Positions 1 to 47,729 are shown, numbered from the stretch's first letter. The stretch is 47,729 nucleotides of DNA from Gammaproteobacteria bacterium (GCA_024277575.1 JAJRUX010000214.1:1-47729), one strand, 5' to 3'. A program made the numbers and translations. Notes: generated by a model from the letters alone, not told the origin.

Positions 1-1
1 C

Positions 2-334
2 AATCTCGACCGATACGGTGACCAGTTCGCCCGGCGTATTCTGGCGGAACAGGAGTGGGCGGCCTTCCGGGCTAGCAACCGCCGTGCACATTTTCTGGCC
101 AAACGTTTTGCTGCCAAGGAGGCCGCGGTCAAGGCGATGGGAACCGGATTCCGCAACGGCATTACCCTGAAACAGATTGCCATCACTCATGAGCAGGATG
201 GCCGCCCGCTGCTTGTCTTCAGTGAACAGGCGCAGGAGTTTATCACCCGTAGTGGAATAAAATCGGCCCACCTCAGCTTGTCTGACGAGGAAGAGTATGC
301 ACTGGCGTTTGTTACCCTGCAGTGTAAAAATTGA
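2..334 (+). CDS. acpS: holo-[acyl-carrier-protein] synthase, 5'-truncated by window edge
   Basis: Frame-2 translation NLDRYGDQFARRILAEQEW...FLAKRFAAKEAAVKAMGTGFRNGI...HLSLSDEEEYALAFV matches the AcpS signature (AKRFAAKEA, GTGFR, SxSDExxYAxAFV). Confidence 0.93.
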   Translation, partial: NLDRYGDQFARRILAEQEWAAFRASNRRAHFLAKRFAAKEAAVKAMGTGFRNGITLKQIAITHEQDGRPLLVFSEQAQEFITRSGIKSAHLSLSDEEEYALAFVTLQCKN

Positions 335-353
335 ATATCAAACTGGAACTATC

Positions 354-983
354 ATGGAAATAACAAGCAGATTTTTTATCATTTTTTTTCTGGTGCTGAC
401 AGCAACTGTTGTCGAGGCAAAAACAGCGCGTGAACATCTTGACGCCTTTTACAACAAAATAAAAACTATGCAGGCCGGATTTATCCAGACCCGGTTTGAT
501 GAAAATGGCAAACCCCTGCAAACCAGTGAGGGGATATTTGCCCTGCAGCGCCCGGGAAAATTTCGTTTCGAATATACCAAACCCTACAAACAGCTCTATG
601 TGGCCGATGGTGGAAAAATATGGAACTATGATCCCGATCTGGAGCAGGTTATTGTCAAGTCAATCGACAGCGCTCTTGGTGATACTCCTGCTCTGCTGCT
701 TAGCGGCAAACGCCCGCTAGAGAATGATTTTGTTATTCAGTCGCTGAAACGTGACAAGTCAGATCTGCAATGGCTGGAACTGCTCCCCAAAAAGAAGGAG
801 AGTAGTTTCAAAAGTGTTCGGCTGGGCTTTAGTGACAAGGGGCTGCGCCTGATGGAGGTGGTTGACATACTCGGGCAGACCACCCGCCTGCAGTTTCGTA
901 ATGTGAAGGTTAATACCCGGCTTGCCCCCGAACTGTTTAGCTTCACCGCGCCCAAAGGGGTGGATGTTATTGATGGCCAATAG
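354..983 (+). CDS. lolA: outer-membrane lipoprotein carrier protein LolA
   Basis: Signal peptide, then TMQAGFIQTRFDENGKPLQTSEGIFALQRPGKFRFEYTKPYKQLYVADGGKIWNYDPDLEQV, typical LolA. ATG at 354 preferred over the upstream ORF start at 297. Confidence 0.93.
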   Translation: MEITSRFFIIFFLVLTATVVEAKTAREHLDAFYNKIKTMQAGFIQTRFDENGKPLQTSEGIFALQRPGKFRFEYTKPYKQLYVADGGKIWNYDPDLEQVIVKSIDSALGDTPALLLSGKRPLENDFVIQSLKRDKSDLQWLELLPKKKESSFKSVRLGFSDKGLRLMEVVDILGQTTRLQFRNVKVNTRLAPELFSFTAPKGVDVIDGQ

Positions 984-1024
984 CGTTGCTGACTGATCGT
1001 TGGTGATGTACTCATGAGTCCCGA

Positions 1025-2356
1025 ATGAACTCTGGCGAACTGTTTCCGCAGCACGAGCCGAATCAGGCCGATCAGCCACTGGCGGATCGTATGCGTCCCC
1101 GCTCGCTGGATGAGTTTTGTGGCCAGTCCCATCTGCTGGGTAACGGTAAACCCCTGCGCCAGGCAATTGAGGCGGATCGCCTCCACTCAATGATCTTCTG
1201 GGGGCCACCCGGAACCGGAAAAACCACGCTGGCGCGGATGATTGCCCACCATGCCCAAGCGCAGTTCCTGAGCATCTCTGCTGTGCTCTCCGGGGTGAAG
1301 GATATTCGTGCTGCCATTCAGCAGGCCAAACAGGTGCGTGAAATTTCCGCGCAGGGAACTATCCTGTTTGTAGATGAAGTACACCGCTTCAATAAATCCC
1401 AGCAGGATGCCTTTCTCCCTTTCGTGGAGGATGGCACCGTCACCTTTATTGGTGCGACCACCGAAAACCCCTCTTTTGAACTTAACAATGCCCTGCTGTC
1501 ACGGGCGCGGGTCTATGTACTCAAATCACTGCACACGGAAGAGCTGCGTGAGATTGTCGACAATGCACTGGAAGATGATGTGCGCGGGTTGGGCAGCCGG
1601 AATCTGCATTGCGCTCCGGAGCTGCGTGACACGCTGGCGAAGGCCGCTGATGGTGATGCGCGGCGCGTCCTGAATCTGTTGGAGATCTGTGCCGATCTGA
1701 GTGAAAACGGCACCATCAGCGCAGAGAGTGTTCAAGAGGTGATCAGCGGTGGCGTGCGCCGTTTTGACAAGGGTGGCGAAGCCTTTTATGACCAGATCTC
1801 CGCACTGCATAAATCGGTGCGCGGCTCATCCCCTGATGCTGCCCTGTACTGGTTTGTCCGGATGCTGGATGGTGGTTGCGATCCCCTTTATATCGCCCGG
1901 CGTGTGGTGCGCATGGCGAGTGAAGATATCGGCAATGCCGATCCGCGCGGACTGCAGTTGGCTCTCAACGCCTGGGATGTGCAACAGCGGTTGGGCAGCC
2001 CCGAAGGCGAACTGACCATCGCCCAGGCCATCATCTACCTTGCCTGTGCTCCCAAAAGCAATGCTGTCTATACCGCCTTTAACGAAGCCATGAGCGATGT
2101 CCGGCAGCACAGATCCCATGAAGTACCGATTCACCTGCGTAATGCGCCCACCCCGTTGATGAAGGAGCTGGGTTATGGGAAAAAATATCGTTATGCCCAT
2201 GATGAACCAGAGGGTTATGCGGCAGGGGAAAACTACTTTCCCGATGAGATGGGGCCACGAAACTACTATCGTCCGGTGACACGTGGTCTGGAGTTGAAAA
2301 TTGCAGACAAACTGAAACATTTGCGCGAGTTGGACAAGGCGAATTTCAGCAGTTGA
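1025..2356 (+). CDS. rarA: replication-associated recombination protein A (AAA+ ATPase, RarA/MgsA)
   Basis: Walker [48 protein letters not shown]; MgsA-type C-terminus. Confidence 0.95.
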
Positions 2357-2396
2357 GCTTTTGGGTTGCTTCCATCCTGAATTTTTCCCCGCGGGA

Positions 2397-2420
2397 AAAG
2401 GGGGCATTCCCCTTTCTTTA
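2397..2420 (+). terminator. putative rho-independent terminator downstream of rarA
   Basis: AAAGGGG-GCATT-CCCCTTT hairpin followed by a T-rich stretch (CTTTA). Confidence 0.5.
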
Positions 2421-2648
2421 ATCTGCAAGGCGTAGTGAATTTCAGGTCAAAACAACCTGTGGAGCTTTATGGGAAATTTGCTCACGCCATGTCACTTTTT
2501 GAGAAAAGCAAGACGCTGCAATGTTATGGTGTCAACACGAGTTGTTTGCTGATTAATAGCTGGAAAAACGGCTGTTCGGCGCATACAATCAACCCTTTGA
2601 ACTGATAGCCGTTCAAATCGGGAATACGAAAGCGGGGAGCACAAACTA

Positions 2649-3023
2649 TTGATTCAGACCATAGCCATAGCGGGTGGTGGGGCCGTTGGTGCTCTGTTGC
2701 GCTTTTGGGTGTCCACCTGGGTTTACGCCCGGCTGGGCAGGGAGTTTCCGTGGGGAACGCTGGCGGTCAACGTGGCGGGCTCGCTGTTGATGGGTCTGTT
2801 GTATATTTTGTTGATAGAGCGTTTGAGCCTTCCTCCGGTCTGGCGTGCTGCGCTGTTGGTGGGGTTGCTGGGCGCATTCACTACCTTCTCCACCTTCTCT
2901 ATCGAAACCCTCAACCTGATTGAAGATGGGGCGCTGCTCAAGGCGCTGATGAATATTCTGCTCAGCGTAACGCTGTGTCTATTTGGCGCATGGCTGGGTG
3001 TACTGCTTGGGAGAACAATATGA
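2649..3023 (+). CDS. crcB: fluoride exporter CrcB/Fluc (TTG start)
   Basis: IAGGGAVGALLRFWVSTWVYARLGREFPWGTLAVNVAGSLLMGLLY...GLLGAFTTFSTFSIETL is diagnostic for CrcB/Fluc. Confidence 0.95.
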   Translation: MIQTIAIAGGGAVGALLRFWVSTWVYARLGREFPWGTLAVNVAGSLLMGLLYILLIERLSLPPVWRAALLVGLLGAFTTFSTFSIETLNLIEDGALLKALMNILLSVTLCLFGAWLGVLLGRTI

Positions 3024-3325
3024 AAGGTCGGGAACTGACTATGGTGCGCATCTACCTGCTGGAAGGTGAGGTGCAACTCAACAACCTGCTCAAACGTCTG
3101 CATGACTGGGAAAAATTGCGTGGGCTGACCGTGTTTCGCGGTATCAGTGGTTTTGGTAGTAATGGTGAAATCCACAGCGCCAAGCTGATCGATCTGGCCA
3201 TGGAGTTGCCCATTGTGGTGGAGTTTTTTGATGAAAACAAAAAAGTGCAGGCGATTCTCGAGCACCTGGAAGATGACATCAAACCGGGTCATGTGGCGTG
3301 GTGGCCGGTGCAGATAAACGAGTAG
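3020..3325 (+). CDS. DUF190 domain protein
   Basis: Overlaps the crcB stop by ATGA. KGRELTMVRIYLLEGE...LTVFRGISGFGSNGEIHSAKLIDLAMELPIVVEFFDE is typical DUF190. Confidence 0.88.
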   Translation: MKGRELTMVRIYLLEGEVQLNNLLKRLHDWEKLRGLTVFRGISGFGSNGEIHSAKLIDLAMELPIVVEFFDENKKVQAILEHLEDDIKPGHVAWWPVQINE

Positions 3326-3334
3326 TCAAGAGAA

Positions 3335-3741
3335 GTGAAAAAAGCAATTCTGGAGATCTATGCGCTGGCCGTCTGTTTTGCAGCCATCACCTGTTTTGTT
3401 ATTGCTGCAGGAGTGGGTTTATATGCCTTGATTGGAACAGTAAATCCCGAGTTTACCCTTGAGTCATGGCAGTATGATCGTCACCAGAGTAATGAGGCTT
3501 TTGGTCGAGTGCTCCTCCACCCATCCCGTTTGAGGGAAAAGGAGAGAAAAGAGTGCGTCCGCCCGAGCAGGAGTTGGCCCGGCAGCGCAATGAAAGCTAT
3601 CAGCTTGTCATTCGCGCAGAACAGCGCAATAGGATGCAGACTTTGGTGCAAGTTATGATCATCCTGTTCATCGATATTGTGGTCTTCATGATTCATTGGC
3701 GTATTGCCAGGAAAGAACGCCTGGAAGAAAACAGCGCCTGA
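3335..3741 (+). pseudogene. small two-TM hypothetical protein, frameshifted at 3499-3502 (ORFs 3335..3658 and 3553..3741 are its two halves)
   Basis: Frame 2: MKKAILEIYALAVCFAAITCFVIAAGVGLYALIGTVNPEFTLESWQYDRHQSNEAF; frame 1 continues WSSAPPPIPFEGKGEKRVRPPEQELARQRNESYQLVIRAEQRNRMQTLVQVMIILFIDIVVFMIHWRIARK. One extra T in the TTTT run joins both halves. Confidence 0.7.
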
Positions 3742-5043
<1,302 letters not shown>

Positions 5044-5094
5044 CACATATGCTGTTTGTGGCATTATTGTTGATGGAAACACTGGCGCTTGCGG

Positions 5095-6123
5095 TTAATC
5101 CAGCGTCATGGCTTTGAAAAAATTCCATACCTCACTCGTCATTTCAATATCATGATTCTGTTTTCCGAAATATTGCTCAAACAACCAGGAGTACTGTTCC
5201 TGAATGCTTGGGGCGGAGTGTCCACCGCCGTTTATTTTGTACAGCACAACTTCCGTCCCCTCGATGCCATTTGAATAGCGGTAGCGGGTTACTGTGCTAT
5301 TGTCCTGTTTATTGATATCAGGAAAATCATAGACAACCGGTGTGGGGTTTGTTTGGTTGACGGTTGTCCATATATTTACGGAGTCTTCTGTTGAGTAAAC
5401 AGTTCCATGGTCGGGTTTGGGCGGATTGGAGAGTACTCCCCCGTGGTATGGAAGGTGGTTGTCGTCGGTGCCGTTCATAAACAGTATGGAGATCGGTTTG
5501 ACGGGTTGGGCGCATTTTGAGTCGTCCGGCATTGCGGCTGCAACGGCTGCGACCGCTGCGATTTTGTCAGATAATTCTATGGCCATTCTCAGGGCCATCA
5601 GCCCTCCATTGGATGTTCCAGAGACATATATTCTGCTCCTGTCGATGCGGTATTTTGATTGGATATCATCAATCAAGGTGGAGATGAATTTTACATCGTC
5701 TGCAATCGAGCTTACGGTTGAATTTGCTAGGCAGTCATTCCATGTGGGCTTTCCATATTTTCCATTCAAACCTTCGGGATAGACAACAATACACTTTTCC
5801 CTATCAGCCAGGTTCATCCATAGTTTGTACGGAGTTTTATGCCCGCTCTCTCCCGTCTCATCTTCTATGTAGATTCCGCCACCGTGCAGTTCGAAGATTA
5901 ATGGATGTGGGGTATGTTCCAATCCATGCGGCAGGTAAATGGCATATCTTCTTGTTTGACCATCAACCTGTATGGTTCGGGTTGACAGACCGTAGTTTGC
6001 GGTTGGGGTGATCTCAACGGACCCCTGACAACCGGCAATAAAAACGGTGACAAGAGCAGCTGTCCACAGCTGGAAAAACAGGTGATTCTCTTTTCTGGAA
6101 ATACTCTGTTTTGTTGCAATCAC
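5095..6123 (-). CDS. secreted or lipoprotein PHB-depolymerase-family alpha/beta-hydrolase (LpqC-like esterase)
   Basis: Lipobox-like FIAGC; LPHGLEHTPHPLIFELHG; nucleophile elbow SGTSNGGLMALRMA; C-terminal GGGHSAP with the catalytic-His context. Confidence 0.8.
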   Translation of the reverse strand: MIATKQSISRKENHLFFQLWTAALVTVFIAGCQGSVEITPTANYGLSTRTIQVDGQTRRYAIYLPHGLEHTPHPLIFELHGGGIYIEDETGESGHKTPYKLWMNLADREKCIVVYPEGLNGKYGKPTWNDCLANSTVSSIADDVKFISTLIDDIQSKYRIDRSRIYVSGTSNGGLMALRMAIELSDKIAAVAAVAAAMPDDSKCAQPVKPISILFMNGTDDNHLPYHGGVLSNPPKPDHGTVYSTEDSVNIWTTVNQTNPTPVVYDFPDINKQDNSTVTRYRYSNGIEGTEVVLYKINGGGHSAPSIQEQYSWLFEQYFGKQNHDIEMTSEVWNFFKAMTLD

Positions 6124-6777
6124 TGCATTTCTGTTCCATGTTTTCCGGTAAGGGGAACAAATACCACGCCAACTATATCACGGGTCTGGTTGGTGCTGTC
6201 TTTTCCTTTCTCCAGTATGACCAGCGTCTGGGACATGGGGGACTGGGCAACGGGGATTACCAGCCGTCCGCCCGGTTTGAGTTGTTTTATCAGGGGTGGT
6301 GGAGGCAGCCGCGACGATGATGCCTTCGAAGGGTGCATGTTCCGGCCAGCCGTAATAATCATCACTTGCGCGGATTTCCACGTTGCAGTGTTCCAGCCTG
6401 CGCAACCGGGCGCTGGCCCGGCAAGCAAGTTTGTCAGCAATTTCGATACCGTACACCTGTTTCACCAGCCGCGACAGGATAGCGGCCTGATAGCCCGAGC
6501 CGGTGCCTATATCCAGGACTACATCGGTCTCTTTTGACTGAAGCAGATCGATCATCAGCGCCACGATATAGGGTTGGGAGATGGTCTGTCCGTGGCCGAT
6601 AGGCAAGGGGCGGTTATCGTAGACATGGTTTTTGTGATCACGCGCGATAAATTCATCACGCGGAACGCTACGGATTGCCTCTATAACCCTCGGGCCGATA
6701 ACGGCTTTGCCGATTTCATGACGGCTGTACTCAATGTCTGCTTCAATTGCCCGGATCATCCCTTCCAGTTCATTCAA
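6120..6777 (-). pseudogene. pcm: protein-L-isoaspartate O-methyltransferase, frameshifted near 6293-6296
   Basis: Frame A (6178..6777): RDEFIARDHKNHVYDNRPLPIGHGQTISQPYIVALMIDLL...VLDIGTGSGYQAAILSRLVKQVYGIE...FEGIIVAAAS. The C-terminal PPLIKQLKPGGRLVIPVAQSPMSQTLVILEK...VVFVPLTGKHGTEMQ is in another frame (6120..6440). Confidence 0.85.
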
Positions 6778-6780
6778 GAT

Positions 6781-7089
6781 TTACCTCCGCTCTTTGTTTG
6801 CCAGTTCGTCAAGGGGTTCATCCCACTCTTCCTGGTTTATTTCAGTATCGGCAAACAGGGTTTCGGTGCTGTCAATTTCGTCGTAAGGTCCCGACCAGTT
6901 TTCCGGTTCGGCGGTAGGCTCGATCTCCAGCTGATTCCAGTCGTCCAGATCGATCTCTTCCAGGCTTCCATCAAAATACTGGAGCATGACTGTTCCTGCA
7001 TCATCGTCTGTTGCCACCACAACGAACTCTTGTCCCTTGTCGAGATGGCGATACCACTGGTCGATGACCGGTTCCGGTTTTGTCTCCAT
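6781..7089 (-). CDS. small acidic conserved protein, DUF6763-like
   Basis: METKPEPVIDQWYRHLDKGQEFVVVATDDDAGTVMLQYFDGSLEEIDLDDWNQLEIEP. Family name from recall; precedes pcm on the same strand. Confidence 0.6.
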   Translation of the reverse strand: METKPEPVIDQWYRHLDKGQEFVVVATDDDAGTVMLQYFDGSLEEIDLDDWNQLEIEPTAEPENWSGPYDEIDSTETLFADTEINQEEWDEPLDELANKERR

Positions 7090-7197
7090 TTTTCCCTCCC
7101 GGTATCCTGAAATTTTTTTGGTATTTGCTATCTTTAAAGTATATGCGTTATCGGCGATCTGTCATCTACAAATTCATATGGGCAGAGGATTGAAAAA

Positions 7198-7443
7198 ATG
7201 AACAGCAGTGCACAGATACGGCAGGTTGGCGCCCCGGACCCCGAGCTGAGAAATTCACCGGTTGCGGATGAGGCGAGTGACGAATTCGAGGTGCTCAAAC
7301 AGGAGCTGCCCGGAGATCCGTTCTGTTACTTCAACAACCGCAGTTATCCCCACAACAGCTATGTATGCAGCGGGGAGACGCTGTTGCGTTGTGACTACGG
7401 TATCTGGGTGCGGCAAGGGGGGTGCGACCCGGATAATCCCTGA
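7198..7443 (+). CDS. 81-aa small protein with four Cys, no signal peptide (weak DUF1496-like pattern)
   Basis: MNSSAQIRQVGAPDPELRNSPVADEASDEFEVLKQELPGDPFCYFNNRSYPHNSYVCSGETLLRCDYGIWVRQGGCDPDNP. Its stop overlaps the start of the next gene at 7443. Confidence 0.6.
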   Translation: MNSSAQIRQVGAPDPELRNSPVADEASDEFEVLKQELPGDPFCYFNNRSYPHNSYVCSGETLLRCDYGIWVRQGGCDPDNP

Positions 7444-8297
7444 TGCGAAATACCATGAAAATATTGAAGCCGGTTGGTCAGGCCGGGCGGAACACTAGGG
7501 TGGTAATGGGTTCTGACCGGATTCCACTCTGGTATGAGCACAAGGGAGAGGGGGTTCTTTTTGCCACGGCCCTTCATTCCGGTCATCTGCTGCGGCCGGA
7601 GTTGCTCGGGCAGACGGCGCTGGATGAGGAGAGCCGCTTGCGTGAGGAGGATCCCTATACCGATCAGTGGGCCAGGGTTGCGCCCAACTGGATGATACCC
7701 GCACGTTCGCGTTTCGAGGTTGATCTGAATCGTGACAGGGGTGAGGCTGTCTATCTGCAGCCGGAGGATGCCTGGAACCTGAAGGTCTGGAAAAACACCC
7801 CCACCAACGCAATGATTGAACACTCGCTGGCCGAATATGATGCGTTTTACCAGGAGCTTGAGGAGTTTCTGACCGGCATGGTGCAGCGTTACGGTCGCTT
7901 TGTGGTGTATGACCTGCACGCCTATAACCACCGGAGAGAGGGACCTGACAGGCCACCCTCCAATCCCGCCACCCATCCTGATATCAATCTTGGAACCGGC
8001 ACCATGGATCGCCGGCGTTGGGCGCCCGTGGTGGAGCGTTTTCTGCATGACATGCGGGAGTATGATTTTCCCGATCGCCGCCTTACTGTTGGCGAAAATA
8101 TTGTATTCAGGGGGCGGTATTTTCCACACTGGGTTCACACACGTTTCCCCGAAACCGGCTGCGCACTGGCCATCGAGGTGAAGAAGTTTTACATGGATGA
8201 GTGGACCGGAAAGGCAGATCCGTCCCTGGTCAGGGCGGTACAGGATGCAATCGCCTACACGGTTCCCGGCGTGGTTGAGGAGCTGAAAAAGCTGTGA
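7443..8297 (+). CDS. N-formylglutamate amidohydrolase family protein
   Basis: GVLFATALHSGHLLRPEL, FVVYDLHAYNHRREGPD, DINLGTG, ENIVFRGRYFPHWVHTRFPETGCALAIEVKKFYMDEWTG, FGase-like fold signatures. Confidence 0.85.
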   Translation: MRNTMKILKPVGQAGRNTRVVMGSDRIPLWYEHKGEGVLFATALHSGHLLRPELLGQTALDEESRLREEDPYTDQWARVAPNWMIPARSRFEVDLNRDRGEAVYLQPEDAWNLKVWKNTPTNAMIEHSLAEYDAFYQELEEFLTGMVQRYGRFVVYDLHAYNHRREGPDRPPSNPATHPDINLGTGTMDRRRWAPVVERFLHDMREYDFPDRRLTVGENIVFRGRYFPHWVHTRFPETGCALAIEVKKFYMDEWTGKADPSLVRAVQDAIAYTVPGVVEELKKL

Positions 8298-10180
8298 GCA
8301 GGGAACCGCCGGATCCGTTTCTGGCCGGTGATAAAAGGTTTATCGCCTCCATTACCAAATCACTGCGGGAAAACAGCTGGGTGCGCCGCAAGCTGCCGGG
8401 GTGGGGGCGGCTGCACATCGATCGCCGTCTCCCTTTTGTCTGTGTCTATCGGCGGCCACCCGGGCGCGCTGATCCCGGCACCAAATCCCTGTTGCTGGGC
8501 GAGGCATCCTATCTGCTCGCATCCGGAGAGCCGGATCAGCACGGGCGGCTGACCGTGCTTGTGAAGGAGATTGCCCGTGTTCAGAGAGCCGCCTTTGACG
8601 CCTTTCTGATTCTGGAGATCTGGGCGGAAGAGACATCAGCGGAGCCGCCGGCCTTCCGCATTGTTGCGCCGGTTCGGGATGCTCCGCTGATGCTGCTGGA
8701 GTCGATGGAGAACAGCCTGCTCGGCGTGCGTATTAACGAAACTGAACTGCGGGTTACCGTTGACTACCGGCAGCAGTGCGCGCCGCCAGGGCTGCCTCCC
8801 CTGCACTGTCCCGATGATGCGGGAGAGGTTGAGTGTCTGCTGCTTGGCCTCGGAGTTCCGCCTCTCTACCGGGACGCATCCACCGGTACGCTTTTCCCCT
8901 TTGAGCTGGAGCAGTTCCGGCAGAAACTGGGCCGGGCGCTGAAAAAAACCTTCTACACTTTTTCGCACCAATACACCCGCCACCGGCCCGTTCACTACCA
9001 TGAGCTGGGGCGTCATGCCATGACCCCGGTGGTGCAGGAAGCCGATATCGCGCTGGCTGAAATCAGCCGTGATTTCGATATTCTGCTGCATGTTACGCCG
9101 GTGAATGTGGCGGCTGCCTGGAGCGAGTTCAGCAAGGGGCGGTTTGCACGCTCACCGGAGTTTCACTACCGGCCCAGGCCGTTGCAGCCGGCGCGCCTGA
9201 AACGGCGCCTGTATGAGATTCCACTGGAGCGGATCGAAGACCCGACGCTGGCAACCCTTTTTGCCGCCAAGCGTGAAGAGCTGGATCGGCAGATTACCCT
9301 TATCTCCGATCGTGGCACGCGGCGCTTTCTTTATGGCAGTCAGCAAATCTATGGTGAGGTGGATGAGCAGCTGCTGCACCAGGCACGCCAGCTTCTGCAG
9401 CAGCTGCCACCCCGGCAAGCGAGGCAAGAGGATGAACCGGTGCTGGATGCGGCGGCGTTTGCCGTTCACGCCCGCCGGGAGCTGGAGCGGTATCGGCAGC
9501 AGAACCCGGACTTTTCCGCCCGGCTGGAGGTACGTGAAGATATCTCGGGGCTGATGGTATCCAGAGGCAATCTGTTGATTGGTGTGGATGCCAGGGTGCC
9601 CGAAGGCCGGGTGGCAGCTGCGCTTGCCCATGAGGTTGGTACCCATGTTCTGACCTGGCACAACGGCGGCCACCAGCCTTTCCGGCAGTTGCAGGTGGGG
9701 TTGGCCGGATATGAGGCGCTGCAGGAGGGGCTTGCCGTACTCTCCGAGTATCTGGTGGGTGGTCTGGACAGCAACCGGCTGCGCTTGCTGGCGTGCCGGG
9801 TTGTCGCTGTGCACTATCTGAGTGGCGGCGCGGATTTTGTGGAAACCTTTCGTGAACTGAAAGAGAGTTACGGATTTGCGGAATATACCGCCTTCCTTGT
9901 CACCATGCGGGTTTTCCGCGGCGGCGGTTTTACCAAGGATGCGATCTACCTGCGCGGCCTGCTGGAACTGCTGGACTACCTTGGGAACGATGGTGAAATC
10001 GAGCTGCTGCTGCTTGGCAAGATTGCGATGGATCACCTGCCCCTTGTCAGGGAGCTGCAGTGGCGCCGGGTTCTTGAGTCTGCACTGTTGCGCCCCCATT
10101 ATCTGGAGATGGATGGGGCGAAGGAACGGCTGGCCCGCCTGCGCCGGCAGCCTTCGCTGCTGGCGCTGACAGAGGAGTGA
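8294..10180 (+). CDS. DUF1704 / 'flavohemoglobin expression-modulating QEGLA motif' zincin-like metallopeptidase
   Basis: HEVGTHVLTWHNGGHQPFRQLQVGLAGYEALQEGLAVLSEYLVGG contains HExxxH and QEGLA motifs. GTGA overlap with the upstream gene. Confidence 0.92.
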   Translation: MSREPPDPFLAGDKRFIASITKSLRENSWVRRKLPGWGRLHIDRRLPFVCVYRRPPGRADPGTKSLLLGEASYLLASGEPDQHGRLTVLVKEIARVQRAAFDAFLILEIWAEETSAEPPAFRIVAPVRDAPLMLLESMENSLLGVRINETELRVTVDYRQQCAPPGLPPLHCPDDAGEVECLLLGLGVPPLYRDASTGTLFPFELEQFRQKLGRALKKTFYTFSHQYTRHRPVHYHELGRHAMTPVVQEADIALAEISRDFDILLHVTPVNVAAAWSEFSKGRFARSPEFHYRPRPLQPARLKRRLYEIPLERIEDPTLATLFAAKREELDRQITLISDRGTRRFLYGSQQIYGEVDEQLLHQARQLLQQLPPRQARQEDEPVLDAAAFAVHARRELERYRQQNPDFSARLEVREDISGLMVSRGNLLIGVDARVPEGRVAAALAHEVGTHVLTWHNGGHQPFRQLQVGLAGYEALQEGLAVLSEYLVGGLDSNRLRLLACRVVAVHYLSGGADFVETFRELKESYGFAEYTAFLVTMRVFRGGGFTKDAIYLRGLLELLDYLGNDGEIELLLLGKIAMDHLPLVRELQWRRVLESALLRPHYLEMDGAKERLARLRRQPSLLALTEE

Positions 10181-10184
10181 AAAG

Positions 10185-11237
10185 GTGAAGCTTGGTATTG
10201 TGGTCAACAGCATCGAGACGGAGATGGATGATTACACCACAACCCATCTTGCCATGGCCGCCACCAACCTGGGCCATGATGTGTGGTACATGGGCGTGGC
10301 CGATTTTTCCTGTGGTCCCGACGAAAACTCCCATGCGCTGGCGCGCTCCGTTCCGCATCGGCGTTATCGCTCCACCCGCGTCTATCTCAAGCAGCTGCGC
10401 AGTTCCGGGGCACGGGCCGGGCGTATCACCCTGGAGGAGCTGGATGTGCTGCTGTTGCGGAATGATCCGGCGGAGGATGTCATCAAGCGCCCCTGGGCCA
10501 GGCTGGCCGGAATCAACTTCTCCCGCCTGGCCATGCGTCACGGGGTGATCGTACTCAACGACCCCGATGGTCTGGCACAGGCGATGAACAAGATGTATCT
10601 GCAATACTTCCCGGAGCAGACCCGGCCCGCCACGCTGATTACGCGTGACCGGAAAGAGATAAAGGCGTTCATCAGGGAACAGGGAGGATACGGCGTACTC
10701 AAGCCGCTGTCCGGATCGGGCGGACACAATGTATTTCTGGTTCGCCCCGATGAACAGGCCAATATCAACCAGATGATTGAGGCGGTGTCCGCCGAGGACT
10801 ATGTGGTGGTGCAGGAGTACCTGCCCGAAGCGGCCAAAGGCGACACGCGGCTGTTTCTGGTCAATGGCGAACCACTGCAACATCAGGGGAAATATGCAGC
10901 ACTGCATCGCGCCCGCCTGCCGGGTGATGGCGACATGCGCAGCAACATGACCGCCGGAGCGGTTTCCCACCCTGCATCGGTTGATGACAGCATGCTGCAA
11001 CTGGCAGAGATGGTGCGTCCCAAACTGATCCAGGATGGCATGTTTCTGGTGGGCCTGGATATTGTGGGCGGCAAACTGATGGAAATAAACGTATTCAGCC
11101 CGGGAGGGCTATACAGTGCCGAATGTTTTACCGGTGTACACTTCAGCCGGCAGATAATTCACGTACTGGAAGGAAAGGTGGAGCAGATGCATCGTTATTG
11201 CCATCGCCTCAGTAACCGTGAGATTGCTGTGTTATAA
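10185..11237 (+). CDS. glutathione-synthetase-like ATP-grasp ligase
   Basis: MKLGIVVNSIETEMDDYTTTHLAMAATNLGHDVWYMGV...GVLKPLSGSGGHNVFLV...VVVQEYLPEAAKGDTRLFLVNGEPL...VGLDIVGGKLMEINVFSPGGL: GshB-like ATP-grasp. Confidence 0.85.
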   Translation: MKLGIVVNSIETEMDDYTTTHLAMAATNLGHDVWYMGVADFSCGPDENSHALARSVPHRRYRSTRVYLKQLRSSGARAGRITLEELDVLLLRNDPAEDVIKRPWARLAGINFSRLAMRHGVIVLNDPDGLAQAMNKMYLQYFPEQTRPATLITRDRKEIKAFIREQGGYGVLKPLSGSGGHNVFLVRPDEQANINQMIEAVSAEDYVVVQEYLPEAAKGDTRLFLVNGEPLQHQGKYAALHRARLPGDGDMRSNMTAGAVSHPASVDDSMLQLAEMVRPKLIQDGMFLVGLDIVGGKLMEINVFSPGGLYSAECFTGVHFSRQIIHVLEGKVEQMHRYCHRLSNREIAVL

Positions 11238-12090
11238 GCTGCTCAATCAATGCCCTGGCTGCATTGGATTGTGTGCGTGCCGTATGGCGCACCACCCCCA
11301 GCGTGCGCCGCAGGTGAAAACCGCGGATTGATAGCGCGCAGATATCCTTGTCCACCATGGTCTGTGGCAGGATGCTCCAGCCTAGTCCCACGGATACCAT
11401 CATCTTTATCGTCTCCAGATAGTTGGTGGAAAGCCCCACTTGCAGGTTGATATTCAGCGGTGCGATGGCTTGCTCCAGCAGTTCCCGCGTGTAGGTGTTG
11501 CGGGCGGGCAGGATGGCGGCGTGCTCGGCCAGTTCGGCGGCGTTCAGCCGCTTTTTTTCTGCCAGCGGGTGTTCATGGTTGACCACGATACTCAGTGGAT
11601 CGTCCCATACCGGCGTGGTATGCAGGAGGGGTGAGGGCGCAGGGGGAAGGGTGACAATTCCCAGTTCCAGATCGCCATGCTCCACTGCCTGGCAGGCTGC
11701 TTCGGAGTCCATGAAGTGCAGATCCAGCTCCACCTCCGGGTATGCCGTGGTGAAGGCGCGCAGGAGTGGTGGCAGGCGGTGCAGGCCGATGTGGTGACTG
11801 GTGCCAATACTGAGGCGGCCCGCTGTAATCTCCTTGAGGTTTGCAATGGCACGGCGGCTGTCTTCCAGCTCGGCAAGAATATGCTCGGCGCGGGGGTGCA
11901 GCAATGCTCCTGCTTCAGTAACAGTAATCCGGCGCCCGATGCGATCGAACAGACGGGTGCCCAGCTGTTCCTCCAGCGCGGTAATCCGCTTGCTCACTGC
12001 CGGTTGGGTCAGGCAGAGCTGTTCGGCGGCGCGGGAAAAAGAACCGGTAGTGGCGACAGCGACGAATGCCTGCAGATTCGATATATCCAT
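11209..12090 (-). CDS. LysR-family transcriptional regulator, divergent from leuC
   Basis: MDISNLQAFVAVATTGSFSRAAEQLCLTQPAVSKRITALEEQLGTRLFDRIGRRITVTEAG: canonical LysR HTH. Convergent 29-nt overlap with the ATP-grasp gene. Confidence 0.93.
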   Translation of the reverse strand: MDISNLQAFVAVATTGSFSRAAEQLCLTQPAVSKRITALEEQLGTRLFDRIGRRITVTEAGALLHPRAEHILAELEDSRRAIANLKEITAGRLSIGTSHHIGLHRLPPLLRAFTTAYPEVELDLHFMDSEAACQAVEHGDLELGIVTLPPAPSPLLHTTPVWDDPLSIVVNHEHPLAEKKRLNAAELAEHAAILPARNTYTRELLEQAIAPLNINLQVGLSTNYLETIKMMVSVGLGWSILPQTMVDKDICALSIRGFHLRRTLGVVRHTARTQSNAARALIEQLITQQSHGY

Positions 12091-12174
12091 TGGTTATAGA
12101 ATACATAAAAAATATGAATTTGTGTAATGAACAGGTTCGTACTAGACTTGTCCCGTAACAAAAGGATAAGCGAA

Positions 12175-13587
12175 ATGGCCGGCAAGACTCTTTATGACAA
12201 ATTATGGGACGATCATGTGGTGCGCAGTGATGCCGATGGCACGGCGCTGATCTATATCGATCGCCATCTGGTTCATGAGGTGACCTCTCCCCAGGCCTTT
12301 GAAGGGTTGCGTCTGGCCGGGCGCGAGCCGTGGCGGGTTAACAGCATCCTGGCAACGCCGGATCACAATGTGCCCACGACCGGGCGTGATCAGGGAATTG
12401 CCGATCCCGTCGCCCGCCTGCAGGTGGAGACGCTGGATCAGAACTGTGCCGAGTTCGGGATTACCGAGTTCCGGATGAACGATCTGCGCCAGGGCATCGT
12501 CCATGTCATCGGCCCGGAAGAGGGGGCGACCCTGCCGGGAATGACGGTTGTTTGCGGCGATTCCCATACCTCCACCCACGGCGCTTTCGGCGCACTGGCG
12601 CACGGCATCGGCACCTCCGAGGTGGAGCATGTGCTGGCAACCCAGTGCCTGCTGCAGAAGAGGTCGAAGAACATGCGCATCACCGTCGATGGCAAGGTGG
12701 GTGCCGGAGTGACCGCCAAAGATATCGTGCTGGCCATCATCGGCGAGATCGGCACTGCGGGGGGAACCGGTTATGCCATCGAATTTGCCGGTGAGGCGAT
12801 TCGGGATCTCTCCATGGAGGGGCGCATGACAGTGTGCAACATGGCCATTGAGGCAGGCGCCCGGGCGGGGATGGTGGCGGTGGATGAAAAGACCATCGAC
12901 TACGTCAGGGGGCGGCCCTATGCGCCCGCGGGCGAGATGTGGGAGCGAGCGGTTACCGCCTGGCGTGAGCTGCACAGTGATGCCGATGCCGTGTTCGATC
13001 AGGAGGTATATATTGATGCCGTTGCCATCCGGCCGCAGGTCACCTGGGGAACATCGCCGGAGATGGTTGTTCCGGTGGATGGCGCGGTTCCCGATCCGCA
13101 GCAGGAGCCTGATCCGGTCAAACGTGAGGGGATGGAGCGTGCGCTGGCCTATATGGGGCTGGAGGCGGGGACACCGATTACCGCCATCCGGCCGGACAAG
13201 GTGTTCATCGGCTCCTGTACCAACGGGCGCATCGAGGATCTGCGCGCGGCAGCGGCAGCGGTGCGTGGCCGCAAGGTGGCGGCCAGCATAAAACAGGCGC
13301 TGGTGGTGCCGGGTTCCGGGCTGGTGAAGCAGCAGGCGGAGCAGGAGGGGCTGGATCGCATTTTCATCGAGGCCGGTTTCGAGTGGCGCGATCCGGGCTG
13401 CTCCATGTGCCTGGCGATGAACGCCGATCGGCTGGAGCCGGGCGAGCGCTGCGCCTCCACCTCCAACCGCAATTTCGAGGGGCGCCAGGGACAGGGCGGA
13501 CGAACCCACCTGGTGAGTCCCGCCATGGCGGCGGCTGCCGCGGTGGCCGGGCATTTCGTCGATGTCCGGCGAATGATTCAGGAGTAA
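12175..13587 (+). CDS. leuC: 3-isopropylmalate dehydratase large subunit
   Basis: [50 protein letters not shown]...[18 protein letters not shown]...[16 protein letters not shown] 12175 with upstream AAGGA preferred over ORF start 12127. Confidence 0.97.
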
Positions 13588-13592
13588 ATGCG

Positions 13593-14141
13593 ATGAAAAA
13601 GATAGCAGTATTGGTTATGTTTGGATGGTTGCTGACCGGGGAAGCCGCTCTTGCCGAAGGCTTTACCCTTTCCAGCAGTGATATTGGCGGACAGCTGTCG
13701 GAAGCGCAGGTATTCTCCGGTTTCGGTTGCAGCGGGAAGAACATTTCCCCGCAACTGAAATGGGAAAATGCACCAGAAGGCACAAAAAGTTTCGCCGTAA
13801 CGGTCTATGATCCGGATGCACCTACCGGAAGCGGCTGGTGGCACTGGCCGATTTTCAATATTCCACAGGATGTCACCTCGCTCAAGGCGGGTGCCGGCGA
13901 CATTAAAAGCAAACTGGCGCCCAAGGGAGCGGTGCAGAGCATAACCAGTTTTGGCTCTGCCGGATTTGGTGGCGCCTGCCCGCCGGAAGGAGACAGTGCG
14001 CATCGCTATATATTTACCGTCTATGCGCTCAAGGTCGATAGACTGGATCTGGACAGCAGCGCCACGCCGGCGCTGGTTGGTTTCATGTTGAACCAGAATG
14101 CGCTTGCGAAGGCCTCATTGATCGCCTACTACGCACGTTGA
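13593..14141 (+). CDS. YbhB/YbcL family Raf-kinase-inhibitor-like (PEBP) protein, exported
   Basis: Signal peptide MKKIAVLVMFGWLLTGEAALA; CSGKNISPQLKWENAPEGTKSFAVTVYDPDAPTGSGWWHWPIFNIP is a PEBP signature. Confidence 0.92.
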   Translation: MKKIAVLVMFGWLLTGEAALAEGFTLSSSDIGGQLSEAQVFSGFGCSGKNISPQLKWENAPEGTKSFAVTVYDPDAPTGSGWWHWPIFNIPQDVTSLKAGAGDIKSKLAPKGAVQSITSFGSAGFGGACPPEGDSAHRYIFTVYALKVDRLDLDSSATPALVGFMLNQNALAKASLIAYYAR

Positions 14142-14157
14142 GCCTGCATATTATAAA

Positions 14158-14493
14158 CCTGGAATCCGCAGTTGACCGCTCCATTCTGACATTAAGTTAT
14201 TGATATGCTTGCCAAAGACATTAATTCGACAATTCACCTGCCGGATGAGCCACGCCACGAGGCGAATTGCACGTTTGCGGTGGTGCATGGCAGCGTTGCC
14301 TGCATGAACGCAGGCGAGGGGCGTGAGCATGGAGCGGCAAGCTTTGCAACTCCCTGGAATAGAATGACTATTCGTCGTTCGCGGTATCCTGCCTCCCGCG
14401 AGCCTTCGTCATCCCTGGAGGTCGCGCGTCGTTGCGTCTTGCCCTGCACCACCGCAAACGCACACTTCACCTCGTCCAACTGCGGATTCTAGG
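14158..14493. mobile_element. MITE-like non-autonomous element with 17-bp TIRs and 5-bp target duplication
   Basis: TIRs CCTGGAATCCGCAGTTG (14158-14174) and CAACTGCGGATTCTAGG (14477-14493), one mismatch; flanking ATAAA direct repeats at 14153-14157 and 14494-14498; nested 35-nt inverted repeats 14258-14292 / 14440-14474. Confidence 0.82.
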
Positions 14494-14512
14494 ATAAATA
14501 AGGTACAAGAGC

Positions 14513-15163
14513 ATGGAAAAACTCAGCATCATAAACGGTGTGGTGGCGCCGCTGGACCGGGTCAATGTGGACACCGACGCCATCATCCCCAAACAGTTTT
14601 TGAAATCCATTCAGCGCAGCGGGTTTGGTCCCAACCTGTTCGATGAGTGGCGTTACCTGGATGGCGGCGAGCCGGGGATGGACAACAGCAAACGGCCGCT
14701 GAACCCGGATTTTGTCCTGAACCAGCCGCGTTACCAGGGCGCGCAGATTCTGCTGGCCCGGGACAATTTCGGTTGCGGCTCGAGCCGGGAGCACGCGCCC
14801 TGGGCGCTGCTCGACTATGGCTTCCGGGTGATCATTGCGCCCAGCTTTGCGGATATCTTTTATAATAACTGCTTCAAGAACGGCATTCTTCCCGTTGTTC
14901 TCGATGCGGAGGTGGTGGATCGGCTGTTCCGGGAGGTAGCGGCGCAACCGGGTTACCGGCTCAGGGTGGATCTGGAGGCGCAGACAGTGACAACGCCCGA
15001 TGGTGATGATTATCCCTTCTCTGTCGATGCCTTTCGCAAGGAGTGTCTGCTCAACGGCCTGGACGATATCGGCCTGACCCTGCAGCACGCGGACGAGATC
15101 AGGGCCTATGAAGCGCAACGCAGGGAACAGGCCCCCTGGCTGTTTACGGACTTGAACCCATGA
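14513..15163 (+). CDS. leuD: 3-isopropylmalate dehydratase small subunit
   Basis: [26 protein letters not shown]...[50 protein letters not shown]. Confidence 0.97.
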
Positions 15164-16248
15164 CGAAAAAACTGCTGATTCTTCCCGGTGATGGTATCGG
15201 GCCGGAGATCGTTGCCGAAGCGGTCAAGGTACTGGAGGCGCTGTGCCGCCAGTTTGGGCTGGCTGTCGAGACGGAGCAGGGGCTGATTGGCGGCGCGGCC
15301 TGTGACGCCGCCGGTCACCCGCTTCCGGAGGAGACGCTGGAGCTTGCGCGGGCCGCGGATGCGGTTCTGCTCGGCGCGGTCGGTGGTCCCAAATGGGAGT
15401 CGCTGGACATCTCGGTGCGCCCGGAAAAGGGGCTGCTGGGGATTCGCGCGGCGCTGGAGCTGTTCGCCAACCTGCGCCCGGCCATTCTCTATCCGCAGCT
15501 GGCCTCTGCCTCCACGCTCAGGTCGGAGGTGGTCGCCGGGCTGGACATCCTGATCGTGCGCGAGCTGACCGGCGGGATCTATTTCGGCAAACCCCGTGGA
15601 GTCCGCACCCTGGAGAGCGGCGAACGGCAGGGCTACAACACGCTGGTCTACTCCGAGTCCGAGATCCGCCGTATCGGCCGGGTTGCTTTCGAGATTGCGC
15701 TGAAGCGCGGCCGGCGCGTCACCTCGGTGGACAAGGCCAACGTGCTGGAGTGTACCGAGCTGTGGCGCGAGGTGATGGAGGAGGTCGCCAGGGAGTATCC
15801 GCAGGTGGAGCTGAACCACATGTATGTGGACAACGCCGCCATGCAGCTGGTGCGTACGCCAAAACAGTTCGACGTGGTGGTGACCACCAACATGTTCGGC
15901 GACATCCTGTCGGACGCCGCCGCCATGCTGACCGGCTCCATCGGCATGCTGCCATCGGCGTCACTGGACGAGCGCAACAAGGGGATGTACGAGCCCATCC
16001 ACGGTTCGGCTCCCGATATCGCCGGGCAGGGGATCGCCAACCCGCTAGCGACCATTCTGTCCGTGGCCATGCTGTTGCGCTACTCGCTGCACGAGCAGGA
16101 GCTGGCGCAACGTGTCGAGGATGCGGTGCAGCAGGTGCTGGAGCAGGGGTTGCGCACGGCGGATATCCATAGTGAAGGGTGCCGGCGGGTCAGCACGGAA
16201 CAGATGGGTGATGCGGTGGTTGCCGCCTTGTTGGAGCAGAGTCGATGA
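15160..16248 (+). CDS. leuB: 3-isopropylmalate dehydrogenase
   Basis: [25 protein letters not shown]...ELTGGIYFG...[47 protein letters not shown]. Confidence 0.97.
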
Positions 16249-17267
16249 GCAGAGAGTTCGATGTTGCCGTAGTGGGCGCCACCGGCGCGGTGGGCGAGAC
16301 CATGATTTCCATCCTGGAGCAGCGGGAGTTTCCGGTGCGCAACCTGTACCCGCTGGCCAGCAGCCGTTCGGCTGGTAAAAAAGTTCAATTCAGAGGCAAG
16401 TCGATCACCATCGGCGATCTGGCGGAGTTCGATTTCTCCAAAGCGCAGATTGGACTGTTTTCCGCGGGTGGTTCGGTATCCGCCGAGTATGCGCCAAAGG
16501 CGGCCGGGGCGGGTTGTGTGGTGATCGACAACACCTCCCACTTCCGCTACGACGACGACATTCCGCTGGTGGTGCCGGAGGTCAATCCACATGCCATCGA
16601 TGCCTATCGCAATCGCGGCATCATCGCCAACCCCAACTGTTCCACCATCCAGATGCTGGTCGCGCTGAAGCCGATCTACGATGCCGTGGGCATCGAGCGC
16701 ATCAACGTCGCCACCTACCAGGCGGTCTCCGGTACCGGCAAGGAGGCCATCGAAGAGCTGGCGATGCAGACCGCAAACCTGCTCAACAGCAAGCCCATCG
16801 AGCCCAAAGTCTATCCGAAACAGATCGCCTTCAACGCCCTGCCGCAGATCGATGTGTTCATGGACAACGGCTACACCAGGGAAGAGATGAAAATGGTGTG
16901 GGAGACCCGGAAGATTTTTGAAGATAATGTGATACAGGTCAACCCGACCGCTGTCCGTATCCCTGTATTCTATGGTCACTCCGAAGCGGTGCATATTGAA
17001 ACCCGGCAGAAGATAACGGCTGAAGAGGCCCGCCGGTTGCTGGAGCAGGCACCTGGCGTCGAGGTGATGGATGGGCGTGAACCGGGTGGCTATCCTACCG
17101 CTGTTACCGAAGGAGCGAACAGTGATCCCGTATACGTGGGGCGAATCCGGGAGGATATATCGCACCCGAAGGGACTCAATCTGTGGGTGATAGCTGACAA
17201 TGTACGTAAAGGAGCGGCGCTAAACAGCATTCAAGTCGCGGAAATATTGGCCGATAAGCATTTGTAG
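16245..17267 (+). CDS. asd: aspartate-semialdehyde dehydrogenase
   Basis: [41 protein letters not shown]...[23 protein letters not shown] overlap with leuB. Confidence 0.96.
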
Positions 17268-17296
17268 GTTATATTAGGGGCCTTTATTACACATAA

Positions 17297-20200
17297 TTGC
17301 AATTTTCTGATATGAAAATAAATTTTCTGCGCGGGGAAATGGGAATGGCTGTAAAGGGAATCGCTCGGGTACTGCTCGTCCTGTTTTTTATGTCGCCCAT
17401 GTGGGTCTACGCTCTTGGGCTGGGGGAAATCAAGTTGCGCTCTTCTCTTGAGGAGCCCTTTGATGCGGAAATTGAACTGACTTCCGCCAGCAGCTCTGTT
17501 CTTAAAACCTTGCAGGTAAAGCTGGCTTCCAACGAGGACTTTTCCAGAGTCGGGATCAAGCCGGTTGCGGCAGTTAAATTGCTTCGTTTTGAAGTGGTTA
17601 AAAAACCGGGGGGTGGTGCAGCCGTTCATGTTACCACTCCAGAGCCTGTCCATGATCCCTATCTCAACTTTCTGATTGAGGCAAACTGGGGGCGTGGCCG
17701 GGTACTGCGTGAATATACTGTGTTGCTCGATCCGCCAGAGCTTGCAGGTGAGGATGCGCCTGTTATTGAGGCCCCTTCAATCGCAACGGTTGAACCGGAG
17801 GTCGCCGTACCTCCTGCCGTACCTGATGTGCTGGAGGTGGAGCCACCGCCGGTTGCTGCAGCGGTAGTTGAGCCTGAGTTGCCCCCCGTGACAGATGAAA
17901 GTCTTATCGAACCGGAGCCCTTGCCGCCGGTTGATGATGAGGGGCTGATTGAGCCTGAGCCTCTGCCGGAAGTTGTTGAGCCCGAGGTCATCGAACCTGA
18001 ACCGCTGCCGGAAGTTGCCGAGCCGGGACTGCTTGAACCTGAAGCGTTGCCGCCAGTGGCGGAGGAGGGACTGCTTGAACCTGAGTCTTTGCCGGAGGTG
18101 GTTGAGTCAGAACCTGTCGAGCCTGCACTGGAAGAGAGTTCCGAGTTGGCTATTGCCGAAACAGAGCCGGTAGCTGCGCCAGAACAGGACTTTTTCCCGG
18201 ATGTGGGTGATGTGGCTGTCGGTAGTGAAGGTGTTGTGATTGAAGATGCTGCGCCACTGTCTTATTCCGTAGAGCGTGGGGATACCCTGTGGTCGATTGC
18301 AGAGCAGATGCGGGGTGACCGTTCAGTGAGTGTCTATCAGGTCATGATGGCGCTGTTCCACAACAATCCAACTGCTTTCATCAATGGCAATGTAAATAAT
18401 CTGAAGGCAGGCTCCATTCTTCGCGTTGAGGATGAAGGTGAGCTTACTGCTGTAAGTGATACTACAGCCAAGAGTGAGTTCTGGCAGCAGTATCGTGCCT
18501 GGCAGGATTACAAGCAGATGCTTGCGGAGAATGTTGTTACCCAAGGAGACACGCTGGTTGAGGCTGGTCCTGATGTAACGCTTAGCGAAAAAACATATAC
18601 CGCTGAAGAGGTGGCTGATCTGGCCGAGGCTTCGAGTCCCGGTTCCGTTCAGGAAGGGGCCCAGCTAACGTTGGTCAGCCCTGATGAGGTTGAGCCTGTG
18701 GCTCCTGCAACCGAAACAGGGGGAGGAGAGGCTGCAGGGGAGGCTGCCGAGGCGGTTGATACCTCCGCAAAGGGTGTAGATGAGTTGCAGGCCATGCGTG
18801 ACGAAGTGCTGGCCGAGATAGCGAAGAGCGAGAGCGGCAGTGCCCAGAACCAGGCGCTGAGAGAAAAGCTGGCTGCACTTGAAGAGCAGATAGCCAGTTT
18901 GCAGCGCGTGGTTTCCGTCAAGGACACCGAGCTGGCTGCTCTGCAGCAGAAAGCTGCCGAGGAGACTGCGCAGCAGCCCGAGTCCACAGCAACAGAGGCG
19001 GATATTGATCAGCCGGTTGTCGAAGAGGGGCTGATGGCAAAACTCAATCGCAGTCCGCAACTGATGGGTATTCTCGGTGGCGTAGTTCTCCTGTTGCTTG
19101 CCTGGTTGTGGCTGATGTTCCGGCGCCGCAGTGATGAAAATGAGGCGGTAGCGGCGGTCGTTGCCGGGGAAGGTGGCGCTGTTCTGTCAGATGATGACGT
19201 GGCTTTCACATCTGGTGATGATGGGGATGATGTTCTGGCCCAGGCCGACGCCTATGTGGATGCCGGAAAACATGCGGCAGCTGCAGAGGTATTGGCAGAG
19301 GCTATCAAACGGGATCCCAACAATGATGCATATCGTTATCGGTTGCTGGATATTCATTATGAAATGAAGAATAAGGAAGGTTTCTCGCGTGAAGCGGAAG
19401 AGCTGTACAGCTTGACAGGTGGTTCCGATGCAACTCGCTGGGGCAAGGTTGTTGCCATGGGAGCTGCATTACTGCCTGCCCATGCCTTGTTCAGCAGCGA
19501 TACCGATGCTGCTGAAGAGGATACCGGATTTGATGATGCTCTTGCGGCAGAAACTGATGTGGATGATGAAGAGGTCGCAACCAGCGAGTGGGATGATATT
19601 GAACTGGAAAGCGAGTTGGATGACTCATTGTCGGAGAAGGATGATGAGGCTGAGCAGCTCATTGGTGAGGTGCTGGGTGACAGCACCGATAAAGGATCTG
19701 CCGAAGGGGTAGCAGAAGAGGTTGGGCAAGCCGACAGTGAAGAGGCGTCTGATGATGCCTGGAATCTGGATTTTGAGATAGATGAAGCCAATGAGACCTC
19801 TGAGACTTTCCTTATGGAAGAGGAGATCCTGGACGATAACGACAGCAAGTCGGATTCCAGTGATGGTATTGATTTCAATCTTTCAGGAGATGCAGGAACC
19901 AAAGTGGCTGCAGCTGCTGGCACTGTTGCGGCCGGGGTATCTGCTGCCGGTGGTGAAGTGCTTGAGTTTACCCGTCGGGGTGAGGAGACGGATGAATCCG
20001 GGCAACCGGTAGAGTCCGAGCAACCGTCGGGATCAGCGCCGGTATCCGGTATAGAGAGCGTTGATCAGGATATGCTGGTTGATGAGGGCGGAGAGGCTGT
20101 TGCTCAAGCCGGCGATGATCTGCTCGAGTTCGATGATGAGCTGGAAGATGAAGAGCAAGCATTTCCATCGTTCAGTGAATACGATGCGATGGCGGAAGAT

Positions 20201-20374
20201 GATGAACTGCTGGATGACGTGGATGAGATCGGCACCAAGCTGGATCTTGCCAGAGCCTATATCGACATGGGGGATGCAGAAGCGGCCCGGAGTATGCTTG
20301 ATGAGGTGAAGCAAGAGGGTGACAATACCCAGAAAAAGGAGGCCGCTGAGCTGCTGGAGCAGATTGATGCCTGA
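17297..20374 (+). CDS. fimV: FimV-like polar/pilus assembly protein (N-terminal FimV domain, LysM, TM, acidic region, C-terminal TPR-like); start may be 17312 or 17345
   Basis: LGLGEIKLRSSLEEPFDAEIELTSASSSVLKTLQVKLAS..., LysM-like YSVERGDTLWSIAEQMRGD, TM LMGILGGVVLLLLAWLWLMFRRR, C-terminal DDVDEIGTKLDLARAYIDMGDAEAARSMLDEV. Confidence 0.95.
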   Translation: MQFSDMKINFLRGEMGMAVKGIARVLLVLFFMSPMWVYALGLGEIKLRSSLEEPFDAEIELTSASSSVLKTLQVKLASNEDFSRVGIKPVAAVKLLRFEVVKKPGGGAAVHVTTPEPVHDPYLNFLIEANWGRGRVLREYTVLLDPPELAGEDAPVIEAPSIATVEPEVAVPPAVPDVLEVEPPPVAAAVVEPELPPVTDESLIEPEPLPPVDDEGLIEPEPLPEVVEPEVIEPEPLPEVAEPGLLEPEALPPVAEEGLLEPESLPEVVESEPVEPALEESSELAIAETEPVAAPEQDFFPDVGDVAVGSEGVVIEDAAPLSYSVERGDTLWSIAEQMRGDRSVSVYQVMMALFHNNPTAFINGNVNNLKAGSILRVEDEGELTAVSDTTAKSEFWQQYRAWQDYKQMLAENVVTQGDTLVEAGPDVTLSEKTYTAEEVADLAEASSPGSVQEGAQLTLVSPDEVEPVAPATETGGGEAAGEAAEAVDTSAKGVDELQAMRDEVLAEIAKSESGSAQNQALREKLAALEEQIASLQRVVSVKDTELAALQQKAAEETAQQPESTATEADIDQPVVEEGLMAKLNRSPQLMGILGGVVLLLLAWLWLMFRRRSDENEAVAAVVAGEGGAVLSDDDVAFTSGDDGDDVLAQADAYVDAGKHAAAAEVLAEAIKRDPNNDAYRYRLLDIHYEMKNKEGFSREAEELYSLTGGSDATRWGKVVAMGAALLPAHALFSSDTDAAEEDTGFDDALAAETDVDDEEVATSEWDDIELESELDDSLSEKDDEAEQLIGEVLGDSTDKGSAEGVAEEVGQADSEEASDDAWNLDFEIDEANETSETFLMEEEILDDNDSKSDSSDGIDFNLSGDAGTKVAAAAGTVAAGVSAAGGEVLEFTRRGEETDESGQPVESEQPSGSAPVSGIESVDQDMLVDEGGEAVAQAGDDLLEFDDELEDEEQAFPSFSEYDAMAEDDELLDDVDEIGTKLDLARAYIDMGDAEAARSMLDEVKQEGDNTQKKEAAELLEQIDA
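17869..18130. repeat. intragenic degenerate Pro/Glu tandem repeat in fimV
   Basis: Encodes repeated EPEPLP(P/E)V...(E/D)xGL(I/L) units: LIEPEPLPPVDDEGLIEPEPLPEVVEPEVIEPEPLPEVAEPGLLEPEALPPVAEEGLLEPESLPEVV. Confidence 0.8.
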
Positions 20375-20387
20375 AGCCCTGAATGCA

Positions 20388-20410
20388 ATCTATATTGTTG
20401 CCGGGTTAAT
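20388..20410. repeat. 23-nt intergenic repeat, copy 1
   Basis: ATCTATATTGTTGCCGGGTTAAT, identical to 29908-29930. Confidence 0.85.
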
Positions 20411-20451
20411 GTGGACGGGAAACCGCTGTATAAACTGTTCTTCCCAAAAAT

Positions 20452-20498
20452 AACCCGGATCCCTCAACATCGTTTGTTTGGGGGATCCGGGTTGTTTT
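20452..20498 (+). terminator. rho-independent terminator downstream of fimV
   Basis: AACCCGGATCCC (20452-20463) pairs with GGGATCCGGGTT (20482-20493), followed by GTTTT. Confidence 0.85.
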
Positions 20499-20524
20499 GC
20501 AATTGAACCCGTAACTTTCAGCGG

Positions 20525-21208
20525 ATGCATCCTGTTATAAAAGTTGTCAGTTTTCTGGTTATTGCGCTGTTTCTTACCCGCGCCCGGCTGTACGGAATTG
20601 CTCTTACTCTGATTTTGCTGGCCTCCCTTTATATCAGTGGAATCCAGTTTAATCTACATTCAACATGGCGCATGCTGCGCCGAATGCGCTGGCTGTTTAT
20701 CTCTATTCTGGTGACCTACTTGTGGTTTACACCGGGTGTACCACTTATTCCGCTGCTGGAGGAATACTCCCCAACGGCTGAAGGTGCAGCGGGGGGGGTG
20801 TTGCGCGTAGCAACCCTTTCTCTCATTGTTATTCAGGTTGGTTTGCTGCTCCAAACAACCTCACGTGAAGAGCTGGTCGGTGCCATTCGCTGGTTGGCAG
20901 CACCGTTGGGTATCGTTGGACTTGATCGGAACCGTCTGGCTTTGCGGATCATGTTGATTCTGGATAGCGTTGACGAAGTTCAGATTCTCCTTCAAAAACA
21001 GATGCTAGAGTTTTCTGCAAAAGGGAAAAAAATCTCGCGTATCGCGCAATCCGTTGGTGGACTGTTTCAAGCAGTCGTTAGTCGGGCGGAAACTGCTCCA
21101 TTGTGCCCGATAACTATTACAGAGCAGGAGTGGCCGCCTTTTCACCAGTGGTTATATCCTGCCTTTTTAGTCCTGTTGTTCAGCTGGGGTTCCTGTCTTA
21201 ATATCTGA
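20525..21208 (+). CDS. CbiQ/EcfT-like energy-coupling transmembrane protein
   Basis: Multi-TM; MHPVIKVVSFLVIALFLTRARLYGIALTLILLASLYISG...LRRMRWLFISILVTYLWFTPG...RIMLILDSVDEVQILL. No EcfA or EcfS neighbour in the window. Confidence 0.6.
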   Translation: MHPVIKVVSFLVIALFLTRARLYGIALTLILLASLYISGIQFNLHSTWRMLRRMRWLFISILVTYLWFTPGVPLIPLLEEYSPTAEGAAGGVLRVATLSLIVIQVGLLLQTTSREELVGAIRWLAAPLGIVGLDRNRLALRIMLILDSVDEVQILLQKQMLEFSAKGKKISRIAQSVGGLFQAVVSRAETAPLCPITITEQEWPPFHQWLYPAFLVLLFSWGSCLNI

Positions 21209-21209
21209 T

Positions 21210-21986
21210 ATGCGTCTGGCCCTTGGTGTTGAATATGATGGCAGCGGTTATTCTGGCTGGCAGAGCCAGCCGCAGCAGAGAACTGTTCAAGGTGTTGTGG
21301 AGCAGGCGTTGTCTCAAGTGGCTGATCATCCTGTGCGGATTGCTTGTGCCGGACGTACTGATACGGGTGTTCATGCGGCGGGGCAGGTGATTCATTTCGA
21401 TACGGAAGCAAAGCGAACCCTGCGCTCCTGGGTGTTCGGGGCAAATGCCAATCTGCCGAAAGATGTGGTGATACTGTGGGCGAGAGTTGTACCGGATTCG
21501 TTTCATGCCCGTTTTGCTGCGCTACAGCGGCGTTACCGCTATGTGATTTTCAATCGTACTGTTCGACCAACCTTTTTGGCTCGACGGGTTACCTGGGAAT
21601 ATCGTCCACTAAATGAGGAGTTGATGAGAGAGGCAGCCGGATATCTGATCGGCAGGCACGATTTTAATGCCTATCGGGCTGTTGCCTGTCAGGCCAGTAG
21701 CCCGGTAAGGCATGTTTATCAACTGGATGTAAGCCGTCAGGGTGAGATGTTATATATCGATATCGAAGCCAATGCCTTTCTGCATCACATGGTGCGCAAT
21801 ATTGCCGGTGTTTTAATGGCTATTGGCTCAGGTGAGCAGTCTCCGGAGTGGGCGCGCGAGGTGCTGGAGACCCGCGACCGCAGGCTGGGTGGTGTAACCG
21901 CGCCCCCGTGTGGCCTGTATCTTGTTCGGGTGAGCTATCCCGAACAGTACGATCTTCCTTTTTCACCATTGTGCCTCCAACTGTGA
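21210..21986 (+). CDS. truA: tRNA pseudouridine(38-40) synthase
   Basis: MRLALGVEYDGSGYSGWQSQPQQRTVQGVVEQALSQV...CAGRTDTGVHAAGQVIHFDT. Confidence 0.97.
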   Translation: MRLALGVEYDGSGYSGWQSQPQQRTVQGVVEQALSQVADHPVRIACAGRTDTGVHAAGQVIHFDTEAKRTLRSWVFGANANLPKDVVILWARVVPDSFHARFAALQRRYRYVIFNRTVRPTFLARRVTWEYRPLNEELMREAAGYLIGRHDFNAYRAVACQASSPVRHVYQLDVSRQGEMLYIDIEANAFLHHMVRNIAGVLMAIGSGEQSPEWAREVLETRDRRLGGVTAPPCGLYLVRVSYPEQYDLPFSPLCLQL

Positions 21987-22934
21987 ATGTCTGAATCACT
22001 GCATCCCGCCATTTTTCTTATGGGGCCAACCGCTTCGGGCAAAACGGAACTGGCACTTCGGTTGGCTCGCGATTTACCCTGTGAAATAGTCAGTGTGGAC
22101 TCGGCTCAGGTATATCGAGGTATGGATATTGGCACCGCCAAACCGGACAGGGAGACGCTCAGGCAGATCCCCCACCGGCTTGTTGACATCTGCGATCCAT
22201 CCGAGCCCTATTCTGCAGCACGTTTTCGAGAGGATGCGTTGCGGGAGATGACAAAAATCAGCTCGGCGGGGAAGATCCCCTTGCTGGTGGGAGGAACCAT
22301 GCTGTATTTTCGGATCTTGCAGCGCGGGATATCGGAGTTGCCGGGTGCTGATCCCGCGTTGAGGTTACGGCTGGAGGCAGAAGCAGCACAATTGGGATGG
22401 GCGGCACTGCATGCCCGGCTGGCGGAGGTGGATGCTAAGGCTGCCGATCGTATTCATCCCAACGATCCTCAGCGAATTCAGCGTGCTCTGGAGATTTATC
22501 AGTTGACCGGACGCAGTATGAGTGACCACTTCCGTGCCGGGGAAATGGAGTCTCTTCCGTATCGCTTGATTAAAATAGCTGTTGCACCGCAACAGAGAGA
22601 TGTGTTGCATCAGCGTATCGAACAGCGTTTTTGGAAGATGCTCAAACAGGGTTTTATTGATGAAGTGAAACAACTGATTCAGCGTAATGATCTAAATGCC
22701 GAACTTCCGGCCATGCGTGCGGTCGGATATCGGCAGGCATGGGCCTATTTGCATGGTGAGTATGATTATCAAACCATGGTACACCACGCCATTGTTGCCA
22801 CCCGCCAACTGGCCAAGCGTCAACTGACGTGGTTGCGAGCTGAAAAGAATGTCACGTGGTTGGAAGCCTGTAGTGCAGATCTTTATTCAGCGCTATTGAA
22901 ACTGCTGGTTGCGAACGCCATCTACGCGAAATGA
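21987..22934 (+). CDS. miaA: tRNA dimethylallyltransferase
   Basis: AIFLMGPTASGKTELALRLARDLPCEIVSVDSAQVYRGMDIGTAKP...ATRQLAKRQLTWLR. Confidence 0.97.
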   Translation: MSESLHPAIFLMGPTASGKTELALRLARDLPCEIVSVDSAQVYRGMDIGTAKPDRETLRQIPHRLVDICDPSEPYSAARFREDALREMTKISSAGKIPLLVGGTMLYFRILQRGISELPGADPALRLRLEAEAAQLGWAALHARLAEVDAKAADRIHPNDPQRIQRALEIYQLTGRSMSDHFRAGEMESLPYRLIKIAVAPQQRDVLHQRIEQRFWKMLKQGFIDEVKQLIQRNDLNAELPAMRAVGYRQAWAYLHGEYDYQTMVHHAIVATRQLAKRQLTWLRAEKNVTWLEACSADLYSALLKLLVANAIYAK

Positions 22935-22937
22935 ATA

Positions 22938-22946
22938 TGCTATACT
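22938..22946 (+). promoter_or_regulatory. possible extended -10 promoter upstream of hfq
   Basis: TGCTATACT about 95 nt upstream of the hfq ATG; no convincing -35 at standard spacing. Confidence 0.35.
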
Positions 22947-23039
22947 CGCAATTTTACAAGGACAGTTGGTGGCAACCGGAAGCATCGCTGGCGACTGGTG
23001 TAATTTTTTTTAAACATGATAACAAAAAGGAGTATTCGC

Positions 23040-23297
23040 ATGGCTAAAGGCCAAGCATTACAAGATCCTTACTTGAACGCCCTGCGCAAGGAGCGGGTGC
23101 CTGTTTCCATTTATCTGGTCAACGGCATCAAGCTTCAAGGGCAGATTGAATCTTTTGATCAATTTGTGGTACTGCTGAAAAACACTGTTAATCAGATGGT
23201 TTACAAGCATGCTATTTCGACCGTTGTTCCTGCGCGGAATGTACGGTTGCCAGTTGTGCCTTCTGAAGAAGGGAGCGCAATGCCGGGTAACTCCTGA
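23040..23297 (+). CDS. hfq: RNA chaperone Hfq
   Basis: [66 protein letters not shown]. Confidence 0.99.
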
Positions 23298-23308
23298 GGC
23301 AGTAACGT

Positions 23309-24655
23309 TTGTTTGAACGCCCCCAGGGAGGTGAACGCGCAATTCTTGTTCATCTCGAATTTCCTGATGAGAAACAGCGGGAAGGTCTCGACGAGTTTCG
23401 TGAGCTGGTCGAGGCCTCCGGCGCTATCCCTGTTACGGTAATCACAGGTAGTAGGCGGACTCCCGATCCCAAATATTTTATCGGTACCGGCAAGGCTGAA
23501 CAGATTCGCCAGCTGTTGGAGAATGATGGGCAGGTCGATGTAGTACTGTTCAACCATGCCCTGTCGCCTGCCCAGGAACGTAATCTGGAACGACTGTTCA
23601 AGTGCCGCGTTCTGGATCGTACCAGCCTGATACTGGATATATTCGCCCAGCGGGCCCGTTCTCATGAAGGAAAACTGCAGGTGGAGCTGGCCCAGTTACG
23701 GCATATGTCGACTCGTTTGGTGCGGGGCTGGACCCATCTGGAGCGGCAGAAGGGTGGTATCGGGTTGCGTGGTCCGGGCGAGACTCAGCTCGAAACGGAT
23801 CGCCGTTTACTGGGTGAGCGGATTAAACATCTTGGCCGGCGTCTGGAAAAGGTTGGACATCAGCGCGAGCAGGGACGCCGTTCCCGGCGCCGGGCGGAGG
23901 TCGCGACTGCCTCTCTGGTGGGTTATACCAATGCGGGGAAGTCTACCCTGTTCAATCGGCTTACTTGTGCTGAGGTCTATGCGGCTGACCAACTGTTTGC
24001 AACATTGGATCCCACGTTGAGACGGCTTGATTTGCAGGACAACAGTTCAGTTGTGCTTGCAGATACCGTTGGTTTTATCCGCCATTTGCCCCACGATTTG
24101 GTGGCTGCTTTCCGTTCCACCCTGCAGGAGAGTCGTGATGCTCAGTTGCTACTGCATGTCATTGACGCCAGTGATCCCGAGCGCCATGAAAAAGCGGCCC
24201 AGGTCAATCTGGTGCTAAAGGAGATCGGCGCCGACAAGGTGCCTCAGATTGAGGTTTATAATAAAATCGATTTGCTGGATAATGTGACGCCCCGCCTGGA
24301 GCGTGACGAGCGTGGCCGGGTGCGCCGGGTGTGGTTGTCGGCAGTCAGTGGTGAGGGTTTGGAGCCGTTACGCGAAGCAATCGCAGAATGCCTGGCCACT
24401 GAGCAGGTGCAGATAAAGTTGCGTATTCCCCCGACGGAGGGCAGATTGCGCGCGTTGCTTTATGAGTGGGGCGCCGTTATCGAAGAGGAAATTGAAAACT
24501 CTGGAACCTGGTTGCTGGTGATCCGGGTGGATGCGAGGCATAGAGAGTTGTTGTATCAGCAGGATGGTTTTGAAAATGTAGAGATTATCGTCAGTGATCA
24601 AGAGCTACCTGCGTCAGTAAATGAAGTTTGCGAGAACCAGCATTTATTACATTAA
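23309..24655 (+). CDS. hflX: GTPase HflX (TTG start)
   Basis: VVLFNHALSPAQERNLERLFKCRVLDRTSLILDIFAQRARSHEGKLQVELAQL...GPGETQLETDRR...GYTNAGKSTLFNRLT. Confidence 0.96.
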   Translation: MFERPQGGERAILVHLEFPDEKQREGLDEFRELVEASGAIPVTVITGSRRTPDPKYFIGTGKAEQIRQLLENDGQVDVVLFNHALSPAQERNLERLFKCRVLDRTSLILDIFAQRARSHEGKLQVELAQLRHMSTRLVRGWTHLERQKGGIGLRGPGETQLETDRRLLGERIKHLGRRLEKVGHQREQGRRSRRRAEVATASLVGYTNAGKSTLFNRLTCAEVYAADQLFATLDPTLRRLDLQDNSSVVLADTVGFIRHLPHDLVAAFRSTLQESRDAQLLLHVIDASDPERHEKAAQVNLVLKEIGADKVPQIEVYNKIDLLDNVTPRLERDERGRVRRVWLSAVSGEGLEPLREAIAECLATEQVQIKLRIPPTEGRLRALLYEWGAVIEEEIENSGTWLLVIRVDARHRELLYQQDGFENVEIIVSDQELPASVNEVCENQHLLH

Positions 24656-24675
24656 TTAAATGAGCGGAGTCTGCA

Positions 24676-25863
24676 ATGGCCTGGCATGAACCAGGAGGTT
24701 CCAAGGGGAAAGATCCTTGGGGAGGTGGAAACGAACAACAGGGTCCACCCGACCTCGATGAGATGTTGAAAAAGCTGCAGGAAAAGTTTGGTGGCCTGTT
24801 TGGTGGTCGCGGTGACGGAGGCGGTGAAGGGGGAGGAGGAATTCCCCAAGCGGGTCCCGTCGGAATTGGCATTGTTGTTGCCGTGGTGGTGCTGGTATGG
24901 GCGCTATCGGGGATCTATATTGTTGATGAAGGTCGCCGTGGCGTTGTTACCCAGTTTGGTGCCTTTCATAATATTACCGGCCCCGGTCCTCATTGGCATG
25001 CACGCTTTATTCAGAGCGTGGAGAAGGTCAATGTCGATCAGATTCGCAGCGTTGAGCTGGGCTTTGAGAGTACCGACGAATCTGTGATGCTGACTCAGGA
25101 CGAGAACATCATCGAGTTGAAGTTCTCGTTGCAGTATAAAGTCAAGGATCCACGTGATTATCTGTTTAATGTGCGTGATCCCGACTCTGTTCTGCGTCAT
25201 GCGGCAGAGAGTGCTATTCGTGAAATCGTTGGTAAAAGTACTCTGGACAAGGTTATTACCACCGGACGAACCGAAATTGCTGCGGATACCATGAAACTGC
25301 TGCAGAATACGCTTGATCACTACAGGGTCGGACTGGAACTGACCAGTGTTAACATGCAAAAGGCTCAGGCTCCCCAGCAGGTACAGGATGCCTTTGCTGA
25401 TGCGGTCAAGGCGCGGGAAGACGAGCAACGCCTGAAGAATGAGGCGGAGGCTTATGCCAATGATATTCTTCCCCGAGCCCGTGGTGCAGCGGCGCGTCGC
25501 ATTGAAGAGGCAAATGCTTACAAGTCGAAGGTAATTGCCGATGCGGAAGGTGAGGCGAGCCGGTTTGAAAGCGTACTGGCGGAGTATCAGAAATCTCCGG
25601 TTGTGACCCGGGAGCGGCTCTATCTCGATACCATGGAGTCGGTTATGGAGCGTAGTACCACGGTGATGGTGGATGTCGAGGGTGGAAATAACCTGCTCTA
25701 TCTGCCGTTGGATCAAATAATGAAACGGCAACAGCCGCTTGGTGGCTATAACGGTACCGGCTTAAGTCTGCCCCCACCCCCATTGTTGCCTTCATCCTCT
25801 TCTACCACTAAAGAGAATACGAAACGCACGCGTGACAATTTACGCAACAGGGAGGTGCGCTGA
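24676..25863 (+). CDS. hflK: FtsH protease modulator HflK
   Basis: MAWHEPGGSKGKDPWGGG...; SPFH domain GRRGVVTQFGAFHNITGPGPHWHARFIQSVEKVNVDQIRSVELG. Confidence 0.95.
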   Translation: MAWHEPGGSKGKDPWGGGNEQQGPPDLDEMLKKLQEKFGGLFGGRGDGGGEGGGGIPQAGPVGIGIVVAVVVLVWALSGIYIVDEGRRGVVTQFGAFHNITGPGPHWHARFIQSVEKVNVDQIRSVELGFESTDESVMLTQDENIIELKFSLQYKVKDPRDYLFNVRDPDSVLRHAAESAIREIVGKSTLDKVITTGRTEIAADTMKLLQNTLDHYRVGLELTSVNMQKAQAPQQVQDAFADAVKAREDEQRLKNEAEAYANDILPRARGAAARRIEEANAYKSKVIADAEGEASRFESVLAEYQKSPVVTRERLYLDTMESVMERSTTVMVDVEGGNNLLYLPLDQIMKRQQPLGGYNGTGLSLPPPPLLPSSSSTTKENTKRTRDNLRNREVR

Positions 25864-26738
25864 TGGGTACCTACAAGACAGCTTCACTGATTATTCTGCT
25901 GTTAGCGGGGATACTTCTCTCCATGTCTCTGTTTACGGTGAAAGAACGTGAGTACGCTATCGTATTCCGCCTGGGTGAGATTATGCGCTCGGATTATGAG
26001 CCGGGGCTGCATATGAAAATGCCGCTGATCAACAATGTACGCAAGTTTGACCGGCGGGTGCTGGTGCTGGATGCGCGCCCCGAGTTTTTTCTCACCAGTG
26101 AGAAGAAAAATGTCAATGTTGACTATTTTGTTGAGTGGCGGATTAAAGATGTACGTCGTTATTATACGGCGGTGGGCGGACAGGAGAGCCAAGCTCTGCA
26201 GCGGCTGTCCCGTATTATCAATGATGGCATGCTGGCGGAATTTGCCAAACGGACCATTCAGGAGGTTGTGTCGGGTGAGCGGGCCAAGATCATGGATCTG
26301 GTGCAGAAAATGGCCAACAGTCAGGCGCAGGTGTTTGGTGTAGAGGTTGTTGATGTGCGTATCAAGCGTATCGACCTGCCACCGGAGGTCAGTAACTCCG
26401 TGTATCAGCGTATGCGTGCAGAGCGGACGCGGGTTGCCAAGGAGCTGCGTTCTCGCGGTGCGGAAGCTGCGGAGCGTATCCGCGCTGAAGCCGATCGCCA
26501 GCGTACGGTTATTCTGGCAGAGGCTTATAGCCAGTCGGAACGGATTCGAGGTGAAGGTGATGCAAAAGCGACAGACATCTACGCCAAGGCTTATCAAAAG
26601 GATCCGGAATTCTATTCCTTATATCGTAGCCTGGATGCCTATAAAAAAGCTTTTAAAGATAAAAATGATCTGTTGGTCATCAAGCCGGATTCAGAGTTCT
26701 TCAAGTATTTCAATGATCCCAAAGCTGGGAAGCAGTGA
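25863..26738 (+). CDS. hflC: FtsH protease modulator HflC
   Basis: VKEREYAIVFRLGEIMRSDYEPGLHMKMPLINNVRKFDRRVLVLDARPEFFLTSEKKNVNVDYFVEWRI. Confidence 0.96.
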   Translation: MGTYKTASLIILLLAGILLSMSLFTVKEREYAIVFRLGEIMRSDYEPGLHMKMPLINNVRKFDRRVLVLDARPEFFLTSEKKNVNVDYFVEWRIKDVRRYYTAVGGQESQALQRLSRIINDGMLAEFAKRTIQEVVSGERAKIMDLVQKMANSQAQVFGVEVVDVRIKRIDLPPEVSNSVYQRMRAERTRVAKELRSRGAEAAERIRAEADRQRTVILAEAYSQSERIRGEGDAKATDIYAKAYQKDPEFYSLYRSLDAYKKAFKDKNDLLVIKPDSEFFKYFNDPKAGKQ

Positions 26739-26753
26739 TGCGGAGAGCATTGA

Positions 26754-26942
26754 ATGTGGCATGATTTGTTGACAGCGGCAGCCCTTGTGCTGGTTATCGA
26801 GGGAATTCTGCCATTTGTCAATCCAAAAGGTTATCGCCGCGCCATGATGCTGATGGCAAACCAGGAAGACAGGATGTTGCGCATTGGTGGCCTGCTCAGT
26901 ATGTTGCTGGGCTTGGTGCTTGTTTTTTTAATCAGAAACTGA
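26754..26942 (+). CDS. DUF2065 family small membrane protein
   Basis: MWHDLLTAAALVLVIEGILPFVNPKGYRRAMMLMANQEDRMLRIGGLLSMLLGLVLVFLIRN. Confidence 0.88.
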   Translation: MWHDLLTAAALVLVIEGILPFVNPKGYRRAMMLMANQEDRMLRIGGLLSMLLGLVLVFLIRN

Positions 26943-26952
26943 TTGCTGGATT

Positions 26953-28146
26953 ATGTTGCTGGACAATGAATGCTGGTTGCTGCCTGAGGGCATTGAGGAG
27001 TTGTTGCCTCCCCAGGCTGCCCGGCTGGAACAGCTTCGGCGCAAGCTGCTCGATCTGTATCATGGCTGGGGCTACGAACTGGTGGTGCCGCCGTTTATCG
27101 AATACCTGGAAACGCTGCTTACAGGTACCGGCAACGATCTGGACCTGCAAACCTTTAAACTGACTGATCAGCTTACGGGGCGCATGATGGGAGTTCGTGC
27201 GGATATGACACCGCAGGTTGCGCGTATTGACTCCCGTTACCTGCAGCAGGAGGCGCCCACCCGTCTCTGTTATATGGGGACAGTACTGCGTACCCGCCCG
27301 GCTGGTATTGCCGGTTCCCGTAGTCCCTTGCAGGTTGGTATAGAGCTCTACGGTCATGCAGGAGTTGGCAGTGATGTTGAAGTGTTGCAGTTGATGGTGG
27401 AGACATTGGCCATCAGTGGTATCAAACAGCTGCACATCGATCTGGGTCATGTGGGTATTTTCCGGGCCCTTGCTCAACAGGCGCGGCTGGATGAGCGGCA
27501 GGAGTCCGTTCTGTTTGATGCCCTGCAGCGCAAGGCCCGGCCCGAGATCGCTCTTTCCCTGGCTGAGTTGAAACTTCCGGGGCAGCTTGCTCCGATGCTG
27601 GCTGCACTGGCCGAACTGAACGGCGGTTGTGAAGTTCTTGAGCAAGCCGACATGATTCTGCAATCTGGCTCCGGTGAGGTACGAGCCGCGCTGGCAAACC
27701 TGCGAGAGATAGCGGAACAGCTTCAGCAGCGTATTCCGGAAATCCGCTTGCATTTTGATCTGGCCGAGTTGCGTGGCTACCGTTACCACACCGGGGCCGT
27801 ATTTGCCGTATACGTTCCCGGCCACAGTCAGGCGGTAGCGCAAGGCGGGCGCTATGATGATATTGGACGAGTGTTTGGTCGGGCGCGACCAGCCACGGGA
27901 TTCAGTACGGATCTGAAAACACTGGTTGCACTTGGAACAGAGCCAAAAGCTATTGGCCGGGAGGCTATTCTGGCTCCCGCCGATGATGCTCTGGAGTTGC
28001 AACTGGTGATTAAAAAATTGCGTGATAGCGGAGAGCGGGTGATCAATCTGTGGCCTGGACAAACCGGTAATGAAGCTGAGTTGGGTTGTAATCGCAAACT
28101 GACACTGCGGGACGGTGAGTGGAACGTTGTCTCTCTGAGCGAATAG
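26953..28146 (+). CDS. hisZ: ATP phosphoribosyltransferase regulatory subunit
   Basis: WLLPEGIEELLPPQAARLEQLRRKLLDLYHGWGYELVVPPFIEYLETLLTGTGNDLDLQTFKLTDQLTGRMMGVRADMTPQVARIDS. Confidence 0.94.
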   Translation: MLLDNECWLLPEGIEELLPPQAARLEQLRRKLLDLYHGWGYELVVPPFIEYLETLLTGTGNDLDLQTFKLTDQLTGRMMGVRADMTPQVARIDSRYLQQEAPTRLCYMGTVLRTRPAGIAGSRSPLQVGIELYGHAGVGSDVEVLQLMVETLAISGIKQLHIDLGHVGIFRALAQQARLDERQESVLFDALQRKARPEIALSLAELKLPGQLAPMLAALAELNGGCEVLEQADMILQSGSGEVRAALANLREIAEQLQQRIPEIRLHFDLAELRGYRYHTGAVFAVYVPGHSQAVAQGGRYDDIGRVFGRARPATGFSTDLKTLVALGTEPKAIGREAILAPADDALELQLVIKKLRDSGERVINLWPGQTGNEAELGCNRKLTLRDGEWNVVSLSE

Positions 28147-28153
28147 GGTGTAG

Positions 28154-29452
<1,299 letters not shown>

Positions 29453-29510
29453 TTTTTGTCAGTCTAATAATTCTTGTATCAGAGCTTTTTTGTCGGGCAC
29501 TCGTTGTGTC

Positions 29511-29577
29511 CGTCATTTCTGCGTTAAAAAATGCTCATTTACCCGTGTAAACTCACATTTTTCGCCTTGAACTGACG
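29511..29577. repeat. 67-nt imperfect palindrome downstream of purA
   Basis: CGTCATTTCTGCG...AAAAATG CTCA TTTAC CCGT GTAAA CTCA CATTTTT...CGCCTTGAACTGACG; arms match apart from symmetric CTCA/CTCA internal positions and a few mismatches or bulges. Confidence 0.7.
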
Positions 29578-29907
29578 AATTTCAGGGGCAATCTGAACAG
29601 TTACATACTCATTTTCAGCTATGCTGAATAGTTAGAAATTTTTTTAATGAATTCGCTAATGTGAAATGTGAACTAGGCCTCTTTTCTTGTTTTTAGAACT
29701 AGTCTATGCTTGGTTCGATCCTCAAGTGTTCAGTTTCTGAAACTGTTTTTTCTCGTCAGAATATAAAATAATTTTGTAACTTTATTTGCGCCTTATCTTG
29801 ATTGGGTGGTAGTAGTACTGGAACAGAATTCAGTTTCTATTCTCTCCTTGCTGCTGTTAGACGCGAAACTTGGATTACTGTTCACGGTCGTTTTTCTGAT
29901 AAATTGC

Positions 29908-29930
29908 ATCTATATTGTTGCCGGGTTAAT
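29908..29930. repeat. 23-nt intergenic repeat, copy 2
   Basis: ATCTATATTGTTGCCGGGTTAAT, identical to 20388-20410. Confidence 0.85.
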
Positions 29931-30140
29931 AATTACCTTTAAAAAACTGCGTCAATTCACACCATGAAAAAGGTGTGGGATGGTGACTGTACGATATGTC
30001 GAGATGTGGACAGAAAAGCCCGGGAATTAAGGTGCGGGTAGATAAAAGGATACTATTTTTTGATTGAAATCTATTTGCGCTAAAAAAATACAAAAAAAGG
30101 GAACTGTTTCGCTGCAGCAGGCGTGTAATAGGTATCGGGT

Positions 30141-30175
30141 ATTGTGAAAAGGGTTGGAGTCTGTTTTTTCACAAT
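30141..30175. promoter_or_regulatory. perfect 10-bp inverted repeat in the pgaA 5' region
   Basis: ATTGTGAAAA (30141-30150) N15 TTTTCACAAT (30166-30175), ending 31 nt before the predicted pgaA start. Confidence 0.55.
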
Positions 30176-30206
30176 GCCACTTTTTATTTTTTCATAAGGA
30201 AGTGTT

Positions 30207-32669
30207 GTGATCTTTTTTTCCCAAAACTCTTTTATTTGTGGCTGCTTTCCAGTTCGCCATTGGAATCTCTTGCTGGCTGCGGGGTTTTTATTTTGTGTCG
30301 TGACTCCGGTTGCCGGTGCGTCAGGGCTAAAGTCTCCAGCGGTGGAGCACCGTGCTGCGGTAGCGCAGGCCCGTCAGGGAGAATATGATTCAGCGCTGCA
30401 ACGCCTGTCCGTTTTGGTGAAAGCCTATCCCGCTCGCCCGCTCTTTCTCCATGACTATATCAGTGTTCTTGCTTGGGCCGGGCGTGATGATGAGGTTTTG
30501 GCACAGTTGCCACGGCTCGATCTGAAGCGGACTCCCGGCTATGTTCTCAATGCAATTGGCAAATCGGCTCGTAACCGACAGCAGCCTGAATTGGCCATCA
30601 AAGTCTATCGTGCGGCCCTGAAACGGAAATCTGGCAAACGCCAGGCTCGTCTGGGTCTTGCGCTGAGTCTGGCTGAGGCCGGGCAACCATTTAAGGCTGA
30701 TGAGCAGATGAGGATTCTGCTGAGGAGTGATCCCGATTCTGTCGAGTTGCTGGAGGCGGTGGCCTATGTTAGGCAGGCTGATCGTGACTATGCCGGGGCC
30801 ATCACTGCCTATGACCGTCTGTTGGCTAAGCACCCTGAACATCGCGCTGCCCGGCGTGGCCGGATTCTGAATATGATCCATTTGGGAGCAACCCATGAGG
30901 CGGTTCGCCTGGCGCGTCGCGAAACCGATCTGTTCAGTGCTGAAGAGCATCAACAGATAGCTGCGCATCAAGCAGCAGCGGAGGTGCGTTGGGGGCGGCT
31001 GCCGGCGGTGAATCCTGCGCATCGTCACCGCGATACTGAGCGTGCTATTACTCTGCTGAAAAATCAGTATCAACAGATGGAGGACAAGACAACCCTTTCT
31101 GCCCTGCGCAACCGGTTTGAACTTGTTCATGCCTATCGAAACAGACGCCACATGCGCAAGGCCGTTGCGTTGTATGAGCAGTTGCGTGATCAGGGTGTGA
31201 AACAGTTTCCCCCGTATGTGCAGGCAGCTGCGGGTGAAGCTTATCTCTCCCTGCATCAGCCGGAGCAGGCTGTGGTTCTGCTGAAGCGGGCTGTAAAGGG
31301 ATATCCCGATGATCTGGATGCCCAGTACGCCCTGTACTATGCGTATCTGGAGTCTGGGCAGTATGAAAAGTCACTTGCCCATATTGATGCGCTTGCCGCT
31401 TCGCTACCTGAAAAGGAGTGGCAGCCCGGAGGCAAGGAGTGGCGATGGAGTGCTGACAAACTGTATGCGCAGACCGTTGCTGCTCAGGCTCGTGCCTATG
31501 TTGGCAAACTTGATCTGGCTGAGCGCAGACTTCGTTTACTGGTAGCGCATGCTCCTGCCGATCACGATGCAAGAAATGCCTTGGCTGGTGTTGCATTGTG
31601 GCGGGGATGGCCGCGTCAGGCTCTGACTGAATACCGGATTGTGTTGGCACAGGATCCGGAGAATCTCGGTGCCCGTACCGGTGTTGCCCGGGTGATGTCC
31701 ATGCGGGGTGATGTGGCTGGTACTGATCGTGCCCTGGCGTCCCTGTTTGTTCATTACAGTGATGATCCCCATGTTCAGGATCTGCTTCGTGAAGCAAAGG
31801 TTGGCAAGATGCGGGAGCTTTGGATAGGTGTGAATGGCGGCTCCAGCTCCAGCCTGTATCAAGGTAGCAGTGAACTCACTACCGAAACCTATTATTACGA
31901 TAAGCCCTGGCAACCCGGTCTGCGTCCTTTTGTTTTTCTGCTCTACAGCGAGGCAGATTTTTCCGGACAGACAGCAACCCGCAGTCGGCTGGCTGCAGGG
32001 CTGCACTATCGGGGGCAGGATTTGATACTTCGCGGCAGTATCAGTGATGGTGATGGCTCGCCGGGTATGTCGCTGCAGGGAGACTGGTCATTGACGGATC
32101 GTTGGTATGGCCGTTTGTCGCTGGACAGTTTCAGCAATCAGACACCATTGCAGGCCGAGCTTTCCGGTGTCGAGGCCTGGTCGTTTTCTGCCGGTACAGA
32201 ATACCGTTTTCATGAGAGCCGGAGTCTGGGAATATCTGCGCAATACATGGATTTCGATGATGGTAATCGTCGCCAAACTGTTAGTGCATTCGGACGCCAG
32301 CGTTTGATTAATAGCATGCGTTACAGGCTGGAAGGTGAACTGACCGCATATCGTCAAACCAATAGTGAGGATAGTGCAGCCTATTTCAATCCATCCCGGC
32401 AAAACAGCATTGAATTGGGTTTCAACAATCAGTGGAAAACCTGGCGCCATTACGAAAAATCCATGCATCAGCGTCTGCTGGTCAATGTTGGAACAAGCAG
32501 TCAACAGGGATTTGATACTGAACTGACATGGCGTGTTGGATATGAACATCACTGGAGTTTCAGCCGGCAACTGAGCCTGAGCTACGGTATCAGCCGTGCC
32601 CGCCCTGTCTATGATGGCCGGCAGGAATATAGCACCCGTGGCTTCATGAATTTTTACGCAAGGTTTTGA
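30207..32669 (+). CDS. pgaA: poly-beta-1,6-N-acetyl-D-glucosamine export porin PgaA
   Basis: TPR-rich N-terminal half, C-terminal beta-barrel ending in ...STRGFMNFYARF, followed directly by pgaB-pgaC-pgaD homologues. Confidence 0.92.
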   Translation: MIFFSQNSFICGCFPVRHWNLLLAAGFLFCVVTPVAGASGLKSPAVEHRAAVAQARQGEYDSALQRLSVLVKAYPARPLFLHDYISVLAWAGRDDEVLAQLPRLDLKRTPGYVLNAIGKSARNRQQPELAIKVYRAALKRKSGKRQARLGLALSLAEAGQPFKADEQMRILLRSDPDSVELLEAVAYVRQADRDYAGAITAYDRLLAKHPEHRAARRGRILNMIHLGATHEAVRLARRETDLFSAEEHQQIAAHQAAAEVRWGRLPAVNPAHRHRDTERAITLLKNQYQQMEDKTTLSALRNRFELVHAYRNRRHMRKAVALYEQLRDQGVKQFPPYVQAAAGEAYLSLHQPEQAVVLLKRAVKGYPDDLDAQYALYYAYLESGQYEKSLAHIDALAASLPEKEWQPGGKEWRWSADKLYAQTVAAQARAYVGKLDLAERRLRLLVAHAPADHDARNALAGVALWRGWPRQALTEYRIVLAQDPENLGARTGVARVMSMRGDVAGTDRALASLFVHYSDDPHVQDLLREAKVGKMRELWIGVNGGSSSSLYQGSSELTTETYYYDKPWQPGLRPFVFLLYSEADFSGQTATRSRLAAGLHYRGQDLILRGSISDGDGSPGMSLQGDWSLTDRWYGRLSLDSFSNQTPLQAELSGVEAWSFSAGTEYRFHESRSLGISAQYMDFDDGNRRQTVSAFGRQRLINSMRYRLEGELTAYRQTNSEDSAAYFNPSRQNSIELGFNNQWKTWRHYEKSMHQRLLVNVGTSSQQGFDTELTWRVGYEHHWSFSRQLSLSYGISRARPVYDGRQEYSTRGFMNFYARF

Positions 32670-34648
32670 TGATGAACAAACTGAAAACGAGATCCGGGCA
32701 GTGGGTTAAAGTGCTCCGTCAATTCTGGATGGCGCTTTTTCTCCTGCCGGTTGCAATACCGGTCAGTGCCGAATTGATAGTACTTTCGTACCACGAGGCA
32801 GACCACGCCTTGGGTCACAGAAAGGATTTCAACGCAATGGCTGTGGAGACGACAGAGCTGGCGAAACAGTTCACCTGGCTCAAGGAGCATGGTTATGTTT
32901 CCGTGGGTATTGATGATCTGCTGGCAGCACAACAGGGACAGCGATCTTTGCCGGACAAGGCGGTACTGCTTACCTTTGATGATGGATATCGGGGGATGTA
33001 CCAGCAAGTGTACCCTCTTCTGCGCCTGTTTGACTTTCGTGCTGTGATTGCGGTGGTAGGGCGTTGGCAGGAAACGCCGTTGGCCAAAAAGGTCTTGTAT
33101 GGAAGCGAATGGGTACCGCGCAACTATTTTCTGCGCTGGAACGAGATACGTGAAATGGTGAAATCCGGACGGGTGGAGATCGCATCCCACAGTTATGATC
33201 TTCATCAAGGAGTTCTTGGCAATCCGCAAGGGAACAGACTGCCTGCCGCGGTAAACCGGCGCTACAACGCCAAGACTGGCGGCTATGAAAGTGATGCGCA
33301 GTACCGTAAACGAATTCGCAATGATCTGCAGCGTAACTCCGATCTGATTGCCCGTAGAACAGGAATCCGCCCGCGGGTCATGGTATGGCCGTATGGTGCC
33401 TACAACCAAGTCACCATTGATATTGCTCGAGAGGTGGGCATGCCGATAACCTTGAGCCTGGATGACAGAAAAATGGATATTGAGAACCTTGGCAATGTTG
33501 GTCGTCTGTTGATTGGTCACGGTTCCGATCTGGACAATTTTGTCTGGCAGATCAATAACCACTACAAGCCCCGGATTGAGCCGGTGCGGGTGGTGCACCT
33601 GGATCTTGATTATGTTTATGATCCGGACCCGGCTCAACAGGAGAAGAACCTGGGCAGGCTTCTGGATCGGGTCAAGGAGATGGGGGTAAATACTGTTTAT
33701 CTGCAGGCGTTCGCCGATCCCGATGGCGATGGTAATACAGATGCCCTCTATTTCCCCAACCGCCATTTGCCGGTGCGTGCTGATCTGTTCAATCGTACGG
33801 CCTGGCAGTTGCGTACGCGTGTCGGGGTAAAAGTCTATGCGTGGTTGCCGGTACTTGCTTACGACCTGCCATCGAACCACCCATTGGCCGGGATGCGAGT
33901 TATTGCCGCACCATCACGCAAGCCGGGAACAGAGAGCTATCGGCGTCTGTCGCCATTCAGTGAACAGGCGTTGCGTTTTGTTGGTGATATCTATGAAGAC
34001 CTGGCAAAGCATGCACATATCGACGGCCTGATTTTTCATGATGACGCCTATCTGGATGACTATGAAGATGCCAGCAAATGGGCGCTTTCAGCCTACAAGA
34101 AACGCTGGAACTTGCCGCCAGATATCGGCGTGATTCGACGTGATCCAGAGCTGTTCGCGCGCTGGTCGTTACTCAAGACAGAAGCCTTGGCCCAGTGGAC
34201 CGATGTGCTGACTGAACGTGCCCGCAGGTACCGCCCAAAAATTAAAACAGCGCGCAACATGTATGCTTCGGTGATTATGAACCCGGAAGCTGAAACCTGG
34301 TTTGCCCAGTCCATGGAAGTGTTTCTGAAGCATTATGACCACACTGCTGTGATGGCCATGCCGTACATGGAAAATGCCAAGGATCCAGAGGTCTGGCTGA
34401 AGGAGCTGGTCGCCCGTGTTGCCACCATTCCAGGCGCCCTTGACAGGACTGTGTTTGAATTGCAGAGCGTTGACTGGCGTAGTAAGAAACCCATTGATGG
34501 TGTGACGCTGTCTCGTCAGATGCGGTTGCTGCAGCGCAATGGTGTTATCAATTTTGGTTACTATCCTGATGACTTTATCCAGGGACGGCCGGCGCTTGAA
34601 ACGATCAGGCCTGTTATCTCCCTGAAAATTACCCCGAAGGAGTATTAG
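32669..34648 (+). CDS. pgaB: poly-beta-1,6-N-acetyl-D-glucosamine N-deacetylase PgaB (deacetylase + C-terminal glycosidase-like domain)
   Basis: LLTFDDGYRGMYQQVYPLL (NodB-like), IASHSYDLHQGVLGNPQGN, RVMVWPYGAYN, C-terminal RVVHLDLDYVYDPDPAQQEKNLGRLLDRVKEMGVNTVYLQAFADPDGDG. Confidence 0.95.
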   Translation: MMNKLKTRSGQWVKVLRQFWMALFLLPVAIPVSAELIVLSYHEADHALGHRKDFNAMAVETTELAKQFTWLKEHGYVSVGIDDLLAAQQGQRSLPDKAVLLTFDDGYRGMYQQVYPLLRLFDFRAVIAVVGRWQETPLAKKVLYGSEWVPRNYFLRWNEIREMVKSGRVEIASHSYDLHQGVLGNPQGNRLPAAVNRRYNAKTGGYESDAQYRKRIRNDLQRNSDLIARRTGIRPRVMVWPYGAYNQVTIDIAREVGMPITLSLDDRKMDIENLGNVGRLLIGHGSDLDNFVWQINNHYKPRIEPVRVVHLDLDYVYDPDPAQQEKNLGRLLDRVKEMGVNTVYLQAFADPDGDGNTDALYFPNRHLPVRADLFNRTAWQLRTRVGVKVYAWLPVLAYDLPSNHPLAGMRVIAAPSRKPGTESYRRLSPFSEQALRFVGDIYEDLAKHAHIDGLIFHDDAYLDDYEDASKWALSAYKKRWNLPPDIGVIRRDPELFARWSLLKTEALAQWTDVLTERARRYRPKIKTARNMYASVIMNPEAETWFAQSMEVFLKHYDHTAVMAMPYMENAKDPEVWLKELVARVATIPGALDRTVFELQSVDWRSKKPIDGVTLSRQMRLLQRNGVINFGYYPDDFIQGRPALETIRPVISLKITPKEY

Positions 34649-34650
34649 CA

Positions 34651-35916
34651 ATGGAAAGCTCATTTCCAGACTATCTTGGCGTGGCGCTGACCTTTGCCTA
34701 TTTCTACCCCTTGGCCATGGCATATGTGTGGATGGTAGGGGGGGTGCTGTACTATTTTCAATGGGAGCATGGTCGCCCTGTTGGCGCCTTGCCACCGAGC
34801 AGCATGGCTGATTATCCTGCGGTAAGCCTGTTGGTTCCCTGCCATAACGAAGGAGAAAATCTGCGTGAGACTATCGCGGCACTGAATGGTCAGAATTATC
34901 CCGAGTTTGAGATTATCGCCATCAATGACGGTAGTACGGATGGTACCCCTGAGCTGCTGGATGAACTGGCCCGACAGTATCCCCGGTTGCGGGTAGTTCA
35001 TCTGGCAGAAAACCAGGGAAAACCCACCGCGTTACGGATGGGCGCAATGGCATCGCCTCATGAGTTTCTGATCTGTGTTGATGGTGATGCTTTGCTGGAT
35101 GCCAATGCCACTGGCTGGATTATGCAGCACTTTGTTGCCAGCCGTCGCGTGGGTGCGGTTACCGGGAATCCGCGCGTGCGTACTCGTTCCACCTTACTGG
35201 GCAAGATCCAGGTGGGTGAATTCTCCTCAATTGTCGGGCTTATCAAGCGCGCGCAGCGTATCTACGGCCGAGTGTTTACGGTCTCCGGCGTGGTTGCCGG
35301 GTTTCGGAAATCGGCACTGCAGGAGGTGGATTACTGGAGCATGGATGCCATTACCGAAGATATCGATGTCAGCTGGAAGCTGCAGCTGCGAGGCTGGGAT
35401 ATCCGTTTCGAGTCCAATGCCCTGTGCTGGATTTTGATGCCGGAAACGCTCAAGGGTTTATGGCGCCAGCGTCTACGCTGGGCCCAGGGCGGTGTTGAGG
35501 TGTTTACCCGCTATTTGCCGCAGATCCTGACCTTTCGCCAGCGGCGGATGTGGTTGTTGTGTGCCGAATATCTGATCAGTGTGCTATGGGCCTATACCAT
35601 CATTTGTCTGTTTGTCCTCTGGCTGCTGATACAGCTGGTTCCCCAGATGGAGGGAGTGGCCTCACTTTCCATGATGCCGGGCTCTACCAGTTTGTTGCTG
35701 GGAGCAACCTGTCTGATCCAGTTCGCCGTCGCTTTCTTTATTGATGGGCGCTACGAGAAGGGGCTGGGCCGGCTCTACTACTGGATGCTGTGGTATCCAC
35801 TGGTTTACTGGTTGATCAATATGTTGACCCTGGCAGCGGCCGTTCCCAAGGCGCTGCTGACCCCGCGTGGCCCGCGAGCCACCTGGGTTAGCCCTGACAG
35901 AGGAGTGCGTCCATGA
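34651..35916 (+). CDS. pgaC: poly-beta-1,6-N-acetyl-D-glucosamine synthase PgaC (GT2)
   Basis: VSLLVPCHNEGENLRETIAALNGQNYPEFEIIAINDGSTDGTPELLDEL...AITEDIDVSWKLQLRGW...QRLRWAQGG. Confidence 0.96.
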   Translation: MESSFPDYLGVALTFAYFYPLAMAYVWMVGGVLYYFQWEHGRPVGALPPSSMADYPAVSLLVPCHNEGENLRETIAALNGQNYPEFEIIAINDGSTDGTPELLDELARQYPRLRVVHLAENQGKPTALRMGAMASPHEFLICVDGDALLDANATGWIMQHFVASRRVGAVTGNPRVRTRSTLLGKIQVGEFSSIVGLIKRAQRIYGRVFTVSGVVAGFRKSALQEVDYWSMDAITEDIDVSWKLQLRGWDIRFESNALCWILMPETLKGLWRQRLRWAQGGVEVFTRYLPQILTFRQRRMWLLCAEYLISVLWAYTIICLFVLWLLIQLVPQMEGVASLSMMPGSTSLLLGATCLIQFAVAFFIDGRYEKGLGRLYYWMLWYPLVYWLINMLTLAAAVPKALLTPRGPRATWVSPDRGVRP

Positions 35917-36488
35917 GTTCATTGATTATTGAAAGCCCTCACCGTCAGGGGGTGGTTCGCCGGGTTTTCCAGGGTGGTCTTACGTTGTTTTTCTGGGGGT
36001 TGTGGATCTATTTGATGTTGCCTCTGGTTGCACCGCTGGTGGCTGCTGCGGGTGTGGAGCATTCGTTATTTGTCTCTGCGGAGCCTGTTGACTATCTCAA
36101 ATTTCTGTTTCCGATCCTGCTTTTTGTTGGTGTGGTCATGCTAAGTATGGAGCTGTGGGTAATATACAATATCTTTCTGCACCGCCGTAACAACCGGCAG
36201 GAGCCGTTTAGCATTGTTTACCGGAGTCAACTGGCAAGCCACTTCGGCGTTTCTCCTCATAAGCTGGCTGGGTGGCACCGTTCTGAACAGATGACCATCC
36301 GGCTCACCGAGCATGGAAAGGTCTATGATGTCGAGGTTAAAAAGGCGTCCGTGGCAAGGTCGCGAACCCGCAGGCGGGGTACTGTCGGATCGCAGGTAAA
36401 AAACTGTGTGAAACGGTTGAACAGGAGTAAGCTCTACCAAAAGGGAAGGGGAAATAACAGTTCCCGTTTGAACGGTGTCTCACCTTGA
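35913..36488 (+). CDS. pgaD: PgaD-like subunit
   Basis: Two TM segments (GGLTLFFWGLWIYLMLPLVAPLVAAAGV; FLFPILLFVGVVMLSMELWVIYNIFLH); ATGA overlap with pgaC; operon position. Confidence 0.85.
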   Translation: MSSLIIESPHRQGVVRRVFQGGLTLFFWGLWIYLMLPLVAPLVAAAGVEHSLFVSAEPVDYLKFLFPILLFVGVVMLSMELWVIYNIFLHRRNNRQEPFSIVYRSQLASHFGVSPHKLAGWHRSEQMTIRLTEHGKVYDVEVKKASVARSRTRRRGTVGSQVKNCVKRLNRSKLYQKGRGNNSSRLNGVSP

Positions 36489-37433
36489 CGAAGTACTCGT
36501 TGTAACTGGTTTTGGCAAGTCGAGCTGTTTGATACAACGCAAAGGGGCGTTCTTGATAGCGTCATGGATTGCCTGGATGGCTTCGTCGCGATGAAAGCTT
36601 TTGCGCCAGGCGAGCGCCACGCGGCGGGTTGGAACCGGGTTTTCAAACTGTTTGACTGCGATCAGGTACTGATTATAGATATCCACCCCTGCTGCGGTAC
36701 AAGGTAGTATGGTAACCCCGAGACCAGAGGCAACCATATGGCGAATGGTTTCCAGCGAGCTGCCGATCTGGGCGCCTTGGCTCTCCTCGCTGGACCGGAT
36801 ACAACCGGGGCAGACCTCCAGGATCTGATCGCGGAAACAGTGCCCCGGCCCAAGCATCAGAGGATGTTCGGCAGCAAGCTGCTGTGGATTGATCCGTTTT
36901 TCATTTTTCCAGGGATGTGTGGCCGGAATGACAATGACAAAAGATTCGTCATAGAGCGGCCAAGTGATGATTCCCGGTTCTTCCAGTGGCAGGGAGAGTA
37001 TGGCCACATCAATGCTGCCGCGCTTCAGTTTTTCAATCAGACCGGCGGTATAGTCTTCATCCACCTGTAGCGGCATCTGTGGAGCGGTGCTGTGCAGCTC
37101 CGGGATCAGGTGGGGGAGCAGGTAGGGACCAATGGTGAATATGGCGCCTACCCGGAGTGGTCCACAAAGCGGGTCACCTCCATGCCGGGCAATTTCCTTG
37201 ATCCGCCCGGCTTCTTCCAGCACCCGTTGTGCCTGCTCAATCACCCGTTCACCTGCCGGGGTAGGGGTAATTCCTCCTGGTCCCCGTTCAAACAGAGTGA
37301 TACCCAGCTCCTCCTCCAGCTTTTTGACGCCCATGCTGAGCGTCGGCTGGCTGACAAAACAGGATTCTGCCGCACGGCCGAAATGCTGCTCCCGGGCGAC
37401 GGCGATGATGTAACGTAGTTCAGTGAGCGTCAT
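36480..37433 (-). CDS. oxyR: OxyR-type LysR hydrogen-peroxide regulator
   Basis: MTLTELRYIIAVAREQHFGRAAESCFVSQPTLSMGVKKLEEELG; redox-Cys region LGPGHCFRDQILEVCPGC. Confidence 0.93.
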   Translation of the reverse strand: MTLTELRYIIAVAREQHFGRAAESCFVSQPTLSMGVKKLEEELGITLFERGPGGITPTPAGERVIEQAQRVLEEAGRIKEIARHGGDPLCGPLRVGAIFTIGPYLLPHLIPELHSTAPQMPLQVDEDYTAGLIEKLKRGSIDVAILSLPLEEPGIITWPLYDESFVIVIPATHPWKNEKRINPQQLAAEHPLMLGPGHCFRDQILEVCPGCIRSSEESQGAQIGSSLETIRHMVASGLGVTILPCTAAGVDIYNQYLIAVKQFENPVPTRRVALAWRKSFHRDEAIQAIHDAIKNAPLRCIKQLDLPKPVTTSTSSR

Positions 37434-37446
37434 AGCTATATTCTAT
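37432..37446. promoter_or_regulatory. candidate OxyR half-site pair overlapping the oxyR start
   Basis: ATAG-CTATATT-CTAT matches the established OxyR ATAG-N7-CTAT element; the distal pair (ATAA...TGAT) is degenerate. Confidence 0.65.
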
Positions 37447-37543
37447 CAGACAAATAAAAACAATTGATTTCAAAAATATTAGAGTATGACGTAATATCTG
37501 TTGCGTAGTTTCACTGAATGTAATTAATGTTAGGAGTCAACAT

Positions 37544-38284
37544 ATGTTTAAAAACCTTGAAGGCAGTCGTGTACCGCAGGTCACTTTCCGTATCCGTCAG
37601 AGTGGTGAGTGGCAGAACCTTACCACCGATGACCTGTTCAGCAATAGGACAGTGGTTGTTTTTTCACTGCCGGGGGCGTTTACGCCCACCTGTTCCGGCA
37701 GCCATGTTCCTCGTTTCAATGAGCTGGCAGATGTACTCAAGAGCAACGGTGTGGATGACATTATCTGTATGTCGGTCAATGATACCTTCGTCATGAATGA
37801 GTGGAAAAAGACCCAGCAGGCAGACAATATCACTTTCATTCCGGATGGCAACGGCGAGTTTACAGAAGGGATGGGGATGCTGGTGGAGAAAAATGATCTG
37901 GGCTTCGGCAAGCGTTCCTGGCGCTACTCCATGCTGGTAAAGGATGGTGTGATTGAGAAGATGTTTATCGAACCGGATGTGCCGGGAGATCCGTTTGAGG
38001 TGTCTGACGCAGATACCATGCTGGAGTACATCAATCCGAACGCCGCCAAACCGGATGATGTGGTCATCTTCACCAAGGCCGGCTGTCCTTTCTGTGCCAG
38101 AGCCAAAGGGATACTGTGTGATGCCGGTGTCGATTTTGAGGAGATTCAGCTGGGACAGGGGCTTAGTATCCGGGCGGTGCGTGCCGCGACAGGAGCAGAT
38201 TCGGTGCCACAGGTGTTTGTCAACGGTAAGTATCTTGGCGACTCGGCTGCTGTAGTCGAGCGTTTCCAGAACAAGATTGTCTAA
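37544..38284 (+). CDS. hybrid peroxiredoxin-glutaredoxin (PGdx)
   Basis: Prx5 domain [27 protein letters not shown] fused to glutaredoxin [28 protein letters not shown]...[19 protein letters not shown]. Confidence 0.96.
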
Positions 38285-38315
38285 TAACAGACTGCACTGT
38301 TGCTGATAAAATCGG

Positions 38316-38343
38316 GATGGGAGCAATGCTCCCATCTTTTCTT
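38316..38343 (+). terminator. rho-independent terminator downstream of PGdx
   Basis: GATGGGAGC-AAT-GCTCCCATC followed by TTTTCTT. Confidence 0.9.
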
Positions 38344-38362
38344 AACGAAAGGAGTTACGACC

Positions 38363-38746
38363 ATGTACAGTTTTTCCGCGGAAGTTTCAGGTGGTTACGA
38401 TGAGGTATTGGCAAAGGTTGTCGAGGCGCTCAAGGCGGAGGGGTTTGGTATTATCACCGAGATTGATATCAAGGAGACCATGAAAAAGAAGCTGGATATC
38501 GAGAAACTTCCCTACAAAATTCTGGGTGCCTGCAATCCGGGACTGGCCAATCAGGCACTGGAAGCCGATCCGGATATCGGTTTGCTGTTGCCTTGCAACG
38601 TGGTGGTGCGTGAAGAGCGGGATGGTTCGGTTACCGTTGCCTTTATGGATCCCGTTGCGGTACTTGGTCTGACCGACAAAAGCGAAATTGAACAGCTGGC
38701 AAGGGATGTCCGTTCCAGACTGGAGCGTGTTCGGGATGCGCTGTGA
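38363..38746 (+). CDS. DUF302 domain protein
   Basis: [44 protein letters not shown]...[32 protein letters not shown]. Confidence 0.95.
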
Positions 38747-39576
38747 CCGCCATGTCTGTGATGGAGAAGAAACGGCGCACAGAGTTCAACAAACTTCGTA
38801 AACGCCTGCGCCGACAGGTCGGGCAGGCTATAGAGGATTTCAACATGATCGAGGAGGGCGACCGGATTATGGTCTGTCTCTCCGGTGGCAAGGACTCCCA
38901 TACCTTGCTGGATATCCTGTTAAGTCTGCAGCGTAGCGCGCCGGTTACCTTTGAGCTGATAGCGGTAAATCTTGATCAGAAACAGCCGGGATTTCCCGCC
39001 CATGTGCTGCCGGACTATCTGGCAGAGCGGGGCGTTCCTTTCCATGTTATCGAGCAGGATACCTACAGTGTAGTGAAGCAGATTGTTCCGGAAGGGAAAA
39101 CAATGTGCAGCCTCTGCTCACGGCTGCGCCGGGGTTCCCTGTATACCTTTGCTGCGGAACAGGGCATGACAAAGATTGCACTGGGCCATCACCGGGACGA
39201 TATGATCGAGACTCTGTTTCTGAATATGTTTCACGGCAGCAAACTCAAAAGCATGCCACCCAAGTTGCGTACCGATGATGGCCGGCATATCGTGATTCGT
39301 CCGCTGGCCTACTGTAGTGAACGGGATATTGAGGCTTATGCTGCTGCCCGGGAGTTTCCCATTATTCCCTGTTCGCTGTGTGGCTCGCAGGACAATCTGC
39401 AGCGCCAGATGATAAAAAAGATACTGCAGGCGTGGGAGAAGCAGTCTCCCGGGCGGCTGGAAAATATCTTTCGCAGTATGCAGAATGTTGTTCCCTCTCA
39501 TCTGGCGGATGGTGAACTTTTTGACTTCAAGGGGTTGGCAACAAACAGCGGGGAAACAGAGGTGCAAGAGGGGTAA
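38743..39576 (+). CDS. ttcA: tRNA 2-thiocytidine(32) synthetase TtcA
   Basis: [73 protein letters not shown]. Confidence 0.96.
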
Positions 39577-39732
39577 CTCCGGGAGCGAAATTCCGCTGCT
39601 TTTGTCGCTCGAAAACATGAACCGGGTCTCACTATTTACAGAAGTATTGGCATAGGATTATCAGCCTGTGAATGCAGTGAACTTGAAAACCCTGTTCAGG
39701 TCTTACTGTATTAGAGTCAGCCAGGAGGCCTT

Positions 39733-40731
39733 ATGACCCATTCCCTAGATAACGTGCGTGCGATTGCCCGGGTGAGTAGTAATGCACTGCTGCAGAAGCA
39801 CAACGTGGTAGCTACCGGCATCGGCTACAAGTACACCAGAGGGCAGCGTACCGATACGGTCTGTATTGTCTGTTCTGTGGAAAAAAAGGTTTCCATATCA
39901 GAGCTTAAACAGGAGGATCGTGTTCCCGAAGATATTGATGGTCTGCCAACTGACGTAGTGGAAACCGGGCCGATCAGGGCGCTGCAGTCCACTACCGGGC
40001 GGTTCCGTCCGGCTCCTGGAGGAGTAAGCATCGGTCATCGTGATATAACCGCAGGTACACTGGGGTGTGTGGTGCGCCGGGATGGACAGCTCCATATTCT
40101 GTCCAACAATCATGTGCTGGCCAACAGTAACGATGCCAGCATTGGTGATCCCATCCTGCAGCCGGGTCCTCATGATGGCGGGCGGCTTCCCGAAGACAAA
40201 CTTGCCGTCCTGTCTGATTTTGTACCGATCAAATTTGAAGGGGCGCCGAGCTCGTGCGGTGTGGCGGGAGCGGTCGTCAACACTGCCAATACCCTTGCTG
40301 GCTGGTTTGGCAGCGACACGCGGCTGAAAGCGGTGAGCGCGCAGGTAGAGGCAAACAAGGTGGATGCAGCCATTGCTCGTCCCATACAGGATAGCGATGT
40401 GAGTGAGGAGATTCTGCACATCGGTCCAATCAAGGGGTTGGCTCAGGGGGAGTTGGGTATGGCGATAAAGAAATGTGGTCGCACCACAGGCTTTACCCAG
40501 GGAGAGATTCAGCAGATCGATGTGACTGTAAAGGTTCAGTATGGTGGCGGGCGTGTAGCATTGTTCACTGAACAGCTGCTGGCTGGCGCCATGAGTCAGG
40601 GGGGTGACAGCGGATCAGCCATGCTTGACGAGTCTGATAAGCTGGTAGGGTTGCTGTTTGCGGGAAGTGATAACAGCACGATAATCAACCGGGTAGAGAA
40701 CGTGTTCTCTTCATTGAATCTTTCCCTGTGA
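39733..40731 (+). CDS. NAL1-like / trypsin-like serine protease
   Basis: TLGCVVRRDGQLHILSNNHVLANSNDASIGDPILQPGPHDGG (His motif), DAAIARP (Asp candidate), MSQGGDSGSAMLDESDKLVGLLFAGS (Ser motif). Confidence 0.85.
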   Translation: MTHSLDNVRAIARVSSNALLQKHNVVATGIGYKYTRGQRTDTVCIVCSVEKKVSISELKQEDRVPEDIDGLPTDVVETGPIRALQSTTGRFRPAPGGVSIGHRDITAGTLGCVVRRDGQLHILSNNHVLANSNDASIGDPILQPGPHDGGRLPEDKLAVLSDFVPIKFEGAPSSCGVAGAVVNTANTLAGWFGSDTRLKAVSAQVEANKVDAAIARPIQDSDVSEEILHIGPIKGLAQGELGMAIKKCGRTTGFTQGEIQQIDVTVKVQYGGGRVALFTEQLLAGAMSQGGDSGSAMLDESDKLVGLLFAGSDNSTIINRVENVFSSLNLSL

Positions 40732-41015
40732 AAATATTTCGGATCATGCTGTTTACTACCGCAATAGCTGTCAGTGCGGCAACTGGAGCGTGTGGAATGG
40801 ACAGTTCAATCCAGCAGGTCAAGGAGCAGCATACGGCGGAGCTGATGGCGATGTCCGGCGTGGTATCCGTGGGGCTTGGCAAAAGCAAAAGTGGCAAACC
40901 GGCCATTATTGTCGGAGTGGAAACAGACAGTGAGGAAATTATCTCTGCTATTCCAGACAAGCTTGAAGGGTATCCGGTTGAGGTGCAGGTGATGGGCGGG
41001 ATATCTGCACAATAA
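40728..41015 (+). CDS. small exported protein resembling the N-terminal module of the adjacent protease
   Basis: GTGA overlap with the protease stop; signal peptide MKIFRIMLFTTAIAVSAATGACG; GVVSVGLGKSKSGKPAIIVGVETDSEEIISAIPDKLEGYPVEVQVMGGI aligns by eye to the protease N-terminus. Confidence 0.75.
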   Translation: MKIFRIMLFTTAIAVSAATGACGMDSSIQQVKEQHTAELMAMSGVVSVGLGKSKSGKPAIIVGVETDSEEIISAIPDKLEGYPVEVQVMGGISAQ

Positions 41016-41163
41016 ATAAATGTTGTCTGGCTTGTAACAACGCTAAATCATCCGTCAACGGCAAGCCCTGCATATGGTAAATTTACTACAATACTAATAC
41101 CCCTCCATTGGCTGAGTTGCGCAACATAAAAAACAGCCTTTTTCATATTGTGTAGAGGAAATT

Positions 41164-42831
41164 ATGGTAATGAGAACCCAACGAGCTATCCTGACTTTTG
41201 CGCTGATTATCGCGGTATTGATTGTTTTGTTTCCAGGAAGTGGATCTGCTGCCGGTTATGCTCACGACGGGAAACTGCTTCCCGCGCTTGGTGCCAGTGG
41301 AGCAAATTTTGGTCAGGCTGTGGCGATTGATGGTGTTATCGCGGTGGTTGCCGCACCGGGTGAAAATTCCGGTCAGGGGGCGGTTCATGTATTTGAGCGG
41401 TTGGATTCAGGATGGCAGCACAGAGCCAGGTTGACAGCGTCTGATGGCGCTTCGGGTGATCTGTTTGGAGGCTCTGTTGCAATCAGTGGTGATATTGTTG
41501 TCGTAGGGAGTGCAACGGATGACAACAGCGGCGGGGCGGATGCCGGTACGGTCTACCTGTTTGTCAAACCGGCAAGTGGCTGGGCGGACATGACTGAATC
41601 CAGGCAGCTGTTTGCGAGTGATGCAGCGGCAAACCATACGTTCGGTAGCGCCGTAGCCATCACAGGGACGACGCTTGTTGTTGGTGCTTCCGGTCATGAA
41701 AATGGCGATGTTTTTCCTGGGGCGGTCTATATATTTGAGGGCTCGGACACAAACTGGAATCAGTCAGCCAGGCTGACTGCTTCGGATGGTAGCAACGGTG
41801 ATCTGTTCGGTTTCTCTCTGGATATGGATGGCAATACGGTTGTTGTTGGCGCCTATGGAAAGGAGCAGAAAAAGGGGGCTGCGTATGTTTTTGAAAAGCC
41901 GGCTTCTGGCTGGGCTGATGCCACCGAAAGCAATATCCTGACAGCGCAGGATCGCTCTGTTGGAGATCAGTTTGGCTTTGACCTGGCCATTGATGGCGGA
42001 CGTGTTATTGTCGGGGCGGACGGGGATGATGATTCCGGAGCGGATGCCGGGGCGGTTTATCTGTTTTCCGGCGCTGACTGGAGTGTGCAGGAAAAGCATG
42101 TTCCCACTGATGGGTTTGCTGACCAGGGCTTCGGTTATGCAGTGGATATTTTTAACGACACAGCGGTAGTGGGTGCTTTGCTTGATGATGACAAGGGGCA
42201 GAACTCCGGTTCGGTCTACGTGTACGGGCTTTCTTCCGGGATGCTGGCATATCAGGAAAAATTGCTTGCTCCTGATGGTGGTGCGGAAGATCGATTCGGC
42301 AGTTCGGTGGCGATGACAGATAGCAGCGTTATCGCAGGTGCATACCGGGATACTGTCGGTGGGCAACTGGCCAGCGGTTCTGCGTATGTATTTAGTCAAG
42401 CTGTTGATTCAAATGCACCACCCCAGGCACAGAATGACAGTTTTGAAACGGAAGAGGATACCCCTGTAACGATAACCGACGTACTTGCCAATGATACCGA
42501 TCCGGATGGTGATACTTTGAGTATCAGTCTGGTGGATTCCAGTTCGGCGCAGAGCGGGACGGTAGTAGATAACGGCAATGGTACATTTACCTATACGCCC
42601 CCTGCCGGTTATACGGGTAGTGACAGCTTTAACTACTCCATCAGTGATGGCAACGGAGGTGAAGCTCAGGCAACCGTTCTTATTACGGTGAAGCCAGCTG
42701 GTACAACCACCGATGAAGGTGATGGTAGTAGTGGCGGCGGCGGAACTATAACCCCCTGGTTGCTGTTGTTAATGGCTGGTTTTTATCAGCTTCTTTTCCG
42801 TAGAAAACGGTGGGTTGCTGGACAGCAATAA
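41164..42831 (+). CDS. FG-GAP repeat / cadherin-like (tandem-95-type) surface protein with GlyGly-CTERM-like tail
   Basis: Repeats of ASDGASGDLFGGSVAISGDIVVVGS...GTVYLF; NDSFETEEDTPVTITDVLANDTDPDGDTLSISLVDSS...TYTPPAGYTGSDSFNYSISDGNGG; C-terminal GDGSSGGGGTITPWLLLLMAGFYQLLFRRKR. Confidence 0.88.
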   Translation: MVMRTQRAILTFALIIAVLIVLFPGSGSAAGYAHDGKLLPALGASGANFGQAVAIDGVIAVVAAPGENSGQGAVHVFERLDSGWQHRARLTASDGASGDLFGGSVAISGDIVVVGSATDDNSGGADAGTVYLFVKPASGWADMTESRQLFASDAAANHTFGSAVAITGTTLVVGASGHENGDVFPGAVYIFEGSDTNWNQSARLTASDGSNGDLFGFSLDMDGNTVVVGAYGKEQKKGAAYVFEKPASGWADATESNILTAQDRSVGDQFGFDLAIDGGRVIVGADGDDDSGADAGAVYLFSGADWSVQEKHVPTDGFADQGFGYAVDIFNDTAVVGALLDDDKGQNSGSVYVYGLSSGMLAYQEKLLAPDGGAEDRFGSSVAMTDSSVIAGAYRDTVGGQLASGSAYVFSQAVDSNAPPQAQNDSFETEEDTPVTITDVLANDTDPDGDTLSISLVDSSSAQSGTVVDNGNGTFTYTPPAGYTGSDSFNYSISDGNGGEAQATVLITVKPAGTTTDEGDGSSGGGGTITPWLLLLMAGFYQLLFRRKRWVAGQQ

Positions 42832-42865
42832 CCCCCCGGAATTTCGGGCACAAGGTAGAAAAAAT

Positions 42866-42906
42866 CTGCCTTCGGGGAAAAACCACCGAGTGTTCTCCGA
42901 AGGCAG
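42866..42906 (+). terminator. hairpin/terminator downstream of the FG-GAP gene
   Basis: CTGCCTTCGG (from 42866) pairs with CCGAAGGCAG (42897-42906); poor U-tract (CTTAAAA). Confidence 0.55.
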
Positions 42907-43041
42907 GCTTAAAATAGAACAATATTTTCTGGAAACGGCCTTTCTCCATCTCCATTCGCACGATAGTCAGCTACAGAGCACTCTGTTCCAAGTTCCCCTT
43001 TCAGGGAGCACCGGAATATTGGCGCGGTTTCGCCAGCCCGC

Positions 43042-43047
43042 GTATAA
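43042..43047 (+). promoter_or_regulatory. possible -10 of the ndk promoter
   Basis: TATAAT located 46 nt upstream of the ndk ATG; -35 not clear. Confidence 0.4.
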
Positions 43048-43092
43048 TTGCGCGTTTATCCTGTTTAATAATACTGGAACTACGGAGTAACC

Positions 43093-43524
43093 ATGGCAGT
43101 CGAACGTACAATTTCCATCATCAAGCCTGACGCAGTTGCCAAAAATGTCATCGGCGAGATCTATTCCCGTTTTGAAAAGGCCGGCCTGAAGATTGTTGCC
43201 GCCAGGATGATGCATCTCAGCAAGGAGCAGGCAGAGGGCTTTTATGCGGTTCACAAGGAGCGTCCCTTTTTCAATGATCTGGTCAGTTTCATGACTTCCG
43301 GGCCGGTTATGGTGCAGGTCCTCGAAGGGGAGAACGCCATTGCCAAAAACCGGGAGGTGATGGGGGCGACCAATCCTGCTGATGCGGCTCCCGGGACGAT
43401 TCGTGCGGATTTCGCCGAGTCTATCGATGAGAATGCGGTACACGGTTCGGATGCGCCTGAAACCGCTGCGGTTGAGATCAGCTATTTCTTCAAAGCTGAA
43501 GAGATCTGCCCGCGCACCCGGTAG
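43093..43524 (+). CDS. ndk: nucleoside-diphosphate kinase
   Basis: [42 protein letters not shown]...[30 protein letters not shown]. Confidence 0.98.
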
Positions 43525-43532
43525 GATTTGCG

Positions 43533-44636
43533 ATGGCGGTCAGGCAGGAAAAGGTGAATCTGTTGGGGCTTACCCGGCAAGGGCTGGAGGGTTTTTTCGT
43601 CTCAATCGGCGAAAAACCGTTTCGCGCCAGTCAGGTGCTGAAATGGATTCATCAGTTCGGTGTTGCTGACTTCGAAGCCATGACCAACATCAGCAAGGTG
43701 CTGCGGAGCCGACTGCAGGAACTGGCGGAGATCAGGGCACCGCAGATCCTCATGCAGCAACACTCCCGTGACGGCACCCGCAAATGGTTGCTGAAAGTGG
43801 ACGGTGGCAACAGCGTGGAGATGGTGTTCATCCCTGAAAAGGATCGCGGTACCCTGTGTGTCTCCAGCCAGGTTGGTTGTGCGCTGGACTGTACCTTCTG
43901 CTCCACCGCACGGCAGGGATTCAACCGTAACCTGAGTGCGGCCGAGATTATCGGTCAGCTCTGGATGGCCAGCCAGGCGCTGGGCCGGGACCCTCGTGGC
44001 GAGCGTATTATCTCCAACGTGGTGTTGATGGGTATGGGTGAGCCGCTGCTTAACTTCGATAACGTTGTGGCGGCCATGGATCTGATGATGGATGATCTGG
44101 CCTGGGGACTCTCCAAGCGGCGGGTGACCATCAGTACCGCCGGAGTTGTTCCCGCTCTGAAGCGGCTCAAGGAGGTCAGTGATGCGAGTCTTGCCGTATC
44201 ACTGCACGCTCCGGATGACGCCTTGCGCGACCAGTTGGTGCCGCTCAACAGGAAGTATCCCATTGCCGTGTTGCTTGATGCATGTCGTGAATATATCGCG
44301 GGAGAGAGCAAACGGGTGGTTACCTTCGAGTATGTGATGCTGAAGGGCATAAATGACAGTGCGGAACAGGCGCGTAAACTGGCGCGGTTGCTCGACAGTG
44401 TGCCCTCCAAGGTGAATCTGATCCCGTTCAATCCATTTTCGGAAAGCCGTTACCGGCGCCCACCCCAGGAGGTGATCGATCGTTTCGCGTCCATTCTGCA
44501 GGACAAGGGTATCGTTACCATTACACGTCGTACCCGCGGAGGTGATATTGATGCCGCTTGCGGTCAACTGGTTGGACAGGTGCAGGATCGAACCCGGCGC
44601 AGCTGTAGCACCATGATAATCAAGGAGGCTTGTTGA
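43533..44636 (+). CDS. rlmN: 23S rRNA (adenine2503-C2)/tRNA methyltransferase RlmN (radical SAM)
   Basis: [39 protein letters not shown]...[17 protein letters not shown]...[16 protein letters not shown]. Confidence 0.97.
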
Positions 44637-45406
44637 TGTGGTTCCGATTCAGGTTAGGGGTAATTCTTCTCGTTATAGGGTTGGTAGGCTGTGCCAGTTC
44701 ACCGAGCGACAATATTCGTTCCGAATCGGCCTTGTCGGCTACCACAGCGGCTGAGGCGAATGCCAATCTGGGGCTTGGTTATATGCGCCAGGGCAACTAT
44801 AGTGAGGCGTTGGCCAAGCTGGAACGCGCCTTGCTGCAGAATCCAAAACTTGCCCGTGCCCATCACTACATCGCCGAGTTGTACAATCGTCTGAATGAGG
44901 AACAGTTGGCAGACAAACACTATGCAAGGGCGCTGAAGCTGGATCCGCGCGATGCAGCGGCGCATAACAATTATGGTGCCTTTCTGTGTGCGCAGGGACG
45001 CTATGGTGAGGCTGAACCCCATTTTCTGGCGGCGGTGCGCAACCCTCTCTATATCGGGCGCGCAGAAACTTACGAAAATGCGGCACTGTGCGCCTCGCAG
45101 GCAGGAGATGATATCAAGGCGGAAGGGTATCTTCATGCTGCGCTGGAACTAAATCCCCGGCTGCCGAAGTCACTCTACCGGCTGGCGGAGATCAACTACC
45201 AGCAACAGCGCTACCTTCCGGCCCGCGCCTATCTGCAGCGTTATGAAGCCGTGGCTGCACCTGCAGCAGAGAGCCTGTGGCTGGGTTTCCGGATTGAAAA
45301 GCAGAGTGGGAATGAAGAGGCGGCGGCAGAGTATGCGAGGCAGCTTGAACAATCCTGGCCCGCTTATGCTCCGTGGCGGCAGTACCAGAACGACGGAAAA
45401 CTCTGA
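44636..45406 (+). CDS. pilW: type IV pilus biogenesis/stability lipoprotein PilW (TPR)
   Basis: Lipobox LVGCAS; TPRs [58 protein letters not shown]; rlmN-pilW synteny. Confidence 0.9.
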
Positions 45407-45417
45407 AGGAGCCGGCG

Positions 45418-46707
45418 TTGTCCAGAAACATCCAGGCCGTCCGGGGGATGAACGACATCCTTCCCGATCAAACACCGTACTGGCAGTACCTGGAAAGGGT
45501 ATGGCAGGAGATCCTGTCTGCCTGGGGTTACCGGGAGATTCGACTACCCATCCTGGAAAAGACCGAATTATTCAAGCGCTCCATTGGTGAAGTGACCGAC
45601 ATTGTCGAGAAGGAGATGTACACATTCACCGACCGGAATGGTGACAGCCTGACCCTGCGCCCCGAAGGAACCGCCGGCTGCGTGCGCGCCGGGATTGAGC
45701 ATGGCCTGCTCTATAACCAGGTTCAGCGTTTGTGGTATCAGGGGCCGATGTTTCGTCACGAACGGCCCCAGAAAGGGCGTTACCGTCAGTTTCATCAGCT
45801 CGGAGTCGAGGCGTTTGGCATGGCCGGTCCGGATATCGATGCCGAACTCATCCTGCTGAGCGCCCGCATCCTTGAGCGGATTGGTCTGGCGGATACAACG
45901 GTTCTGCAGATAAACTCCCTGGGCAGCCCGGAGTCCCGGAGCAGTTACAGGGAGCTGCTGGTGGACTATTTTTCTGGCCATCTGGATGAGCTGGATGAAG
46001 ACAGCCGGCGCCGCCTGCACAGCAACCCGTTACGGATTCTGGACAGCAAGAACCCCCGAATGCAGGTGCTTGTGGAACAGGCTCCTCGTCTGATGGAGCA
46101 TCTGGATAGCGAATCGCGGGAACATTTTCAGCGCCTGCTTGCCTATCTGGACGATGCCGGCGTGAGTTACCAGGTCAATCCGCGCCTGGTGCGTGGGCTG
46201 GACTACTACAGCAAAACGGTGTTTGAGTGGGTGACCGATCAGCTTGGAGCGCAAGGGACGGTATGTGCCGGTGGCCGTTTTGATTCTCTGGTCGGCCAGT
46301 TGGGAGGAAAGCCTACGCCGGCGGCGGGGTTTGCCATCGGTATGGAGCGTCTGGTCGCGCTGTTGATGGATGTTGGTCGGCAGATCAACATGACTGAACC
46401 GCAGGTCTACATGGTTGTTGTCGGGGAAGCAGCTGAACGGCAGGGTATGCTGATAGCCGGGCAGCTGCGCAATATATTGCCCGGGCTGCGGTTGCAGCTC
46501 AACTGCGGTGGCGGAAGCTTCAAGAGTCAGCTCAAACGGGCTGACAAAAGCGGTGCCGAGTTGGCGTTGATCCTGGGTGAAAACGAACTGGCGGAAAACC
46601 GTGTTGCTGTCAAACCGCTGCGCAGTGGTGGTGAGCAGTTGATGCTGGAGCGTGACCAGATAAGCGAATATCTGGAAACGAAATTTTCGCAGAATAAGCG
46701 GAGTTGA
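45418..46707 (+). CDS. hisS: histidyl-tRNA synthetase (probable TTG start)
   Basis: [31 protein letters not shown]...[16 protein letters not shown]...[21 protein letters not shown] upstream of TTG 45418. Confidence 0.95.
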
Positions 46708-46741
46708 TTTTGAATTTGCAATGTAGATTCTGGAGGTAATA

Positions 46742-47380
46742 GTGGATCAGACCGAAGAAGAACAGCTGGAACGGCTCAAGGAGTGGTGGAACAAGAATGG
46801 CAAATTTGTGATTGCCGGGCTGGTGGTTGGTCTGGCAGCCGTGGTTGGCACACGGATGTGGACTGATGCCCGAAACAGTGCAGCAGAGGCTGCTTCACAA
46901 CAGTATGAGCAGTTGCTGGGGCTGGTTGAGCAGGGCGATTCTGCCCAGGCTGAACAGGTAGCCGGTACCCTGTTTACCGAATACAGCGGCACGCCCTACG
47001 CATCCCTTGCCAAGCTGATGCTGGCCAGGCTCAAGGTGGAGCAGGATGATCTTGTTGCCGCCGCGACCTTTCTGCGTCAGGTGATGGACAATGCCAAACA
47101 GGAGGAGATTCGCCAGATCGCCCGTTTGCGGCTGGCGCGTGTTCTGCTTGCTGATGGAAAGGCGGATGATGCATTGTCAGTTATTGAAGGTGCTGGTTCT
47201 ACGGTTGTCCAGGCAGATTCCGAGATTATCAAGGGGGATATCTTTCTGGCCCAAGGCAAACCTGCTGAGGCTCGCGCTGCTTATGAGCGAGCGATGGCAC
47301 TGGGGGCTGAAAACCGGCGCCTGCTGCAGATGAAACTGGATGATCTGGCTATGGCCTCCGGGGATGAGGCTGTCCAGTGA
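46742..47380 (+). CDS. yfgM: YfgM-like ancillary SecYEG translocon subunit (GTG start)
   Basis: TEEEQLERLKEWWNKNGKFVIAGLVVGLAAVVGTRMW..., located between hisS and bamB. Confidence 0.92.
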   Translation: MDQTEEEQLERLKEWWNKNGKFVIAGLVVGLAAVVGTRMWTDARNSAAEAASQQYEQLLGLVEQGDSAQAEQVAGTLFTEYSGTPYASLAKLMLARLKVEQDDLVAAATFLRQVMDNAKQEEIRQIARLRLARVLLADGKADDALSVIEGAGSTVVQADSEIIKGDIFLAQGKPAEARAAYERAMALGAENRRLLQMKLDDLAMASGDEAVQ

Positions 47381-47402
47381 TCCGTCTGTACAGGAGCGGT
47401 TT

Positions 47403-47729
47403 ATGAGCAGGTTTTTCCGGATAGTCGGGGGCCGCTTTCCCCGGCCGCAGTTCGCCTTTCTGGTGTGTTGCGCTGCGGTTGTTCTGCTCTCCGGTTGCGG
47501 ATCGGCACCAGTCGAGCCTCCGGCTGCGCTGGTGGAGTTCAAGCCGGAACTCACGGTTAAAACCGTATGGAGTACACAGGTTGGTCATGGTGTGGACAAG
47601 GAGGATCTGCGTTTGACTCCCCGTCTCGCTGGTGACATCCTCTATGTCAATGATTACAAAGGGACTGTTGTATCGCTGCAGGCCGATAGCGGAAAGCAGC
47701 GCTGGGAAATTGATCTCGATGAGTCTCTG
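47403..47729 (+). CDS. bamB: outer-membrane assembly factor BamB, 3'-truncated by window edge
   Basis: Lipoprotein signal ...VVLLSGCGS; VKTVWSTQVGHGVDKEDLRLTPRLAGDILYVNDYKGTVVSLQADSGKQRWEIDLDESL (PQQ-like propeller). Confidence 0.93.
   Translation, partial: MSRFFRIVGGRFPRPQFAFLVCCAAVVLLSGCGSAPVEPPAALVEFKPELTVKTVWSTQVGHGVDKEDLRLTPRLAGDILYVNDYKGTVVSLQADSGKQRWEIDLDESL

What the first reader, a model, noticed from the sequence alone, without database searches (positions are those of the whole stretch)
7198..11237. Four-gene cassette: small Cys protein + FGase-like amidohydrolase + DUF1704 zincin + GshB-like ATP-grasp, a candidate C-terminal amino-acid ligation/removal system
Seen: four tightly packed + strand genes (7443 overlaps the previous stop, GTGA overlap at 8294, 4-nt gap at 10180/10185). 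The DUF1704 protein carries HEVGTH and QEGLA. Established: the animal relatives of DUF1704 include MATCAP-type tubulin carboxypeptidases with a similar HExxxH site, and ATP-grasp enzymes include tubulin tyrosine ligase and RimK, which add amino acids to protein C-termini. FGase-family enzymes hydrolyse N-acyl-glutamate amides. Inference: a ligase, a peptidase and an acyl-Glu amidohydrolase together look like a writer/eraser/recycler set acting on a peptide or protein tail, or an enzyme set for a glutathione-like small peptide. I recall FGase/DUF1704/ATP-grasp neighbourhoods being noted in comparative genomics of amidoligases, so the trio may not be new. I am not aware of a demonstrated bacterial substrate.
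Basis: partly seen in the sequence, partly recalled or inferred. Interest (0 to 1): 0.78.

Follow-up and report, generated by a model that had tools for sequence, protein, structure and literature searches.

The report
Three-enzyme peptide ligase and hydrolase operon
Three enzymes (a glutathione-synthetase-like peptide ligase, a relative of the animal tubulin-trimming peptidase MATCAP, and a formylglutamate-hydrolase-like enzyme) sit side by side, in the same order, in bacteria of at least 13 phyla, so they very probably build and take apart one peptide-like product that nobody appears to have identified.

Summary
Window 7443-11237 carries FGase, DUF1704/MATCAP and a GshB-like ATP-grasp gene, overlapping or nearly so. 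The fourth gene (7198-7443) is an unrelated small-protein family that also occurs without the trio. The trio is strongly conserved. The 80 nearest relatives in 85,462 species genomes fall in at least 13 phyla; nearly all that have room carry FGase-MATCAP-GSHS in the same order and strand, with a median gap of -1 nt (4-nt start/stop overlap). Active-site residues are essentially invariant. The ligase is not ordinary glutathione synthetase: the host has a canonical gshA-gshB operon elsewhere, the protein misses the GshB cut-offs, and SPTC/SPTG becomes SPGG. AlphaFold and Foldseek match the peptidase's C-terminal half to human MATCAP. New here: its N-terminal domain is a catalytically dead FGase copy, and another lineage fuses an active FGase to MATCAP beside a ligase. 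Tandem ligase/peptidase repeats occur in Planctomycetota and Verrucomicrobiota. Best explanation: synthesis and turnover of a small capped peptide, its head read by FGase and the pseudo-FGase, its C-terminal residue added by the ligase and clipped by MATCAP. Protein-tail modification (RimK/RimB-like) remains the main rival. The substrate is unknown.

The parts
7443..8297 (+). FGase-family zinc amidohydrolase, predicted active (H45, D94, N96, R97, D157, H159, E245)
   Evidence: PF05013 E=3e-20; listed residues invariant in 63/63 cassette homologues
8294..10180 (+). Long bacterial MATCAP (DUF1704/TIGR02421) protein, 628 aa: N-terminal pseudo-FGase domain plus C-terminal MATCAP zincin
   Evidence: AlphaFold pLDDT 93.4; Foldseek to human MATCAP
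8327..8999 (+). Pseudo-FGase domain (about residues 12-235): Zn-ligand His replaced by Trp110, catalytic Glu lost
   Evidence: hhalign to cassette FGase E=8.6e-4, unrelated controls 0.35-0.45; collinear BLAST with the FGase-MATCAP fusion of L050; same fold class incl. 2q7s
9044..10138 (+). MATCAP catalytic domain (residues 251-615)
   Evidence: TIGR02421 match; 7z5g/7z6s sequence E=1.5e-8, fold E=1.5e-8, TM 0.72 by target length
9629..9646 (+). HEVGTH zinc motif; third ligand Glu478 of QEGLA at 9725-9727
   Evidence: H446, E447, H451, E478 in 74/74 homologues
10185..11237 (+). GshB-like ATP-grasp amide ligase (NF009110 subfamily), non-canonical SPGG acceptor-side loop
   Evidence: NF009110 421 bits over cut-off; fold match 1gsa TM 0.89 by target length; SPGG/TPGG/SPGA 82/82 vs SPTC/SPTG 12/12 canonical
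7198..7443 (+). 81-aa Cys protein: genus-level neighbour, not part of the conserved system
   Evidence: found without the cassette in G010, G025, G033, G047, G054

Best explanation
A three-enzyme operon for synthesis and controlled breakdown of a small, N-capped, glutamate-like peptide. The GshB-like ATP-grasp enzyme activates a carboxylate with ATP and joins an amino acid to it (inferred from family). MATCAP removes the C-terminal residue, and FGase hydrolyses the amide at the acyl-Glu-like head (inferred). The pseudo-FGase domain on MATCAP (shown by homology) probably still binds the head group and so presents the tail to the MATCAP site (inferred). Tandem ligase and peptidase paralogues in some phyla would extend or regulate the chain. 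Shown: conservation, gene order, fusion, intact active sites, divergence from GshB. Not shown: substrate, direction of flux, physiological role; an osmotic role is a weak lead from neighbouring genes in non-proteobacterial loci.
For: Order and strand conserved across at least 13 phyla. In 274 class genomes, 12 of 14 with this ligase type have MATCAP directly adjacent, whereas solitary 430-aa MATCAPs have no ligase of this type beside them. FGase-MATCAP fusion beside a ligase. Active sites invariant. Ligase fold nearest GshB, a small-peptide ligase, before RimK. MATCAP N-domain is a dead FGase, implying a shared substrate. Own genome has canonical gshA-gshB. Ligase plus peptidase is how the osmolyte dipeptide operon for NAGGN is built (PMC8070244). 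MscS channels lie inside 5 of 31 loci of 16 kb (about 0.5 expected) and SLC12-like transporters inside several (hits mapped to loci by hand, families chosen after seeing them).
Against: No substrate or activity shown. Human MATCAP/TMCP enzymes act on protein tails, not metabolites. The osmotic neighbours are absent around the window and were not seen as a pattern in Pseudomonadota. No conserved partner makes an obvious precursor such as an N-acyl-Glu synthase or GshA.
Confidence: 0.5

Rival explanations
1. Writer and eraser of a protein C-terminal tail: the ATP-grasp ligase adds amino acids to a protein's C-terminus, MATCAP trims them, FGase recycles the product.
For: MATCAP/TMCP enzymes are C-terminal detyrosinases and deglutamylases of tubulin (PMC10499314); RimB removes RimK-added Glu from RpsF (PMC12239564); ligase has RimK as second structural relative.
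Against: Ligase misses the RimK cut-off (74 vs 143 bits) and is closer to GshB; no conserved target-protein gene in the neighbourhood; FGase-type and pseudo-FGase domains suggest a small acyl-Glu head.
Confidence: 0.27
2. A second glutathione or glutathione-analogue pathway: the ligase makes GSH or a gamma-Glu-Cys-X variant and the two hydrolases recycle it.
For: Ligase fold is GshB (1gsa TM 0.89 by target length); catalytic Arg, Asn and Mg ligands conserved; NCBI names NF009110 'glutathione synthetase'.
Against: Below both GshB equivalog cut-offs (197 vs 299, 208 vs 272 bits); SPTC/SPTG loop replaced by SPGG in the family; host already has gshA-gshB; no GshA in the cassette.
Confidence: 0.15
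3. Chance or historical co-location of unrelated housekeeping enzymes.
For: None found.
Against: Same order in at least 13 phyla with 4-nt overlaps, plus a gene fusion.
Confidence: 0.01

Closest known systems
MATCAP/TMCP (KIAA0895L, KIAA0895) tubulin carboxypeptidases
   Same: Zincin fold; HExxxH plus Glu; HEIGTH motif and the R..RG...KD..Y block shared with human MATCAP
   Different: Bacterial protein carries a pseudo-FGase N-domain and sits with a ligase; tubulin not a plausible substrate
Bacterial glutathione synthetase GshB (1gsa)
   Same: Fold and catalytic residues of the ATP-grasp core
   Different: Own NF009110 subfamily, SPGG loop, no GshA partner, separate from the host's gshAB
RimK/RimB and RloABC
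   Same: ATP-grasp amidoligase gene next to a peptidase gene; Rlo peptidases linked to hypo-osmotic tolerance (PMC12239564)
   Different: RimB/RloA are retropepsin-like aspartic peptidases; no FGase; different ATP-grasp subfamily
NAGGN osmolyte operon (asnO-ngg-peptidase)
   Same: Non-ribosomal N-capped dipeptide synthesis with a linked peptidase (PMC8070244)
   Different: Enzymes not homologous as far as known; none of them is a conserved neighbour here
HutG-type N-formylglutamate amidohydrolase
   Same: PF05013 fold and conserved catalytic residues
   Different: No NCBIfam equivalog match; no hut gene seen nearby

Membership tests
MATCAP family (PF08014) | Profile score and HExxxH plus Glu metal site | tested here: met
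   296 bits vs cut-off 27; residues 74/74
MATCAP family (PF08014) | Fold of solved MATCAP | tested here: met
   7z5g/7z6s E=1.5e-8, TM 0.72 by target length
MATCAP family (PF08014) | C-terminal carboxypeptidase activity | not testable with these tools
   needs assay
Glutathione synthase GshB (TIGR01380, NF003573) | Equivalog score cut-off | tested here: not met
   196.7 vs 299.05 and 207.8 vs 272 bits
Glutathione synthase GshB (TIGR01380, NF003573) | SPTC/SPTG loop next to the Mg-site ExN (a feature of the canonical sequences compared here, not of the published definition) | tested here: not met
   SPGG-type 82/82; canonical SPTC/SPTG 12/12
NF009110 (PRK12458) GshB-like subfamily | Subfamily score cut-off | tested here: met
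   421.3 vs 408 bits
RimK family (TIGR00768) | Subfamily score cut-off | tested here: not met
   74.3 vs 143.4 bits
N-formylglutamate amidohydrolase superfamily (PF05013) | Profile and catalytic residues | tested here: met
HutG (histidine degradation) | HutG equivalog match | tested here: not met
   no NCBIfam hit; hut genes not searched for genome-wide
NAGGN biosynthesis operon | asnO and ngg neighbours | tested here: not met
   no such conserved neighbour in 88 loci

The most novel reading that the evidence does not exclude
A phylum-spanning, uncharacterised non-ribosomal peptide system in which a MATCAP-type carboxypeptidase with a dead FGase sensor domain and an ATP-grasp ligase act as opposing enzymes on one capped peptide, possibly an osmolyte. 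Animal and alveolate MATCAPs would then derive from this ligase-linked clade, so the pairing of an ATP-grasp ligase with MATCAP would predate tubulin tyrosination.
Probability: 0.25. Interest if true: 0.85.

Novelty: new variant of a known kind. Interest (0 to 1): 0.66.

Why it matters
The operon is widespread in bacteria, including Planctomycetota, anammox bacteria and Poribacteria, yet no held paper describes its function. It offers a bacterial context for the MATCAP enzymes that trim tubulin, and a defined three-gene system in which untargeted metabolomics of a deletion strain could reveal a new peptide metabolite or protein modification.

Tried and rejected
Four-gene unit: rejected, the 81-aa protein is independent. 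Canonical GSH synthetase: rejected. Other conserved partners: clustering of flanking genes found none in most loci. Pfam tally of 119 flanking proteins was topped by MscS, permease and cation-transport families, but several of those genes were hand-added to the set, so only the whole-genome counts are used, and only as a lead. RimK-RimB near solitary MATCAPs (2 of about 20 loci) was not pursued. Literature searches for the trio gave nothing; Iyer et al. 2009 is not held.

Full report
Observation. Pfam and NCBIfam give FGase, MATCAP (the renamed DUF1704; also TIGR02421) and a GshB-like ATP-grasp enzyme of the NF009110 subfamily. The 81-aa first gene has only a sub-threshold DUF1496 resemblance. 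Its relatives occur beside unrelated genes in five other genera, so it is not part of the system.

Linkage within the class. Of 274 genomes, 14 carry this ligase type, with a clear gap in scores (353 bits and above, then 244 and below for canonical GshB). In 12 of the 14 a MATCAP gene lies next to it. All ten MATCAPs of the long two-domain kind in the sample lie in FGase-MATCAP-ligase order. The solitary MATCAPs of about 430 aa have no such neighbours. Two genomes (L050, L051) have a 667-aa FGase-MATCAP fusion next to a ligase of the same type; a third (L069) has the fusion alone.

Linkage beyond the class. One scan of 85,462 species genomes found 493 relatives and kept the best 80. They fall in Pseudomonadota (32), Planctomycetota (18), Poribacteria (6), Chloroflexota, Bacteroidota, Acidobacteriota and Verrucomicrobiota (3 each), Ignavibacteriota and Campylobacterota (2 each) and four further phyla, with four unassigned. 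With a strict ORF rule the ligase follows MATCAP in 71 of 75 loci and FGase precedes it in 65 of 71; the median gap on both sides is -1, a 4-nt overlap. tblastn recovers most exceptions; L092, L112 and L156 have room and no FGase match. Planctomycetota and Verrucomicrobiota, and some others, have tandem copies (G-G, G-M-G, up to F-M-G-M-G-M-G). Paralogous ligases form separate supported clades shared between genomes (a quick tree). In the anammox loci L098, L101 and L105 the first ligase copy has lost its Mg ligands while the second is intact.

Active sites. MATCAP H446, E447, H451 and E478 are present in 74 of 74. FGase H45, D94, N96, R97, D157, H159 and E245 are present in 63 of 63. In the ligase, K173, R222 and R252 are in 82 of 82, and E300 and N302 in 78 of 82.

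Structure. The AlphaFold model of the 628-aa protein is confident (mean pLDDT 93.4). Its C-terminal part matches human MATCAP (7z6s, 7z5g; E about 1.5e-8, TM 0.72 by target length), in agreement with sequence. The N-terminal domain matches phosphorylase/hydrolase folds, including an FGase (2q7s), weakly. A profile comparison with the neighbouring FGase gives E=8.6e-4 (HH-suite probability only 24%), against 0.35-0.45 for unrelated pairs. BLAST aligns the window protein collinearly through both domains of the natural fusion protein (E for the whole alignment 2e-56). In these alignments the FGase DxH and catalytic Glu are replaced: His159 aligns with Trp110 (Trp in 71 of 74). The domain is therefore best read as a dead FGase. 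The ligase model (pLDDT 93.3) is nearest to E. coli GshB (TM 0.89 by target length), then RimK.

Not ordinary glutathione synthesis. The host genome has an adjacent gshA (631 bits) and gshB (456 bits, over cut-off) on another contig. The cassette ligase is below both GshB cut-offs and has SPGG where canonical GshB has SPTC or SPTG.

Mechanism. Inference from these facts: one shared substrate, a capped, glutamate-like short peptide. The ligase adds a residue, MATCAP removes it, FGase cuts the head, and the pseudo-FGase domain positions the peptide. The closest working precedents are the NAGGN osmolyte operon (PMC8070244) and the RimK/RimB and RloABC pairs (PMC12239564). Human MATCAP/TMCP enzymes remove C-terminal Tyr and Glu from tubulin (PMC10499314), so a protein target cannot be excluded. 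As a physiological lead, MscS channels lie inside 5 of 31 loci of about 16 kb (about 0.5 expected from roughly one per Mb), in five phyla, and SLC12-like transporters lie inside several loci. Contig positions were matched to loci by hand and the families were chosen after seeing them, so this is suggestive only; it does not hold around the window itself.

Evolutionary side note. The cassette-type MATCAP profile finds human MATCAP better (E=1.5e-8) than the solitary type does (0.017), and shares HE[IV]GTH with it, where the solitary type aligned here has HEGWVH (17 of 17). This hints, without a tree, that the eukaryotic enzymes are closer to the cassette clade.

Limits. Most evidence comes from metagenome assemblies. 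The 80 loci are the nearest relatives, so linkage in remoter ones is untested. The tree was quick. No enzyme has been assayed. Whether Iyer et al. 2009 already listed this trio could not be checked.

Noticed in passing
window 6120-6777 (- strand): The protein-L-isoaspartate methyltransferase gene appears frameshifted near 6300: its C-terminal part (LKPGGRLVIPV...) continues in another frame. Assembly error or pseudogene.
   Followed up: no
L098, L101, L105 (Scalindua/Brocadiaceae): First of two tandem ligases lacks the Mg-binding Glu/Asn (E300G, N302D) and has K136R, while the second is intact; looks like an active/inactive pair.
   Followed up: partly
L076, L084: Solitary short MATCAP genes lie beside RimK and a retropepsin-like (RimB-type) gene in two of about 20 loci.
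   Followed up: no
L058 7020-11988: An NF009110-like ligase without MATCAP lies with CorA, an MscS-like protein, RimK and an AstE/AspA hydrolase: a possible analogous ligase-hydrolase set.
   Followed up: partly
window 7198-7443; L181-L185: Small Cys-containing protein family, mostly ending in DPDNP or similar, found in several Gammaproteobacteria genera and of unknown function; near argH in two genomes.
   Followed up: partly
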